From: Lachnospiraceae bacterium AF51-6-b8A
GTDB lineage: Bacteria > Bacillota > Clostridia > Lachnospirales > Lachnospiraceae
Assembly: GCA_027682585.1 (NCBI GenBank)
Contig: JAQCZH010000003.1
Span: forward strand, 1 to 64,000
DNA: 64,000 bases
Direction of reading: 5' to 3'
Position 1 is the stretch's first letter. Every line of letters starts with the position of its first letter. The notes beneath the pieces are model-generated. The model was not told the origin of the DNA. It ran no database searches and saw only the letters and a program-made list of their open reading frames with translations. Made by a program: the position numbers and the translations under genes. Below, in pieces: positions 1 through 64,000 of the stretch.

Positions 1-59
<59 letters not shown>

Positions 60-376
60 AAAGTCCTTCATCCATCCGCTTTTTTAGTCCATCACACAGA
101 TCCTGTAACAGATCGTATGTGATGCCTCATCTTCACGGATGCATGCTTCCCAGAATGAATTAGCCTGGCTAATTCTGACTTTTTAAAACTATGCTCTTTC
201 AAAGCATCGCCTTCAAAAGCCCCTTATCGGAATCGCTTCCGACAAGATCCTTTACTGTTTTTAAGGTCCTCAGATTGCTCTGAGTTTCGCTTTGATTCTC
301 TTAGAATCTTTCAAGGTTGTTTCATTGTTCAGTTATCAAGGTTCTTGCCTGCACTTGCTTGAGTTGCAGCTTGACT

Positions 377-405
377 AGATTATCACAGCTGTCCCTTCTT
401 GTCAA
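377..405 (-). promoter_or_regulatory. rrn promoter P2 (-35 TTGACA, -10 TAATCT)
   Basis: On the minus strand TTGACA (400-405) is followed, after 17 bases, by TAATCT (377-382). It is the closer of two tandem promoter-like units ahead of the 16S gene; together they resemble the P1/P2 arrangement usual for rRNA operons. The leader between here and the 16S gene holds no gene. Confidence 0.65.
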
Positions 406-453
406 CAATCAAATCAATTATTCCAAGAAATATCCTCACACAGTGCACCGACT

Positions 454-482
454 ATATTATCATTCGCCCAGGCACTTGTCAA
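454..482 (-). promoter_or_regulatory. rrn promoter P1 (-35 TTGACA, -10 TAATAT)
   Basis: Minus-strand TTGACA (477-482), a 17-base spacer and TAATAT (454-459). It lies just downstream of the tRNA-Ser(GGA) gene, so the 16S gene can be transcribed independently of the tRNAs. It shares the TTGACA-17-TAAT form with P2. Confidence 0.65.
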
Positions 483-514
483 TACAATTGCGACAGCTCA
501 CGATAATTGTCGAA

Positions 515-603
515 CGGAGATGGAGAGATTTGAACTCTCGCGCCGCGTTAACGACCTACTCCCTTTCCAGGGGAGCCCCTTCGGCCAGCTTGGGTACATC
601 TCC
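515..603 (-). tRNA. tRNA-Ser (anticodon GGA)
   Basis: The minus strand folds as a class II tRNA with a long variable arm. The acceptor GGAGATG pairs with CATCTCC, the anticodon loop is CTGGAAA giving anticodon GGA (reads UCC/UCU), and the T arm contains GTTCAAATC. The discriminator base is G, as expected for serine. No CCA is encoded. Length is 89 bases. It lies downstream of tRNA-Ser(UGA) in the same direction and probably shares its promoter. Confidence 0.95.
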
Positions 604-658
604 AAAGCATGATCGATTCCTCAATCATATTTCATTGTCAGATCCAAAGATCCGCCAG

Positions 659-744
659 CGGAGAGGGTGGGATTCGAACCCACGCGCCCTTGCGGACAAA
701 CGGTTTTCAAGACCGCCTCGTTATGACCACTTCGATACCTCTCC
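659..744 (-). tRNA. tRNA-Ser (anticodon UGA)
   Basis: Class II tRNA on the minus strand: acceptor GGAGAGG/CCTCTCC, anticodon loop CTTGAAA (anticodon UGA), a long variable arm and T-loop GTTCGAATC. The discriminator base is G and CCA is not encoded. It is 86 bases long. It is the first gene of a two-tRNA serine unit ahead of the rRNA operon, so together with the GGA tRNA it covers all UCN codons. Confidence 0.95.
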
Positions 745-774
745 AAATATCTGTGCCTTAAGAGCACGGAAAAT

Positions 775-804
775 ATATTATCACAGCAAATTTCAGAGTG
801 TCAA
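775..804 (-). promoter_or_regulatory. promoter of the tRNA-Ser pair
   Basis: Minus-strand TTGACA (799-804), an 18-base spacer and TAATAT (775-780), about 30 bases before the tRNA-Ser(UGA) 5' end. It shares its -10 with the rrn P1 promoter. The remaining stretch to 1027 (downstream of ispD) holds no gene that I can support. Confidence 0.65.
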
Positions 805-1027
805 CAACGAAAAGGGATTTTTATCGCCTTTTTGCGCCATCACTAGATCCTGTGTCTCCTCCGCCTATATCATGTGTTGATCACACCCTCTCTCCTATCT
901 TCTACCATTTGTTTCATGCCCGTATACGTCACATAGATCCTGTGTGAAACCTGCGAGAGACTCCATCTCTCCCCCTGAAAACACGCTCTCTCATGTAGCA
1001 TCTCGGCGCCCGCATAAAAATCTGATT

Positions 1028-1738
1028 TCAACAGATACCGGCTTCATTGTCCTTCTTCCAGCCGCGTCTGCACAAAATCATCTCTGCCAGCAGGAGATCT
1101 TCGGGCGTAGTTACCTTAAGGTTCTCATAGCTTCCCTCAATCATACAAACCCTCTTTCCCGTCATCAGCTCATAAACCGCGGCATCATCTGTCGCACCGC
1201 TTCTTTCCTCCTGCAAATATTTTTTGTAAGCTTTCCTGATCTCCTCTGTCAAAAAGCACTGGGGAGTCTGTACCTGCCAGAGTCTGCTTCGATCCGGTGT
1301 GCAGATCACCGACTGATCCTCTCCCACTTCCTTAATCGTATCCTTGACAGGCATTCCCATGACACAGGCATTTCCCGCGGAAACAGCAGCAACAGCTGCA
1401 TTGATCTCCTCTGTTCGGATCAACGCTCTGGCTCCATCGTGAATCAGGACTTGTTTTTCATCCACTTGCAGCAAACCAGCGTAGACAGAATCATAGCGTT
1501 CTCTGCCTCCGGTCACAATGGCGCTCACCTTATGAATCTGATACCGGCGAAGAATCGCATCTGCGCGGTCCCGATCATCCGGATCCACAACAAGAACCAT
1601 GCGGTCCACAAGAGACTTCTCATAGGCCATCAGAGCATAAGCCAGAAGGGGTCTCCCAAGAAGAGGCAGGTACTGCTTTGGGAGCCTGCTTCCCATACGT
1701 CTGCCCTTCCCGGCTGCAAGAATAACTGCACCCACCAT
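1028..1738 (-). CDS. ispD: 2-C-methyl-D-erythritol 4-phosphate cytidylyltransferase IspD
   Basis: IspD transfers CMP to methylerythritol phosphate, the third step of the non-mevalonate isoprenoid pathway in the cytoplasm. The 236-residue length is typical. The N-terminal nucleotide-binding loop GAVILAAGKGRRMG (residues 3-16), the VLIHDGARALI segment and the C-terminal ENLKVTTPEDL motif are all present, as expected for a functional enzyme. The ATG at 1738 follows an AGGAGG by about nine bases. It is the last gene of the tsa-type cluster, 137 bases after tsaD. No clear terminator is visible downstream. Confidence 0.95.
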   Translation of the reverse strand: MVGAVILAAGKGRRMGSRLPKQYLPLLGRPLLAYALMAYEKSLVDRMVLVVDPDDRDRADAILRRYQIHKVSAIVTGGRERYDSVYAGLLQVDEKQVLIHDGARALIRTEEINAAVAAVSAGNACVMGMPVKDTIKEVGEDQSVICTPDRSRLWQVQTPQCFLTEEIRKAYKKYLQEERSGATDDAAVYELMTGKRVCMIEGSYENLKVTTPEDLLLAEMILCRRGWKKDNEAGIC

Positions 1739-1875
1739 ATTCCATATCCTCCTCGTCAGCCTGACCGCCGATCAATGCCGGCGCCTTCCATCAGATTCAA
1801 AGAACTCAGTCGAATGCATGCGCCGTGGCATTTTGTTATTGTTCATCCATAGACTGAATCCATGACCGCAGGAAC

Positions 1876-2907
1876 TTATCTCTCCCCCAGCCTGAGTCCG
1901 GGCACAGCATTGAGATCCCAGCCGCTCCTTGCCCCCCTGGCGAAATCATAGTAGGCAGCAGCTCCGATCATGGCCGCATTATCTGTGCAGAGAATGGGTG
2001 AAGGCCGATAGAACTTGACTCCATGCCGATCGCAGGCCGCCTTCATCGCTTTGCGGAAAGCCCCATTTGAAGCTACACCGCCCGCTATTGCCATCTTCTT
2101 CAGATGATACTGTTCCATAGCCATCTCAGCATGATCCACCAAAGCCCCCACAACGGCTTTTTGAAAGGAAGCAGCCACGTCAGCCCGATTGACTGCTTCT
2201 TCCTTCATTTTCATCTGATTCAGATAGTTGAGGACAGCGGATTTCAAGCCGCTGAAGGAGAAATCATAAGCGCTGCCATTGACGTGCGCCTTCGGAAAGA
2301 TAATGGCATCAGGGTTCCCCTGTTCTGCCTCCCGCTCGATCTTAGGGCCGCCAGGATAGCCAAGCCCAATGGATCTGGCCACCTTGTCAAATGCCTCTCC
2401 AGCTGCATCATCTCGAGTCATGCCCAAAATCTCGTAATCCCCATAGTCCCTGACCCTGACCAGATGGGTATGACCGCCGGACACCACCAGACACAGGAAG
2501 GGTGGCTTAAGATCCGGGTTTTCAATGTAATTGGCACTGATATGTCCTTCTATATGGTGAACTCCCAGCAGGGGAAGGCCTTTGGCATAAGCGATGGCCT
2601 TGGCTGCGGAAACACCCACCAAAAGAGCTCCCACCAGACCGGGGCCATAGGTCACAGCTATGCCGTCCACCCCGTCCAGATCTGTATCCGCCTCTTTTAA
2701 GGCCTGCGCAATCACCTGGTTAATGCGCTCTGTATGCGCTCGCGAAGCGATCTCCGGCACCACGCCGCCATAGAGAGTATGAATGGGAATCTGGGTGCTG
2801 ATGACATTGGACAGAACCCTGCGTCCATCCACAACAAGGGCTGCTGCCGTCTCATCACAGGAGCTCTCAACAGCCAGGATACGATGAATTTTCTTATTTT
2901 CAGACAT
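1876..2907 (-). CDS. tsaD: tRNA N6-adenosine threonylcarbamoyltransferase TsaD
   Basis: TsaD transfers the threonylcarbamoyl group to A37 of ANN-decoding tRNAs, working with TsaB and TsaE. The protein starts with the ASKHA ATPase signature [14 protein letters not shown] and carries the metal-binding HTERINQ and HIEGH histidines and the [10 protein letters not shown] motif near the C terminus. I choose the ATG at 2907 (343 residues) because GGAAGGAAG lies just before it; an upstream in-frame ATG at 2931 lacks such a site. It follows rnz by 65 bases in the same direction. Confidence 0.95.
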
Positions 2908-2972
2908 AATTCTTCCTTCCGGCGCAGGCATTTCCGCAGGCGATGATCGACAGCATCTTCAGATCCGCCCTT

Positions 2973-3884
2973 TTATTCTTCTGGGAAATCCAGCGTGCAG
3001 CTTCTGCCATCCCACCCCAGACTGGCATTGGGAAATATCTCTGTCACCTTCCCCATAAAGCGGCTCGGTCCTACCAGAGAGGGGGAAAAATGAGTCAGCC
3101 AAAGCTCTCCCGCTCCCGCTTCTCTGGCCAAACTGGCGGCCTCTGTAAAAGTCATATGTTTCTTCTTCCTGGCTTTGACAGCATCTTCCGGATCCCCATA
3201 CATCCCCTCACAAATAAAGAGGTCCGCGCCTGCAGCTGCATCAGAAATAGCCGCGGTCGGCCTGGAATCCGTGCAGTAGGTCAGCTTGATCCCTCTGCGG
3301 GCAGGCCCCATAACCATTTCGGGACGATAGACCCTTCCATCCATCTCAACAGGTTCTCCCTTTTGCAGACGATTCCAGACCTTCAGAGGAATCTCCTGCC
3401 TTTTGGCGGCCTCAGCATCGAAACGGCCGGCCCGAGGGATGGAAATAGAATAGCCGTAACAGGTCACATTGTGATTGACCCGAAAGGCATGAATTCGATA
3501 GCCGTAGAGGTCAAACACCCTGGTTTTATCCTCAATTTCAACCATGTGAACCTCAAAAGGCAGTTCCTGGGCAATCGACCGCAAGGCAGTCACCACACGA
3601 ACCAGGCCCTTGGGCCCAATCAGAGTCACCGGATCGGTACGATCGGCATTTCCCATGGAAAGCAAAAGCCCTGGCAGACCGGAGATGTGATCTGCATGAT
3701 AATGTGTAAAGCAGATGACATCAATGGGATTCGGGGAAATCCCCGCTTCCTTCATAGCAATCTGCGTGCCCTCTCCGCAGTCAATGAGCAGACTGTGCCC
3801 GTTAAATCTTGTAACCAGCGCTGTCAGCCAGCGCCGGGGCAGAGGCATGGTTCCTCCTGTTCCCAAGAGGCAGACATCTAACAT
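2973..3884 (-). CDS. rnz: ribonuclease Z
   Basis: A 303-residue metallo-beta-lactamase-fold endonuclease that trims tRNA 3' trailers, needed for tRNAs that lack an encoded CCA; the serine and glutamine tRNAs here do lack CCA. The zinc motif is THYHADHISGLPGLL (around residues 60-74). It also has LLIDCGEGTQ and the later CTDSRPT and LTHFSP metal-ligand segments. AGGAG precedes the ATG at 3884, which overlaps the end of rimI by seven bases, so the two are probably translationally coupled. Confidence 0.93.
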   Translation of the reverse strand: MLDVCLLGTGGTMPLPRRWLTALVTRFNGHSLLIDCGEGTQIAMKEAGISPNPIDVICFTHYHADHISGLPGLLLSMGNADRTDPVTLIGPKGLVRVVTALRSIAQELPFEVHMVEIEDKTRVFDLYGYRIHAFRVNHNVTCYGYSISIPRAGRFDAEAAKRQEIPLKVWNRLQKGEPVEMDGRVYRPEMVMGPARRGIKLTYCTDSRPTAAISDAAAGADLFICEGMYGDPEDAVKARKKKHMTFTEAASLAREAGAGELWLTHFSPSLVGPSRFMGKVTEIFPNASLGWDGRSCTLDFPEE

Positions 3885-4435
3885 GGCTTCTCCTTTTTCT
3901 CCGATAAGTCCAGCCGCAGCAGCAGGGCATCCTCCTCGGGATTCCGATAAAAACGCGGCCGCCGACCTGCGAACACAAAACCGGCTCTCTCATAGAGATG
4001 AATGGCCGCGGCATTGCTCTTGCGCACCTCCAGAAAAATGCCGGATAGACCCAGATCTCTCGCTCTTTCCCTGAATTCTGCCAGCAGGTCTGCTGCACAG
4101 CCGCGCCTTCTGGCCTCAGGATGGCAGGCAATCGAGACAATCTCTCCCTCATCTGCTGCGAAATAGCAAACCAAATATGCAAGGACAACGTCACTCCGCC
4201 GGACAGAAAGCCCCCCTGAAAATTCCGCCTCTGTCAGGACCAAAAGCAGGGCCTGATCGTTCTCAAACGCCCTTGTGAAAGCTTCCCTGCTCCAGCCATT
4301 CGGAATACTGCCTGACTCGATGGCGGCCATCTGATCCAAATCGCCCTCGACCGCCAGACGAATTCTTCGTCCGCTCTTCTGCCTCTGTCCGGTTGCTTTC
4401 ATCCTTTCATCAAGGAAAGCCTCTCCCTGGCACAT
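3878..4435 (-). CDS. rimI: ribosomal protein S18-alanine N-acetyltransferase RimI
   Basis: A GNAT-fold N-acetyltransferase, 185 residues. The acetyl-CoA loop is visible as HPEARRRGCAADLLAEF and is followed by the LEVRKSNAAAIHLYERAGF motif that is diagnostic of RimI. Its ATG shares a base with the tsaB stop codon (TGATG), so coupling is likely. A second in-frame ATG at 4402 would give a shorter N terminus. In Firmicutes rimI commonly sits between tsaB and tsaD; here rnz has been added between rimI and tsaD. Confidence 0.9.
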   Translation of the reverse strand: MCQGEAFLDERMKATGQRQKSGRRIRLAVEGDLDQMAAIESGSIPNGWSREAFTRAFENDQALLLVLTEAEFSGGLSVRRSDVVLAYLVCYFAADEGEIVSIACHPEARRRGCAADLLAEFRERARDLGLSGIFLEVRKSNAAAIHLYERAGFVFAGRRPRFYRNPEEDALLLRLDLSEKKEKPC

Positions 4436-5157
4436 CAGTTTCTCTTTTCCTTCTTCGCTGCGAGTTTCTCTCTGCGCTCCCGCTCAGCCTGAGACAGGCG
4501 CAGATAGTCCGGACGAAAGTCCTCCGCCGCTACGAACCTGCCTTTTTGGGCATAAACATAAGCCAGAGCCGCAAGACTGGAAGCCCTCTGCATAGCCATA
4601 TGCGAGGGGGCAAAATTGTAGTTAACCCGGCACTGGTCCTCAATGGTCTGCCGAAAGACCGGTACTCCATCTCCAAGAAAAGTGACCGGCCGCTTCCCTT
4701 CATTCACTCTCGTCATGATCGCTTCAATGCTCATGGCCGCCTGATCCAGCAGCACCTCTAATCCCTGATCTTCAAACCGATAAAGCCCCGTATAGGCCTG
4801 CTGCCTGCGGGCATCCATAAGAGGGCAAATCAGCCTGTCGGACCCCCAACAATTATAGGCTATAGCCTCCACAGTCGGAACCGGAACCAAAGGCCTGCCC
4901 AAGGCCTGCCCCAACCCCTTAGCCGTGGCTGCTCCGATGCGCAAACCGGTAAATGACCCCGGACCAGCGGTAACTGCTATCGCGTCTATGGTCTTAAGAT
5001 CCAGTTCTATCATCCCAGCCAGCTGATCTAACATGGGCAGAAGGGTCTGCGAATGCGTCTTCTTATAATTGGTCGTATACTCGCCGATCAGACGATTATC
5101 TTCTGTGACTGCAACAGAGGCCACCAGGCCTGAGGCATCCAGAGCAAGGATTTTCAC
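4435..5157 (-). CDS. tsaB: threonylcarbamoyladenosine biosynthesis protein TsaB
   Basis: TsaB is the non-catalytic ASKHA partner that dimerises with TsaD and bridges to TsaE in t6A synthesis. The N terminus MKILALDASG and the AVTAGPGSFTGLRIGAATAK block are characteristic. The protein is 240 residues, with a lysine/arginine-rich tail after residue 220. The start overlaps the tsaE stop by four bases and the end overlaps rimI by one, so tsaE-tsaB-rimI-rnz read as one translationally coupled unit. Confidence 0.94.
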   Translation of the reverse strand: MKILALDASGLVASVAVTEDNRLIGEYTTNYKKTHSQTLLPMLDQLAGMIELDLKTIDAIAVTAGPGSFTGLRIGAATAKGLGQALGRPLVPVPTVEAIAYNCWGSDRLICPLMDARRQQAYTGLYRFEDQGLEVLLDQAAMSIEAIMTRVNEGKRPVTFLGDGVPVFRQTIEDQCRVNYNFAPSHMAMQRASSLAALAYVYAQKGRFVAAEDFRPDYLRLSQAERERREKLAAKKEKRN

Positions 5158-5585
5158 TTTCCTACCTCCTCAACTTGAATGCTGCGGTAATCCAGTCCTT
5201 TTGACAGGTCTTTCACAATCCTGATATCCGTGCGGCGATCGGGCAAAGCCTCTTCAATCAGGTTGCCCCACTCAATCAGACAGACTCCCTGGCCGAAGAT
5301 ATAATCATCAAAGCCGATCATTTGCAGTTCATCGGGATCGGCGATCCGATAGACATCAAAGTGGTAAAAGGGAAGACGTCCCCCCTCGTATTCCTGAATA
5401 ATGGTGAAGGTAGGGCTGCTGACATGTTCTCTGATGCCAAGTCCCTGAGCAAAGCCCTTGGTCAGAACCGTCTTGCCCACGCCAAGATCTCCGACAAGGG
5501 TAAAGACATCGCCGGGCATGGCCTTCTTTGCCAGCATACAGCCAATCGCTCTGGTCTCTTCTGCGCTGTTTGTCTCGTAAATCAT
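5154..5585 (-). CDS. tsaE: tRNA threonylcarbamoyladenosine biosynthesis ATPase TsaE
   Basis: A small P-loop ATPase (143 residues) that drives turnover of the TsaBD complex. The Walker A loop GDLGVGKT lies at about residues 33-40, followed by SSPTFTIIQEY and the HFDVYRI strand typical of the family. GGGAGG precedes the ATG. It is the first gene of the t6A cluster and lies 54 bases after tex, which may supply its transcription. Confidence 0.94.
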   Translation of the reverse strand: MIYETNSAEETRAIGCMLAKKAMPGDVFTLVGDLGVGKTVLTKGFAQGLGIREHVSSPTFTIIQEYEGGRLPFYHFDVYRIADPDELQMIGFDDYIFGQGVCLIEWGNLIEEALPDRRTDIRIVKDLSKGLDYRSIQVEEVGK

Positions 5586-5639
5586 AAGGATTTCCTCCCA
5601 TTCTCGAAATAGAGTCAGACAGATGATTCCACCGATCCA

Positions 5640-8096
5640 TCACAACTTAATTCTGGCCAGTGCCCTGAGCATATCAGAATTGCCCAGACTCTCAGACACA
5701 TGCCGCCTCTTGTCCTGTTTCCGCCCTTCTCTTCTTCGGTTTTGCTCCCCTCTCATACCTTCCTGATCCCTCTTAGCCTGATCTCTTCTGCCCCTTCTCC
5801 TGTCGCGGCGATCGCCAACAGTTCTGCCTCCGCACGCATTTTCTCCGTCAGAAGTTCTGTGTTCCCAACTTTTTCCAGAGTATCTTTCATCCCAATTGGG
5901 GCGATTCTTCCCAGTGGACTCTCTCAGTGGATTGCCCTGCTCATCCACATCTCTGCCGATTCGCATAGACAATGCGATGCGATGCTGATCCAAGTCAACG
6001 CTGACCACCTGCACATCCACAATATCGCCAACAGAAACTGCCTCCAAGGGGTGCTTGATGAAGCGATCAGACATGCGGGAAATATGCACCAGGCCATCCT
6101 GATGGACGCCGATATCCACAAAGGCGCCAAAATCAATGACATTTCTCACCGTGCCCTTAAGCACCATGCCTGGCTTTAAATCCTCCATAGATAAAACGTC
6201 CCGGCGCAAAATGGGCTTGGGCATATTCTGTCTGGGATCTCTGCCCGGCTTGGCAAGTTCCGCCAGAATATCTTCCAGTGTCATCCGGCCCAGTTTCAGC
6301 TCCTCAGCCATCTTCTGGATATCGCTGATCTCCTCGGCGATCCTGGCAATTCCCCCATGACTGATCTCCTCCGGCTTATGCCCCAGTCTTGCCAGAAGTT
6401 CTTCCGCTGCCTGATAGGACTCAGGATGTACTGAGGTGGCATCAAGTGGATTCTTTCCGTTGCGAATACGCAGGAATCCAGCGCATTGCTCGAAGGCCTT
6501 GGGTCCCAGCTTTGGCACATCAAGAAGCTGATGGCGGCTTGTGAAGGATCCATTCTCATCGCGATAGGCCACTATGTTTTTGGCAATGACCGCAGAGATA
6601 CCAGAGACATAAGAAAGCAGCGAGGCGGAGGCTGTATTCAGATCAACACCGACCTTGTTGACACTGTCCTCAACCACACCGCCCAGGGTCTCGGACAGCT
6701 TCTTCTGATTCATGTCATGCTGATACTGCCCCACACCGATGGACTTGGGGTCAATCTTGACCAGCTCTGCGAGAGGGTCCTGCACCCGTCTCGCGATCGA
6801 AGCGGCAGACCTCTGTCCCACGTCGAATTCGGGAAACTCCTCACTGGCTAATTGGGAAGCGGAGTAGACGGAAGCTCCGGCCTCATTGGTGATAACATAA
6901 GATACCTGCTCTGGTATCTCGGCCAGGATCTCAACAATGATCTGCTCGGACTCGCGGGAAGCCGTGCCATTGCCCACGGAGATCAGACTAACGCCATATT
7001 TTTTGATCATGGCTGTGACAATCTTCTTAGACTCCTCCACCTTATTCTGAGGCGCTGTTGGAAAAATAACCCTGGTGTCAAGGACCTTGCCTGTGGGATC
7101 GACAACTGCCAGCTTACAGCCGGTTCGGAAGGCGGGATCCCAGCCAAGAACCGTCTGCCCCGCAATGGGAGGCTGCATGAGCAGCTGCTGTAGGTTCCTG
7201 CCAAAGACTCTGATGGCGCCGTCTTCTGCCGACTCAGTCAGGGCAGAGCGAATCTCCCGCTCAATAGCGGGGGCCATCAGACGATGATAGGCATCAGCAA
7301 TGGAAGCCTCCAACACAGGTATTGTGTACGTATTCTCCAAAGTAATATAGCGCTTTTGAATCAGATGCAAAATGTCCTCTTCGGGGGCATTTACCTTCAC
7401 TGTCAGGATCTTCTCCTTCTCACCGCGATTCATGGCAAGCACGCGATAACCCGGAAGTTCCCTGATGGACTCGCGAAAATCGTAATACGTCTCATAGACG
7501 CTTCTTGCGGTCTCATCCTTTGCCGCAGAATGGATGCTTCCCCTCTCTGCGGTCATCTGCCGAACCGTGATACGCAGGTCGGCATCGTCGGCAATCTGTT
7601 CAGCGATGATATCGCCTGCACCAGCCAGCGCTTCTTCTGCAGACTTCGCCCCCTTCTCTTCGTCAACATATCCGGCGGCCTCTTCTAAAGCATCTCTTAT
7701 TAGTTTCTGCGACAGAATTGTCTCCGCCAGAGAGGCCAGTCCTTTCTCTCTGGCGATCATAGCCCGCGTCCTTCGCTTGGGACGATAGGGACGATAGAGA
7801 TCATCCACAATCACCAGGGTCTTAGCCTCTTCTATCCTGTCCCTCAGTTCTTTGGTCAGCTTTCCCTGCTCCTCAATGGCAGCCAGTACACTGGATTTCT
7901 TATCCTCTAAGTTGCGCAGATAGCCCAGCCACCCATCCAGACTGCGAAGGACCTCATCGTCGAGCCCCCCTGTTACTTCTTTGCGGTAACGGGCAATAAA
8001 GGGAATGGTGTTGCCCTCATCAATCAGCCTGACAGCCGCTTCAACCTGGCTCTTCTTAACCCCAAGCTCCTCTGTAAGCTGTAACGCAATATCCAA
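5640..8096 (-). CDS. tex: Tex family S1 RNA-binding transcription accessory protein
   Basis: An 818-residue Tex protein. The usual order is visible: an N-terminal helical region (PFIARYRKEVTGGLDDE), a YqgF/RNase H-like domain (around 320-450, GWDPAFRTGCKLAVVD), a helix-hairpin-helix region (GVDLNTASASLLSYVSGI) and an S1 domain (around 650-720, GTVRNVIDFGAFVDIGVHQD). The last 90 or so residues are a basic arginine-rich tail unlike the Tex core and likely disordered. The start codon appears to be TTG, supported by AAAGGAG eight bases upstream. Tex affects transcription and RNA turnover and probably binds nucleic acid. Confidence 0.93.
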   Translation of the reverse strand: MDIALQLTEELGVKKSQVEAAVRLIDEGNTIPFIARYRKEVTGGLDDEVLRSLDGWLGYLRNLEDKKSSVLAAIEEQGKLTKELRDRIEEAKTLVIVDDLYRPYRPKRRTRAMIAREKGLASLAETILSQKLIRDALEEAAGYVDEEKGAKSAEEALAGAGDIIAEQIADDADLRITVRQMTAERGSIHSAAKDETARSVYETYYDFRESIRELPGYRVLAMNRGEKEKILTVKVNAPEEDILHLIQKRYITLENTYTIPVLEASIADAYHRLMAPAIEREIRSALTESAEDGAIRVFGRNLQQLLMQPPIAGQTVLGWDPAFRTGCKLAVVDPTGKVLDTRVIFPTAPQNKVEESKKIVTAMIKKYGVSLISVGNGTASRESEQIIVEILAEIPEQVSYVITNEAGASVYSASQLASEEFPEFDVGQRSAASIARRVQDPLAELVKIDPKSIGVGQYQHDMNQKKLSETLGGVVEDSVNKVGVDLNTASASLLSYVSGISAVIAKNIVAYRDENGSFTSRHQLLDVPKLGPKAFEQCAGFLRIRNGKNPLDATSVHPESYQAAEELLARLGHKPEEISHGGIARIAEEISDIQKMAEELKLGRMTLEDILAELAKPGRDPRQNMPKPILRRDVLSMEDLKPGMVLKGTVRNVIDFGAFVDIGVHQDGLVHISRMSDRFIKHPLEAVSVGDIVDVQVVSVDLDQHRIALSMRIGRDVDEQGNPLRESTGKNRPNWDERYSGKSWEHRTSDGENACGGRTVGDRRDRRRGRRDQAKRDQEGMRGEQNRRREGRKQDKRRHVSESLGNSDMLRALARIKL

Positions 8097-8112
8097 TGTT
8101 CCGACTCCTTTA

Positions 8113-8208
8113 ATTCACGTATCGCAGGCCATTTGCATGGCCCAGCGCAAGCTTTCATATTATAGCCTAAAAAGACCGCCTCCCACAAGAAAATGCCGTC
8201 TTAAGAAG
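8113..8208 (-). promoter_or_regulatory. tex promoter region and weak glpK terminator
   Basis: Between glpK and tex on the minus strand there is a TATAAT with TTGTGG 18 bases before it, a plausible tex promoter. Just upstream an imperfect AAGAC/GTCTT hairpin followed by five Ts could end glpK transcription. Both are weak by eye. Confidence 0.35.
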
Positions 8209-8248
8209 CTCAGAGGCCGGTATGGAAAAACACCTGCCAGCAAACACC

Positions 8249-9772
<1,524 letters not shown>

Positions 9773-9896
9773 TCACTTCCCCTGAAGTCAGCTCCCCGCG
9801 GAGCCGGTTTGCAGCCAAATTTATCTTGATAAGCCTTCCGCTCCTTTACGAAGCTCTGCCGCTCATTTCTTCTTTCTTTTCGCTGTTTCCAGCAAT

Positions 9897-11090
9897 TTAT
9901 CCCATCCGAATCATGGAAATAATATCGACAGCTGCCGCTTTTGACGCAAATTCTTTCTCGCTCATGGGCTCGGTGACAAAGGCGTGCTCCCCCTCCTTCT
10001 GCGTTTCAATCAGATGAACAGAACCAAAGGTATCCTCAATCAGACTCATGGCGGAACTGGAACGAACGAAGAACTGCTCAACGATCTCCTGTGGATCTCC
10101 CAGGGCCAGGGCCTCGGGCTCCCACGCAATGGGCAGGTTCCTGTCAATATTTCTGGCTATTTCGACAAGATCCCCGACCACTGCGGAAGCAGTGGGCAGC
10201 TTTCCGGCACCGGACCCATAGAACATACCGTCCCCCAGCATATTGCCGCGAACGAAAATGGCATTGAACACGCCGTCCACCTTGGAGAGAGGATGACTGG
10301 CGGGCAGCAGATAAGGCGCCACGCGAGCCACATAGGTATCTCCCGCCTTGCGGCTGGTGGCCAGAAGCTTAATGCTTCTCTTCAATCTTCCGGCATACTT
10401 CATATCAGTGGCGCTGATTCCGGTAATCCCCTCCGTCGGAATATCCTGATAGTCTACCTGGCGACCGGCAACCAGAGAGGTCAGAATGGCGATCTTGCGG
10501 CAGGCGTCATAGCCCTCGATATCAGCCGTGGGATCCTTCTCTGCAAATCCCTTGTCCTGAGCCTCCTTCAAGACCTCATCGAAGTCCGTGCCATTGGCGG
10601 ACATCTCCGTCATCATATAGTTGGTCGTTCCGTTGACAATGCCAGTGATCTCCTCGATCACATCCCCAGTCAGACACTCCAGAAGAGGGCGAATGATAGG
10701 AATGCCGCCGCCGACCGATGCCTCAAAGAGAAAACTGACCGCGTGGTCTCTGGCGATCTGAATCAACTCAGCTCCCTTGTCAGCAACCAGAGCCTTGTTA
10801 GAAGTGGCTACATGCTTGCCTGCCTCAAGCATGGTCTTGACAAAAGTAAAGGCCGGTTCGACACCGCCCATGGTCTCAACAACCATATCGACTTCCGGAT
10901 CTGAGGCGATCTTCTTATAGTCATGGACAATCAGCGGAGCGATCTCATCATCCTCAAATTCACGCAGATCCAGAATGTATTTCACATCGATCGGGGCACC
11001 GACACGCCTTCGAATGACATCGTGATTCGTCTTTAACACCTCATAGACACCAGAGCCGATGGTTCCAAACCCCATAATTGCTGCTTTCAT
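9897..11090 (-). CDS. hom: homoserine dehydrogenase
   Basis: It reduces aspartate semialdehyde to homoserine on the way to threonine and methionine. The NAD(P) loop GFGTIGSGVYEVL (residues 8-20), the SNKALVA segment, FEASVGGGIPII and the signature KDPTADIEGYDACRK are visible. I place the start at the ATG at 11090 (397 residues): AGAGG is five bases upstream, whereas the GTG two codons earlier lies inside that site. The last 80 residues are ACT-like in position. It lies directly downstream of an ACT-domain protein, a pairing seen in other Firmicutes. Confidence 0.95.
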   Translation of the reverse strand: MKAAIMGFGTIGSGVYEVLKTNHDVIRRRVGAPIDVKYILDLREFEDDEIAPLIVHDYKKIASDPEVDMVVETMGGVEPAFTFVKTMLEAGKHVATSNKALVADKGAELIQIARDHAVSFLFEASVGGGIPIIRPLLECLTGDVIEEITGIVNGTTNYMMTEMSANGTDFDEVLKEAQDKGFAEKDPTADIEGYDACRKIAILTSLVAGRQVDYQDIPTEGITGISATDMKYAGRLKRSIKLLATSRKAGDTYVARVAPYLLPASHPLSKVDGVFNAIFVRGNMLGDGMFYGSGAGKLPTASAVVGDLVEIARNIDRNLPIAWEPEALALGDPQEIVEQFFVRSSSAMSLIEDTFGSVHLIETQKEGEHAFVTEPMSEKEFASKAAAVDIISMIRMG

Positions 11091-11154
11091 AGACACCTCT
11101 TTTCTGATGGCCCTTCTGCCGGGGCCTCGTATATTCTGTCAAAGGCCAACTGTT

Positions 11155-11598
11155 CTACTCCCGGGCCAAAATCTTGACATAGCCGATCCCCTCAGTCTTC
11201 TCAATGGTATTGATCATATCGGAGAGATCCAGTGTCTCCGGCAGCACCTCTACACTAAGGGTGATTGAAGCCATATTATTGACCGGAATCGACTGATGCA
11301 GGGTCAGAATATTGGCGTGATACTCAGCTACAATGTGGATAACGGAAGACAGAAGCCCCGGCGCGTCTTCCAGGGAAATCATCAGGGTGATGGTCCTGCC
11401 CCGGTTGTTCTCATGGAATTTAAAAATATCATCCTTATACTTATAGAAAGAAGAGCGGCTGATTCCAATGGTCGCTGTCGCCTCCTGAATGGAATTGCAG
11501 CGGCCCAAGTCCAACAGGTTCTTAGCTCGTACCACCTTGAGCAAAACCTCCGGCACCGCCTTCTCCTTAAGAACATAATATATTGTCTTCTCTGTCAT
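11155..11598 (-). CDS. ACT domain-containing protein (UPF0735/PheB-like)
   Basis: A 147-residue protein of the UPF0735 type. The N-terminal 70 residues contain a helix-turn-helix-like stretch (SIQEATATIGISRSSFYKYKDDIF). The C-terminal half is an ACT domain (ITLMISLEDAPGLLSSVIHIVAEYHANILTLHQ) of the kind that binds amino acids. The first ATG with a usable ribosome site (AAGAGG) is at 11598; a GTG further upstream is less convincing. It is 64 bases upstream of hom in the same direction, so a role in sensing aspartate-family amino acids is plausible but inferred. Confidence 0.85.
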   Translation of the reverse strand: MTEKTIYYVLKEKAVPEVLLKVVRAKNLLDLGRCNSIQEATATIGISRSSFYKYKDDIFKFHENNRGRTITLMISLEDAPGLLSSVIHIVAEYHANILTLHQSIPVNNMASITLSVEVLPETLDLSDMINTIEKTEGIGYVKILARE

Positions 11599-11755
11599 GG
11601 GATGAGCCTCTTGTCCTTGTCTCATGTACACTTGTGTTGCCTTGACGATACTAACACACTTCCCTGCCCGGGAGCCAGCTCTGTGCCTATGTGCTTTCTC
11701 CGCATCGAAAAGCGCGCCGATGCTTCAAAGGTATTTCTTCACAGGAGAAGAATAC

Positions 11756-12895
11756 TCAGTCCTCCGACATGGCGTTCCTGTCCGGGCAGCCTAAAGAGAG
11801 CCAGCGCAGATAAGCATTGATAAAGGGATTGATATCTCCGTCCATAACACTGGAAACATTCCCGGTCTCCTCGCCGGTCCGCAGATCTTTGACCATCGTA
11901 TAGGGCTGAAAGACATAGGAGCGGATCTGATTGCCCCAGGCAATGTCGGTGACTTCTCCCCGGATGCCCTCAGCCTTGGCTCTCTGCTCCTCCATCTTGA
12001 GCATATAGAGCTTGGCCTTGAGCATCTGCATGGCCTTGTCCTTATTCATATGCTGTGACCGCTCATTTTGGCACTGAACTACAATCCCTGTAGGGAAATG
12101 GGTGATTCGAATGGCAGAGGAGGTCTTGTTGATGTGCTGACCGCCGGCGCCTGAGGAACGATAGGTATCAATACGGATATCTTCATCTCTGACCTCAACA
12201 TCCAGATCCTGTTCAAGTTCCGGCATGACATCACAGGAAGAGAAGGAAGTCTGGCGCTTTCCATTGGCATTGAAGGGTGAAATGCGCACCAGCCGATGAA
12301 CCCCCTTCTCACTCTTTAAATATCCGTAGGCATTCTCTCCATTGACCTGGAAGGTGACTGCCTTGATGCCGGCCTCGTCGCCATCCAGATAATCCAGTTC
12401 CTCCACCTCAAAACCCTGTGCCGCTGCCCAACGGGTATACATGCGGTAGAGCATAGCCGTCCAGTCGCAGGCTTCCGTCCCGCCGGCGCCGGCATGCAGA
12501 GTTACGATCGCGTTATTCGGATCAAACTCTCCGGAGAGCAGGGTCTTGATCCGGACCTTTTCGAAGTCCTCCTGCATCTGATCCATCATAAGACGAATCT
12601 CTCCCACCATGTCCGCATCATCCTCTTCGTTGGCCATATCCATGAGCATGCCGATCTCCTCTATGCTGCTCTCCAGCTTATCGGCAATCTCAACGTCGTC
12701 TTTTAAGGACTTGAGTTCCTTCATCTTCCTGGCGGACAGATCGGCATCATTCCAGAAGTCCGGAGCCTCCATCTCGCGATTTAATTCTTCAATCTTCTGG
12801 TGCTTAGACTCCAGATCCAGGGCCCTTGTCACTTCAGCCAGGGGTTCCCTGTAACTCTCCAGTTCCTGTCGCATCGGGTCTAATTCAATCAGCAT
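11756..12895 (-). CDS. prfB: peptide chain release factor 2
   Basis: RF2 releases peptides at UGA and UAA. The 379-residue protein carries the SPF recognition tripeptide (ISPFNANGKRQTSFSS) and the catalytic GGQ in SGAGGQHINKTSSAIR. The early region VTRALDLESKHQKIEEL corresponds to the site where many bacteria need a +1 frameshift through an internal UGA; here the frame is continuous, so that autoregulatory frameshift is absent. Two short hairpins follow the stop codon, one with a GCATCG/CGATGC stem. It lies downstream of ctpA. Confidence 0.96.
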   Translation of the reverse strand: MLIELDPMRQELESYREPLAEVTRALDLESKHQKIEELNREMEAPDFWNDADLSARKMKELKSLKDDVEIADKLESSIEEIGMLMDMANEEDDADMVGEIRLMMDQMQEDFEKVRIKTLLSGEFDPNNAIVTLHAGAGGTEACDWTAMLYRMYTRWAAAQGFEVEELDYLDGDEAGIKAVTFQVNGENAYGYLKSEKGVHRLVRISPFNANGKRQTSFSSCDVMPELEQDLDVEVRDEDIRIDTYRSSGAGGQHINKTSSAIRITHFPTGIVVQCQNERSQHMNKDKAMQMLKAKLYMLKMEEQRAKAEGIRGEVTDIAWGNQIRSYVFQPYTMVKDLRTGEETGNVSSVMDGDINPFINAYLRWLSLGCPDRNAMSED

Positions 12896-13044
12896 AATGA
12901 TCCTTCCACTGGCCGCAGCCGCTTCCTATGTTGTATGATTACCGTGCCAAAAATATTCCTGTCTGTCGCTGTTTCCCGCTGCGAAAGACCTTCCTCTCAT
13001 CTGTCATGAAATGTGCCAAACTCTTCCCACTGCGAAAGAGACTC

Positions 13045-14379
13045 TTATCGCAGTTGTTTCTGCAGGGTCTCAATGGCCCGGCCCACTTCGTTGTCCTTCA
13101 GTATATCATAGGTCCCCGCATTCGTGGATTTTGTCTCAGAGACATCCATGGGGATATCCGGAGTGATCCCCTTCTTGTGAATGGATTCTCCATTGGGAGT
13201 GTAGTAACTGGAAACGGTGATTTTAACCGCGGATCCGTCTGCCAGCCGCATGGTCTGCTGCACAATCCCTTTTCCGAAGGTTGTCTGCCCGATCAGAGTT
13301 CCCTTGTGATAGTCACGAATGGCTCCGGCAAAGATCTCTGCCGCAGAGGCAGAGTTTTTAGATGTCAAAACGGCAATTGGTATCTTGAGCTCATCTTTGC
13401 CGTCAGAACAATAGTCAGTCCTCTTTCCCTGTTTGTCCACCATGTAGACGCTGGTTCCCTCCGGCAGGATATGATTCAGAATATCCGTAACGGATGTGAC
13501 CATACCGCCCGGGTTGTTGCGGACATCAAAGATGACCCCATTCATGCCCTGTTTCTTCAGGTCATCCATAGCCGCCAGATATTCCTTCAGCGTATTCTCA
13601 CTGAATTGATCGATGCGGACATAGCCGATCCCGTCAGCCGCCATCTGATGAAAGACGCTTGGAATTTCAATTCTGCGTCTGGCAACGGAAAGCACCTTCT
13701 CACTGCCATCTGCCCGCCGCAGGGTCAGTTCCACCTGACTCTTCTCCTGGCCACGCACTCTTGCGACAATATCCTCCAGAGAGAGAGCCTCTGTGCTCTG
13801 ATTCCCCACTTTCTCAATGAGATCGCCGGAGACCATGCCGGCTTCCCCAGCAGGAGATTTGTCATAAACAGTCACTACCTTGATCTTTCCATCTTCCGTC
13901 TTCATCATGGATACTCCGATCCCGACGAAGGAGCCGGTCATAGAGGCCATGAGATCTTCATATTCCCTTGCCGTGTAGTACTCCGTGTAGGGATCCCCCA
14001 TAGCCTCCATGATCCCCTTGTACATGCCCTTCTCCATGGCCTTCTGATCCACATCCTGATAATAGTAGCGATTGATGATCTTCTCCAGGGCAGCCAGCTT
14101 GGCATAACTGGCCGGATTGACCGCGGATCCGCCCTTCCCGATCGCGCAGGCGCTGATCCCAAAGATCAGAACCAGGATCAGAAGAGTCGCCAAAACCCCG
14201 GTAAAAACCCCTTTGCCAAAAGATCCTCTTTTTGCCTTCCTGTTCTTTCTCCCTTTTCTCCGTTCCTCTGAAGATGCATTTGAATCTGTCAGCTCCACGG
14301 GATGCTCTGGTGCACGCTCCTCTACTGATTCCTGATGTTCTTTTGTCTCCTCGCCGTTAAGCTGCTTCTTCTCATCCAT
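13045..14379 (-). CDS. ctpA: S41-family C-terminal processing protease CtpA
   Basis: A membrane-anchored serine protease of 444 residues. A highly charged cytoplasmic N terminus (residues 1-52) is followed by one transmembrane segment (about 53-75), a PDZ domain (about 130-215, beginning GSFVGIGVSM) and the S41 catalytic domain. By alignment with E. coli Prc, Ser345 (SASAAEIF) and Lys370 (TFGKG) form the dyad. It lies with ftsEX and prfB, an order common in Clostridia, and likely acts on cell-wall-associated substrates outside the membrane. Confidence 0.93.
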   Translation of the reverse strand: MDEKKQLNGEETKEHQESVEERAPEHPVELTDSNASSEERRKGRKNRKAKRGSFGKGVFTGVLATLLILVLIFGISACAIGKGGSAVNPASYAKLAALEKIINRYYYQDVDQKAMEKGMYKGIMEAMGDPYTEYYTAREYEDLMASMTGSFVGIGVSMMKTEDGKIKVVTVYDKSPAGEAGMVSGDLIEKVGNQSTEALSLEDIVARVRGQEKSQVELTLRRADGSEKVLSVARRRIEIPSVFHQMAADGIGYVRIDQFSENTLKEYLAAMDDLKKQGMNGVIFDVRNNPGGMVTSVTDILNHILPEGTSVYMVDKQGKRTDYCSDGKDELKIPIAVLTSKNSASAAEIFAGAIRDYHKGTLIGQTTFGKGIVQQTMRLADGSAVKITVSSYYTPNGESIHKKGITPDIPMDVSETKSTNAGTYDILKDNEVGRAIETLQKQLR

Positions 14380-14401
14380 GGCGCATTTCCTCCTGAGCGC
14401 A

Positions 14402-14438
14402 GAAATACATCCCCCGGGATAAACGGGCGATGTATTTC
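14402..14438 (-). repeat. intercistronic hairpin between ftsX and ctpA
   Basis: GAAATACATC and its complement GATGTATTTC, 10 base pairs, enclose an inner CCCG/CGGG stem. There is no U-tract after it, so it may be an RNA stability or processing element rather than a terminator. Confidence 0.6.
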
Positions 14439-14487
14439 CATAACAAATATCCCTGAGACGGCAAACCGCTTTCGCAGAGCGGTTTCC

Positions 14488-15378
14488 TTACACTTTCAGA
14501 TGTCGCTTTAAGGTCATGCGACTTCCCAGATATCCGATGCCCACCCCCAGAACCAGAGAGACAGGAACCAGGATGCGGAAAATACTCATGATCGGAATAA
14601 AATCCATCATTCCGCTCAGGAAGGAGAACTTACCGGATACATAACCGACAATTCCCTGGTACATGAAGAAGAGCGCCGCCAGGGGAATCAGAGCCCCGAG
14701 GAACCCAATCACCACCCCTTCCACAACAAAAGGTGAGCGGATGAACCGATCTTTGGCACCAATCAGCTTCATAATGCTGATCTCCTCCTTGCGGACAGAG
14801 ATCCCGACCGTGATGGTATTGTTGATCAGGAAAATAGCCACAGCAATCAATATGGCCACAACCCCCACAGAAACATACTTGAGCAGCCGATTAAAGTCAG
14901 ACAGGGTCTTAGCCGCCACCTCTGACTGGTTGACCTGGCGGACACCGTCCACCGTCTTTAGATACTCCACCAGGGATCCCTGCTCGGAGACGTCATTGAG
15001 AAAGACCTGGTAGTTGGCTGAATTGGCCAGGGGGTTGTCCTCCTTGAATCCATCCGCCAGATTCTCATTGTTTTTGAAATAATTCTGCTTGAAGGAATTC
15101 CAAGCTTCATCCGCGGAGACATAGCGGTAGTTCTTCACCTCCGGTCTCGTCTTAATCGCATCCCCGATGGCATTGACCTGATCCTGGCTGATTCCGTCCA
15201 CGAAGAAGACGGTGACCGCCACACCCTGCTCCGCTTCCCTGACCATCTGTGAGAAATTGGTCACCAGAGAGTAAAAGACTCCAAAGAGGAAGATGGTGGC
15301 CGCCATGGTCGCAATGGAGGCCAGGGAAAACATCTTGTTATGCCAGATATTTCGAAAACCTTGCTTAATATTATACAT
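14488..15378 (-). CDS. ftsX: cell division ABC transporter permease-like protein FtsX
   Basis: FtsX is the membrane half of FtsEX, which activates peptidoglycan hydrolases at the septum or side wall without transporting a substrate. The N-terminal [20 protein letters not shown] is characteristic, then TM1 (about 20-40), a large extracellular domain to about residue 165, and three C-terminal membrane segments. I choose the ATG at 15378 (296 residues) because it matches the family N terminus; its GGAAGGAG is rather distant (15 bases), and an upstream ATG at 15405 lies inside ftsE without a site. It overlaps the end of ftsE. Confidence 0.93.
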
Positions 15379-16057
15379 GCTTTGGACTTGTCTCTCCTTC
15401 CACATCGCTGACCAGACAGCCGCGCTTGATAGCGATAACGCGCTTCTTCATAGCCTTGACGATCTCTATGTTATGGGTCACGACAACGACAGTTGTTCCA
15501 TCCTGGTTAATCTTCTCCAGAAGCTGCATCACCTCCCAGGCATTCTTATTGTCCAGATTGCCAGTGGGCTCATCTGCCAGAATTAATTTCGGGCTGTTGA
15601 CAATCGCACGGGCAATCGCCACTCGCTGCTGCTCACCACCGGAGAGCTGGCGGGGAAGCGATTTATACTTGGACGCCAGACCAACCAAAGTCAGAACCAT
15701 GGGGACTCTTCTTTGGATATCTCTCTTCCTGGACTCGGTAACCCGCATGGCGAATGCCACGTTCTCATATACATTGCGATCCGGCAATAGACGGAAGTTC
15801 TGAAAAATAGTACCGATGCGGCGACGGAACAGGGGCACCTGGCGATGCCGCATCTTGTTCAGATTCTGCCCCCCCACCGTAATGGTCCCCTTGGTGGGCT
15901 TTAATTCATTCAGCATAAGCTTAATCAGAGTGGATTTACCAGATCCGGATGCACCGGTAATAAAGACGAACTCTCCCGGCTTAATATGCAGGCTAATATC
16001 ATCCAGGGCCGGGATACCGGCTTCATAGGACTTGCTCACATGTTCTAAGGTGATCAT
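15371..16057 (-). CDS. ftsE: cell division ATP-binding protein FtsE
   Basis: The ATPase partner of FtsX, 228 residues. Walker A is GASGSGKST, the ABC signature is [14 protein letters not shown], and Walker B is [12 protein letters not shown], all intact. The ATG shares a base with the stop codon of the upstream regulator gene (TAATG), so regulator, ftsE and ftsX are probably translated from one message. In other Firmicutes the FtsEX partners are NlpC/P60 or CwlO-type hydrolases; an SH3-NlpC/P60 protein lies about 1.8 kb away. Confidence 0.95.
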
Positions 16058-17145
16058 TAGTAGTTCTGCTCCTCCATATACTTCATATACTTTACTACCA
16101 TCAGGGCAATCTTGAAGGTGATCGCGTCTGAGAAGACGCGGAGATCAAGCCCTGTTGACTTCTCCAGTTTATCCAGCCGATAGACCAGCGTGTTGCGGTG
16201 AATATAGAGCTGGCGGGAAGTCTCCGATACATTCAGGCTATTCTCAAAGAACTTATTAATTGTGACAAGCGTCTCCTCGTCAAAGTCCTCCGGGGACTTA
16301 TTGGCAAAAATCTCCCGAATGAACATCTTACAGAGAGGAATCGGCAGCTGATAGATAAGTCTTCCGATCCCAAGCTTGGAATAGGCAATCACCTGATTTT
16401 CCTCAAAGAAGATCTTGCCGACGTCAAGGGCCATTCCAGCCTCCTTATAAGAACGGGACGCGTCCTTGAGTTCTCCCACAATGGTTCCGTAGGAGACCCG
16501 GATCCGCTTGTCCCTGTGATCCCGAAAGGAGTCAATGATCACCTCTGCAGATCGTTCAACATCGGTGTAGCCCTCATCATCCGCAAGTTCTTTGAGAACC
16601 ACTACATTGCGCTCATCCACAGCCGTAACAAAGTCCCTGCTCCTGCCGGAGAAGACCGACCGGACACGATCCAGTTCATCTCCCTCCTCGCTGCCTGCGA
16701 TCTCAACAATCATGACAACGCGACGGGCGCTGGTCTCAATGTGCAGCTTCTTGGATCGATTGTAAATATCGACCAGGAGCAGATTATCCAAGAGCAGATT
16801 CTTGATAAAGTTGTCCTTATCGAAGCGCTCCTTGTAAGCCACCATCAGCTCCTGAATCTGGAAACTGGCCATCTTGCCGATCATAAATACAGACTCATCA
16901 TCGCCGTGGAGGACAACAATGAATTCTAAGTGCTGATCATCAAAAACTTTAAAAAAATGACATCCCAAAGCGATCTGGCTCTCAGCAGGAGAAGCCGCGA
17001 ATTCTTTGGCCGCAGGGATGTAGTTCTCCACCTCTGGAAACGTCGTCGCCAGGACACTTCCCTCCGCATCAAGCACGGCCAGACTGTGCCTGGTAATATG
17101 ATGCAGGCCATCGATGGTATTCTGCAGGATTTGATTTGAAATCAT
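16057..17145 (-). CDS. PucR/CdaR-like transcriptional regulator
   Basis: A 362-residue cytoplasmic regulator. The N terminus (about 1-140) resembles a sugar-diacid-recognition or GAF-like sensor, the middle is an alpha/beta domain typical of CdaR/PucR proteins, and the C-terminal 60 residues are a PucR-type helix-turn-helix (NVSETSRQLYIHRNTLVYRLDKLEKSTGLDL). GGAGGG precedes the ATG. It is fused in message to ftsE by a one-base overlap, which is an unusual context for this family. Upstream is TGTACA-AAG-TGTACA, a possible operator. The ligand is unknown. Confidence 0.82.
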   Translation of the reverse strand: MISNQILQNTIDGLHHITRHSLAVLDAEGSVLATTFPEVENYIPAAKEFAASPAESQIALGCHFFKVFDDQHLEFIVVLHGDDESVFMIGKMASFQIQELMVAYKERFDKDNFIKNLLLDNLLLVDIYNRSKKLHIETSARRVVMIVEIAGSEEGDELDRVRSVFSGRSRDFVTAVDERNVVVLKELADDEGYTDVERSAEVIIDSFRDHRDKRIRVSYGTIVGELKDASRSYKEAGMALDVGKIFFEENQVIAYSKLGIGRLIYQLPIPLCKMFIREIFANKSPEDFDEETLVTINKFFENSLNVSETSRQLYIHRNTLVYRLDKLEKSTGLDLRVFSDAITFKIALMVVKYMKYMEEQNY

Positions 17146-17164
17146 CTCATTCTCCCTCCACGCC

Positions 17165-17179
17165 TGTACAAAGTGTACA
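17165..17179. promoter_or_regulatory. TGTACA-N3-TGTACA possible operator
   Basis: Two copies of the palindrome TGTACA, three bases apart, 20 bases before the start of the PucR-like regulator gene. The position suits autoregulation; the binder is not known. Confidence 0.4.
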
Positions 17180-17427
17180 AGTGAAGCCGTTATTTTTATG
17201 CTGATTGCATATACTCATTCCAAGTCTAATACAAAATGCGCAGATTGGAAAGATGAAATTCTCACTTTCTTATGCATATTCACGGGTGATTTGCGGCGTC
17301 CAAATTCCTAAATCCTTTTTGGATGCAAGGTCAAGTCCAAATGCTTGAAAGTTGTTTTTTCGCCTTCTTACACAAAACATCTGTTTGTTTTTCATCCTGT
17401 CAAACAGGCATCCTCAAACCGATTTGA

Positions 17428-17498
17428 TGTGGATAATGTGGATAAGTCCGTGTATAAGTCCATTTCCCGGGCTTTTAGGAATTCGCATCTGTGGATAA
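17428..17498 (+). promoter_or_regulatory. cluster of DnaA boxes
   Basis: Three perfect 9-base DnaA boxes (TGTGGATAA, the complement of TTATCCACA) lie at 17428-17436, 17437-17445 and 17490-17498; the first two abut. A degenerate box with two mismatches lies at 17449-17457. They sit in a 668-base stretch (17146-17813) with no gene. There is no dnaA, dnaN or rpmH nearby and gene orientation does not switch here, so this is more likely a DnaA-binding control or titration site than the replication origin. Confidence 0.65.
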
Positions 17499-17698
17499 TT
17501 CTCCTCCCATCTGGAGAAGCCGATCCCCTCTCCCGAAAACCTGAATCAATTCTTGTGCAGGCTGATGATTTACGATTTATCCTCTGTTTATGCTTGACAG
17601 ATTGCGCGCAATTCCACTCAATTGGCCCCAAATAAATCCAGCCCCTCAGCAGGTGGCTTTCGCTCCGCCTGAAAAATCCAAAAATGTTTCATTGACAC

Positions 17699-17798
17699 AA
17701 AAAAAGGCTGTGAAATAAGGAAATGTCAACTGCCGCATTCGCATTACATCAATCTGTACCTGCGATGCGAGACAGCCGCTTTCACATATTCCACAGCC
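17699..17798 (-). repeat. long hairpin element, copy A (terminator-like)
   Basis: Read on the minus strand it is a long irregular hairpin closed by GGCTGTGGAATA and TATTTCACAGCC, with an internal TCGCAT/ATGCGA stem, then seven Ts. It begins 16 bases after the NlpC/P60 gene and would serve as its intrinsic terminator. It shares its closing stem and apical core (ATGTAAT followed by CGA) with a second copy at 62258-62354 in the valS leader. Confidence 0.7.
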
Positions 17799-17813
17799 CC
17801 TCAAGGATTTCTC

Positions 17814-19040
17814 TTATAGAACGCGGCGAACAGCCAGGATCGGCGCATAGTTCACATTGATATAGGTAATTCCCTTACTGGGATTTAAAGCGTTGATGAT
17901 CTTGCCGCCGCCGGCATAAATGCCGACATGACCGCTGTAGCATACAATATCGCCCACCTGCATATCAGAACTCGAAACCGCACGTCCCACGCCCCTGTCC
18001 GCAGAAGAAGAATGGGGAAGGCTGATCCCGAAGTGCTTGTAGACAGAAAGCACAAAACCAGAGCAGTCTGCGCCGGACGTCAGGCTGGTGCCGCCCCAGA
18101 CATAGGGGTTTCCGAGGAACTGTGACGCATAGGAGACAACAGCTGCACCGCTGGCAGAAGCCTCAGATCCGCTGGACACGGATGTCTGCTCCTCACTGCT
18201 GCTTGCAGCAGCCGCAACTCTCTGGCTTGTCCCTCTCCTGACAGCAGCCTTTCTGGAAGCTGCCGCAGCAGCCTTCTGCGCCGTTTCCTGCTCTGCCTTC
18301 TGTCTGGCAACCGCAGCCTCGACCGTCTCTCCATAATTATAATGGGTATCGACATCTACATAGTCATTTGAGACAAATCCCTCTGTATCCCTGCCATTCA
18401 CATTAGCGCGAACCTTGATCCAGCCGTCTGCCTGCTTGGAGAGATCAACACCTGTCACAACGGTATCCTTAGCGAATCCCGTCAGTATATCCGCGTCCAG
18501 GCTGGCATCCGAACGCATGCGCAACCCGTTCTCCTTCACCTTGACATCCGTCGTCTGAGCATTCTTGCAGGCCTGCTCATCTCCCACGGTAATCCCCTCA
18601 GCCTTCACATAACCACTGACGTTACCAGAACTGATATGAAGCCAGCCGTTCTCCTCTGTGTCGACCGTCATTGCGTTGTTATTGTAAAGATAACCAACCA
18701 GACGGGAGTTGTCATCAGCGCTCTCCCTGACATTGATTGCAGAATCTGTATGAGCGATTCCAATCTTGGCATATAAGGTTTTGTTCACTGCGGAACTGGT
18801 AACCATATCCGTCTGATTACTGCTGACCGTCGCCTCTGTCGATGTAGAAAGCATGTTCATCAGAGAGGATGATACACCTGACAAACTTCCCTGACTGGAT
18901 TCCTTGCCGCTTACCAGGGCCTGATCTGCCGTCGTGTCCTGCAGAGTCGCCGCCTGGGAACTGATCCCCGCGCCGGCAACAATTGCGGAGCCTGCAGCGA
19001 CAATTGCCATTGTCTTCACTGTTTTGCGATTTGCATTCAT
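17814..19040 (-). CDS. secreted SH3-domain NlpC/P60 peptidoglycan hydrolase
   Basis: A 408-residue exported cell-wall hydrolase. A signal peptide (about 1-31, ending near SSQAA) is followed by a serine/threonine-rich stretch, two bacterial SH3 domains (about 92-150 and 163-226), a Q/A/K-rich coiled-coil linker (about 240-295) and a C-terminal NlpC/P60 domain (about 300-408). The catalytic Cys is 326 (ADCSGF) and His 371 (GHVGIYAG). NlpC/P60 enzymes cleave D-Glu-diamino acid bonds in stem peptides. It has a perfect consensus promoter and its own terminator, so it is a single-gene unit and probably strongly expressed. Confidence 0.92.
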   Translation of the reverse strand: MNANRKTVKTMAIVAAGSAIVAGAGISSQAATLQDTTADQALVSGKESSQGSLSGVSSSLMNMLSTSTEATVSSNQTDMVTSSAVNKTLYAKIGIAHTDSAINVRESADDNSRLVGYLYNNNAMTVDTEENGWLHISSGNVSGYVKAEGITVGDEQACKNAQTTDVKVKENGLRMRSDASLDADILTGFAKDTVVTGVDLSKQADGWIKVRANVNGRDTEGFVSNDYVDVDTHYNYGETVEAAVARQKAEQETAQKAAAAASRKAAVRRGTSQRVAAAASSSEEQTSVSSGSEASASGAAVVSYASQFLGNPYVWGGTSLTSGADCSGFVLSVYKHFGISLPHSSSADRGVGRAVSSSDMQVGDIVCYSGHVGIYAGGGKIINALNPSKGITYINVNYAPILAVRRVL

Positions 19041-19122
19041 CTATACAACCTCACTTTAGGCTATCTTCATCTGTTACGATCTGACTGCTATAAATGTTAC
19101 ATTTATATTACGCACGAGTTTT

Positions 19123-19151
19123 ATTATAGAAGCCTGTCCTCTGCCTGTCAA
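19123..19151 (-). promoter_or_regulatory. consensus sigma-A promoter of the NlpC/P60 gene
   Basis: Minus-strand TTGACA (19146-19151), exactly 17 bases, then TATAAT (19123-19128). Both hexamers match the consensus perfectly. The leader to the ATG at 19040 is about 75 bases and contains the palindrome AAATGTTACATTT at 19092-19104, which occurs again at 19293-19305. Confidence 0.85.
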
Positions 19152-19297
19152 GTCAGAATCATCCCTCGTCATTCCACCCCAAATCCGCTCAGAAAGCCTG
19201 TATTTCAGGGGTTTTCGTTTAAGTCCGCTCTCTCGCTCTGCCAAAATCACCATCTGGCTTTTGTGAATTATTTATGAAATCAGTCATGAACGAAATG

Positions 19298-20146
19298 TTA
19301 CATTTTCTCTGTCTGCCGGATTTTCCCATTCTCTATGCTGACCCGCCCTTCTTTGTAGAGGTGTCCGACCGCTCTTTTGAAAGCATTTTTCGAGAGCCCA
19401 GTCTCCCGCCGGATCACCTCAGAGGAAGCCTTCTCCGTGAAAGGCAGGACACCCGCATATGCTTCAATCAGCTGCAAGATTGCCTCGGCGTCTTCATCGA
19501 TAACCTCATAGGACTTGCCTCGAATAGAGACATCCAACTTGCCATCTTCCTTGACCCCAGTCACCCGACAGCTAATCTGATCTCCGATCCGCAGATGCCT
19601 GGTATTCTCGTGGCGGGGAATCATTGCGGAATAAATGTCATCCACTGCGACGAAAGTTCCGAAATCATGGCCGAATTCATAGACCCTGGCCCTGACTTCA
19701 TCTCCCGCCTGATAAGGGGCGCCGCAGCGCAACATCTGATAGAGTCCCTTCATAGAGGCGGCCAGCCGCCGGGACTTATCCACATAGACCCGAACCAGGA
19801 TCTCATCCCCCGCCTCCACTCTGCCCAGCATCTGCCGGTAAGGCAGCAGAAGATCCTTCTCCAGTCCCCAGTCTAAGAAGGCTCCTATCCCGGTCACCTC
19901 CTTGACCTTCATTACGGCGAACTGATCCACCATGGCCAGCGGTCTGGCCATGGTGGCGATCAGACGGTCACTGGAATCTTTATATAGGAAGACATCCAGC
20001 CGGTCTCCCTGTTCACCCCCCTGAGGAAGCTGTTTTGAGGGTAGAAGAACCCGCTCCTTTCCTTCCATATTCTCTGCCAGATAGGCCCCGAAATCCACCC
20101 GTTTTACCAGAGTCAGCCGATTTACTTTTCCCAGCTCCATCTTCAT
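19298..20146 (-). CDS. cvfB: CvfB-like S1-domain RNA-binding protein
   Basis: A 282-residue protein of the CvfB family. Three S1-like domains are visible (about 1-65, 72-130 and 145-215; for example VKEVTGIGAFLDWGLEKDLLLPYRQM). They are followed by a winged-helix C terminus (IRRETGLSKNAFKRAVGHLYKEGRV). CvfB binds RNA and affects virulence-gene expression in staphylococci; here its role is unknown. Its start overlaps the thioesterase stop by four bases. The stretch 19152-19297 contains no further gene. Confidence 0.88.
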   Translation of the reverse strand: MKMELGKVNRLTLVKRVDFGAYLAENMEGKERVLLPSKQLPQGGEQGDRLDVFLYKDSSDRLIATMARPLAMVDQFAVMKVKEVTGIGAFLDWGLEKDLLLPYRQMLGRVEAGDEILVRVYVDKSRRLAASMKGLYQMLRCGAPYQAGDEVRARVYEFGHDFGTFVAVDDIYSAMIPRHENTRHLRIGDQISCRVTGVKEDGKLDVSIRGKSYEVIDEDAEAILQLIEAYAGVLPFTEKASSEVIRRETGLSKNAFKRAVGHLYKEGRVSIENGKIRQTEKM

Positions 20147-20880
20147 TTGTCCTTTCTGCGGCTAAACTCGACCAGACAGTAATTCTCTCCCTGCGGGGAT
20201 GTCATAAGTGCCTGGATCTTATCTTCCTTTTGCTCCTGCCCTGGCTCACAGCTCATCTTCAGTAGCAATTGATCCCCCCGCATGGCCTGTTTTCTATACT
20301 CCACCCGAACCAGACCAATTGCAAAATCTGTCGGCAGTTCTTTCCAGGCTGCCGCCACGAAATGGGTGTTGTTCATATGGCCATTGGTATCCAGCTGCAG
20401 GGAGTTCACAGTGAACACATAGCGCTTGAAGAAGCGTTCCAGCGGCTGAATCTTACGGGAAGGCCAGGGATAACTAAGCGCAGGTTCCTGTTCATAGTCC
20501 CTGATCATACTGTCCGGAATCCGGGACGGGAGCATACGCCGAAGGTCCATATATACCCAGATGCTGTTGACTCTGGCGTAGACACTGCCATCCTCACGGA
20601 CAACAAGCATATTGCGCATGCCGAACATGCCTCGAAAACGATATCCCCAGGTCTTGAGGGTCAGGCGATCTCCGATGTATGGCACACTGCCCTCCAGAGC
20701 AAGTTGATAATCTGTGACAAACCAGCCGCAGCCGACCCTCTTTAGATAGCGGATGTCATAGCCCAGATCCTGGGCGTGAAACGTGGCTACATCCTGCAGG
20801 AGATCAAAGAGGGCAGGCAGAGTCAGATACCCTTCCTGATCCACCTGTGAGTATCCGATTCTCGTGCTCATCTCATACAT
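20143..20880 (-). CDS. acyl-ACP thioesterase
   Basis: A 245-residue double-hotdog thioesterase of the bacterial acyl-ACP thioesterase (FatA/FatB-like) family that releases fatty acids from acyl carrier protein. The N-terminal hotdog begins MSTRIGYSQVDQEGYL. The second contains the active-site motif LDTNGHMNNTHFV, with the conserved Asn and His. It overlaps both neighbours (YfbR-like upstream, cvfB downstream), so the three genes form a coupled unit. No signal peptide is present; it acts in the cytoplasm. Confidence 0.88.
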   Translation of the reverse strand: MYEMSTRIGYSQVDQEGYLTLPALFDLLQDVATFHAQDLGYDIRYLKRVGCGWFVTDYQLALEGSVPYIGDRLTLKTWGYRFRGMFGMRNMLVVREDGSVYARVNSIWVYMDLRRMLPSRIPDSMIRDYEQEPALSYPWPSRKIQPLERFFKRYVFTVNSLQLDTNGHMNNTHFVAAAWKELPTDFAIGLVRVEYRKQAMRGDQLLLKMSCEPGQEQKEDKIQALMTSPQGENYCLVEFSRRKDK

Positions 20881-21499
20881 GGCTGTCTCTCCCCAGAAGC
20901 TGGTCTAACGTCTTTCCATAGGAGGGCAGAAAAACATCTGCAAAGTCAGCCACCTCCGGATAATCCGCAGCCATTCTTTGAACCGCGTTCCAGATGGATT
21001 CTCTTGCCGTCCGAAACTCCCGGTTGCCGGCATCTTCCTCCTCCATACACTTGATCAGGGCGGAGAGTTTGTCTGCCGCCTTGACCAATTTCCGCATATA
21101 GATCTCCTCGGCATCATCGCCGCCAAAAAAGAGTTCCTCATAATCCTGCCTCAGGTCTTCGGGAAGAAGATCAAGCAGCCTGTGCTCCGCCCTGGCCTCT
21201 ACATCTTTATAGGCGCCAAGCATCCGCTCGTCCCCATATTTAACCGGTGTAGGCATATCCCCGGTAATAATCTCGGATGCATCATGATAGAGACCGACCA
21301 GAGCCGCCTTCTCTGCATCAAGGGAATGGCCATGGCGTCGATTGGCCAAAACACAGAGGGCATGAGCAATCACCGCCACATCCAGGCTATGCTCGCTTAA
21401 GGTCTCCGCGCGGGCATTTCTCATAAGGGCCCAGCGCTCAATATACTTCATTCGGGACAGGGTTGCGAAAAAATGGGACTCTTCCCTCTTTATCTCCAT
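20873..21499 (-). CDS. yfbR: YfbR-like 5'-deoxynucleotidase (HD domain)
   Basis: A 208-residue HD-domain phosphohydrolase resembling E. coli YfbR, which dephosphorylates deoxynucleoside 5'-monophosphates. The family start HFFATLSRMKYIERWALMRN is followed by AETLSEHSLDVAVIAHAL (metal His), GLYHDASEIITGDMPTPVKY (HD pair) and KAADKLSALIKC. The open frame continues 48 codons further upstream into the tRNA-Gln gene; the ATG at 21499 is chosen because GAGGAGGAAG lies directly before it and because the family begins there. Confidence 0.92.
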   Translation of the reverse strand: MEIKREESHFFATLSRMKYIERWALMRNARAETLSEHSLDVAVIAHALCVLANRRHGHSLDAEKAALVGLYHDASEIITGDMPTPVKYGDERMLGAYKDVEARAEHRLLDLLPEDLRQDYEELFFGGDDAEEIYMRKLVKAADKLSALIKCMEEEDAGNREFRTARESIWNAVQRMAADYPEVADFADVFLPSYGKTLDQLLGRDSHV

Positions 21500-21632
21500 G
21501 CTCTTCCTCCTCAGGTCATATTCGAAAAACCATTTCTCAGTACTGACAGGCTTTGGTCCAGGCTCATATGCGCGTTCGAAATACCGATTGAAAAGACCCC
21601 GCCGATGCAGATCGACGAGGTCTTCCATGAAG

Positions 21633-21704
21633 CTGGCCCACAAGGATTCGAACCTTGAAATGACGGAGTCAGAGTCCGCTGCCTTACCGTTTGGCTATGG
21701 GCCA
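21633..21704 (-). tRNA. tRNA-Gln (anticodon CUG)
   Basis: A 72-base tRNA on the minus strand: acceptor TGGCCCA/TGGGCCA, anticodon loop CTCTGAC giving CUG (reads CAG), T arm with GTTCGAATC, and discriminator G. CCA is not encoded. It is 134 bases upstream of the YfbR-like gene in the same direction, with no clear terminator between them. Confidence 0.94.
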
Positions 21705-21736
21705 ATGTCTGAGCACTTGAAAACTCAACAATGGAT

Positions 21737-21765
21737 ATATTACCGGAGAGCCTCAGGGAAGTCAA
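21737..21765 (-). promoter_or_regulatory. tRNA-Gln promoter
   Basis: Minus-strand TTGACT (21760-21765), 17 bases, then TAATAT (21737-21742), about 33 bases upstream of the tRNA 5' end. The TAATAT -10 is the same as at the rrn and tRNA-Ser promoters. Confidence 0.7.
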
Positions 21766-21811
21766 GCAGGAATTCAATACAAGCGATCTTTCATGAATTC
21801 TGTACAAACTT

Positions 21812-22504
21812 TTATAATTCTCTTTCGATACCCTGCGTGAGAGTTGACAATCCGTCTCTTTTCTGCAAATCCAGAATCAGTTCTCCATCTGCCATCCCGT
21901 AACTGATCAGATCTTTCTCCTGCATTCGGGCCTTCCCAGCCGTCATATCCCGAATCTGCTCCTCCAGGCTTCTGAGCGCCGCCGGATCTGCCAGCAGTTC
22001 CAGTTCCACGCTTCCGGTGAAGGTCTCAGACAGAACGGGAATGGCCTCCTCTGCGATCAGATGCTCGAGTTTCCCATAGTCACTGTAGTCAAGAACCAGT
22101 CTGAGGGAAATTCCCTTCTTCTTTTCCATGATCCGGCTGACATTCAGCCCTGCTCTGGCCGCGTCCGTGTAAGCCCGTACCAGCCCTCCCGTTCCAAGCA
22201 GAGTTCCGCCGAAGTAGCGGGTCACTACCAGACAGACATCGGTCAGTCCCTGCGCGATCAAAAGATCCAGCATAGGCCGTCCTGCTGTCTGAGCCGGTTC
22301 TCCGTCATCAGAGCAATGCATGATGGGATTGATATCTCCGATAACATAAGCAGAACAGTTATGCCTGGCTTCCCAATATTGCTTCTTCCTGCCAGCGATG
22401 AAGGCTTGGGCTTCCTGGACAGAGGTCACAGGGGCAACATGAGCAATGAAACGTGACTTCTTTCGCTCAATTTCCGCCTTCCCGCCGCGATAAATAACCC
22501 TCAT
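21812..22504 (-). CDS. yigZ: YigZ/IMPACT family protein
   Basis: A 230-residue protein of the YigZ/IMPACT family. The N-terminal IMPACT domain includes the conserved stretches KKSRFIAHVAPV, HNCSAYVIG, SDDGEPAQTAGRPML and VVTRYFGGTLLGTGGLVRAYTDAA. The C-terminal 70 residues resemble the DUF1949 ferredoxin-like domain. The molecular role in bacteria is unsettled. I use the ATG at 22504 (family N terminus); a TTG 15 codons upstream lacks support. It is divergent from the PBP gene. Confidence 0.9.
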   Translation of the reverse strand: MRVIYRGGKAEIERKKSRFIAHVAPVTSVQEAQAFIAGRKKQYWEARHNCSAYVIGDINPIMHCSDDGEPAQTAGRPMLDLLIAQGLTDVCLVVTRYFGGTLLGTGGLVRAYTDAARAGLNVSRIMEKKKGISLRLVLDYSDYGKLEHLIAEEAIPVLSETFTGSVELELLADPAALRSLEEQIRDMTAGKARMQEKDLISYGMADGELILDLQKRDGLSTLTQGIEREL

Positions 22505-22520
22505 AGGATCGTTTTCTTTC

Positions 22521-22529
22521 TGATATAAT
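22521..22529 (+). promoter_or_regulatory. extended -10 promoter for the PBP gene
   Basis: TGATATAAT on the plus strand is a perfect extended -10 (TGN followed by TATAAT), 81 bases before the PBP start. No good -35 is present at the right distance, which is usual for extended -10 promoters. It overlaps the 5' end region of the divergent yigZ. Confidence 0.6.
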
Positions 22530-22609
22530 GAAATAGATTCTGAACTCAATTTATCATAGCAGGGGAGTTATCGCCTGACAAGGCATTTACCTCCCTATGA
22601 GGTACCCCA

Positions 22610-25201
22610 ATGAATTACGGCAAGAAAGAAACTTCTGCCCGCATCCGTCAGATCTCTCAGAAACAGGGTCGTGCCGGCCATCACTTTCTTCTGGTCTTCG
22701 GCCGCACCATTTTTATCAGCCTTCTGATCCTGCTTGTCATTGCCGGCCTCGGCAGCGCCGTTTATATCAGACATCTGATCCAAAAGCTACCCGACACTGC
22801 CTCTGTCAATATCAGTCCCAGCGGCTTCAAGTCTGTCATTCTGGATCAGGAAGGGCATGAACTGGACAGTCTTGCCGCCTCCGGCGCCAACCGCACTTAT
22901 GTAACGATCGACAAAATTCCTGATTCCGTCCAGAAGGCCTTTGTCGCCATTGAGGACGAGCGTTTCTACAGCCATCACGGGGTGGACTACCAGGGTCTTC
23001 TGCGCGCTCTTGCCACCGGCATCCTCTCCGGCGGTTCCAATATGCAGGGTGCCTCAACCATTACCCAGCAGCTGTTGAAAAACAACTATTTCACGGGCTG
23101 GACGGCGGAGCGGTCATTCAGGGACAAACTGGACCGCAAGATCCAGGAGCAGGTTCTGGCTGCCCGGATTGAGCAGGTCACCAGCAAGGAGACCATCCTG
23201 GAGAACTATCTCAACACCATCAACTTAGGGCAGAGTACGCTTGGTGTCGAAGCTGCCAGCCAGCGCTATTTCGGTAAATCGGTCTCTGATCTGAATCTGT
23301 CTGAGAGCGCGGTTCTCGCAGCAACCACCCAGAACCCGACCCGCTATAATCCAATCACGAATCCCGACCAGAACGCGATCCGCCGCAAGCGGGTGCTGGA
23401 CTATATGCTCAAGGATCATTTCATTGATGATGCCGCTTACAGGGCGGCTCTGGAGGATGATGTCTATCCCCGGATCGCCGAGAACAATGAGGCGGCGTCC
23501 GCCTCCAAGAATGTCAGTTCCTATTTCACGGACGCCCTGACCGACCAGGTTGTTCAGGACCTGATCAATCAGGCTCACTATTCCGAAAACGAGGCCTACA
23601 AGCTGCTCTACAGTGGAGGACTGACCATTTACTCCACCCAGGATGCGGGAATCCAGAAAATCGCCGACGAAGAAGTCAACGAGACTTCCAACTATGCGGG
23701 CAAGCCCCGGTACTCCTTTTCTTACCGACTGACCGTAACCAAAGCAGATAAGAGTACCCAGAATTATTCCGACCAGACAATGCTCTCCTACTACCGGTCC
23801 TCCAATCCCAACTACAGCCTGCTCTTTCCCAGTCAGGAGGCTGCTCAGACCGCAATTGATCAGTACAAGAGGGACATCATGGAAGAGGGCGACAGCATCG
23901 CCGACGGCAATGAGAAGGTAACCTTCACCCTTCAGCCACAGGTTGCCGTTACCGTCATGGATCAGTCCGACGGGAGGGTTCTGGCCCTGGTAGGCGGCCG
24001 CGGCGACAAAACAGGCAATAAAACTCTGAACCGCGCCAGCAAGGTGACCCGCCAGCCCGGTTCTACATTCAAAATTCTGGCTGCCTACGCCCCCGCTCTG
24101 GATGCCGCCGGCAAAACCCTGGCAACCGTACAGGACGATGCCCCCTACAAATACAAGAACGGTTCTCCCCTTCAGAACGCCGATCGAACCTACCGGGGGA
24201 TGACCACCTACCGTGAGGCCATTGTCCAGTCCATCAACATCGTGACCGTCAAGGCACTGACCGAGATCGGCACAGACCTGGGATTCCAATACGTGAAAAA
24301 ATTTGGCTTTACAACCATCTCAGATAAGGATAACACCCAGGCTCTGGCCATCGGCGGCATCACTTACGGAGTCACCAACATGGAACTGACTGCCGCCTAC
24401 GCCGCCATTGCCAACAAAGGTTCTTACAACCGTCCCCATCTCTACACGAAAGTCCTGGATCACAACGGCAGGGTTCTCCTGTCCCAGGAGAACCCCACCT
24501 CCCAACAGGTGATCAAGCCAAGTACCGCCTGGCTTTTGACCAGCGCCATGCAGGATGTCATGACCAGAGGTACCGGAACGGATGCCAATGTCAAGGGGAT
24601 TACTCTGGCCGGCAAGACCGGTACCACCAATGACGAGCGCGACTATCTCATGGAAGGTTATTCCGGCTACTACACCGTCGGGCTCTGGGGCGGTTATGAC
24701 GATAACTCGCCCCAGACCTCTTCTGCCTACAGCAAGAAAATCTGGAAAAAGATCATGGCTCGAATCCATGAGGGAAAGTCCAACCTCAACTTCGAAATGC
24801 CCGCGGGGATCACCCAGGCTTCCGTCTGTTCTGTCTCCGGCAAGCTTCCTGTTCCCGGGCTCTGTGACGCTGACCCCAGAGGAAGCAAGGTCATCAAGGA
24901 GTATTTTGCTGAGGGAACGGTTCCCACGGAATCCTGCGACCGCCACGTCAAAGTTGACATCGACATCCGCACCGGCCAAATCGCAGCACCCGGAACGCCT
25001 TCCGATCAAATCATCAGTGGCATCTTTATCAGGGACGGTTCAGCGCATACACCAGATGCGGCCTATGCCATCTCCTCTGCAGCCTTAAATGGCACCGCCC
25101 CTTCCCCAAAATTCCAGTTTGAGATGCCTGGAAAACCGGATGAGAAGCCGAAAGAAAATCAGGATCCTTCCTCCAACGGAGAACAAGCCCCAGCCCAATA
25201 A
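22610..25201 (+). CDS. class A penicillin-binding protein 1A
   Basis: A bifunctional peptidoglycan synthase, 863 residues. A basic cytoplasmic N terminus and one TM (about 31-55) precede the glycosyltransferase domain, whose catalytic Glu is 115 in IEDERFYSHHGVD; the GASTITQQLLKN motif follows. The transpeptidase has SxxK at Ser485 (GSTFK), SxN at Ser541 (SIN) and KTG at Lys669. The final 40 or so residues are proline- and glutamate-rich. It is the only plus-strand gene in the first 47 kb and is therefore convergent with glnN. Confidence 0.95.
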   Translation: MNYGKKETSARIRQISQKQGRAGHHFLLVFGRTIFISLLILLVIAGLGSAVYIRHLIQKLPDTASVNISPSGFKSVILDQEGHELDSLAASGANRTYVTIDKIPDSVQKAFVAIEDERFYSHHGVDYQGLLRALATGILSGGSNMQGASTITQQLLKNNYFTGWTAERSFRDKLDRKIQEQVLAARIEQVTSKETILENYLNTINLGQSTLGVEAASQRYFGKSVSDLNLSESAVLAATTQNPTRYNPITNPDQNAIRRKRVLDYMLKDHFIDDAAYRAALEDDVYPRIAENNEAASASKNVSSYFTDALTDQVVQDLINQAHYSENEAYKLLYSGGLTIYSTQDAGIQKIADEEVNETSNYAGKPRYSFSYRLTVTKADKSTQNYSDQTMLSYYRSSNPNYSLLFPSQEAAQTAIDQYKRDIMEEGDSIADGNEKVTFTLQPQVAVTVMDQSDGRVLALVGGRGDKTGNKTLNRASKVTRQPGSTFKILAAYAPALDAAGKTLATVQDDAPYKYKNGSPLQNADRTYRGMTTYREAIVQSINIVTVKALTEIGTDLGFQYVKKFGFTTISDKDNTQALAIGGITYGVTNMELTAAYAAIANKGSYNRPHLYTKVLDHNGRVLLSQENPTSQQVIKPSTAWLLTSAMQDVMTRGTGTDANVKGITLAGKTGTTNDERDYLMEGYSGYYTVGLWGGYDDNSPQTSSAYSKKIWKKIMARIHEGKSNLNFEMPAGITQASVCSVSGKLPVPGLCDADPRGSKVIKEYFAEGTVPTESCDRHVKVDIDIRTGQIAAPGTPSDQIISGIFIRDGSAHTPDAAYAISSAALNGTAPSPKFQFEMPGKPDEKPKENQDPSSNGEQAPAQ

Positions 25202-25244
25202 ATGAATACCGATTTCGCAGGCATCCGATTATCATAGACCACAG

Positions 25245-25313
25245 AAAGATCCCCCTTCCGCGGGCCGTCCGCATTGTGTTCATGCGTACTGGTCTTTTCG
25301 GAGGGGGATCTTT
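25245..25313 (+). terminator. hairpin between convergent PBP and glnN genes
   Basis: AAAGATCCCCCT at 25245-25256 pairs with AGGGGGATCTTT at 25302-25313. The loop holds a second GCAT/ATGC hairpin. It probably ends PBP transcription, though the U-tract is short. The rest of 25314-25491 shows nothing else. Confidence 0.6.
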
Positions 25314-25491
25314 ATGATTCATGACAACAGAGTACACATAAAGTAAGTACTCCCTTGCATAGATGCTCCTGTCCAGTCACCTCTTCTGCCTTCAGAAGAT
25401 CAGATCGATGCATAATGACCGAATGGATCCGAAGCGTGTATCCTGTCGCACGGCCCATCGTCGGGTGAGTCGGCTTTCAAATTATACTGTC

Positions 25492-27621
25492 TTATACTTC
25501 AAAAATCAGATCTCCATACGAGGGCATGGGCCAGAGATCCTTATCCACAATCATCTCCAGCTCATCAACAGGCTGACGCAGATCATCCATCCTGGCCATG
25601 ACCGTCCCATGGAAATACTGCGCCCTTTTCTTACTGCCCTTCTGCTTATCAGCGTCAGCGACGGCCCTCTCAAGAGCTTTCAACGCTTTCTGCGTCTTAG
25701 CCAGAAGTTTGGAAGTATTCTTCAGTATCGTACTCTGAACAGAGGTATCTGCCTCCGGGCAGGCAGAAGACACCTGATTGATCGAGTCCGCCAACCTGGT
25801 CGAGTAACGGATGACCGCAGGCACAATAGATTTGGAAGCGACATCAACCATGGTCTTGGCCTCAATGTTAATCTCCTTGGCATACTGGTCATATTCGATC
25901 TCAACCCGGCTGTTGAGTTCCTCACGAGTAAATACATGGAAGCGCTCAAAGAGTTCTACGGTCGTGTCACTTGCCAGAGCGGGAATGGCATCAACCATAG
26001 AGCTGATATCCGGCAGGCCGCGGCGGGCCGCCTCCTGTCTCCACTCCTCAGAGTATCCGTTCCCATCGAAGACAATGCGCTGATGCCTGGTCATCAGATC
26101 CTTGATGATCCTCTGAACAGCGGCATCCCTGTCCTTGGCCTTTTCAAGCTGATCGCAGACATCCGCGAACTGTTCTGCGACAATGGTGTTCAGGACGACA
26201 TTAGCCTCACCGATGGAATCCTGTGAGCCGCACATGCGGAACTCAAACTTATTTCCTGTAAAAGCGAAAGGAGAAGTTCGGTTACGGTCTGTCGCATCCT
26301 TGGCGAAGTCCGGAATGGACTTGACGCCGGTCTGCATCTTAGCCCCCCTCTTGGAATGGGTTGCCTCTCCCTTATCAAGAACCTGCTCCATAACATCCGC
26401 CAACTGATCCCCCAGAAAAACCGAGATCACACAGGGAGGAGCCTCATTGCCCCCCAGCCGCTGATCATTGCCGATGTCAGCCGCGGACTCGCGAAGAAGG
26501 TCCGCGTGCTTGTCAACGGCAGCCAGAATGCAGGCCAGAGACAGAAGAAAGAGGGTATTTTCATGAGGCCGCTTGCCCGGATCCATCAGATTGATCCCGT
26601 CATCCGTCACCAGAGACCAGTTATTGTGCTTGCCGGACCCATTGACTCCGGCAAATGGCTTCTCATGCAAGAGACACTGCAGGTTATGGCGAATAGCAAC
26701 CTTCTTCAGCGTCTCCATCACCAGGTGATTCTGGTCAACAGCCACATTGCACTCCCCATAAATGGGTGCCAGCTCATGCTGAGCCGGAGCCACCTCATTG
26801 TGCTGTGTCTTGGAGGGTACGCCCAGCTTCCAGAGTTCCTCATTGACATCCTTCATGAAGGATTCAATGCGCTCCGGAATGGCTCCGAAGTAATGGTCGT
26901 CCATTTCCTGTCCCTTGGGCGGCATGGCTCCAAAGAGCGTTCGACCGGTATAGATTAAATCCTTGCGCTTTAAGTAATTGCCGCGGTCAACCAGGAAATA
27001 CTCCTGTTCTGCGCCCACAGAGGGAATGACTTTTTTTGACGTGGTATTGCCCAGAAGACGAAGGAGTCGAATGGCCTGCTCGTTAATCACCTCCATAGAG
27101 CGCAACAGGGGTGTCTTCTGATCCAGTGCCTCGCCGGTATACGCGCAGAAGGCAGTGGGTATACAGAGCGTCGCGCCAGCGGCATCCTGGCGAACGAAAG
27201 CATTGGAAGTACAGTCCCAGGCAGTATAGCCTCTTGCCTCAAAAGTGGCGCGCAGTCCGCCGGAAGGGAAGGAGGACGCATCCGGCTCACCCTTAATCAG
27301 CTCCTTGCCTGAGAAGGACATCAGAACCCTCCCGTCAGACATAGGCGCTGTGATGAAGGAATCATGCTTCTCTGCACTGACCCCATTCAGAGGCTGGAAC
27401 CAGTGCGTATAGTGGGTTGCCCCCTTCTCAATGGCCCATTCCTTCATCTCGTGCGCAACCACATCCGCAGTCTCAATATCAAGATCTCTGCCCTCACGAA
27501 TGGTCTGCTTGAGCTTCTGGTAGGTCTTCTTGGGAAGACGTTCACGCATTACAGTGTCATTAAATACATTCTCGCCAAATATATCCGTGACACTGCAGTA
27601 TGTCGTCTCTTTATTCTCCAT
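25492..27621 (-). CDS. glnN: glutamine synthetase, type III
   Basis: A 709-residue GSIII enzyme forming glutamine from glutamate and ammonia, the large type found in Bacteroidetes, Clostridia and cyanobacteria. Clear GSIII landmarks are an N-terminal domain with FPSGGLRATFEARGYTAWD, the catalytic GAEQEYFLVD and HNEVAPAQHELAPIY, the ATP-binding VNGSGKHNNWS, and NRTSPFAFTGNKFEFR. The AGGAGG before the ATG supports the start. It is preceded by a repeat-rich regulatory region. No ammonium transporter or PII gene is adjacent. Confidence 0.96.
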   Translation of the reverse strand: MENKETTYCSVTDIFGENVFNDTVMRERLPKKTYQKLKQTIREGRDLDIETADVVAHEMKEWAIEKGATHYTHWFQPLNGVSAEKHDSFITAPMSDGRVLMSFSGKELIKGEPDASSFPSGGLRATFEARGYTAWDCTSNAFVRQDAAGATLCIPTAFCAYTGEALDQKTPLLRSMEVINEQAIRLLRLLGNTTSKKVIPSVGAEQEYFLVDRGNYLKRKDLIYTGRTLFGAMPPKGQEMDDHYFGAIPERIESFMKDVNEELWKLGVPSKTQHNEVAPAQHELAPIYGECNVAVDQNHLVMETLKKVAIRHNLQCLLHEKPFAGVNGSGKHNNWSLVTDDGINLMDPGKRPHENTLFLLSLACILAAVDKHADLLRESAADIGNDQRLGGNEAPPCVISVFLGDQLADVMEQVLDKGEATHSKRGAKMQTGVKSIPDFAKDATDRNRTSPFAFTGNKFEFRMCGSQDSIGEANVVLNTIVAEQFADVCDQLEKAKDRDAAVQRIIKDLMTRHQRIVFDGNGYSEEWRQEAARRGLPDISSMVDAIPALASDTTVELFERFHVFTREELNSRVEIEYDQYAKEINIEAKTMVDVASKSIVPAVIRYSTRLADSINQVSSACPEADTSVQSTILKNTSKLLAKTQKALKALERAVADADKQKGSKKRAQYFHGTVMARMDDLRQPVDELEMIVDKDLWPMPSYGDLIFEV

Positions 27622-27694
27622 GCATTTTCCTCCTGTTAGACAATTTGCTGTTCTTCACCATTCAGTGGATCTGCGCGCATCCCACTGCCATAAA

Positions 27695-27763
27695 AATCAA
27701 ATGTGATTTTCTGTCAGTATCGATCACCATGGGACATCAAATGCAAATCACGCGAACATTTGA
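27695..27763 (-). promoter_or_regulatory. repeat-rich region upstream of glnN
   Basis: AAATCA and its complement TGATTT, four bases apart, lie at 27695-27710. TCAAATG occurs at 27697-27703 and 27737-27743, and its inverse CATTTGA at 27757-27763. The region lies between the fba terminator and the glnN start and may hold operator sites. I could not pick a convincing -10/-35 pair. Confidence 0.35.
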
Positions 27764-27775
27764 CTGTCACAAATC

Positions 27776-27818
27776 GTAAAAAGGGGCTATTCCGAAAATC
27801 ATACGGAACGCCCCTTTG
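27776..27818 (-). terminator. intrinsic terminator of fba
   Basis: On the minus strand AAAGGGGC and GCCCCTTT enclose a TTCCG/CGGAA inner stem and are followed by a run of Ts. It lies 56 bases after the fba stop codon. Confidence 0.85.
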
Positions 27819-27873
27819 CGTCAAAAATCAGCGGCACGCCATTGCGCCATGAAATTGTGCTTCTGTGTAAAAC

Positions 27874-28737
27874 TCACGCCTTGCCCACGCAGCCGAAGAC
27901 TTCGCTTCTCTCGCGGCAGACCTTCTTGATGGCCTCGGCGCCGGGAGCCAGAAGCTTACGGGGATCGAAACCCTTGCCTTCCTTATCCTTTCCCTGCTCG
28001 ATGTACTCACGAGTTGCAGCGGCAAACGCCCACTGACACTCAGAATTCACGTTTACCTTGGCGACACCCATGGAGACAGCCTTGCGGACCTGATCATCCG
28101 GAATGCCGGAACCGCCGTGGAGAACCAGAGGCATATCCCCGGTTTTGGCCTTGATTGCCTCGAGAACATCGAACTGAAGCCCCGCCCAGTTCTCTGGATA
28201 AGCGCCGTGAATATTGCCGATTCCGGCAGCAAGCATATCGACGCCCAGATCTGCAATGGTCTTGCACTCCTCAGGATCTGCACACTCACCAGTAGAAATA
28301 ACGCCGTCTTCCTCACCGCCGATACCGCCGACTTCACACTCAATGGAGAGCCCCAGCTTATGGGCGACTGCAACCAGCTCCCTGGCCTTAGCCAAATTCT
28401 CCTCAAAGGGGAGAGAGGAACCGTCAAACATGATCGATGTAAAGCCTGCCTTAATGCACTCATAAGCCGCATCATAGTTGCCGTGATCCAGATGAAGGGC
28501 GACAGGAACCGTAATTCCGAGAGAATCATGCATTGCGTAGACCATGGCAGCAACCGTTTTATAGCCGCCCATATACTTACCCGCACCCATGGATACGCCT
28601 AAGATGACGGGAACTTTGAGTTCCTCGCAGACCAGGAGAATAGACTTTGTCCATTCCAGATTATTGATGTTGAACTGAGGTACTGCGTAATGACCTGCAA
28701 CGGCCTTCTCCAGCATCTCCTTTGCTGATACGATCAT
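27874..28737 (-). CDS. fba: class II fructose-bisphosphate aldolase
   Basis: A zinc-dependent aldolase, 287 residues, cleaving fructose 1,6-bisphosphate in glycolysis. Visible landmarks are the N-terminal HYAVPQFNINNLEW, the zinc His in ALHLDHGNY, ECEVGGIGGEEDG, the GIGNIHGAYP motif and VLHGGSGIPDDQV near the phosphate site. The open frame extends 25 codons upstream, but GGAGGAATTT immediately before the ATG at 28737 and the family N terminus fix the start there. It has its own promoter and terminator and so forms a one-gene unit. Confidence 0.95.
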   Translation of the reverse strand: MIVSAKEMLEKAVAGHYAVPQFNINNLEWTKSILLVCEELKVPVILGVSMGAGKYMGGYKTVAAMVYAMHDSLGITVPVALHLDHGNYDAAYECIKAGFTSIMFDGSSLPFEENLAKARELVAVAHKLGLSIECEVGGIGGEEDGVISTGECADPEECKTIADLGVDMLAAGIGNIHGAYPENWAGLQFDVLEAIKAKTGDMPLVLHGGSGIPDDQVRKAVSMGVAKVNVNSECQWAFAAATREYIEQGKDKEGKGFDPRKLLAPGAEAIKKVCRERSEVFGCVGKA

Positions 28738-28820
28738 AAATTCCTCCGTTCTTGCTTGTCGCAATGACCTTGAAACGAGCCGCGGTCTGCTGAAAAACCA
28801 CGCCGGCCGCATCTGCCCGT

Positions 28821-28849
28821 ATTATAAAACAAGGCTCCATATCAAGCAA
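28821..28849 (-). promoter_or_regulatory. fba promoter
   Basis: Minus-strand TTGCTT (28844-28849), 17 bases, then TATAAT (28821-28826), leaving an 80-base leader. Further upstream an imperfect hairpin at 28928-28976 (ATTCCTG/CAGGAAT with CGGG/CCCG inside) lies in otherwise gene-free DNA. Confidence 0.6.
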
Positions 28850-29029
28850 GTTGCATTTCTTATAAATCCGATCGCCTTCCCCCCTGTCTCTTCCATCAAA
28901 GATTCTCTCCCGACAGACCAAAAGATGATTCCTGACGGGCAAAAAACGAAAGGCAAACCGGTCTCCCGGCAGGAATATGTCTATGAAAATACCAATTACT
29001 CTGCGTATCCTGTCCAGTCTTTCCTCACG

Positions 29030-29064
29030 AAAATACCCTGCCCGGTATCCGGGCAGGGTATTTT
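29030..29064 (-). terminator. perfect 16-bp hairpin, terminator of the small RNA locus
   Basis: AAAATACCCTGCCCGG, a 3-base loop and the exact complement CCGGGCAGGGTATTTT. Because the stem ends in A/T runs it could terminate transcription from either strand. It separates the small RNA locus from the fba promoter region. Confidence 0.85.
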
Positions 29065-29175
29065 CTACATCTATTAAGTTACAAAGGAGTTCTCTTATGT
29101 ATCTAACAGGTTAGATTTATGGGAGTTTATCGTTGGCATACGATATATTCGATACATAAAGGAACCAACAGGATG

Positions 29176-29191
29176 GTTAGGTTTCCCTAAC
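29176..29191. promoter_or_regulatory. operator-like site O2
   Basis: GTTAGGTTTCCCTAAC: GTTAG and CTAAC arms six bases apart, positioned at the expected transcription start of the small RNA locus. It resembles the TTAGG/CCTAA arms of DtxR/IdeR-type metal-repressor boxes, but the spacing differs, so the binder is uncertain. Confidence 0.5.
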
Positions 29192-29199
29192 TGACTTAT

Positions 29200-29228
29200 A
29201 TGTTAGTGCTTGCTAACTATTTTGTCAA
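29200..29228 (-). promoter_or_regulatory. promoter of the small RNA locus, with operator O1
   Basis: Minus-strand TTGACA (29223-29228), 17 bases, then TAACAT (29200-29205). An inverted repeat, GTTAGTGCTTGCTAAC (29202-29217), covers the spacer and -10, so a bound repressor would block RNA polymerase. A third palindrome, ATCTAACAGGTTAGAT, is at 29101-29116. Confidence 0.6.
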
Positions 29229-29247
29229 CCCTCTTTTGAAATTAATT

Positions 29248-30180
29248 TTAAATATTATTTCGGCGCTCCTCTTCTCTGCCTAAAGACTTTCCACGCAACA
29301 TAATATTCAGCGCTCTCGGCAGATTCTTCACCACTGCCTCCCTGAGCTGACCACCGAACTCTCCGTCCAGAGTCCAGGAAATGGACTGGCCGCAGCGAAA
29401 ATGAATCTGGCCACTCTTGAACGCATAGATCATGTCGCTTTGCTTCACTCTCCCTGTCAGATACGAGATGATTTCATTGAATTCTCTCGGATTCCTAGGC
29501 CGCCGGACCAGGACAACTTCAAACTTTCCGTCATCCAGATCAACCGGATGGTTGATTAGCCCCCGGAAGCCTCCGACAGAGACAGAATTCGTCACCATTC
29601 CATAGATGAACTCATCAAAGATACGATTCCCATCATAGTCCACCTGAACGAAGTAAGATGGTACGTCCGCCAGCTGCCGCATTCCTTCCAGAACATAAGC
29701 GGCATGACCGAAGATATTTTTCATTTCCTGGCTGGTATGATAAGAGGCCTCTGTAAAGAGTCCGAAGGCAGCTACATAGACAAAGTAACCGTCATTGAAT
29801 CTGCCGATGTCGCAGGCAAAGGGATGCCCTGTAACAGCAATCCGGGCATTCTCTTTCATATTCTGCGAGAGCTGCAGAGAAGCCGCAAAATCATTGCTGG
29901 TCCCGGCCGGAATATATCCCACAGGCACATGGTGACCGCCGCGCATGAGACCGGACACCACTTCGTCCAGGGTGCCGTCTCCGCCGGCGCAGACAATCAA
30001 ATCCCTGCTGCCCCCCTCCGCAAGCGCCTTAACCTCAGCATCTCCCTGACACTGGGTCGCATAGATACTGACCTCAAAGCCGCTCTTGCACAAGATGTCA
30101 ACAATATCCGTCAGGCTGCCGCGAATACGCTCCCTGCCGGAGTGAGGATTGAAAATGAAGAGCAGTTTCCCTCTGCTCAT
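29248..30180 (-). CDS. diacylglycerol/lipid kinase family protein
   Basis: A 310-residue protein of the DagK/YegS lipid-kinase family. The N-terminal FIFNPHSGRERIRG, the nucleotide loop CAGGDGTLDEVVSGL and GYIPAGTSNDFAASL are diagnostic, as is the later EFGGQ segment. It probably phosphorylates a membrane lipid such as diacylglycerol. The start at 30180 follows the Crh-like gene by one base, with AAGGG upstream; the frame extends further upstream inside that gene but without support. It is the last gene of the hprK-whiA cluster. Confidence 0.9.
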   Translation of the reverse strand: MSRGKLLFIFNPHSGRERIRGSLTDIVDILCKSGFEVSIYATQCQGDAEVKALAEGGSRDLIVCAGGDGTLDEVVSGLMRGGHHVPVGYIPAGTSNDFAASLQLSQNMKENARIAVTGHPFACDIGRFNDGYFVYVAAFGLFTEASYHTSQEMKNIFGHAAYVLEGMRQLADVPSYFVQVDYDGNRIFDEFIYGMVTNSVSVGGFRGLINHPVDLDDGKFEVVLVRRPRNPREFNEIISYLTGRVKQSDMIYAFKSGQIHFRCGQSISWTLDGEFGGQLREAVVKNLPRALNIMLRGKSLGREEERRNNI

Positions 30181-30181
30181 C

Positions 30182-30439
30182 TCATGCCCTTGCACAGAGG
30201 AAATCCTCCAGCCGCTGCACCGCCTCAAGTTCATCGTCGCCATCAGCGGCAATGGTAACCTGTGCACCACTGGTCAGAACCAAACTCATCATTCCCATAA
30301 TTGACTTGGCGTTGACCTTCTTGTTCCCATCCATTTCAAAGTAAATGGAACTGGAAAACTGGTTGGCTAACTGTACGAGATGGGCAATCGGTGTTGCCTC
30401 CATACTGCGAGGCATTGATACAACTACTTCCTTACGCAT
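30182..30439 (-). CDS. crh: Crh-like HPr-family protein
   Basis: An 85-residue HPr-fold protein. Around the active site, HPr's conserved GIHARPA is replaced by SMEATPI, so the phosphocarrier His15 is Glu14 and Arg17 is Thr16: it cannot take part in PTS phosphotransfer through that residue. The regulatory site is kept in KKVNAKSIMGMMSL, with Ser46, the HPr kinase target. This is the pattern of Bacillus Crh (Gln15). The location after rapZ and whiA matches the B. subtilis yvcJ-yvcK-whiA-crh locus, although yvcK is missing here. A role in CcpA-dependent regulation is inferred. Confidence 0.85.
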   Translation of the reverse strand: MRKEVVVSMPRSMEATPIAHLVQLANQFSSSIYFEMDGNKKVNAKSIMGMMSLVLTSGAQVTIAADGDDELEAVQRLEDFLCARA

Positions 30440-30462
30440 AAAAACAAATCCTCAAAAGTTCT

Positions 30463-31344
30463 TTACCGCAGACCCTCTGCGATTTCACTGATCCGGCGCA
30501 GTCTGTGATTCACTCCCGATTTTCCTACCGGCGGATCCAAAAGAGCCCCCAGATCTCTGAGTGTCATATCCGGATGCTCCAGACGAACCAGAGCAATCTC
30601 CCTTAGATTCCGGGGCAGACCTTCCAGTCCCATGCGGTCACGTATCAGGACAATATCTGCGGTCTGTCGAACAGCAGCATGAACTGTCTTGCCGATATTG
30701 GCTGTCTCGCAGTTGACCTGACGGTTGATGCCGTTGCGCATCTCCTTGACAATGCGGGCATTCTCATAGGTCATATACGCCAGGGGAGCCCCCATATAGC
30801 CAAGCATGGTAACAATCTGCTCCCCCTCCTTCAGATAGACCACCCAGTGTCCCTTGCGAGTGATCATCTTAGCCTCCAGATCCATTGAGATCATAATCTC
30901 CGCAAGCCGACAGGCTCTCTTCCGACTTCTGCAGACGATCTCAAGATGATAGGCCTTGTTGGGGTCACTGACGGAACCCGCACAGAGAAAAGCGGCCGCA
31001 AGAAAGGATTTCCTACAGCATTCCTGCTGAAGTAAGAGCGGATCCACCGTCTCCATATGGAACTGCTTCCCATCATACATCTTCAGCAGGGTCAGCAACG
31101 CAAGAACCTCTTTACCGGCAATCATATCTGCGCCAACTCTCATATTACCCAGTTTGGCAATAATTGTAAAGAAAACAGAGCGTATCATTTCATTCTCAGA
31201 GAGGAATGTCAGGCGTGCCTGATCTGCCTGAAACTGAACGTCTCCTTCCATCATAAGCATGGCCGCAGCCATGGCCATGCGATCATGTCTGGCTCTGGGA
31301 ATATGGCGGATCAGCTCCGCCTTGGTCTCGGATGCAAACGACAT
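30463..31344 (-). CDS. whiA: DNA-binding protein WhiA
   Basis: A 293-residue WhiA protein: an N-terminal domain related to LAGLIDADG homing endonucleases (about 1-190) and a C-terminal helix-turn-helix (MTLRDLGALLDPPVGKSGVNHRLRRI). WhiA affects cell division and chromosome segregation in Bacillus and sporulation in Streptomyces. The ATG at 31344 follows the rapZ stop by one base, with AGAGG upstream. It sits in a conserved rapZ-whiA-crh order. Confidence 0.94.
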   Translation of the reverse strand: MSFASETKAELIRHIPRARHDRMAMAAAMLMMEGDVQFQADQARLTFLSENEMIRSVFFTIIAKLGNMRVGADMIAGKEVLALLTLLKMYDGKQFHMETVDPLLLQQECCRKSFLAAAFLCAGSVSDPNKAYHLEIVCRSRKRACRLAEIMISMDLEAKMITRKGHWVVYLKEGEQIVTMLGYMGAPLAYMTYENARIVKEMRNGINRQVNCETANIGKTVHAAVRQTADIVLIRDRMGLEGLPRNLREIALVRLEHPDMTLRDLGALLDPPVGKSGVNHRLRRISEIAEGLR

Positions 31345-31345
31345 A

Positions 31346-32221
31346 TCACTTACCTCTGGCCCGGTCCTTGTCAATATCCCGGTGCTCCTTCTTGATTCCG
31401 TAGTTCTTGCCGTCTTTTAAGCGGTCATAGAGCTGATTGGTCAGGGTAATCGACCGATGCTTGCCTCCGGTGCAGCCGATGCATACGACCAATTGATTGC
31501 GCCCTTCTTTGATGTAATTATCAATGAGAAAATGGATCATATCTGTCAGCTTATCCAAAAAAACATGAGCCTCCGGGCAATTCATGACATACTCCTGAAT
31601 CTCAGGGTCATTCCCCGTCTTTGGGCGAAGTGAGGCGACATAATAGGGATTGGGCAAAAAGCGTACATCGAAGACCAGGTCCGCATCCGTAGGAATCCCA
31701 TATTTAAAGCCAAAGGAGAGCAAAGTCACCATCATGCTCTTATAGTCCGAATCCTCCACCAGGATCCGCTCCATCTCCGCCTTCAGTTCCCTTGTCAGCA
31801 GATGACTGGTGTCAATAATATAGTCCGCTCGATAGCGCAGATAAGACAGGGCGCCTCTCTCCCTGACAATTCCAGCGGCAATGCGCTCTGACCCGGAGAG
31901 AGGATGATTGCGCCGAGTCTCCTTATATCGCTTTAGCAGAGTTTCATCATCTGCATCCAGAAATAGGACATCCACCTTCTTGCCGTCCTGATCCAGCTCG
32001 TTCAGGATATCGGCGATTCGCTCCAAATGCCCCTCGCTCCGGATATCAATGCCAACCGCCACCTTCTGTCCCTTTGGCATATTCTTCGCTGTCAGATCGA
32101 CAAAGCTCTTAAAGAGTGGAATCGGAAGATTGTCCACGCAATAGTATCCCATGTCCTCCAGGAACTTGAAAGCCGTCGATTTCCCCGCTCCGGACATACC
32201 GGTCAATAAGAGTAAATGCAT
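31346..32221 (-). CDS. rapZ: RNase adapter/nucleotide-binding protein RapZ (YvcJ)
   Basis: A 291-residue protein with Walker A GMSGAGKST (residues 8-16), the YYCVDNLPIPLF segment, and the C-terminal CIGCTGGKHRSI motif. In E. coli RapZ controls glmS mRNA turnover; in Bacillus YvcJ has GTPase activity and affects competence. The ATG shares a base with the murB stop codon (TAATG), so translation is likely coupled. The position upstream of whiA is conserved across Firmicutes. Confidence 0.94.
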   Translation of the reverse strand: MHLLLLTGMSGAGKSTAFKFLEDMGYYCVDNLPIPLFKSFVDLTAKNMPKGQKVAVGIDIRSEGHLERIADILNELDQDGKKVDVLFLDADDETLLKRYKETRRNHPLSGSERIAAGIVRERGALSYLRYRADYIIDTSHLLTRELKAEMERILVEDSDYKSMMVTLLSFGFKYGIPTDADLVFDVRFLPNPYYVASLRPKTGNDPEIQEYVMNCPEAHVFLDKLTDMIHFLIDNYIKEGRNQLVVCIGCTGGKHRSITLTNQLYDRLKDGKNYGIKKEHRDIDKDRARGK

Positions 32222-33129
32222 TAAAATTCTCCCACAAATCTGACTTCCGGCTCTAAGTCAACCCCGAACTTCTCCTTGACTTTGGCCTGAACGTCCGCCA
32301 TGAGCTGACGAACTTCCGCGGCAGAGGCCCCGCCCCGATTGACGACGAAACCGCAGTGTTTCTCCGACACCTGAGCCTGCCCGACCCGATAGCCCCTAAG
32401 GCCGGCATCCTGGATCAGTTTGCCCGCGAAATACCCCTGTGGCCTCTTGAAGGTAGACCCGGCGGATGCCATCTCCAGGGGCTGCTTTAAAGTCCTTCTC
32501 CTCGTCAGATCGGTCATGACGGCGTCAATCTCCCCCGCCTCTCCCCTCTTAAGGCGCAGGACTGCGGAGAGGACAACGCTTCCCTCCTCCCTGATGCGGG
32601 AATGGCGATAAGAAAAATGCATCTCTCCCAGAGAGTAATTGCGGATCTCTCCCCCCTCCGTCAGAACTTCCACAGACGCAATCACATCTTCCATGGTGCT
32701 TCCATAAGCTCCGGCATTCATCATAACCGCTCCGCCCAGGCTCCCCGGAATCCCGGACAGAGCTTCCATACCGCTGAGTCCGGCTCGCTGAGCCTGCCTG
32801 GCCACTCTGGACAGGGGCGCCCCGGCCTGTGCCTCAATCTGCTCCCCGTTTATGCCGATCTGATCCATCTCATTTCCTATATGAATCACCGCTCCTCGGA
32901 TCCCCTTATCCCCCACCAACAGATCAGAACCGTTTCCAAGAATCATCAGGGGGATGTCCGTCTTTCTCAGAGCCGCAAGCAGGGGACCGACCTGCTCCTT
33001 TCGCGGCTCTAAAAAAAGATCTGCCGGGCCGCCGATGCGAAAGGTCGTATGAGCCGACATAGGCTCATCCATACGAATCTGCTCCTCTTCCAGAACACTT
33101 CTGGCAGCTCTTATCCAAGAATCCTGCAT
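32221..33129 (-). CDS. murB: UDP-N-acetylmuramate dehydrogenase MurB
   Basis: The FAD-dependent reductase that makes UDP-MurNAc. It is 302 residues from the ATG at 33129, which follows AGGAG by six bases; the open frame continues 15 codons upstream without a site. The FAD-binding SAHTTFRIGGPADLFLEPR, MILGNGSDLLV, ALSGIPGSLGGAVMMNAGAYG and the catalytic-Ser-containing ASAGSTFKRP are present. It is typical of the short Firmicutes type. Confidence 0.95.
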   Translation of the reverse strand: MQDSWIRAARSVLEEEQIRMDEPMSAHTTFRIGGPADLFLEPRKEQVGPLLAALRKTDIPLMILGNGSDLLVGDKGIRGAVIHIGNEMDQIGINGEQIEAQAGAPLSRVARQAQRAGLSGMEALSGIPGSLGGAVMMNAGAYGSTMEDVIASVEVLTEGGEIRNYSLGEMHFSYRHSRIREEGSVVLSAVLRLKRGEAGEIDAVMTDLTRRRTLKQPLEMASAGSTFKRPQGYFAGKLIQDAGLRGYRVGQAQVSEKHCGFVVNRGGASAAEVRQLMADVQAKVKEKFGVDLEPEVRFVGEF

Positions 33130-33229
33130 GCTGTCTCCTAACTTTTTTCTATGACTTTCCCTGCTGATCCCCATGCTGCCCGGACAGAACTGTCTCTCCC
33201 TGGCAGTCCTCTATGACGCCGCCCGCTTC

Positions 33230-34627
33230 TCACAGTGCTCTCGCAGCGAGAAATGCCTGATAGCCCAACAGTGCCTCGTAAAGATCCACCTTGCTGACAA
33301 TCTCCCACGGAGCATGCATGTTGAGAACAGCGACTCCGCTGTCAATAACCTCCATGCCGTAGTTGCCAAGAATATAGGCGATTGTTCCGCCGCCGCCCTG
33401 GTCAACCTTGCCCAGTTCTGCCGTCTGCCAGCAGACGCCTTCATCGTCAAAGATGCGGCGAACCCTGGCCATATACTCCGCGGAAGCATCGTTGGAGCCG
33501 GATTTCCCCCTGGCCCCGGTGTACTTATTAATGACAAGTCCTCTGCCAAAATAGGCGGAATTCTTCTTCTCCATGACATCCGGGTAGTTAGGATCAAAAG
33601 CTGCGGAGACATCGGATGAGAGCGCCATCGACTTCATCAGGGCTCTCTTCGTCTTGATCTCTTCATAATCTTCTGTCGCCGCAATCAATTCAGCCACCGT
33701 GTTCTCAAAGAAGAGAGACTGCATGCCGGTAGCTCCCACCGATCCGATCTCTTCCTTGTCTACCAGCAGACAGGCCTGCGTCCTCTCCTGCGGTTTTGAT
33801 GCCAGAATGGCTGCGAAAGAAGGATAAGCGCACACCCTGTCGTCGTGTCCATATCCCATAATCATACTCCGGTCCACTCCGTAATCCCGGGCAGCGCCGG
33901 CGGGAACCACCTCAATCTCCGCGGACAGAAAGTCTTCTTCATCAACTCCGTACCGGTCAGCCAGGATACGCAGGACGTTGGCCTTGACCCTTTCCTTAAT
34001 CTGCTCATCGCAGTCTGTCAGAGGCCGGCTGGCGATCAGAACGTCCAGAGCTTCTCCCTCAACCACCTTGGCCCCTGGCTTTTCCATCTGTTTGGCAGAC
34101 AGATGAATCAGCAGGTCAGAGACTCCGAAGACAGGATCCTCAGGATCCTCTCCGATATTGACAGGGATAACACTGCCATCCTTTTTGGCAATGACTCCGT
34201 GCAGGGCCAGAGGCAGAGTTACCCACTGATACTTCTTGACACCGCCATAATAGTGCGTATCCAAAAGAGCAAGGTCACTGTCTTCATAGAGGGGATTCTG
34301 CTTTAAGTCCATACGGGGAGAATCGATATGCGCTCCCAAAATATTCATTCCTCGGGCCAGAGACTGACTCCCGATGACAAAAAGTGCCAGAGTCTTTCCC
34401 ATATGCTGACGGTATACCCTGTCTCCGGCAGAGAGTTTCCTGCCGGAAGCGATAACCTCTTCAAGATCTTTAAATCCGGCCTTCTCTGCCTCTGCAACAA
34501 AATAGGAGACACACTCCCGCTCCGTCTTATTGGCTGAGAGAAAACGGCGGTAATCTTCAGCGAAGTTCATAAGCAACGACAGATCCTCTGCCTCTTGATA
34601 TTTTTCCCATGCGTTCTTTCGTTCCAT
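33230..34627 (-). CDS. M18-family aminopeptidase
   Basis: A 465-residue zinc aminopeptidase of family M18, which removes N-terminal acidic or other residues from peptides in the cytoplasm. The metal ligands are visible in GAHIDSPRMD, DKEEIGSVGATG, SSDVSAAFDPNY and LNMHAPWEI. The ATG at 34627 is preferred: AAAGG is six bases upstream, whereas an ATG two codons earlier directly abuts it. It is between murB and hprK, with no functional link obvious. Confidence 0.9.
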   Translation of the reverse strand: MERKNAWEKYQEAEDLSLLMNFAEDYRRFLSANKTERECVSYFVAEAEKAGFKDLEEVIASGRKLSAGDRVYRQHMGKTLALFVIGSQSLARGMNILGAHIDSPRMDLKQNPLYEDSDLALLDTHYYGGVKKYQWVTLPLALHGVIAKKDGSVIPVNIGEDPEDPVFGVSDLLIHLSAKQMEKPGAKVVEGEALDVLIASRPLTDCDEQIKERVKANVLRILADRYGVDEEDFLSAEIEVVPAGAARDYGVDRSMIMGYGHDDRVCAYPSFAAILASKPQERTQACLLVDKEEIGSVGATGMQSLFFENTVAELIAATEDYEEIKTKRALMKSMALSSDVSAAFDPNYPDVMEKKNSAYFGRGLVINKYTGARGKSGSNDASAEYMARVRRIFDDEGVCWQTAELGKVDQGGGGTIAYILGNYGMEVIDSGVAVLNMHAPWEIVSKVDLYEALLGYQAFLAARAL

Positions 34628-34766
34628 GTTCATCCTTTCTTTTTCTCTTGCCTGCCTGTCCCTTTTTCTGCGTCCCCCCTGATCCCGCCTTTTCATCTGC
34701 ACAGGACTTCCGCACGGTCGCTGCCCTTCTCAGACAGACCTGCTCTTTTTTCGAAGAAACACCTGC

Positions 34767-35705
34767 TTATCTGTCCAGCCGTTCCCCCATATGATCCTCC
34801 ATGCGGCGGTAGAGTTCCTCAACCGCATTGTATCCCATCTTCTTCTGGCGATGGTTGACGGCAGCCGTCTCACAAATAACCGCCAGATTTCGTCCGGGAC
34901 GTATGGGCAGAGAGTGACAGACCACTTCCTTGCCCAGGATATCCATATGCTCATCATGGAGCCCGAGACGGTCATACTCCTGATCCGGCTTCCACTCCTG
35001 CAGACGGATGACCAGATCAATATTCTGGGAGTCCTTGACGCACTCAACGCCAAAGAGGCTCTTGACATCAATAATGCCGATCCCCCGCAGCTCAATCAGA
35101 TGCCTGAGAACCCCGGGTGCACTCCCCCGCAGAGTGTGTTCGTTGATCTTACGGATCTCAACCACATCATCCGCCACCAGACGATGGCCGCGCCTCACCA
35201 GCTCAAGGGCGGCTTCTGACTTGCCGATACCGCTCTCACCGGTGATCAGCAGCCCTTCTCCATAGACATCAACTAAAACCCCGTGAATACTGGTAGCCGG
35301 GGACAACTGCAGATTCAGATAATAGATCAGTTCCGAGGAGAACTGACTGGTTGCTGCATTGGTTCCCAAAAGGGGAATATTGTGCCGATAGGCCGCTTCC
35401 AGGAGGGAATCCTCCGGTTCAAAGCCCCGGCAGAGAATCATAGCAGGAATATCGTGTGAGAGAAGCTTCTCGAAGATATCCGCCCGCTCCTCAGAAGATT
35501 TCTGACGCAGATAGGCATTTTCAACCATACCGAGCAGTTGAATGCGCTCCGCTTCGAAATGCTCGTAGAAGCCGTTGAGCTGCAGGGCCGGACGGTTGAT
35601 GTCCGGAAGCAGCACATTGTGCTCCTCCAGGTTGATCTTCTCTGTGAAATTCACCAGGCTCAACTGCCTGGCAATATCAGAGAGTTTGGCTCCCTTATTC
35701 TTCAT
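34767..35705 (-). CDS. hprK: HPr kinase/phosphorylase
   Basis: HprK phosphorylates Ser46 of HPr and Crh in response to ATP and fructose bisphosphate, setting CcpA-dependent catabolite repression. At 312 residues from 35705 it has the usual length. The P-loop GESGIGKSEAALELV is followed by GHRLVADDVVEI and the C-terminal HPrK signature RPGRNLAVICE. GGGAGG precedes the chosen ATG. Its only visible HPr-like target in the window is the Crh-like protein 4.3 kb downstream in the same cluster. Confidence 0.95.
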   Translation of the reverse strand: MKNKGAKLSDIARQLSLVNFTEKINLEEHNVLLPDINRPALQLNGFYEHFEAERIQLLGMVENAYLRQKSSEERADIFEKLLSHDIPAMILCRGFEPEDSLLEAAYRHNIPLLGTNAATSQFSSELIYYLNLQLSPATSIHGVLVDVYGEGLLITGESGIGKSEAALELVRRGHRLVADDVVEIRKINEHTLRGSAPGVLRHLIELRGIGIIDVKSLFGVECVKDSQNIDLVIRLQEWKPDQEYDRLGLHDEHMDILGKEVVCHSLPIRPGRNLAVICETAAVNHRQKKMGYNAVEELYRRMEDHMGERLDR

Positions 35706-35767
35706 ATATTCCTCCCGCACGCCGGGTGCATCATTTCCCATTTACAGATCGGTTACAGAATAGCACA

Positions 35768-37642
35768 TCAATGCCTGTGCAAAAAGTCCCATACCGCCTG
35801 GGCGGATGCCCGGTTCATTCCATCAATGGCCGCCAGATCTTCCACGCTCTTTGCCGCCATCTCCTCAACATTGTCAAAGCGGCGCATAAGAGCCTTGCGG
35901 CGGGCCGGTCCGATACCTGGAATATCGTCCAGGAAAGAGTGGACCTGAGCCGCAGAGCGCAGGGACTGATGATAGCTGATGGCAAAGCGGTGGGCCTCGT
36001 CCTGCAGCCTGGTAATCAGCTGAAACCCTTCCGAACTCCTGTCAATGGGCAGTTCCCTGTCATGAAAATAGAGGCCTCTGGTATTGTGGTGATCATCCTT
36101 GACCATACCGGCCACAGGAATATCCAGATGCAGTTCCCTCAAAACCTGCTCCGCAATATGAACCTGGCCTTTGCCGCCGTCCATCATGAGAATATCCGGA
36201 AACTTTGTGAATGCTCCCAGCTTCTCATCCATCTTCTTCTCCTTCAGCTCCCTCTTCTCCTTCATTCCGTGAGTGAAACGGCGGATCAGAACCTCCCGCA
36301 TAGAAGCATAATCGTCCGGCCCCTCTACCGTCCTGAGACGAAACTTTCGATAGTCGGACCGCCTGGCCTTGCCGTGCTCAAAGACCACCATGGATCCAAC
36401 CGTAGCGAAGCCCATGATATGTGAGATGTCATAGGCCTCCATGCGCTCCACACTCTCAAGCCCCAGAAGCTGCGCGATCTGACGCATGGCTCCAACGGTT
36501 CGTCCCTCCTGCCTTTTAATCTTCTCCCTGTCCTGATTCAGGATCATCCGCGCATTTTTGGCGGCCAACTCCATCAGACGGGCATTTTTCCCCCGCTTCG
36601 GATACCTGAGATAGACCCTCTGCCCCCGCTTGCCGGAGAGCCAGTCCTGGGTCAGTCTGGTATCGCCGATCTGAACCGGCAGACAGATCTCCCTTGGAAT
36701 GAATGGAGTTCCCGCGTAGAACTGATGGACAAATGCCTCCAGAACCTCCTTCTCCCCCTCATCTCCCCGGACATTGACTGCGAGATGATCCCTGCCGATC
36801 ATCTTGCCCGCCCGAATATAGAAGACGGACACGATAGCGTCCTCTCCCTCGATCGCCGCGGCGATCATATCCTGATCCTCCTCATCATAGCGAGTCATTT
36901 TCTGCTTCTGGGCCGTGTGCTCAATCGCCTTGAGCAGGTCCCGGTACTCAGCTGCCCTCTCAAAATCCATTGCCTTCGCCGCGCCATGCATCTTATCCGT
37001 TAATTCTCTGGACACGGTTCCAGTATCTCCATCCAGAAAGCGAAGAGCATCCTGAATATGCTCCATGTAATCCTTCTGGGAGATCTTTCCGGCACAAGGG
37101 GCATCGCACTGCTTCATATAGTAATTGAGACAGGGGCGATCTCTGCCGATATTCTCCGGCAGCCTGCGGTTACAGGTACGAATCCGACAGAGTTTCTGCA
37201 CAAGATCAATGGTCTGATGAGTGGCTTCCGCTGAGGTAAAGGGGCCGTAGTATTTCGCTCCGTCCCTCTTAACCCTTCGAACAAAGAGGACCCGCGGATA
37301 GGCCTCCTGCAAAGTGACCTTAATATAGGGATATGTCTTATCATCTCTGAGCAGGGTATTGTACTTGGGCCGGTGCTCCTTAATCAGATTGTTTTCCAAA
37401 ACCAGGGCTTCCAGCTCTGAATCAGTCACAATGTACTCAAACCAGCTGATGCGCTCCACCATCTGCCTCTTCTTGACCCCCTCATCATGGGAGGCCTGGA
37501 AATACTGATGAACCCGTTTGGTCAGGCTGACCGCCTTGCCCACATAAATGATCTGATCAGAGGCATCGTGCATGATATAGACTCCGGGGACATCCGGCAA
37601 TTTCCTCAGTTCCTCCTCCAGAATAAAATCGGGACTGCTCAC
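35768..37642 (-). CDS. uvrC: excinuclease ABC subunit C
   Basis: The dual-incision nuclease of nucleotide excision repair, 624 residues. The GIY-YIG domain is at the N terminus (PGVYIMHDASDQIIYVGKA), a UVR motif lies near 200-235 (AAKAMDFERAAEYRD), the RNase H-like nuclease domain follows (DISHIMGFATVGSMVVFE), and helix-hairpin-helix motifs end the protein. The length is typical. It lies between ftsH and hprK, 62 bases before the latter. No uvrA or uvrB is in the window. Confidence 0.96.
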   Translation of the reverse strand: MSSPDFILEEELRKLPDVPGVYIMHDASDQIIYVGKAVSLTKRVHQYFQASHDEGVKKRQMVERISWFEYIVTDSELEALVLENNLIKEHRPKYNTLLRDDKTYPYIKVTLQEAYPRVLFVRRVKRDGAKYYGPFTSAEATHQTIDLVQKLCRIRTCNRRLPENIGRDRPCLNYYMKQCDAPCAGKISQKDYMEHIQDALRFLDGDTGTVSRELTDKMHGAAKAMDFERAAEYRDLLKAIEHTAQKQKMTRYDEEDQDMIAAAIEGEDAIVSVFYIRAGKMIGRDHLAVNVRGDEGEKEVLEAFVHQFYAGTPFIPREICLPVQIGDTRLTQDWLSGKRGQRVYLRYPKRGKNARLMELAAKNARMILNQDREKIKRQEGRTVGAMRQIAQLLGLESVERMEAYDISHIMGFATVGSMVVFEHGKARRSDYRKFRLRTVEGPDDYASMREVLIRRFTHGMKEKRELKEKKMDEKLGAFTKFPDILMMDGGKGQVHIAEQVLRELHLDIPVAGMVKDDHHNTRGLYFHDRELPIDRSSEGFQLITRLQDEAHRFAISYHQSLRSAAQVHSFLDDIPGIGPARRKALMRRFDNVEEMAAKSVEDLAAIDGMNRASAQAVWDFLHRH

Positions 37643-37660
37643 GTCAACTCCTCTCTATAC

Positions 37661-37697
37661 AGGCAGAACCCGGGAGTTACTCCCCCGGGTTCTGCCT
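37661..37697 (-). terminator. hairpin between ftsH and uvrC
   Basis: AGGCAGAACCCGGG and CCCGGGTTCTGCCT, 14 base pairs with a nine-base loop, with flanks TATACAGGCA and TGCCTGTTCT. No U-tract follows on either strand, so it may be a partial terminator or processing site. The same flanks frame a hairpin at 43391-43440. Confidence 0.6.
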
Positions 37698-37786
37698 GTT
37701 CTTTCGGGGACAATCCCCTTCTCCCATTCTATGATTTTCCTGTTCTCCGTTCCCTGACTGCTTCAACAAAATTGTCTCAGCAAGCC

Positions 37787-40075
37787 CTATTTCTCAGGAA
37801 GTTCTCCCTCGGCGGCCTCCCCTCTTTTTTCAGAAGAATCCTCCTCTTTCTCCCCATTTCCCGACTGTGATCTCTCCTCTGAATTCTCTGGAGAAGCTGC
37901 ATTTTCTCCCCCGCCTTTCGCCTCGCCTGAGAAGATCTGCCCCTTCGAAGCATCAGCCCCCCTCTCAGTTTCCATCGTCTTCTCCGGGGAGATGAATTCC
38001 TTGACCCGGTCCTGATAGCCGCTCTTTGGACTGCGGCCAGCAAAAGACACGTCTCCTTCTGCCCCTGCGGATCTGGTCTCCTGATCATCAGACCGATCCG
38101 CCTCCATCATGGCCATGGCTGACTCAACAAAGCCGACTGCTTCCTGATCCTCCTGCGGCTGAGGCAGGCCCTCCAGCTGACGGAAAATCTTCATGAACTG
38201 CTTACCGGTGATCGTCTCCTTCTCATAGAGGAAATCCGCAATCTGATCCAGGGTATTCCTGTGCTCCGTCAGAAGACGAACCGCCTCGTCATAACCCTTA
38301 TTGATAAAGGCCAGTACCTCATCATCAATCTGCGCCGCTGTGTTCTCACCGCAGTTCAAGGCGGCACGGCCATCCAAATACTGGCTCTCAACCGTGGCCA
38401 GGCCCATCATTCCGAACTTATCGGACATGCCGAAGCGGGTGACCATGGCTCTGGCAATATTGGTGGCCTGTTCAATATCATTGGCTGCACCGGAAGTCAT
38501 AGAGTGAAAGACCACCATCTCGGCGGCACGTCCGCCCATGAGAGTCGCGATGCGGGCCTGCAGCTCCTCCTTGGTCTCCAGGAATTTCTCCTCCTCCGGG
38601 GTCTGCAGCGTATAACCCAGGGCTCCCATGGTTCTTGGTACAATGGTAATCTTCTGCACCGGCTCGGTATTCTTCTGAAGAGCAGCCAGCAGAGCATGTC
38701 CTACCTCATGATAGGCCACAATCTTTCGCTCCTGATCGCTCATGACCTGATTCTTCTTCTCCCGCCCGCCGACGGCCACCAGTTCAAATGCCTCAAAGAG
38801 ATCCTTCTGGCTGACGAACTTGCGCCCATGCTTGACAGCACAGATCGCGGCCTCATTGATGATATTAGCCAGATCAGACCCCACCAGTCCGGCGGAGGCT
38901 GTCGCCAGGGAGTCTAGATCAACCGTCTCATCCATAGGCACATCCTTGGCGTGAACCTTGAGGGTGGCCAGACGGCCCTTCTGATCCGGACGATCTACAA
39001 TGATCCGACGATCAAAACGTCCAGGACGAAGAAGGGCCTTGTCCAGCACCTCTGGGCGATTGGTTGCCGCCAGCACCAGAAGACCCTTAGAAGTGTCAAA
39101 GCCATCCATCTCCGCCAAAAGCTGGTTGAGGGTCTGCTCGCGCTCATCGTTGCCGCCCCCAAAGCGGGAGTCTCGGCTCTTACCGATCGCATCAATCTCA
39201 TCGATGAAAATAATACAGGGAGCCTGTTTCTGCGCCTCCTTGAAGAGATCGCGGACACGGGAAGCACCCACACCGACGAACATCTCAACAAAGTCGGAAC
39301 CTGCCAGGGAGAAAAAGGGCACGCCGGCCTCTCCTGCCACCGCCTTGGCCAGAAGCGTCTTCCCGGTTCCCGGAGGTCCCACCAGAAGCGCTCCCTTGGG
39401 AAGCTTTGCTCCGATCTCAATATACTTGCGGGGATTGTGCAGGAAGTCGACAACCTCTACCAAAGACTCCTTAGCCTCATCCTGGCCGGCCACATCCTTG
39501 AACTTGACCCCGGTTGATTTCTCCACATAGACCTTGGCATTGGATTTGCCTGGATTCATTCCAAGGCCTCCTCCCATGCGGCGCATAAGGAAGGCAAAGA
39601 GGATCCAGAGCAGGGCCAGAGGAATAACCATGGAGGCAATATTGTAAATCAGGGCTGTCGTATCGGAATTGAGCTTACCTGAGATCACGACATTGTGCTG
39701 TTTCATGGCTGGGATCAACTCGCTGTCCTGTATATAAGCCGTGAAATAAGTGGTCTTAACCTCCTGACCGGTGGCCTCCTGAATCAGCTTTGAATTCTCC
39801 TGCGCCTTATCATTCTTATAGGAGGCGTTATCTTTCAGGGTGAACTCAATGCGGTCGCGGTTGATCGTTGCCTTCTCCACCTGATCCGAGGTGATCAGCC
39901 TGTAGAACTCTGTATAAGGAACTTCCGTCTTGTTTGAGGATGACCTGTTGTAGACCAGGCTGGTGAAAAACATAGCCACCAGAATAAATACCAGCAGCAA
40001 AATCACCGGCTGAGGCATCCGGCCATTCTTCTTGTCGTCTCCGGATCCACTGCCGGGATTATAATTCTGATTCAT
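37787..40075 (-). CDS. ftsH: ATP-dependent zinc metalloprotease FtsH
   Basis: A membrane AAA+ protease, 762 residues. Two TM segments (about 22-41 and 145-165) flank an extracellular loop. The AAA module has Walker A GPPGTGKT (233-240) and Walker [13 protein letters not shown], and the zinc motif is HEVGH (456-460). FtsH degrades membrane and regulatory proteins. After about residue 640 there is an unusually long acidic, low-complexity tail of some 120 residues (Glu, Ser, Gly, Lys), likely disordered. Confidence 0.95.
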
Positions 40076-40148
40076 AAAAACCTCCGTTGACTCCGCCGCT
40101 GTCTTGCAATTTTATCCCTGTGATCCTTCTGTGATCTGGGTTTCACAT

Positions 40149-40192
40149 AAAAAAACGCATTTACCTACCCTATGATAGAGCAGTTAAATGCG
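40149..40192 (-). terminator. intrinsic terminator of putP
   Basis: On the minus strand CGCATTTA and TAAATGCG close a hairpin with an inner CTA/TAG stem, followed by seven Ts. It lies 84 bases after the putP stop codon, and probably ends the amino-acid ABC/putP transcript before ftsH. Confidence 0.8.
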
Positions 40193-40276
40193 CACTTCAA
40201 TGCTTTATCCCTGCCCCTGCAGCCCAAAATACGGAGCGTTTCGGATAAAATAGACCTCCAGACAGCTGGGAACAGG

Positions 40277-41815
40277 CTATATTCCCCTGCGGACGGCGTC
40301 GAACTCCTCTGTAATCTCTTTGGAGGGAGCGGGTGTGGCCAGGCTGATTATCACCATGAGCAGAGCGCTAATCAAAAAAGCCGGCAGCAGCTCATAAATA
40401 TTCCAGATTCCCCCCAGAGGGCGAACCAGATACTTCCAGACGAAGACCATGACTCCCCCGGAAACCATTCCCGCGATGGCTCCATATCGATTTGCCCTTC
40501 TCCAGAAGAGAGCCAAAAGCATGACCGGTCCGAAGGCGGCTCCAAAGCCCGCCCAGGCAAAGGATACGATAGCAAAAACGGATGAGTCGGGATCTCTGGC
40601 GATGAAAATAGACAGTAAAGCGATTGCGATGACCGTCACACGGGCGGCAAGCACTTTTTGCTTCTCGGTCAGAGACAGACCGAAGACCTCTGCCAGCAGA
40701 TTCTCTGAGAAGGAGGATGAAGCCGCCAGCAGCTGGGAGTCAGAGGTTGACATCGTGCAGGCTAAAATCCCCGCCAGAATCACTCCCGCAAGAAGAGCAA
40801 AGCCCAGTCCGCTGCCGGATAGCAGATGCGCGATCCGAATGATGGAGTTCTCCGCGTCTGCAGAAGTCTTGGCAACCGCAATCGCGCCTGCCTTGCTCAT
40901 GGCATTGGCGACAATACCGATGAAGATGGCAACCGCCATGGAAATCACCACCCATACAGAGGCGATGCGGCGGGAGACCTTGATCTTTTTCTCATCCCCG
41001 ATCGCCATGAAGCGAAGGAGGATATGGGGCATTCCGAAATAACCCAGGCCCCAGGCCAGGTTTGCGAAGGCCTGCATGAAGCTGTAGGGGGTCGCTGTCT
41101 GCGGATCATTCGTATTGCCCATCTGGCGCAGACTCAGATACCCCGCAATTCCTCCGGCATTCTCCATAACCCGATCCAAACCACCGGCCACATGAATTCC
41201 AAAGATCACTACAATCACCAGGGCGATGGACATGACGACAGACTGCACCAGATCCGTTGTGGAGGCCGCCAAAAAGCCGCCCAGCATTGTATAGAGGATG
41301 ATTACGGCTGCTGCCACAACCATGGCAAGGGTATAGTTAATGCCAAAGAGGGTATGAAAGAGTTTGCCGCAGGCCGCGAAACCGGAAGCCGTGTAGGGGA
41401 TGAAAAAGATCAGAATCCAGACGGCGGAGATTGCCACCAGAATCCGGCTCTTATCTCGAAAGCGGTTCGCGAAGAAGCTGGGAATGGTGATAGAATTGTT
41501 GGCCTTGATGGTATAGCGGCGCAGGCGTCTGGCCACAACCAGCCAGTTGAGATAGGTTCCCAGTGCCAGGCCGATAGCTGTCCAGGTAGCATCCGCCAGA
41601 CCTGAGATATAAGCGACGCCGGGCAGCCCCATCAAAAGCCAGGAACTCATATCTGAGGCCTCTGCGCTCATGGCTGTGACAATAGGCCCCAGCTTCCGCC
41701 CGCCCAGATAGAAGTCATCTGTGCTTTCGTTTTGCTTAGAGGACCAGATGCCGATCGCCAGCATGAGAACCATATAGAACACAATGCTGACAGTAATTCC
41801 AATTTCGTTGATCAT
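40277..41815 (-). CDS. putP: sodium/proline symporter PutP
   Basis: A 512-residue sodium:solute symporter with about 13 membrane segments. The family marker near the first helices is NESTDDFYLGGRKLGPIVTAMSAEASDMSSWLLMG (residues 29-63), with the Na+-binding residues of PutP. It imports proline with sodium and is 35 bases after the ABC ATPase gene in the same direction, so it may be transcribed with that amino-acid importer. Specificity for proline is by family resemblance only. Confidence 0.9.
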   Translation of the reverse strand: MINEIGITVSIVFYMVLMLAIGIWSSKQNESTDDFYLGGRKLGPIVTAMSAEASDMSSWLLMGLPGVAYISGLADATWTAIGLALGTYLNWLVVARRLRRYTIKANNSITIPSFFANRFRDKSRILVAISAVWILIFFIPYTASGFAACGKLFHTLFGINYTLAMVVAAAVIILYTMLGGFLAASTTDLVQSVVMSIALVIVVIFGIHVAGGLDRVMENAGGIAGYLSLRQMGNTNDPQTATPYSFMQAFANLAWGLGYFGMPHILLRFMAIGDEKKIKVSRRIASVWVVISMAVAIFIGIVANAMSKAGAIAVAKTSADAENSIIRIAHLLSGSGLGFALLAGVILAGILACTMSTSDSQLLAASSSFSENLLAEVFGLSLTEKQKVLAARVTVIAIALLSIFIARDPDSSVFAIVSFAWAGFGAAFGPVMLLALFWRRANRYGAIAGMVSGGVMVFVWKYLVRPLGGIWNIYELLPAFLISALLMVIISLATPAPSKEITEEFDAVRRGI

Positions 41816-41850
41816 ATCTCTTACTTTCTTAATTCACACAGCAAACCTGC

Positions 41851-42594
41851 TCAGAGCACCTTGGCCAGAAAGTCCTTCAGCCGCTCGCTCTTCGGCGCGT
41901 CAAAGATCTGCCCGGGACTGCCCTGTTCAATGATCCTTCCTCCATCCACAAAGATCACTTCGGAGGCGACCTCTCTGGCAAACCCCATCTCGTGGGTGAC
42001 ACAGGCCATCGTCATCCCTTCCCTGGCCAGCTGTTTCATCACTTCCAGAACCTCTCCCACCATCTCCGGATCGAGGGCAGAAGTGGGCTCATCAAAGAGA
42101 AGGATCTCCGGATTCATGCAGAGAGCCCGGACAATGGCAATCCGCTGCTTCTGACCTCCGGAGAGCTGGCTGGGGTAGGCGTTGGCCCGATCAGACAGAT
42201 TGACCCGTGCAAGAAGCTCCATGGCCTGCTTCTCTGCGTCTGCCTGCGAGAGCTTCCTCAGTTTCATGGGAGCAATGGTCATGTTTTTCAGAACCGTCAT
42301 GTTGGGGAAGAGATTGAAATGCTGAAAAACCATTCCCATCTTCTGCCGATGAAGATTAATGTTGATTCCGGGATCTGCAATATTGACTCCGTCCACCAGA
42401 ATCTGCCCCTCTGTGGGCATCTCCAGGAGATTGAGCGAGCGAAGCAGGGTGGATTTGCCGGATCCGGAGGGCCCGATGATCACCACAACCTCTCCCCGGT
42501 CAATATCCAGATCAATATCGTCCAGTGCCTTAATGAGGCCGCCGCGATAGTATTTCTTCAGTCCTCTGACCTGAATTAAGGTATTAGCGCTCAT
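41851..42594 (-). CDS. polar amino-acid ABC transporter, ATP-binding protein
   Basis: The ATPase of a GlnQ/HisP-type importer, 247 residues. Walker A is GPSGSGKST, the signature is [14 protein letters not shown], and Walker B is [20 protein letters not shown], all intact. I take the ATG at 42594 ([14 protein letters not shown]), with AGGAGG 11 bases upstream; the longer frame runs into the permease gene. It overlaps the permease end by 11 bases. Confidence 0.92.
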
Positions 42595-43318
42595 TTTGAC
42601 GAAGCCTCCTCTCAAGCCGGCCGAAAACGGTCTCCAGAATAATGACAATCACCAGATAAATGCCCGCCACGGCAAAGAGGGGCATAAAGGCGGAATAGGT
42701 CCTGCTCCGAATGACGTCTCCCGCCTTGGTCAGATCCATGATTCCGACATACCCCGCGACAGAAGTCTCCTTGACCAGGGTAATGAACTCGTTGAGAAGA
42801 GCGGGCAGAACCGCCTTGAAGACCTGGGGCAGAATGATGTAGATCATTGTCTGGGGATAATTAAAGCCCAGGGATCTGCCGGCCTCGAACTGGCCCTCAT
42901 CAATGGACATAATGCCGCCGCGGATGATCTCAGCCACATAGGCAGCAGAGTTAAGGCCAAAGGCGAAGATAGCCACCGCGACCGCATTCTTGGACGTAGC
43001 AAAAATAATGAAATAGGAGATCATGAGCTGGACAACGACAGGCGTCCCGCGGATGACCGTCAGATAAATCTTACATAGGATATTCAAAACCTTAAGAAGA
43101 TAATAGACTGGCCTCTTGCGACGCCCCATCTCCTCTCCGCTCTTATCCCAGGTAGACCGGACCGTCGCCACCAGAGCCCCTAAAACGATCCCCACGAGCA
43201 CCGCGAAAACCGTAATCTGCAGGGTGACGCCCAGGCCTGAAACAAGCGACTGCCATCGATTATCGTTGATGAAGTTGAGGACAAACTGGGCCTTGAGCCC
43301 ATCCCACCAAGCACTCAT
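42584..43318 (-). CDS. polar amino-acid ABC transporter, permease
   Basis: A 244-residue HisM/GlnP-type permease. It has about five membrane segments; the EAA-type loop is visible as [28 protein letters not shown], which contacts the ATPase. It is the single permease of the system and probably forms a homodimer. A stable hairpin separates it from the binding-protein gene upstream, which usually makes the binding protein more abundant than the membrane parts. Confidence 0.92.
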
Positions 43319-43390
43319 GCATTTCTCCTTCCTCTCCTGTCATAAGAGGACCGTCCGGTGCAGAACCGGGCTAATGACATCCCTCTATAT

Positions 43391-43440
43391 ACAGGCAAGG
43401 GCAAGGGCGGCCGCAGCCGTCCTTGCCTTGTACTGCCTGT
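43391..43440 (-). repeat. intercistronic hairpin between binding protein and permease genes
   Basis: An outer ACAGGCA/TGCCTGT stem encloses an 11-bp GGCAAGGGCGG/CCGTCCTTGCC stem. There is no U-tract. By analogy with other ABC operons it may protect the upstream binding-protein mRNA or reduce transcription of permease and ATPase genes. Confidence 0.65.
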
Positions 43441-43593
43441 TCTCTGTCAGCAGATCTCACAGCAGTGTGGATCTCATCTGCGAACTCCGCGCACAGAAAC
43501 AGGAAATCTGAGTTATTGTAGCTGAGAATCCCTGTTCTTGCAATTCTTTCGTGTTCCGAACATCCATGAATTCCAGAAGCCGATCCGGAACTC

Positions 43594-44376
43594 CTACTTA
43601 TTAGCCTCATACTTGGCCAGAATTTTGTCAACGGTTCCGTCCGCCTTCAGATCCTTGATAGCCTGATTGATCTTCTTCTGCAAATCCTCATTGTTCTTAT
43701 TGACCGCAGCCGCGTACTGCTCCTCCTCATAGGCAGTGGGCAGGATCTTCAGGGCAGACCCGTTGGCCTTGACATACTCCTGGGCGGGCTTGTTGTCGAT
43801 AATGACCGCATCCACCTTGCCGGTCATCAGAGCCTGGACAGCATCCGTGGCAACCGTATAACGGGTGATCTTATCCTCTCCGTAGTCCTTGGTGGCATCT
43901 GAATCACCGGTGGTTCCGGTCTGCACGCCGATCTTATTGACCGTCTTTAAGGCGTCCTTATCGGCAATGGAAGAGTCGCTCTTGACGATGATGGACTGAA
44001 CCGCTGTGATATAGGGATCAGAGAAATTGACAGACTGCTTGCGCTCATCATTGATCGTAATGCCTGACATGCCAAAGTCATACTTGCCAGCCTGAACTCC
44101 GGCGACAATCGAATCAAACGGAACGTTCTGCACTTCCAGCTTAACCCCGATCTTATCTGCAATGGCCTTGGAGAGTTCAATATCAATTCCCTTATAATCA
44201 TTGCCCTCCATGTACTCATAAGGAGGAAAGTCGGCAGAGGTTGCCATGGTCAGAGTGTCCTTCTTCGCAGAATTCGTCTTGCCGCTGTCGCCGGTCTTGG
44301 CCGAACCACAGGCTGTCAGTATTGACAAGGTCATAAGAGCGGCTAAACCCAGCGCTGTCATTTTCTTCATCTTCAT
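43594..44376 (-). CDS. polar amino-acid ABC transporter, substrate-binding lipoprotein
   Basis: A 260-residue lipoprotein of the SBP_bac_3 family. The signal peptide ends in the lipobox LTAC. The mature part has DFPPYEYMEGNDYKGIDIELSKAIADKIG and the QTGTTGDSDA loop. It binds a polar amino acid (cystine, glutamine, arginine or similar; I cannot tell which). The ATG at 44376 is eight bases after AAGGAG. It is the first gene of the operon. Confidence 0.92.
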   Translation of the reverse strand: MKMKKMTALGLAALMTLSILTACGSAKTGDSGKTNSAKKDTLTMATSADFPPYEYMEGNDYKGIDIELSKAIADKIGVKLEVQNVPFDSIVAGVQAGKYDFGMSGITINDERKQSVNFSDPYITAVQSIIVKSDSSIADKDALKTVNKIGVQTGTTGDSDATKDYGEDKITRYTVATDAVQALMTGKVDAVIIDNKPAQEYVKANGSALKILPTAYEEEQYAAAVNKNNEDLQKKINQAIKDLKADGTVDKILAKYEANK

Positions 44377-44447
44377 ATTCATCACTCCTTATATCCTTTT
44401 CCTCTCACCGATCCCCTTATCTCATCGATCGGCTTGACTGGTTAAAA

Positions 44448-44476
44448 AGTATAACAGGCAGTGAATAAACTTGCAA
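44448..44476 (-). promoter_or_regulatory. promoter of the polar amino-acid ABC operon
   Basis: Minus-strand TTGCAA (44471-44476), 17 bases, then TATACT (44448-44453). An A-rich tract directly upstream of the -35 (44478-44502) resembles an UP element. The leader is about 65 bases. Confidence 0.7.
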
Positions 44477-44499
44477 GTGTTTCTTTTATTTTTGTATTT

Positions 44500-45294
44500 T
44501 TATGCAAGTATTGCCTTATCACTGGCGAACTCACTGCCGGACATCTCTTCGAATTTATGCAGAAGTGCCTCAACTGTCAGCCGCTTCTTGTCCTGACCCG
44601 CAATGTTTAAAATAATACGCCCCTCATGCATCATAATCAGGCGATTTCCATGAGCGATCGCATCTCTCATATTGTGAGTGACCATGAAGGTAGTCAGCCT
44701 GTTCTCTGAGATCACCCGCTCCGTAGCCTCCAGAACCTTGGCCGCTGTCTTGGGATCCAGGGCTGCCGTATGCTCATCCAGAAGGAGAATCCGCGGCTTG
44801 ACAATGGTTGCCATGAGAAGGGTCAGAGCCTGGCGCTGCCCTCCGGAGAGCAGCCCCACCTTGGCTGTCATACGGTCCTCCAGTCCCAGATCCAGTTCCG
44901 CCAGCTTGCTGCGAAAAAAATCCCGATCCTTCCTGGAGACCCCCCATCCCAAACCGCGTCCCTTTCCCCGCCGGGCTGCCAGGGCCAGGTTCTCCTCGAT
45001 CTCCATATCGGCAGCCGTACCGGTCATAGGATCCTGGAAGACCCGACCGATATACCCAGCTCTCCTGAACTCACAGAGACCTGTCACATCGACATCATCA
45101 ATATAGATGCGGCCCTGATCTACTGGCCAGACACCGGCGATAGCATTGAGCATCGTGGATTTGCCAGCCCCGTTTCCCCCGATGACTGTGACAAACTCCC
45201 CGTCCTCCAGGGTCAGATCAGCTCCGTTGAGGGCATGCTTCTCATTGATCGTCCCCGGATTGAAGGTCTTGTAAATATTCTCGATTCGGATCAT
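44500..45294 (-). CDS. ABC transporter ATP-binding protein (TrpXYZ-type)
   Basis: The ATPase of a three-gene importer with PF04392-type binding protein, 264 residues. Walker A is GGNGAGKST, the signature LLSGGQRQALTLLMA and Walker B RILLLDEHTAALDPKTA, where the usual Asp-Glu-Pro is DEH. It overlaps the permease stop by four bases. In streptococci the same arrangement (TrpXYZ) is linked to tryptophan uptake; here the substrate is inferred from family only. Confidence 0.9.
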   Translation of the reverse strand: MIRIENIYKTFNPGTINEKHALNGADLTLEDGEFVTVIGGNGAGKSTMLNAIAGVWPVDQGRIYIDDVDVTGLCEFRRAGYIGRVFQDPMTGTAADMEIEENLALAARRGKGRGLGWGVSRKDRDFFRSKLAELDLGLEDRMTAKVGLLSGGQRQALTLLMATIVKPRILLLDEHTAALDPKTAAKVLEATERVISENRLTTFMVTHNMRDAIAHGNRLIMMHEGRIILNIAGQDKKRLTVEALLHKFEEMSGSEFASDKAILA

Positions 45295-46217
45295 GCTCTT
45301 CTGCCTCCCTTCCTGGCCGCCTTGGCGAAGGAACTGGTGGCCTTTCCTCTCAGATAGGGAACGGCCAGAAAGACTGCGACAATCATGGCGGTAAAGAGTT
45401 TCAGGTCATTGGTCGGCATCTTCAGCCAGAGTACCAGGCCGATGACGATATAATAGATGATGGCCCCCAAGACAACAAAGACAAGACGAATGACAAAGTT
45501 GAGCCGCCTGCCCAGAATCGCTGAAGCCAGGACCTCTCCGATAATCACCGCCGCCAGACCGATGACGATGGAGCCGCGCCCCATATTGACATCCGCAAAG
45601 CCCTGGTATTGGGCAAAAAGCCCGCCGGACAGGGCGACCAGTCCATTGGAGAGAATCAGCCCCAGCACTTTCATAAAGTGAATATTGATTCCCTGTGCCC
45701 TGGACATACTGGAGTTATTCCCGGTCGCACGCAGGGCCGATCCCATCTGAGTCCCCAGGAACCAGTAAGTCAGGGCAATAATGACTGCCACAAAGAGAAG
45801 GCTGATCAGGATGGACGGATTGACCTGACGAATGCTGACCATCAGATGATACTTGCCTGCCCCCAGGCCCACGTTGGCCTTCCCTCCCATAATGCGCAGA
45901 TTAATGGAGTAAAGACCGATCTGGGAGAGAATCCCCGCCAGGATATCGGGGATTCCCAGAGCCGTATGCAGCAAACCGGTCACAAGGCCCGCCAGAAGCC
46001 CTGCTGCCGTCGCCGCCACCATGGCCACAGGCACGGAACTGCCGGAGCTGATGAGAATCACCGCTACAGCGCCTCCGGTTGCGAAAGATCCGTCCACAGT
46101 CAAATCCGCGATATTCAAGACGCGAAAAGTCAGATACACGCCCAGTGCCATGACCGCCCAGATCAGCCCCTGGGCTATATTCCCTGGAATCGCTCCGATC
46201 AGAGTTTGAAGTTCCAT
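45291..46217 (-). CDS. ABC transporter permease (TrpXYZ-type)
   Basis: A 308-residue permease of the branched-chain-amino-acid type, with eight or more membrane segments (for example IALTYWFLGTQMGSALRATGNN and SNGLVALSGGLFAQYQGFAD). The C terminus is basic. It lies between the binding protein and ATPase genes, 26 bases after the former, and overlaps the latter, so the three genes are one operon. Confidence 0.9.
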   Translation of the reverse strand: MELQTLIGAIPGNIAQGLIWAVMALGVYLTFRVLNIADLTVDGSFATGGAVAVILISSGSSVPVAMVAATAAGLLAGLVTGLLHTALGIPDILAGILSQIGLYSINLRIMGGKANVGLGAGKYHLMVSIRQVNPSILISLLFVAVIIALTYWFLGTQMGSALRATGNNSSMSRAQGINIHFMKVLGLILSNGLVALSGGLFAQYQGFADVNMGRGSIVIGLAAVIIGEVLASAILGRRLNFVIRLVFVVLGAIIYYIVIGLVLWLKMPTNDLKLFTAMIVAVFLAVPYLRGKATSSFAKAARKGGRRA

Positions 46218-46243
46218 GGTATTTCTCCTTATCTCACCACGGC

Positions 46244-47242
46244 CTATTTGCCAGCCATATCGATTGCCTGATAATCAGAGGGGATCTCTATATTCAGCTG
46301 CCTGGCTATGTCAGGATTGTACTCCTTGGCCACCTTGCCTGCCGTCTCGATGGACATGTCACCGGGCTTGGCTTTGTCCCTCAGAATTCTGGCCGCCATC
46401 TTGCCGGTCTGATAACCCAGATCATAGTAACTGATCGACAGCGTTGCCAGACCGCAGCCTTTGGCCAGCCCCTCCTCCCCACAGACAATCGGCTTCTTCG
46501 CCTGCAAAGCGATCGGATTAATGGTGGAGGTACAGGAAGCCGCCGTATTGTCCGTAGGAATATAGATCAGATCAGAGGCTGCAACCGCATTGCCTGTGAC
46601 AGACGCTACATCATTCGAATCGGAGAACGTAAAGGAAGAAACCTCGTAACCCTTTCCCTGAAGCTGTCTGGTCATCTCGTCCGCCTGATACTTGGAATTG
46701 GCCTCAGCGGTACAATAGAGAATGCCTACTTTTTTGCTCTTTGGAAAAAGTTCCTGGATCATAGCCGCCTGCTGCTCGATCGGAGCCAGATCGGAGGTCC
46801 CGGTCACATTGGTTCCAGTCTTGCCGGACCAGCCGCTGATATCAAGGGCTGTGGCATAATCTGTGACAGAAGTACCGACAACGGGGATTGCAGACGTGGC
46901 CTGACTGGCCGCCTGCAGGGCGGGGGTCGCATTGGCCATGATCAGGTCAACACCGTCAGAGACGAAGGCGTTGGCGATCGTCGTGTCGTTGGCGGAATCC
47001 CCGGCCGCATTCTGCACCGTGACGGCGACCTGATCTCCCATCTCATCCTTCAGCGCCTGTTCAAACCCCCTGGTGGCGGCATCCAGGGCATCATGCTGAA
47101 CCGCCTGAATGACACCGACCTTATACTTAGCCTTAGCCGTCTTCTGCCCTCCCTGATCGCCGACGCCTGAAGCACCGCAAGCAGCCAGACCTGCGGCTGC
47201 CATCAGGCCTGCCAGAGCAAGTGCTGCAACTCTTTTTTTCAT
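46244..47242 (-). CDS. ABC transporter substrate-binding lipoprotein (PF04392/TrpX-type)
   Basis: A 332-residue lipoprotein with the lipobox LAAC (Cys22). The periplasmic-binding fold is visible in YKVGVIQAVQHDALDAATRGFEQAL, DGVDLIMANATPALQAASQAT and AASDLIYIPTDNTAASC. This family (ABC sugar/aromatic-amino-acid binding, DUF534) includes the TrpX tryptophan-binding protein. GGAGGAG precedes the ATG. It is the first gene of the operon and is divergent from the response regulator gene. Confidence 0.9.
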   Translation of the reverse strand: MKKRVAALALAGLMAAAGLAACGASGVGDQGGQKTAKAKYKVGVIQAVQHDALDAATRGFEQALKDEMGDQVAVTVQNAAGDSANDTTIANAFVSDGVDLIMANATPALQAASQATSAIPVVGTSVTDYATALDISGWSGKTGTNVTGTSDLAPIEQQAAMIQELFPKSKKVGILYCTAEANSKYQADEMTRQLQGKGYEVSSFTFSDSNDVASVTGNAVAASDLIYIPTDNTAASCTSTINPIALQAKKPIVCGEEGLAKGCGLATLSISYYDLGYQTGKMAARILRDKAKPGDMSIETAGKVAKEYNPDIARQLNIEIPSDYQAIDMAGK

Positions 47243-47310
47243 ACCTTCTCCTCCCTGGGATTTCCTGCTGTCATTTCAATCACGCGCTTATGCGCATTTG
47301 GCACTTGGAC

Positions 47311-47339
47311 ACTATATCGCTTCGACGTGTTAAAGTCAA
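47311..47339 (-). promoter_or_regulatory. promoter of the TrpXYZ-type operon
   Basis: Minus-strand TTGACT (47334-47339), 17 bases, then TATAGT (47311-47316). The short leader contains GCGC/GCGC arms at 47284-47295. I found no T-box or tryptophan-rich leader peptide. Confidence 0.7.
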
Positions 47340-47476
47340 ATGCTTCGCTGCGTTTCCTGCGCATCTTGTACTCCCCATGTCTCTTCTCCTCTCCTCCCGT
47401 TCCAAGGAGCGTACATCAATCAACCCCAGGCCAGATCTCAGTTTCCATCCTTCTATTTCACTGAAATTCATTGAAC

Positions 47477-47507
47477 TTTACCTGTCACGGCATCTGTCCT
47501 GTATAAT
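47477..47507 (+). promoter_or_regulatory. probable promoter of the response-regulator gene
   Basis: TATAAT at 47502-47507 with TTTACC 19 bases upstream (47477-47482), 32 bases before the start codon. The -10 is perfect but the spacing is long. Confidence 0.45.
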
Positions 47508-47538
47508 GAAGCAGACATTTCTATCGAAAGGAGTACCT

Positions 47539-48213
47539 ATGCGCCTGCTCTTAGCTGAGGATGAACTCGATCTCTCCCACGCTCTCGTCCGCATTCTCAG
47601 GGCCAACCACTACGAGGTGGACGCTGTCTATGACGGCCGGGACGCCCTGGATTACCTGGAAACCGGTGTCTACGACGGAGCCATTCTCGATGTCATGATG
47701 CCAAAAATGGATGGATTCGCGGTATTGCGAAAGATTCGATCTTCCAAAAATGATATTCCGATTCTCATGCTGACTGCCCGCTCCGAAATCGATGACAGAG
47801 TGCAGGGCCTGGACTCGGGAGCTGACGATTACCTGACCAAACCATTTTCTACGAAGGAACTCATTGCCAGAGTCCGCTCCATCACCCGCCGCAAGACTGC
47901 CGCGACTGATGCCAGCCTGCACCTGGGAGGACTGACTTTAGATCAGCTGACCTGCACGGCAGATGCTCCCGGCGGCAGCCTGCACCTGGCCAATAAGGAG
48001 TATCAGATTCTGGAAATGCTCCTGGCCAATCCGGGACAGATCATATCCCCGGATCAGTTCATGGAAAAGATCTGGGGCTTTGAGAGTGAAGTTGAGCAGA
48101 ATGTGGTCTGGGTCAATATCTCAAATCTCCGCCGCAAGTTAAAATCCATCGACGCAGGCATCGTTATCAAGGCTTCCCGGGGTCTCGGTTACTTCGTCCA
48201 GGAGGAGGAATAG
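47539..48213 (+). CDS. OmpR-family response regulator
   Basis: A 224-residue two-component regulator. The receiver has LAEDELDLSHAL and the phospho-acceptor Asp in GAILDVMMPKMDG, and Lys in YLTKPF. The C-terminal winged helix includes ISNLRRKLKSIDAGIVIKASRGLGYFVQ. The open frame extends over 100 codons upstream, but AAAGGAG is five bases before the ATG at 47539. It is followed by its kinase with three bases between them. Confidence 0.95.
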   Translation: MRLLLAEDELDLSHALVRILRANHYEVDAVYDGRDALDYLETGVYDGAILDVMMPKMDGFAVLRKIRSSKNDIPILMLTARSEIDDRVQGLDSGADDYLTKPFSTKELIARVRSITRRKTAATDASLHLGGLTLDQLTCTADAPGGSLHLANKEYQILEMLLANPGQIISPDQFMEKIWGFESEVEQNVVWVNISNLRRKLKSIDAGIVIKASRGLGYFVQEEE

Positions 48214-48216
48214 GCT

Positions 48217-49500
48217 ATGTTCCGACAATTACGCCGCAAATTCATCGGTCTGTCCATGCTCTCTGTCCTGATCGTCCTGACTCTGATCATGGGATCTGTC
48301 AACCTGATCAATTACCAGTCGATGACAACATCAGCAGATCAGAAACTGGCTCTTTTGGCCGGTCAGGGCGGGCATTTTGGCAGTAAACCTCCTGAGGATA
48401 AACCCCCCGGTGATTTTGACGCGGAAACCCCCTTCAGCAGCCGTTATTTCAGCGTCGGTCTCTCCTCAGACAATCAGGTCACAGCCTCTGACACAGATCA
48501 TATCGCCGCGATCAACGCTGAACAGGCCGCCTCCTATGCCCAGAAACTGGCTTCCGAAGGTCTCCCCCGCCAGGGCTATCTGGGCCGCTACCGCTATCTC
48601 CTGCAAGAGAAGAGCACAGGACAGGATGGGTCCAAACCCGACAGTCAGAACCGAGACCGGCAGGCAATCGCTTCAGATACGACCGCCAGGACTTACTACT
48701 TTTTGGATACCAAACCCCAGATGCAATCCTTCTACAGTTTTCTCTGCGGAAGCCTGGCTGTCGGCGCGGGAGGTCTTCTTCTGGTTTTTCTTCTGCTTCT
48801 TCCAGCCTCCAAGCGGGCAGTCGGCCCAATCGTTGAGAGTTACATGAAACAGCGACAGTTTATCACCGATGCCAATCACGAACTCAAGACACCTCTGGCT
48901 GTCCTGGCCGCCAACAATGAAGTCATTGAGATGGACTATGGGAGATCTGAATGGACCGTCTCCAATCACCGCCAGATTGACCGGCTAAATGCCCTTGTGG
49001 AGAAGCTGGTCTTCCTCTCCCGCATGGAGGAGGAGAATCCCCGCCTGACTGTCGAAAAGATCGACTTCTCCCAGATGGTCTTAGAAGCCGCCGAGTCCTT
49101 TGATGCCCCTGCCCGCACCAGCGGGCGCAGCCTGACCATCAGCGTGGCTCCTTCAATTTCTCTGGAATGCAACCCTGCCTCTATGCAGCAATTGCTTAAT
49201 TTGCTCTTAGACAATGCCCTCAAGTACTCCGACCGAGGAGGCAGCATCGAAGTGGCTCTGTCATCCACTTCCAGGGGCAAGCTCCTGACCATTCGCAATA
49301 CCGTTGCTTCCATCCCCCAGGGTGATCTCTCCCGTCTCTTTGAACGCTTCTATCGTCTGGACAGTTCCCGCAATACGAAGACGGGAGGCTATGGAATCGG
49401 TCTGGCTGTGGCTAAGGCCATCGTCAAGACCCACAGGGGGAAAATCACAGCTATGAGTCCGGACGGAAAGTCTGTGATCTTCACCGTTCTCCTTCCCTGA
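48217..49500 (+). CDS. sensor histidine kinase
   Basis: A 427-residue membrane kinase. TM1 is about residues 12-33, an extracytoplasmic domain spans about 34-183, and TM2 about 184-207. There is no obvious HAMP domain. The H-box is ANHELKTP with His221; the N, G1 and G2 boxes follow (LDNALKYSD, GYGIGLAVAKAI). The external domain is rich in Pro, Asp and Gln. It pairs with the preceding regulator; its signal is unknown. Confidence 0.93.
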   Translation: MFRQLRRKFIGLSMLSVLIVLTLIMGSVNLINYQSMTTSADQKLALLAGQGGHFGSKPPEDKPPGDFDAETPFSSRYFSVGLSSDNQVTASDTDHIAAINAEQAASYAQKLASEGLPRQGYLGRYRYLLQEKSTGQDGSKPDSQNRDRQAIASDTTARTYYFLDTKPQMQSFYSFLCGSLAVGAGGLLLVFLLLLPASKRAVGPIVESYMKQRQFITDANHELKTPLAVLAANNEVIEMDYGRSEWTVSNHRQIDRLNALVEKLVFLSRMEEENPRLTVEKIDFSQMVLEAAESFDAPARTSGRSLTISVAPSISLECNPASMQQLLNLLLDNALKYSDRGGSIEVALSSTSRGKLLTIRNTVASIPQGDLSRLFERFYRLDSSRNTKTGGYGIGLAVAKAIVKTHRGKITAMSPDGKSVIFTVLLP

Positions 49501-49575
49501 GCCTTATCCGGGGATTCCCCAAAGGGCATAGGGGACAACTGGAACCGTTTGGAATGTGGGAAGGGCAGATTACGC

Positions 49576-49604
49576 TTGACAGCGAGGCAGTTCGAAACTA
49601 GAAT
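49576..49604 (+). promoter_or_regulatory. ribU promoter
   Basis: TTGACA (49576-49581), 17 bases, then TAGAAT (49599-49604), putting the start of transcription at the 5' edge of the FMN riboswitch. Confidence 0.8.
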
Positions 49605-49617
49605 TATTTTGTACACA

Positions 49618-49743
49618 ATCTTTGGGGCAGGTGAAATTCCTGACCGGCGGTGACAGTCCGCGAACCCCTTTGGGGCCGACCCGGTGGAATTCCGGAACCG
49701 ACGGTAACAGGCAGATGCTTGGACAGTCCGGATGGGAGAAGAT
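49618..49743 (+). promoter_or_regulatory. FMN riboswitch (RFN element)
   Basis: The conserved RFN blocks are present: GGGGCAGGTGAAATTCC, GACCGGCGGTGACAGTCCGCGA, CCGGTGGAATTCCGG, ACCGACGGTAACAG and GGACAGTCCGGATGGGAGAAGA. ATCTT at the 5' end pairs with AAGAT at the 3' end. It binds flavin mononucleotide. With the terminator at 49767-49808 it forms a transcriptional off-switch for ribU. Confidence 0.95.
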
Positions 49744-49766
49744 GGATACGCTCACAGGTCAGAGTC

Positions 49767-49808
49767 AGGACTTCCATGAGATGAACCATCTCTTTGGAAG
49801 TCCTTTTT
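49767..49808 (+). terminator. riboswitch-controlled terminator
   Basis: AGGACTTCCA pairs with TGGAAGTCCT around an inner GAGAT/ATCTC stem, then TTTTT. It lies between the RFN aptamer and ribU, as expected for FMN-dependent attenuation. Confidence 0.9.
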
Positions 49809-49899
49809 CATTCATGACAACCGGCGGGACCTCCATCCAGTCAAAGGTGTGCCGAATCTTTGGATTTCCCTGCGGGGAACAGCAAAATTGGAGGTTACA

Positions 49900-50541
49900 A
49901 TGGATGCATTTGTCAGAGAAAACCCCACTGAGAAGGGGCAGACGGCAAGAACAAGAGGGATCAGTACAAGAAAGCTGGTGATCATCGCCATGTTCTCCGC
50001 TCTGTCCGCGATTCTTATGCTCTTTGAGCTGGCTCTTCCGATCGCGCCATCCTTCCTGAAACTCGATATTTCCGACCTGCCCGCCATCCTTGGCACCTTC
50101 ATGATGGGCCCTGTGGCCGGTATCGTCATAGCGGCGCTCAAGAATATCCTGAAGCTCTTTTTCCGCGGCACTTCAACCGCCTTTGTAGGCGAACTGGCCA
50201 ACTTCGCCGGCGCCGCTGTTTTCGTTCTGGCAGCCTCTCTGGTCTATCGCTTCAAAAAAGGAAAACCGGGCGCTGCCCTCTCTCTCTTCGTCGGAACGAT
50301 CCTGACAACGATCGCTTTCGCTGTCATTGACTACTTCGTGATTTTCCCTATGTACGTGACTCTCTATGGCATACCTATGGATTCTATTATCAAGATGGGG
50401 ACCCTGATTAACAGCCGTATCAGCGGCCTCTTTACCATGATGGTCTACGCCGTCGCCCCTTTCAATCTAATCAAATACGGTCTGGTCTCTCTCATCACTT
50501 TTTTCACTTATAAGCGGCTAAAGCAGATTCTCTTCCGATAA
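49900..50541 (+). CDS. ribU: riboflavin ECF transporter S component RibU
   Basis: A 213-residue membrane protein, the riboflavin-binding S component that works with a shared ECF energising module (not in the window). Five to six membrane segments are visible. Family markers are LPIAPSFLKLDISDLPAILGTFMMGP and AALKNILKLFFRGTSTAFVGELANF. The ATG at 49900 follows GGAGG by six bases. The riboswitch upstream confirms the flavin link. Confidence 0.95.
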   Translation: MDAFVRENPTEKGQTARTRGISTRKLVIIAMFSALSAILMLFELALPIAPSFLKLDISDLPAILGTFMMGPVAGIVIAALKNILKLFFRGTSTAFVGELANFAGAAVFVLAASLVYRFKKGKPGAALSLFVGTILTTIAFAVIDYFVIFPMYVTLYGIPMDSIIKMGTLINSRISGLFTMMVYAVAPFNLIKYGLVSLITFFTYKRLKQILFR

Positions 50542-50631
50542 GTTCTTCCTGGCTGAGACCCGCTCCGTCCCTCTCCCGGCCACGCCTTTTCGGTGTCCGG
50601 ATTCTTCTGTCAAAAGCAATTTTCAGCAGTA

Positions 50632-50684
50632 AGCCCGCTGCCATATCTGATTCATGCCGTCTCAGATATGGCAGCGGGCTTTTG
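50632..50684 (+). terminator. ribU terminator
   Basis: A perfect 19-bp stem (AGCCCGCTGCCATATCTGA and its complement), an 11-base loop and a short T run, 90 bases after ribU. Confidence 0.85.
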
Positions 50685-50818
50685 CAATTTCCCTTTGATT
50701 CCTGAAAGGAATATCCGTACCGTGCACACTTTATCTCATGGAATTTTAGGTTGGCTTTAGCTTGCCCCTGTATTCTCTTCTCAACCCCAAAAAAGAAACA
50801 AGCCAAAAGGAGGTCAAC

Positions 50819-51646
50819 ATGGCAGATCAGATGATTTTCAAACGCTATGAACTCAAGTATCTCCTGTCTCAGGAGAACTACCGATCCATCCGCATAGCCA
50901 TGACAGAACACATGAAACCGGATATCTACGGAAGAAATACCAACCTCTCCCTCTATCTGGACACGCCAGACTTTCTTCTGGTCCGCCGGTCTATCGAGTC
51001 CCCAATCTATAAAGAAAAGCTTCGCGTTCGCAGCTATGGAACAGTTGGATCCGAGGACAGAGTCTTCGTGGAACTCAAGAAGAAGTACCGCAAGGTAGTC
51101 TACAAACGGCGAGTCGCTCTGACGGAAGAAGAGACAAATGCCTGGCTGAGAGGACAAATGCTCCCCGCGGACAGCCAAATTGTTCGGGAAATCGACTACA
51201 GCCGCAGACTCTACCCCCGACTGGCCCCCCGCATGCTCCTCTCCTACGACCGCCAGGCCTTCTATGAGAGGGAAAATCGAGATTTCCGGCTGACCTTTGA
51301 CCGCAATATCCTCTGGCGAAGGGAAAATCTCAATTTGCATAGTCCTGTTTGTGGCCAGCCCCTTCTGTCCGACGAGCAGGTCCTGATGGAGATTAAGACG
51401 TCAGCAGCCATTCCCCTATGGCTGACAGAGGTTCTAAGCCGCCAGAAGATCTACCGGACTTCCTTTTCCAAGTATGGCAGAGCTTATGAGCAGCTTATGC
51501 GAGAAAACCGGCCAAAGGGGCAGCAGTATTGGGTGATCCATGTCCCAGACAGACACATCCTTCCGCCCGGACAGGACTTGCCGAATACCCTGCCCGTCCC
51601 AGCCGGGCATAACGAGAGGAGGTCTGATCATGACATCGCTGTTTAA
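50819..51646 (+). CDS. VTC-domain protein (polyphosphate polymerase family)
   Basis: A 275-residue protein with the VTC catalytic fold known from the yeast polyphosphate polymerase. Tunnel-lining basic and acidic residues are visible in order: FKRYELKYLL, KLRVRSYG, FVELKKKYRKVVYKRR, LLSYDRQAF, FRLTFDRNI and VLMEIKT. The ATG at 50819 follows AGGAGG. The gene overlaps the DUF4956 gene by 17 bases. Making polyphosphate is plausible, but bacterial VTC proteins beside DUF4956 have not been shown to do so to my knowledge. Confidence 0.88.
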   Translation: MADQMIFKRYELKYLLSQENYRSIRIAMTEHMKPDIYGRNTNLSLYLDTPDFLLVRRSIESPIYKEKLRVRSYGTVGSEDRVFVELKKKYRKVVYKRRVALTEEETNAWLRGQMLPADSQIVREIDYSRRLYPRLAPRMLLSYDRQAFYERENRDFRLTFDRNILWRRENLNLHSPVCGQPLLSDEQVLMEIKTSAAIPLWLTEVLSRQKIYRTSFSKYGRAYEQLMRENRPKGQQYWVIHVPDRHILPPGQDLPNTLPVPAGHNERRSDHDIAV

Positions 51647-52319
51647 CGGCATTTTCGACACAGCAAGCAGCACGGTAATCGCTCCGGGATATTTTATGCT
51701 CTGCCTGGGGGTATCTTTTCTGATCGGTCTCTGGCTGGCCGGCGTCTATGCCTACCGGAGCCGGCATACCCAGTCATTCATGCTGACTCTGGCCCTTCTC
51801 CCCGCCATTGTCTGTGTGGTCATCATGATGGTCAACGGGAATATCGGAGCTGCTGTCGGTGTGGCCGGAGCCTTCTCCCTAGTTCGCTTCCGATCTGTCG
51901 CTGGCAGCGCCAAGGACATCGCAATGATCTTTTTGGCCATGGCGGCGGGCCTGATCGTCGGCATGGGATATCTGGCCTACGCAGTCCTCTTCGCCCTGCT
52001 TGTAGGCGCCGCTCTCTTTGTCCTGGTACAGACCGATTTTGGAAGCAATCGCAAATCCGTCTGCAGAAATCTTCGCGTGACTATCCCGGAAGATCTGGAC
52101 TACACGGATCTCTTCAGAGATATCTTCGCTGACTATTGCAGAAACGCCCGCCTGGTTACCGTCAAGACGAGCAATATGGGAAGCCTCTTTAAGCTGACCT
52201 ATGATCTGGAACTGATTGATCCCACAAGGGAGAAAGAGATGCTGGACGCCATCCGCGTTCGAAACGGCAACCTGGAAATCACAATTTCACAACAGGAGGT
52301 GACAAATGAACAACTTTAA
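51630..52319 (+). CDS. DUF4956 membrane protein
   Basis: A 229-residue protein with four membrane segments (about 18-40, 50-68, 73-88 and 103-130), including the conserved NGNIGAAVGVAGAFSLVRFRSVAGSAKDIAMIF. A cytoplasmic C-terminal domain of about 90 residues follows. GAGGAGG precedes the ATG at 51630. DUF4956 genes are regularly found next to VTC genes, so it may act as its membrane partner. The function is unknown. It overlaps the following lipoprotein gene by 14 bases. Confidence 0.85.
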   Translation: MTSLFNGIFDTASSTVIAPGYFMLCLGVSFLIGLWLAGVYAYRSRHTQSFMLTLALLPAIVCVVIMMVNGNIGAAVGVAGAFSLVRFRSVAGSAKDIAMIFLAMAAGLIVGMGYLAYAVLFALLVGAALFVLVQTDFGSNRKSVCRNLRVTIPEDLDYTDLFRDIFADYCRNARLVTVKTSNMGSLFKLTYDLELIDPTREKEMLDAIRVRNGNLEITISQQEVTNEQL

Positions 52320-54003
52320 GAGATATCCCGTTAAGCGCTTTGGTGCGGTTGCTATAGCCGGCAGTCTGGCTCTTGGCCTGGCAGCCTGCGGAGCCAAGAC
52401 CTCTTCTTCCACGACGAAAAATACCGCCTTGGCATCTGCAGCTTCTGCCGCCTCCTCCGCAGACTACTTCACCGACCGGGATCTGTCAGGAAACTATGAT
52501 GACACAAGCGCCACCCATATCACCCTGTCTGACAGCGGCTCTGCCGTCAATGGGCAGGGGGCAACTGCCAACGGCTCCACAGTTACCATTACATCAGAGG
52601 GAACCTATGTCTTCTCTGGCAGTCTATCCAAGGGGCAGATCAAGGTAGAAGCGGATGATGCCGCCAAGATCCAAATTGTTCTGAACGGAGTGACGATCAG
52701 CAATTCCGGCTCTGCAGCTATTTATGTCAAGACCGCGGATAAGGTCTTTATCACGACTGCAGAGGGCAGCAATAACAGCCTGACCAGCAGTGGAAATTTC
52801 GCTGCAGACGGCGATATCAAGGTGGATGGAGCCATTTTCTCCAAGCAGGATCTGACGATCAACGGCAAAGGTTCCCTCACCGTCAAGTCCTCCGCCAACG
52901 GCATTGTCAGTAAGGATGACCTCAAACTGACCGGGTCTGCAGTCACCGTCGATGCACAGGGCAAAGGGCTGGAAGCCAATGACTCTATTCGAATCGCTGA
53001 TGGCACTTACACCATCAACGCAACTGACGACTCCGTACACGCAGATTCCTCTGATACGGAGGCCGGCTTCTTCTACATGTCTGGAGGAACACTGGCCCTG
53101 TCCAGCGGAGACGACGGCATTCATGCCGACGGCAAGCTCAATGTCGTCGGCGGCAAGATTGTCGTCAACAAATCCAATGAGGGCCTGGAAGGCTCCCAAA
53201 TCGTCATTGACGGGGGCGATATCAATGTCACATCCCAGGATGACGGTCTAAATGCCGCCGGAGATTCCAATAACAGCAGCGATTATTCCATCACCATCAA
53301 TGGCGGCAGGCTTGAGGTCAATGCCTCCGGAGACGGCATTGACTCCAACGGGGATCTCTATATCAACGGCGGAGAAACCTATGTCTCCGGCGCGACCAAC
53401 AACGGAGATGCCGCTTTAGACTACGGCGACCGATCCAAGGGAGTGATTACCGGCGGAACTGTAATTGCTACCGGCTACTCCGGTATGGCTGAATCCTTTG
53501 ACTCCTCCTCCACGCAGGGCATGATCCTCTATGGGCTGAACAATACTTCCTCAGAGACTGTAACCGTAACAGATTCCTCCGGAAATGTCCTGGCTTCTTA
53601 CACCCCTCCCAAGAACTACAATGCCGTCTACGTCTCTGCTCCTGGCATGACAAGCGGCAACAGCTACACCATTGCAGCCGGATCATCCAAGCAGACGATA
53701 GACCTTGACTCCATGATCACAACTTCCGGGAACATAAACAACCGCGGTATGGGAGGCCCCGGAGGCATGAGTGGTTCCGGCGGCGCGGGCGGTCCCGGCG
53801 GTATGGGTGGTTCCGGCAGCGCAGGCGGTCCCGGCGGTATGGGTGGTTCCGGCAGCGCAGGCGGTCCCGGCGGTATGGGGAATTCTGGAAGTTCCGGTAG
53901 CTCAGGCAAATCCGGCGGTTCCGGAAAATCCAGCAATTCCGGTAAGCCCGGTGCTTCCGGTAAAGCAAGCGGTTCGGATAAAACAACAAAATCCAGCAGC
54001 TGA
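52306..54003 (+). CDS. Cthe_2159-like carbohydrate-binding beta-helix lipoprotein
   Basis: A 565-residue exported lipoprotein (lipobox LAAC at Cys28). Residues about 60-470 have the repeated short strands and Asp/Gly turns of a right-handed beta-helix (DGIHADGKLNVVGGKIVVNKSNEGLEG, then DGLNAAGD and DGIDSNGD), as in the Cthe_2159 family that binds cellulose or pectin-like polysaccharides and calcium. The last 85 residues are a Gly/Ser-rich tail with repeats of about 12 residues. AGGAGG precedes the start; coupled to the DUF4956 gene. Confidence 0.85.
   Translation: MNNFKRYPVKRFGAVAIAGSLALGLAACGAKTSSSTTKNTALASAASAASSADYFTDRDLSGNYDDTSATHITLSDSGSAVNGQGATANGSTVTITSEGTYVFSGSLSKGQIKVEADDAAKIQIVLNGVTISNSGSAAIYVKTADKVFITTAEGSNNSLTSSGNFAADGDIKVDGAIFSKQDLTINGKGSLTVKSSANGIVSKDDLKLTGSAVTVDAQGKGLEANDSIRIADGTYTINATDDSVHADSSDTEAGFFYMSGGTLALSSGDDGIHADGKLNVVGGKIVVNKSNEGLEGSQIVIDGGDINVTSQDDGLNAAGDSNNSSDYSITINGGRLEVNASGDGIDSNGDLYINGGETYVSGATNNGDAALDYGDRSKGVITGGTVIATGYSGMAESFDSSSTQGMILYGLNNTSSETVTVTDSSGNVLASYTPPKNYNAVYVSAPGMTSGNSYTIAAGSSKQTIDLDSMITTSGNINNRGMGGPGGMSGSGGAGGPGGMGGSGSAGGPGGMGGSGSAGGPGGMGNSGSSGSSGKSGGSGKSSNSGKPGASGKASGSDKTTKSSS
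53788..53880 (+). repeat. 36-base tandem repeat in the glycine-rich tail
   Basis: Two exact 36-base units (53788-53823 and 53824-53859) and a partial third to 53880, each encoding a GGPGGMGGSGSA unit. The perfect identity suggests recent slippage and probably length variation between strains. Confidence 0.9.
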
Positions 54004-54161
54004 TAAGAGAGAAAAGCAACAGGAATTTCCCGTCAACAATCACACCCCCTGGATTTCAAATGGCTTTCCCAAAAACGAAAGCCGGTCAAAATTCCGCAGG
54101 TTTCCTGTGAGACGTCACTGAAAATCTGCGTTCATCATAGAAACATATTGCGCACAAGAGA

Positions 54162-54193
54162 AAGAGAGGAGCGACGACTGCCGCCCCTCTCTT
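54162..54193 (-). terminator. hairpin between convergent genes, overlapping the kinase stop codon
   Basis: AAGAGAGG and CCTCTCTT enclose GCG/CGC with one mismatch. The arm includes part of the kinase stop codon. On the minus strand it is followed by a T/C-rich run, so it may end both the lipoprotein and the kinase transcripts. Confidence 0.55.
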
Positions 54194-55454
54194 ACCACGG
54201 TCTTGGAATTGCTATCACAAATGCCTTCGTATACCCTGGATAGTACTCATCCAGGATCAATCGATATCCATGCATCTGGCTGATCTTGGCCGCGATGGAA
54301 AGTCCAAGCCCCGATCCTCCCTGACTGGAGCGCGAACGATCTCCCATAGCAAAGGGTTCAAAGATGTGGTCAGCCAATTCTCGTGGAATCGGCTGACCAT
54401 TGTCAGCGATAATCACCAGAATCCCCTCTCCCAGTCCGGACAGAACTCCTTTCTGATCATTTTCGCCCCGGCGCATTTGCTCATAAGAGAGGCAGTTCTC
54501 TCTGCGCCTGACCGCCTGTGTGCGGACCAAAATCCTCGTCCCCCCCGGGTTGTGTCGACTGGCATTATGAATCAGATTGCTGATCACACGCGAGAACTGA
54601 ACCCGATCCGCCAGGATCTGCCAGCGCTCCTCACTGATCTGTATGTCCAACTCCATCCCCCTGGCCTCAACCTCCTCAAAGAGCAGAGCTGTATTCTCCC
54701 GAACCAGCTCATTGATATCCAAAACCCTCTTCTGCAGACGAAATCCCGTAGAATTGATCTTGGCATAGTCGAAGAGGACATTGATCAGATCGTTGACCCG
54801 CCTGGACTTGACTTCAATAGCTTTCAGATAACGTCTGGTCAGAACCGGATCCGTAACCATTCCATCTGCCAGCGCCCTGGCATAGCCCAAAACCGTTGTA
54901 ATCGGATTGCGCAGGTCGTGGGCTATATCTGAAAAGATCAGATTTCTGTCTGCATCGAACTTCTCATGCTCTTTCCTCTGTGCTTCCTGCAGAAGGCGCA
55001 TCTGTCCAATGACAAAGCGTGCATACAGGATTCCTGTGATCACATAGGGCAAAACATAGAACGTGATCATGATCGCCAGCACAAGCAGAAGAACAAAGAT
55101 CGCCCCCCAGGTCAGATGCGGCAGAATCATTCCCTCTGAACTGTCGAAAATATGGCTGACCATCGCCGCCAGCATTTGATCCCCAAATTCTGTCAGAGGT
55201 CCATGAAGAATCAAAATCAGGCTGAGCAGACGAATCAGCAGCAGAAAGATCATTCCTAAGAAGAGATATATGCTCTGTCCCACCGTCATAGTGTGAATTC
55301 CCGCCTGCTCCATAACCGGCAGAATCACACCCGGCACAAAGAAAAAATTGACCAGCTGGCCAACAAGCAGTTCTAAAGCCGCCGCCACCAGCATGGCCAC
55401 GATAAAGCCCACGATCAGACGAATGGTCATATTGGTCTGCTGCTCAGATGTCAT
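54192..55454 (-). CDS. sensor histidine kinase
   Basis: A 420-residue kinase. Hydrophobic segments at about 12-48, 58-84 and 112-147 suggest four membrane passes with little outside. The H-box is FSDIAHDLRNPITTVLGYA with His179; the N box is NLIHNASRHN and the G boxes IIADNG and GLGLSIAAKI. It resembles VanS-like kinases. It overlaps the regulator stop by four bases. The signal is unknown; it is convergent with the VTC/beta-helix cluster. Confidence 0.92.
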   Translation of the reverse strand: MTSEQQTNMTIRLIVGFIVAMLVAAALELLVGQLVNFFFVPGVILPVMEQAGIHTMTVGQSIYLFLGMIFLLLIRLLSLILILHGPLTEFGDQMLAAMVSHIFDSSEGMILPHLTWGAIFVLLLVLAIMITFYVLPYVITGILYARFVIGQMRLLQEAQRKEHEKFDADRNLIFSDIAHDLRNPITTVLGYARALADGMVTDPVLTRRYLKAIEVKSRRVNDLINVLFDYAKINSTGFRLQKRVLDINELVRENTALLFEEVEARGMELDIQISEERWQILADRVQFSRVISNLIHNASRHNPGGTRILVRTQAVRRRENCLSYEQMRRGENDQKGVLSGLGEGILVIIADNGQPIPRELADHIFEPFAMGDRSRSSQGGSGLGLSIAAKISQMHGYRLILDEYYPGYTKAFVIAIPRPW

Positions 55455-56164
55455 CTGTTTCTCTCCATGCGATAACCCAGGCCCCGAATCGTTCGGATAT
55501 AGTGGTTATTGTCCGTATCATCCAGCTTGGACCGGAGTTTGCTGATACAGACCATAATATTGTTATCCGCCACAATATACTCCTCCTCCCAGCCTCTCTC
55601 ATAAATCTGCTGCTTGGTAAAGACCTTGCCGGGATGAGACATAAAGAGATCCATAATCCGATACTCCACTGAAGTCAGATCGATCTCTTCTTCTCCTCGA
55701 TAGAGAATGCAGGCTTCCCGATCCAGGCACAAATCCTGTACGCACAGTGCTTCTTTGGCCTGATTCTCTCCGCTGCCGGGGGCAATATCCGCACCCAGAG
55801 CATAGAAGCGCCGAATGGCCGCATTAATCCTGGCCACTGCCTCCAGCGGGTTAAAAGGCTTGGATAAATAATCATCCGCCCCAAGATTGAGTCCCAGTAT
55901 CTTATCGGAGTCCCCATCCTTGGCAGAGAGCATGAGAACCGGAATATTGCTCTTCCTGCGAATCTCCTTTAGCAGGCAAAACCCGTCCATCTTAGGCATC
56001 ATCACGTCGAGCACACAGAGATCTACATGCTCTTTCTGCAGCAGATCCAGAGCCTCAAGACCATCATTGGCCTCTATGACCCGATAGGACTCGTGATCCA
56101 GATACAGGCGGAGAAGCTCGCGGATTTCGGCCTCATCGTCTGCCAACAAGATTGTATATTCCAT
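55451..56164 (-). CDS. OmpR-family response regulator
   Basis: A 237-residue regulator. The receiver has LLADDEAEIRELL, the phospho-Asp in LCVLDVMMPKMDG and Lys in YLSKPF. The winged helix ends IRTIRGLGYRMERN. The ATG at 56164 is preceded by AAAGGG and matches the family start; a longer frame begins 13 codons upstream. It is co-transcribed with the kinase. Confidence 0.94.
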   Translation of the reverse strand: MEYTILLADDEAEIRELLRLYLDHESYRVIEANDGLEALDLLQKEHVDLCVLDVMMPKMDGFCLLKEIRRKSNIPVLMLSAKDGDSDKILGLNLGADDYLSKPFNPLEAVARINAAIRRFYALGADIAPGSGENQAKEALCVQDLCLDREACILYRGEEEIDLTSVEYRIMDLFMSHPGKVFTKQQIYERGWEEEYIVADNNIMVCISKLRSKLDDTDNNHYIRTIRGLGYRMERNR

Positions 56165-56211
56165 TTCTGCCCTTTCACTCTTCTGCATAATTCTCTGTGT
56201 CAACTGCTTCT

Positions 56212-56220
56212 ATTATAGCA
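56212..56220 (-). promoter_or_regulatory. extended -10 promoter of the two-component operon
   Basis: TGCTATAAT on the minus strand, an exact extended -10, 48 bases before the response-regulator start. The stretch to 56398 has no further gene. Confidence 0.6.
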
Positions 56221-56398
56221 AAGAGACAGGAAAAGCATTGCTTGCGCAGTCTGTGAACAGATTTGATATCTCCCGGCAGATAAACACACACCCTGCGTGT
56301 ATTCATTGCCATGAACAAAAAGAACCGACCTCCTATATCGCATGCGCACATTCCGTACTTCTGCGATATATACCAGTCGGCCCTGTCTTCTCATTTCA

Positions 56399-57691
56399 TC
56401 AGGTTGTTTCTTGACGGGACTGGTCATCCCGGTCAGCGGAGCGGTTTGCCTCAACCGCCTGTGCAAAAGTCTCTGCGTCCGGGTCAAGTTCCCCGGCCGC
56501 CGCCTTCAGCTCACTCACCTCAGACTGCGCCCCTGCAGCTTCCGCCGTCTGCGCAGATTCCTGACTTCCAGCGGTCTCTGTCCTCTGCATGGACTCCTGC
56601 CTTTCAGCAGCCCCTGTTGTCTCTCTCTCAATCTGATTGAAAGGATTCTTCTCCTCTGTCACCAGATTGGCTTCCGGGGCAAAGGGAGAGGTCGGTGCCG
56701 CCGGAGAAACTGGACCATCCGGATGGACAGCGACACGGTCAAAGGGACGCTTCTCCTCCTTGATCGCCTCATAAAGAGCTGCCCTCGTCTGAACAATATA
56801 GGGGTTGGTCCAGAAGAAATTGGAAACTCCCAGTGTTGCGGCGCCAAGCAGAGCCCATGGGATGAAAGAGAGATCCAGGATAAAAGACCTGAACTTATTT
56901 CCATTCATCATGTACTTGGAGACAGCAAAGGCATCCTCTCTTGGCATATCCGGATACTCTGCCAGCAGATAGGGAATCATCTGATACTCATAAGCCTTGA
57001 TAATTCCGGGAATCACAAAGAGCAGGCTCCACAGAGATGTGAAGAGTCCCCGCAGGAACATGATCTTCACCCCATTCATATAGTGATGATCAAAGCCATG
57101 CCCCAGACTGGACACAGCACCAGGCCCATGCAGATTATCCAAGTAGAAGCGGCTGGCTCCCAGCTCCAGGGGACCATAGACAAAGACGGAGATGAGCAGT
57201 CGGATGGTCCCGAAGATGAGAATCAGAACAATCCAGAAAGCCAGAACCGCAAAGAACACAGCCAGGATCTGAGCCCAGGCTGACTCCTGCGCGCGGCGGG
57301 AATCCCAGGCGCGCCTGTTATAATAATAGGTATCCTTATAAGGCCTGCTGTAGCCACCGACAGAATCATCGTCAAACAGGCTGGAGAAATCATCATCTAA
57401 GAGGGATCTGTAGTCACGATTGGTCTGATAAGAGGCCGGATAGGCCAGATCAGACTGCACATAGCCATTTGTGTCCGTTCTGGGGACTGCGGAGAAGAGG
57501 TCCCCCAAACGATTCGCACCAGATGCAATCGTTCCCACAAATGCCGCCCCGGAGATACCGCTGATCCAGCCGCTGGCAAGACCGCCCCCGGCAGTTGCCA
57601 TCATAAAGACAATCGTCACCAGCAGGGTGCGCCAGTAATTGACGCGGAAGGCCTTCTTAGCTCTCTCCTTCAAATCTTTTCTTTGCCACAT
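56399..57691 (-). CDS. DUF975 family membrane protein
   Basis: A 430-residue protein with about five to six membrane segments: one at 20-45 and further ones around 142-175, 218-240 and 280-305. Family features are MWQRKDLKERAKKAFRVNYW at the N terminus and SLLFVIPGIIKAYEYQMIPYLLAEYPD. An acidic, Tyr/Asp-rich loop occupies about 75-135. The last 110 residues form a Glu/Ala/Gln-rich tail that is unlikely to be membrane. The function is unknown. Its Shine-Dalgarno sequence lies in a strong hairpin. Confidence 0.85.
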   Translation of the reverse strand: MWQRKDLKERAKKAFRVNYWRTLLVTIVFMMATAGGGLASGWISGISGAAFVGTIASGANRLGDLFSAVPRTDTNGYVQSDLAYPASYQTNRDYRSLLDDDFSSLFDDDSVGGYSRPYKDTYYYNRRAWDSRRAQESAWAQILAVFFAVLAFWIVLILIFGTIRLLISVFVYGPLELGASRFYLDNLHGPGAVSSLGHGFDHHYMNGVKIMFLRGLFTSLWSLLFVIPGIIKAYEYQMIPYLLAEYPDMPREDAFAVSKYMMNGNKFRSFILDLSFIPWALLGAATLGVSNFFWTNPYIVQTRAALYEAIKEEKRPFDRVAVHPDGPVSPAAPTSPFAPEANLVTEEKNPFNQIERETTGAAERQESMQRTETAGSQESAQTAEAAGAQSEVSELKAAAGELDPDAETFAQAVEANRSADRDDQSRQETT

Positions 57692-57695
57692 AAAA

Positions 57696-57741
57696 ATACT
57701 CCTATCAGAGACTTGTTTTTCAAGTCAAATCATAGGAGTAT
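57696..57741 (-). promoter_or_regulatory. nested hairpin burying the DUF975 ribosome-binding site
   Basis: ATACTCCTAT and ATAGGAGTAT, 10 base pairs, enclose a second hairpin ACTTG/CAAGT. The AGGAG of the 3' arm is the only Shine-Dalgarno sequence, seven bases before the ATG. Five Ts separate the stem from the ATG. It may be a translational or attenuation control. The 5' arm also contains TATACT, a possible -10. Confidence 0.65.
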
Positions 57742-57766
57742 AACCTTACTTGCACAATAGAATAAC

Positions 57767-57795
57767 CTTAAGAAATTCTTAAAAATCCTTCTTAA
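57767..57795 (-). promoter_or_regulatory. CTTAA direct repeats and palindrome upstream of DUF975
   Basis: TTAAGAAATTCTTAA (57768-57782) is a perfect palindrome, and CTTAA occurs three times (57767, 57778 and 57791) on the plus strand at 11- and 13-base steps. AAGGTTAT also repeats at 22-base spacing closer to the gene. Such repeats suit an OmpR-type regulator. Confidence 0.35.
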
Positions 57796-57849
57796 TAAGT
57801 ACCGGCGCTGTCAGACTGCCTGATCCCGGCCATTCCCCGGGCACTGCCT

Positions 57850-59334
57850 TTACCTGGTCTGCAGACTGGCATTATTCTGACGAACACCGTCCTGGCTGCC
57901 AGCAGACGCATTATCCTGTGCCTTACTGTCCGTAAAGGTATTATCCTTATTTACCGTAACCCCTAGCCCGATCAAATCATTCCTGGCAGAGGCGCGATAG
58001 TGGGAGCCAGCCAGATCCGTCAAGAGCTGCTCGTAATACTTAATGGCATTGTCCCGATCCCCCAGCTTGTTATAAGCGGAGGCCAGTCGGTAGAGAGCGG
58101 CGCCGTCCTCATAGCCGGCGCTGGACTTGTCCTGGATCAGGGGCAGGTACTGATTGACTGCTTCCTGCCAGTTGCCGGCGCTATAGGCCGTATTGCCCGC
58201 TGTATATGCCGTCTTCTTCTTAAAATCTCCCAGTTTATTGTTCAAATCATCATAATCAGCCTTGCCGGTATCTCCCAGAAGATCACGGTTCACAGACGAA
58301 AGCACCCGATAGGCTCCCGCCTGATCATTGGCTGCCAGCTTGCTCTTGGCCTCGATCAGACTCTCATAAGAAGTCACCGCATCCGCCTTGCCAGTGTAGT
58401 TGGACAACTGGTCCTGCAGGCTCTGTACCTGTTTCTGCAGAGAGGAAATACTGGAATCCGACGCCTCCTTCTGCTGATTGGCGGATACCAGGGCATCGGC
58501 CGCTGTGCTGTTGCTGTGCGCCCTGACTGCAGGATAAATGAGAAAAATCGACACCAAAATCCCTACGACCATTCCCACAAGAATATTGAGAAGGCTTCCT
58601 CTCGCCCCGTCAAAGTAGTCCAGAACGGAGCGATGATCCTCCAGGGGAATCTCCTCGCTGCCCAATACGAAAGCTCCAGGAAGCCGACGGTGGCTTTTCT
58701 TCTGTGACTGCGCAGTTCTCCTGAGCCCCTCCCGGGTCTCCTTGCTGTAGCGAACCGTCACGGGATCAGAGGCATCTATCCTGCGTGCCACCTTCAGAGC
58801 CTTGGCCGCCTCCCTGTAATTGCCGTCTGCGATCTGGCAGAGGGCAAAGAGCTGATAGGCCTTAACCATATGAGGATTCATCTCAATGACCCGCTTGAGC
58901 TGAATTCTTGCCAGATCCCGGTTTCCTTCCTTACAGTAGCGAACCGCCTGGTTGAACTTGTGCATGGTGTTGGAGATCTTCTCCATGGCACCCCTGCTCT
59001 TCTGGACCCCTTCCAGATAGAGATCCGCCCGATTGTCTTCCGGCTGCAGGTTCTTGCTGATCACCCACTCATTCAGAGCCAAAACCATCTCGCCGATCTC
59101 GTAATAACACAGTCCCAGCAGATTTCTGGCGTCTGTCAGTCCCTTATCACAGTGCAGAGCTGTCTCCAGATTCTCAATGGCAGAGGATATCTCTCTGTTC
59201 TGCGCCCGCCGCAGTCCCTCGTTATAGAGCCGCTGCCCCCTGGCTCTGACCCTGCGGTACTCCTTCAGATTAGCGCCGCAAATAGGGCAGCAATCTTCTC
59301 TGTCGATCTCATAGCCGCAATAAAAACAATTCAT
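57850..59334 (-). CDS. zinc-ribbon, TPR-containing membrane protein
   Basis: A 494-residue protein. The N terminus is a zinc ribbon (MNCFYCGYEIDREDCCPICG, CxxC pairs), followed by TPR-like helices (about 25-190), one TM (about 253-275), a coiled coil (about 290-330, SISSLQKQVQSLQDQLSN) and further TPRs (about 375-455) outside the membrane. The last 40 residues are Asn/Ser/Gln-rich. The start at 59334 has AGGGGG eight bases upstream; a longer frame runs into the small gene. It may be a scaffold; partner and role are unknown. Confidence 0.85.
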   Translation of the reverse strand: MNCFYCGYEIDREDCCPICGANLKEYRRVRARGQRLYNEGLRRAQNREISSAIENLETALHCDKGLTDARNLLGLCYYEIGEMVLALNEWVISKNLQPEDNRADLYLEGVQKSRGAMEKISNTMHKFNQAVRYCKEGNRDLARIQLKRVIEMNPHMVKAYQLFALCQIADGNYREAAKALKVARRIDASDPVTVRYSKETREGLRRTAQSQKKSHRRLPGAFVLGSEEIPLEDHRSVLDYFDGARGSLLNILVGMVVGILVSIFLIYPAVRAHSNSTAADALVSANQQKEASDSSISSLQKQVQSLQDQLSNYTGKADAVTSYESLIEAKSKLAANDQAGAYRVLSSVNRDLLGDTGKADYDDLNNKLGDFKKKTAYTAGNTAYSAGNWQEAVNQYLPLIQDKSSAGYEDGAALYRLASAYNKLGDRDNAIKYYEQLLTDLAGSHYRASARNDLIGLGVTVNKDNTFTDSKAQDNASAGSQDGVRQNNASLQTR

Positions 59335-59344
59335 GGCCAGCCCC

Positions 59345-59491
59345 CTAGCTGCGAAGTGCCCCGCCGTTCTTGACAATCTCCCGCATGAGATCCGTCAAAT
59401 CAGTCAGATCTTTCCCGTGAATGGCATCTTCCGCCTCCTCAAGCTCCATAATGGGCTCATAATGCTTCAGTTCTTCCTCAAAATCAATCAT
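59345..59491 (-). CDS. small acidic protein, 48 residues, unknown function
   Basis: A short frame starting MIDFEEELKHYEPIMELEEA and ending DLMREIVKNGGALRS, strongly acidic and probably helical. AAGGAGG lies seven bases before the ATG, and it fits exactly between valS and the zinc-ribbon/TPR gene (10 bases to the next start). A longer frame upstream is unsupported. I do not recognise a family. Confidence 0.7.
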   Translation of the reverse strand: MIDFEEELKHYEPIMELEEAEDAIHGKDLTDLTDLMREIVKNGGALRS

Positions 59492-59570
59492 GAAAAACCT
59501 CCTTGCCCGGACACCGGAACATGTCCACAGGGATACACCGCAGGATTTCTCCTTCTCCGATTCAAAACGT

Positions 59571-62237
59571 TCAAACAGACAGCCCTTCATCCATGGTCTT
59601 AAGGCGGGCTGTAATATCCTCCATCATCTGCTCATACCTGGCCAGCTTGTCACGTTCAGCCGCGACCTTAGCGGCAGGAGCCTTGGAGAGGAAGTTCTCA
59701 TTGCTCAGCATACTGTGAGAGCGCTTCAGTTCCCCCTCAAGACGTTTCCGCTCCCTTGCGAGACGCTCTTTCTCCTTGGCCAGATCAATCAGGTCAGCCA
59801 GGGGCATATAGATAACCGCAGCAGGAATTACTGCCGACACCGCATCAGAACCGATCCCGCTCTCATCCGACTGGACACAGATCTCAGAGGCGTTAGCAAG
59901 ACCGGCATAGACCTCCTGGTTTTGCACAAACATCTCACGGGTACCTGCATCCTGGGCCACAATAACCAGTTTGGACTTGCGGCTGTTCGGCACATCCATC
60001 TGCATCCGGACATCGCGAACGGCCCGAACCAGATCCATGGCATGCCCCAGAGCCTGTTCCGCCTCAGGATCATTTTCTTCCGAAACGTAAACAGGCCAGT
60101 CCTCGATCATAATGGATTCCGCCTCCGGGCGCAGGCTGCAGTATATCTCTTCTGTGATAAAGGGCATGAAGGGGTGTAGAAGCTTGAGCGCTTCCGACAG
60201 AACCTCCTTCAGGGTATAAAGAGCGGCATTGGCAGAGACAGAATCCTGTTCTTTATGATACATACGGGGCTTGACAATCTCAATATACCAGTCGCAGAAC
60301 TCATCCCAGATAAAATCGCAGACCTTCTGCACAGCGATTCCCAATTCATACTTGTCCATATTCTCCGTAACTTCTCCAGCCACGGTATTCACACGGCTTC
60401 GGATCCAGCGGTCTGCCGTTCTGAGCTCGCGGTCAGCCGGCTTATGCAGGCTGACCCCCTCCAGATTCATCATGATGAATCTGGAGGCGTTCCAGACCTT
60501 GTTTGCGAAATTGCGGCTGTTCTCCACACGCTCGGTATAAAAGCGCATATCGTTACCGGGGGCATTTCCTGTGATCAAGGTCAGACGCAGAGCGTCAGCC
60601 CCATACCGGTCGATGATCTCCAGCGGATCAATTCCGTTGCCCAAAGACTTGGACATCTTGCGCCCCTTGTCATCGCGCACCAGGCCATGAATCAGAACAT
60701 GGTGGAAGGGAGCCCTGCCGGTCTGCTCCACCGCGGAGAACATCATGCGAATGACCCAAAAGAAGATAATGTCGTAGCCTGTCACCAGGACATCCGTCGG
60801 ATAAAAATAGTCAAATTCCGGAGTCTTCCTGGGCCAGCCCAGGGTAGAAAAGGGCCAGAGGGCGGAGGAAAACCAGGTATCTAAGGTATCCTCCTCCTGG
60901 ACGAAATGGCTGCCGCCGCACTGAGGACATGTCTTGGGCGCACCGCCCCGTCTGACCACAATCCTGCCACAATCCTGGCAGTAATAGGCCGGGATTCGAT
61001 GTCCCCACCAAAGCTGGCGGGAGATACACCAGTCCTTGATATTCTCCAGCCAGTGTTCATAGGTCTTTCCGTAGTTTCCGGGCACAAACTGCATCTCCCC
61101 CCGATGGAAGGAATCCAGTGCCTCCTGTCCCATTTCCTTCATGCGGACAAACCACTGGGGCTTGATCATGGGCTCAACCGTTGTATGACAGCGGTCATGG
61201 GTGCCGACAGCATGTGTGTGGGGAACGACCTTGACCAGAAGCCCCAGCCGGTCCAGATCCTCTACGATGGCCTTGCGGGCCTCATAGCGGTCCATGCCGG
61301 TGTACTTGCCGCAGCGTTCATTCATACTGGCGTCGTCATTTAAAATATTGATTTCCTCCAGCTCATGGCGCCTGCCGACCTCAAAATCATTTGGATCATG
61401 GGCGGGCGTGATCTTCACACAGCCGGTCCCGAACTCTCTGTCGACATACTCATCGACAATTACCGGAATCCTGCGGTCTGTCAGAGGCAGAAGAAGCATC
61501 TTGCCAATCAGATCCCGATAGCGGTCATCCTCAGGGTGAACCGCCACAGCCGTATCCCCCAGCAGGGTCTCGGGACGAGTGGTCGCAATCTCGACAAAGC
61601 GCCCCTCCTCGCCCTCAATCGGATACTTAATATGCCAGAAGCTGCCATTCTGATCCTCGTGCTCCACCTCGGCGTCAGATAGAGAAGTCCGGCACTTGGG
61701 ACACCAATTGATGATACGACTGCCACGATAGATATAGCCCTTCTCATACAGGCGGCAAAAGACCTCCTCAACTGCCTCAGAGCAGCCCTGATCCATGGTG
61801 AAGCGCTCCCTCTTCCAGTCAGCGGAGCTTCCAAGCTTCTTCAGCTGATTGATAATCGTACGGCCGTACTCTTCTCTCCAGTCCCAGCAGTAATCCAGGA
61901 ACTTCTCCCTGCCGATGGTCAGCTTATCAATCCCCCTGTCCTTTAAGGCATTGGTAACCTTGACTTCCGTGGCAATCGCCGCGTGATCCGTTCCCGGCTG
62001 CCAGAGAGCCTCATAGCCCTGCATACGCTTGTAACGGATCAGGATATCCTGCATGGTATTGTCCAGCGCGTGCCCCATGTGCAGCTTTCCGGTAATATTG
62101 GGAGGAGGCATGACAATGGTGAAAGGCTTCTTGTCCCGGTTCACCTGGGCATGGAAATATCCCCTCTTCTCCCATTTCTCATAGAGACGGCCCTCAATTC
62201 CCTTGGGGTCGTAGGTTTTGGCCAGCTCCCTGCTCAT
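59571..62237 (-). CDS. valS: valyl-tRNA synthetase
   Basis: An 888-residue class I synthetase. The HIGH motif appears as PPNITGKLHMGHALDN, the editing domain as VEIATTRPETLLGDTAVAVHPED, and KMSKS as GRKMSKSLGNGIDP. An anticodon-binding domain and C-terminal coiled coil (about 820-888) complete it. AAGGAG precedes the ATG. Unlike many Firmicutes valS genes it is not preceded by a recognisable T-box; instead its leader contains a long hairpin element with a U-tract. Confidence 0.96.
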   Translation of the reverse strand: MSRELAKTYDPKGIEGRLYEKWEKRGYFHAQVNRDKKPFTIVMPPPNITGKLHMGHALDNTMQDILIRYKRMQGYEALWQPGTDHAAIATEVKVTNALKDRGIDKLTIGREKFLDYCWDWREEYGRTIINQLKKLGSSADWKRERFTMDQGCSEAVEEVFCRLYEKGYIYRGSRIINWCPKCRTSLSDAEVEHEDQNGSFWHIKYPIEGEEGRFVEIATTRPETLLGDTAVAVHPEDDRYRDLIGKMLLLPLTDRRIPVIVDEYVDREFGTGCVKITPAHDPNDFEVGRRHELEEINILNDDASMNERCGKYTGMDRYEARKAIVEDLDRLGLLVKVVPHTHAVGTHDRCHTTVEPMIKPQWFVRMKEMGQEALDSFHRGEMQFVPGNYGKTYEHWLENIKDWCISRQLWWGHRIPAYYCQDCGRIVVRRGGAPKTCPQCGGSHFVQEEDTLDTWFSSALWPFSTLGWPRKTPEFDYFYPTDVLVTGYDIIFFWVIRMMFSAVEQTGRAPFHHVLIHGLVRDDKGRKMSKSLGNGIDPLEIIDRYGADALRLTLITGNAPGNDMRFYTERVENSRNFANKVWNASRFIMMNLEGVSLHKPADRELRTADRWIRSRVNTVAGEVTENMDKYELGIAVQKVCDFIWDEFCDWYIEIVKPRMYHKEQDSVSANAALYTLKEVLSEALKLLHPFMPFITEEIYCSLRPEAESIMIEDWPVYVSEENDPEAEQALGHAMDLVRAVRDVRMQMDVPNSRKSKLVIVAQDAGTREMFVQNQEVYAGLANASEICVQSDESGIGSDAVSAVIPAAVIYMPLADLIDLAKEKERLARERKRLEGELKRSHSMLSNENFLSKAPAAKVAAERDKLARYEQMMEDITARLKTMDEGLSV

Positions 62238-62257
62238 ACAAGCTCCTTCCCTGATCG

Positions 62258-62354
62258 AAAAAGGCTGTGAAACAGCACACGCCGACCGCCATATTCTCGA
62301 TTACATTCCATTTGCGTAAGCGATATATGGCGATCAGCATGACATTTCACAGCC
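62258..62354 (-). repeat. long hairpin element, copy B, in the valS leader
   Basis: The minus strand folds into a nearly continuous hairpin: GGCTGTGAAA/TTTCACAGCC, then CATG/CGTG, then a 13-bp CTGATCGCCATAT stem with two GU pairs, and a 30-base loop. Five Ts follow, then the valS ribosome site. It is terminator-like but between promoter and gene, so it may act as an attenuator. It is related to copy A at 17699-17798. Confidence 0.7.
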
Positions 62355-62423
62355 TCGTCATGCATCTCCCTGCCGATTGGCTCTATTCCTTCTGTTTTTG
62401 CGCCAAAGCCGTAATCCTTAGTA

Positions 62424-62452
62424 ATTTTAAGCGGATCAGACGGGCTTGTCAA
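62424..62452 (-). promoter_or_regulatory. valS promoter
   Basis: Minus-strand TTGACA (62447-62452), 17 bases, then TAAAAT (62424-62429). The leader to the ATG at 62237 is about 180 bases. Confidence 0.75.
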
Positions 62453-62609
62453 CGTACTGGCCAGCAGGTCTGAACCAGACCGAGCCGAATACCGGTCAGC
62501 AGCAACAAGAGGCGCTTATGTGTGCAGCGGCCGACATACATCAGCAAACGACGCTTATGCATCCATCCCCACGCATGCGGGACTGGCGCCGCCCGCGCAG
62601 GACAGGAAA

Positions 62610-62644
62610 ATAATGGAATACACACGCCGCAAGCATTCCATTAT
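62610..62644. repeat. inverted repeat between valS and the feo genes
   Basis: ATAATGGAAT and ATTCCATTAT, a perfect 10-bp inverted repeat with a 15-base loop. It lies 10 bases from the feo terminator; no gene is visible in 62453-62782. Confidence 0.6.
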
Positions 62645-62653
62645 CATGAATCA

Positions 62654-62692
62654 AAGGAGCACGGCCGACATAAAGTGTCGGCCGTGCTCCTT
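62654..62692 (-). terminator. feo operon terminator
   Basis: A perfect 17-bp stem, AAGGAGCACGGCCGACA and its complement, with a five-base loop. It is about 90 bases after the cysteine-rich feo gene. The T run is short, and the hairpin could act on both strands. Confidence 0.75.
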
Positions 62693-62782
62693 ATCTTACG
62701 ACAACAAAGTGCCGCAGAGCCCATATCCGATTTCCTTACCCCGAGATAGCAGAAGCTTATGTCTGCTCTCCCAATGAAAAAA

Positions 62783-62935
62783 CTACTTGTGCTTCTCCTC
62801 TGTGCAGCAGGATCCGCCCGCGCAGTTTCCGCTGCAGCCGGCACAGCCCTGAGAGTGGCGAATCACATGAATGCAGCCGGCAACAAGAGCCGCAATGGCA
62901 ACAACCGCAATGATACTTCCAAGAATCGTAGGCAT
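62783..62935 (-). CDS. FeoB-associated cysteine-rich membrane protein
   Basis: A 50-residue protein: one N-terminal TM (MPTILGSIIAVVAIAALVAG) and a short cytoplasmic cysteine cluster CAGCSGNCAGGSCC near the end. This is the form of the small cysteine-rich proteins encoded after feoB in many Clostridia. AAAGGAG precedes the ATG at 62935. It may help metal or redox handling at the transporter; this has not been shown. Confidence 0.88.
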   Translation of the reverse strand: MPTILGSIIAVVAIAALVAGCIHVIRHSQGCAGCSGNCAGGSCCTEEKHK

Positions 62936-63073
62936 ATTTGCTCCTTTCCCTGCGGATTCCTCTGACGAGAGAATCCGACGACAATCTCCAATACTGCTGT
63001 CTTGCGAATGCGCACAGATCACGAACAGATCCGCGGGCACTCGCTGATATTTGCGACTACAGCAGCAAAAGCT

Positions 63074-64000
63074 TTATAACTGCTTGTTCTTCTCAAGAGC
63101 CTCGACGGAAGTCTCCCCCCGCACCGTCTGCTCCGGTACGTAGCCCTTTCTGAAAAGCAGGTAGAGAAGGCCTGCCAGGAAGACAAATCCCAAAACAGAT
63201 GCCGCAGTAAAGGGCACTCCGAAAGCCAGACCGATGACGCGGTAGACGATCAGAGACACAACATAAGCCCAGCCGCACATCCAGCCGACAGCTGCCCAGA
63301 ACCACTTGCGGTTGTTCATCTCCCTGCGGATGGCACCCATAGCCGCAAAGCAGGGAGCGCAGAGTAGGTTAAAGCACATGAAAGCATAGGCTGAAATGGG
63401 AGTGTAATCCTTGGCTACATTGTCCCAGATCTGTTCACCGTCATCCTCCAGATCGTCGTCACCCTGGTAGTTGTAGAGGACGCCGAAGGTACCGACAACA
63501 TTCTCCTTGGCCAGAAGTCCGGTTACAGCTGCGACGGTGGGTCTCCATGAACCGAAGCCATTGGGTCGGAAGATGGTAGAGACAGGCTGGGCGACGGTAG
63601 CCAGAATCGAGGAATCCATATAGGAGACCTCATCCTCCTCAATGTGCATCTTCTCAGCCAGATCAGTGACAATCTGCGGATTCTCCTCGACCGCATTGGC
63701 CCAATTGTCATCCTGCAGATAGCTGAACTTGCCCTCGATGAAACCAAAATTGGAGGCAAACCAGATGATCATGGTCGCCAGAATAATCATAGAGCCGGCG
63801 CGCTTTACGAAAGAGAATCCTCTCTCCCAGGTAGCCCGTGCGACATTGCCCACAGAGGGTACATGATAGGCAGGCAGCTCCATAACAAAAGGAGCAGGCT
63901 CACCTGCGAAGGCCTTGAATTTCTTCAGAATAATTCCTGAGAGAACAATGGATGCCATGCCGATGAAGTAGGCGGACACGGCGATCAGGGAGTTCCCGCC
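63074..64000 (-). CDS. feoB: ferrous iron transport protein B, C-terminal part
   Basis: The last 308 residues of FeoB, the ferrous-iron permease with an N-terminal GTPase; the frame is open to the right edge (GGNSLIAVSAYFIG at the border), so the GTPase domain lies outside. The Gate/nucleoside-recognition region is visible: KFKAFAGEPAPFVMELPAYHVPS, GSMIILATMIIWFASNFG and VTGLLAKENVVGTFGVLY. About five membrane segments remain. The cysteine-rich partner gene follows. Confidence 0.93.
   Translation of the reverse strand, partial: GGNSLIAVSAYFIGMASIVLSGIILKKFKAFAGEPAPFVMELPAYHVPSVGNVARATWERGFSFVKRAGSMIILATMIIWFASNFGFIEGKFSYLQDDNWANAVEENPQIVTDLAEKMHIEEDEVSYMDSSILATVAQPVSTIFRPNGFGSWRPTVAAVTGLLAKENVVGTFGVLYNYQGDDDLEDDGEQIWDNVAKDYTPISAYAFMCFNLLCAPCFAAMGAIRREMNNRKWFWAAVGWMCGWAYVVSLIVYRVIGLAFGVPFTAASVLGFVFLAGLLYLLFRKGYVPEQTVRGETSVEALEKNKQL

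Follow-up and report, generated by a model that had tools for sequence, protein, structure and literature searches.

Iron-responsive small RNAs and the locus

RyhB of enterobacteria is an iron-repressed RNA that lowers the mRNAs of iron proteins and depends on Fur and Hfq. IsrR of Staphylococcus aureus is iron-repressed, has one Fur box in the promoter and another just after the transcription start, acts on Fe-S enzyme mRNAs through C-rich open stretches and ends at its own terminator (PMC9410917). FsrA of Bacillus subtilis directs a C-rich motif against Shine-Dalgarno sequences and is described as iron-sparing, controlled by Fur and helped by FbpABC (PMC9410917). MrsI of Mycobacterium tuberculosis is an iron-sparing RNA that is about 100 nt long and has a seed of six bases; a single, predicted IdeR box is described for it (PMC8628891).

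The locus analysed here lies on the minus strand of the window, the whole 64-kb stretch of Lachnospiraceae DNA under study. Judged from sequence, it very probably is an iron-sparing small RNA gene that is repressed by a DtxR/MntR-family protein and whose RNA pairs with the starts of iron-protein mRNAs. Iron most likely switches the gene off, and the RNA probably restrains iron-rich enzymes in iron shortage. The best reading by analogy is that it works like IsrR, FsrA and MrsI. The candidate RNA resembles RyhB as a presumed iron-repressed RNA with predicted action on iron-protein mRNAs and differs in that it has no Rfam match. It shares with IsrR, by prediction, two repressor boxes, C-rich open stretches, Fe-S enzyme targets and a terminator; IsrR differs in its Fur boxes, its bacterial class and its other targets, whereas the window RNA carries GTTAG-N6-CTAAC (PMC9410917). 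Rfam detected no family related to the window RNA. The C-rich anti-Shine-Dalgarno motif and the presumed iron-sparing role are common to FsrA, which differs in Fur control and FbpABC help (PMC9410917). MrsI is a precedent for DtxR-family control (predicted) of an iron-sparing RNA, but it is actinobacterial and has about 100 nt and a single IdeR box (PMC8628891), in contrast to a predicted length of about 165 nt and two operators for the window RNA.

Rfam 15 covariance models, applied to the whole window and to a 601-base slice, gave no family, RyhB and FsrA included, over the locus at gathering score. The best match below threshold, AaHKsRNA41, was rejected, as it reached 25.3 bits against 97 and lay on the other strand over the hairpin. 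The literature search, which left most subscription papers outside, returned no recognised description of the RNA or the operator in Lachnospiraceae. The small RNA itself appears to be new, and its presumed iron-sparing role familiar from other bacteria.

Locus structure and conservation

A lipid kinase query in the genome collection retrieved one relative, Shuttleworthella satelles DSM 14600 (Lachnospiraceae), with 87% identity and the same gene order around the locus. The following features were assigned:

29248..30180, minus strand: upstream neighbour, YegS/BmrU-family lipid kinase gene (TIGR00147, above cut-off)
29223..29228, minus strand: -35 element TTGACA, identical in S. satelles
29202..29217, unstranded: operator 1, GTTAG-N6-CTAAC, covering the spacer and the -10 element
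29200..29205, minus strand: -10 element TAACAT, 17 bases past the -35 element, overlapping operator 1, identical in S. satelles
29176..29191, unstranded: operator 2, GTTAG-N6-CTAAC, at the predicted transcription start
29029..29193, minus strand: predicted small RNA of about 165 nt, its start placed from the -10 element
29155..29175, minus strand: 5' segment, part GUUGGUUCCUUUAUG, with an 11-nt perfect match to the S. satelles pyruvate:ferredoxin oxidoreductase (PFOR) start
29089..29165, minus strand: long imperfect stem-loop, from fold and self-complementarity
29109..29128, minus strand: open loop with CUCCCAUAAAUCUAA, with 10-nt perfect matches to the S. satelles [FeFe] hydrogenase and RnfC starts
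29068..29092, minus strand: linker with anti-Shine-Dalgarno CUCCUUUGU, matching S. satelles rubrerythrin, NifU-like and NUBPL-type gene starts
29029..29065, minus strand: terminator hairpin with 17-bp perfect arms (29029-29045 and 29049-29065)
27874..28743, minus strand: downstream neighbour, class II fructose-bisphosphate aldolase gene (TIGR01859, above cut-off)

The lipid kinase gene, the small RNA locus and the aldolase gene thus all lie on the minus strand. The promoter TTGACA-17-TAACAT (29228-29200), which the initial annotation had described as covered by an operator, was recovered as such and matched 10 of 12 consensus positions; the second operator copy was likewise present at the predicted transcription start (29176-29191). 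These were the only two perfect copies of GTTAG-N6-CTAAC in the 64 kb, where about 0.06 occurrences of ten fixed bases would be expected by chance (own arithmetic). A third palindrome at 29102-29115, once counted as a further copy, was rejected: it reads CTAAC-N2-GTTAG, with reversed arm order and a spacing of two instead of six.

Within the predicted RNA, operator 2 would fold into a hairpin at the 5' end, capped by a GAAA loop. The arms of the long stem (29089-29106 and 29148-29165) were 83% complementary, which bore out the earlier description of such a stem, and the loop had a predicted unpaired probability of about 0.9-1.0 at most bases. The predicted fold had an energy of -60.2 kcal/mol, whereas shuffles gave -30.9 (z -8.4) and none of 200 was as stable; the terminator hairpin supplies much of this. 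This perfect hairpin had been noted before with arms of 16 bp; its presence held and the length was corrected to 17 bp. It is symmetric and could serve both strands. A frame of 20 codons in the stem region, read by eye, is not considered a protein gene because it has no Shine-Dalgarno sequence and because the single change by which S. satelles departs from it, CGA to CAA, alters the amino acid, in agreement with the earlier view that no plausible protein is encoded.

Both anatomy and conservation can be read from the DNA itself. Between the window and S. satelles, 126 of 128 bases of the RNA body (29193-29066), 76 of 77 of the stem-loop and 32 of 37 of the terminator were identical; fourfold-degenerate sites were identical at 88/143 in aldolase and 80/126 in the kinase, about 62%, and the 19 bases before the promoter at nine. 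In operator 1, all ten arm positions were kept and only one of the six central ones, the mark of a protein site that is read via its arms. Operator 2 was identical throughout (16/16), which would fit an additional function at the RNA level. The conservation of stem and operators in a close relative, on which the initial annotation had staked its reading, was therefore found. The two differing bases of the RNA body lie outside most target matches. Two species are known to carry this RNA sequence, the source of the window and S. satelles, the only Shuttleworthella genome compared. BLAST of promoter and RNA against 299 family genomes gave matches at E 0.01 in seven, with S. satelles alone matched at full length. 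In G098, the match comprised promoter, operators and 5' hairpin ahead of feoA, and the remaining matches spanned 24-34 bases. The phage collection contained no match to the locus.

Operator distribution and regulator

The exact operator occurred at 10 sites in the S. satelles genome, its reversed control at none. All ten lay outside called genes, in a genome called 86% coding: two at the small RNA, one at the feo promoter and seven elsewhere. The site at feo answered a check proposed at the outset, a search for the operator upstream of feoA. It stands at the head of an operon that comprises a CopZ-like gene, two genes recognised as FeoA by Pfam, a feoB-like gene and a Cys-rich gene. In the window, the minus strand at 62783-64000 encodes the C-terminal portion of FeoB and a small Cys-rich protein, with feoA and the promoter beyond the right edge. 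Other operators in S. satelles preceded genes that read as those of a flavodoxin, a DUF3793 protein, two ABC proteins and a membrane protein of the ECF type; these names were taken from the letters without a family test, and two sites were unclear.

Among 397 family genomes, 31 contained promoter plus operator (control 0) and 50 the double operator (reversed control 1). The double operators numbered 58. Within 700 nt, phmmer placed a FeoA homologue at 30 of them, a DtxR-like homologue at 19, both at 12, a DUF3793-like homologue at nine and none of these at 15. S. satelles itself has a linked, presumably cognate regulator gene of the DtxR superfamily, about 3 kb from feo, which encodes the one DtxR-type domain over the Pfam cut-off. 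Since the shared operator stands at feo and next to feoA and DtxR-like genes, the repressor of the small RNA is most likely of the DtxR type and the signal most likely iron. Together with the conserved operator arms, these links favour the original proposal of a regulatory RNA under a repressor, for which a DtxR-type protein was one of the candidates. The first guess of iron likewise gained from the operator at the feo promoter and from the enrichment of iron proteins among the predicted targets (see below).

The DtxR/IdeR box is a 19-bp consensus, TTAGGTTAGSCTAACCTAA. The window operator is like it in its TTAG/CTAA half-sites and its presumed regulator superfamily, but comprises 16 bp with a free six-base centre, and the strict box was not matched.

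The same operator and RNA could also be served by an MntR-type protein with manganese as co-repressor, and the RNA would then answer manganese shortage or redox stress. In NCBIfam, the S. satelles regulator did indeed match MntR models best (7e-28), all below cut-off. Against manganese stand a regulon of feo, a flavodoxin-like gene and others, the adjacency of feoA to 30 of the 58 double operators, and the Fe-S proteins among the predicted targets, which make this reading unlikely. Iron is retained below as the probable signal.

Predicted targets

Complementarity of the RNA to the start regions of iron-protein mRNAs exceeded chance. The S. satelles gene set, 1850 genes called within this analysis, was screened for perfect complementarity of at least 10 nt to the RNA body between -30 and +15 of the start codon. 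Matches were obtained for 21 genes, compared with a mean of 8.3 for dinucleotide shuffles, 20 of 2000 of which reached 21. Four of these genes carried a ferredoxin-type or radical-SAM-type cysteine motif (Fe-motif), a definition fixed before the hits were seen; the shuffle mean was 0.13 and none of 2000 shuffles reached four. In a rank test for which the RNA segments were slightly trimmed, the 25 Fe-motif genes had a mean log rank of -1.69 versus -1.10 (sd 0.16; 0 of 80 as low), and five of the 25 fell in the top 5% of ranks, with 1.5 expected and one of 80 reaching five. Raw counts of low-energy duplexes were above those of all shuffles for the linker (706 genes at -14 kcal/mol, at most 666 in shuffles) and within the shuffle range for the other two parts, the 5' segment and the loop; as main evidence they gave way to perfect matches and ranks.

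Pfam and NCBIfam scans marked nine of the 21 matched genes as iron-related, a label assigned after the hits had been seen. They encode PFOR, a monomeric [FeFe] hydrogenase, RnfC, rubrerythrin, a prismane-family protein, a 4Fe-4S single-cluster protein, a CoA-activase type protein, these all being iron carriers, a NUBPL-type iron-transfer NTPase and a weakly NifU-like protein, the last with a match below cut-off. The scan covered 18 of the 21, the activase over residues 176-1428 only; the unscanned C5:959182, C5:1219909 and C5:956852 were counted as non-iron. For comparison, 30 genes hit by shuffled RNAs were sampled and 28 scanned, and a single one was iron-related, an ODP protein of the flavodiiron type.

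After correction for accessibility, rubrerythrin ranked 3rd, RnfC 4th, hydrogenase 8th and PFOR 21st of the 1850 genes. Neither of the two leading genes, which encode RapZ and a cation ATPase, specifies an iron protein. The rubrerythrin pairing, inspected by eye, consists of two perfect 9-bp blocks, one of them across the Shine-Dalgarno sequence. The bases of the PFOR match are partly paired in the predicted RNA fold. The analysis yields concrete predicted seed-target pairs. A bipartite motif, CATCTA..AAGGAG, was discarded; it was present in three genes, yet 11 of 90 permutations, itself included, did as well.

Proposed mechanism

When iron is sufficient, a DtxR/MntR-family repressor would occupy both copies of GTTAG-N6-CTAAC, the one over the -10 element and the one at +1, and would keep the small RNA gene off alongside feo and other iron-shortage genes. 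As iron falls, the RNA of about 165 nt would be made and would end at its own terminator. Three parts of it, namely the 5' segment, the open loop and the CU-rich linker, are predicted to pair with the Shine-Dalgarno and start regions of mRNAs for iron-rich proteins, which would lower the translation of PFOR, [FeFe] hydrogenase, RnfC and rubrerythrin. The shared operator and the excess of complementarity are features of the sequences compared; from these we infer transcription, iron as co-repressor, the binding protein and the translational block. The scheme suggests how iron is rationed in this major family of fermenting bacteria from gut and mouth, with PFOR, hydrogenase and Rnf lowered at the mRNA level while Feo and a flavodoxin are raised. 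If true, it would tie host and dietary iron to hydrogen and fatty-acid output.

Candidate RNAs in other genomes

At six double operators elsewhere, no gene came directly behind and a hairpin resembling a terminator lay at a distance of 108-183 nt, counted from where operator 1 begins: G304 (L034), G285 (L047), G154 (L048), G248 (L090), G079 (L103) and G149 (L087). L087 may be a leader rather than a free RNA, with a next gene that reads like DUF3793. None of the six loci had a match in Rfam, and no similarity to the window RNA was seen beyond the operator hairpin and CU-rich stretches.

Each candidate was compared with its own genome's copies of four genes chosen beforehand (PFOR, rubrerythrin, hydrogenase and RnfC), which gave 14 pairs. 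The pairs left out were PFOR in G079 and RnfC in G248, for which no match was obtained, RnfC in G154 and G285, with distant matches only, hydrogenase in three of the six and rubrerythrin in three, where its start was unreadable (N-terminal extension). In G304, one stretch matched rubrerythrin over 13 nt and PFOR over 11 nt perfectly, and long duplexes to hydrogenase and RnfC were also formed. The G149 candidate had a perfect 11-nt match to PFOR. The summed longest matches were 36 for G304 and 35 for G149, values reached by 0 of 3000 shuffles in each case; these two, the best of six after the first round, were the only ones tested at 3000 shuffles. G248 gave a partial signal, with 10 nt of PFOR inside the coding start (6/300 shuffles) and a hydrogenase duplex (0/300). 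For G154, G285 and G079, none of the chosen genes was clearly matched.

It stands evenly balanced whether these loci represent a Lachnospiraceae class of iron-repressed small RNA genes with a constant shell, in which the RNA sequence was replaced between genera and each time refitted to the same iron enzymes. The shell would consist of the double GTTAG-N6-CTAAC, its second copy as 5' hairpin, followed by a pairing stretch and a terminator. If such a class exists, regulation and targets (PFOR, rubrerythrin, hydrogenase and RnfC) would be fixed and the seeds fast-changing or convergent. Double operator and terminator provide a searchable signature for such RNAs where sequence similarity fails.

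The matches to iron genes in G304 and G149 also bear on the idea that the window RNA is iron-repressed and acts otherwise, as a protein sponge, through activation or upon a small number of unrelated mRNAs. Conservation of 76 of 77 stem-loop positions goes beyond the need of seeds alone, and RapZ, which heads the ranking, has a start region (window 32197-32245) that pairs with the RNA loop and is the same in both species. The rapZ start overlaps the murB end, as read, so that coding can account for its conservation, and the enrichment of Fe-motif genes beyond 2000 shuffles argues with the matches in the two other genomes for iron-protein mRNAs as targets. Such other modes of action are regarded as quite unlikely, and pairing with iron-protein mRNA starts as the preferred reading.

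Remaining alternatives and further observations

Two operators elsewhere, L027 and L114, precede genes that read as Fur-like from their letters, as would be seen if a Fur-family protein bound the operator and the rest of the scheme were unchanged. DtxR-like genes adjoin 19 of the 58 double operators, and phmmer with one partial Fur-like query, a weak test, retrieved no Fur among the 1850 S. satelles gene calls. A Fur-family repressor is judged very improbable on these grounds and a DtxR-type protein preferred. The aldolase gene lies on the same strand and starts about 290 bases past the hairpin. That the locus serves it as leader or attenuator, with no free RNA, is hardly credible in view of the strong terminator in both species, the poorly conserved spacer right after it (57 of 103 aligned positions identical, 76 gapped) and the 84 of 106 identical positions in the 107 bases ahead of aldolase, as for a separate aldolase promoter.

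Some operators had other neighbours. In L093, L102 and at S. satelles C5:1277947 (one mismatch in S. satelles), they lay just upstream of enolase-like genes, and for this reason glycolysis may be part of the same regulon. In the feoA leaders L005, L037 and L043, a run of T followed within a few bases of operator 2, whose hairpin could also attenuate feoA transcription there. The double operators L073, L078, L080, L094, L101 and L105 preceded a protein of 93-97 residues that starts with MSVVIxGG or alike (MDMSVVIVGG in L073). Elsewhere in the window, a glutamine synthetase-like protein of 709 residues was encoded at 25492-27621 on the minus strand, with NCBIfam glutamine synthetase models far below cut-off. 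An FMN riboswitch at 49614-49747 on the plus strand scored 86.3 bits, above its gathering score.
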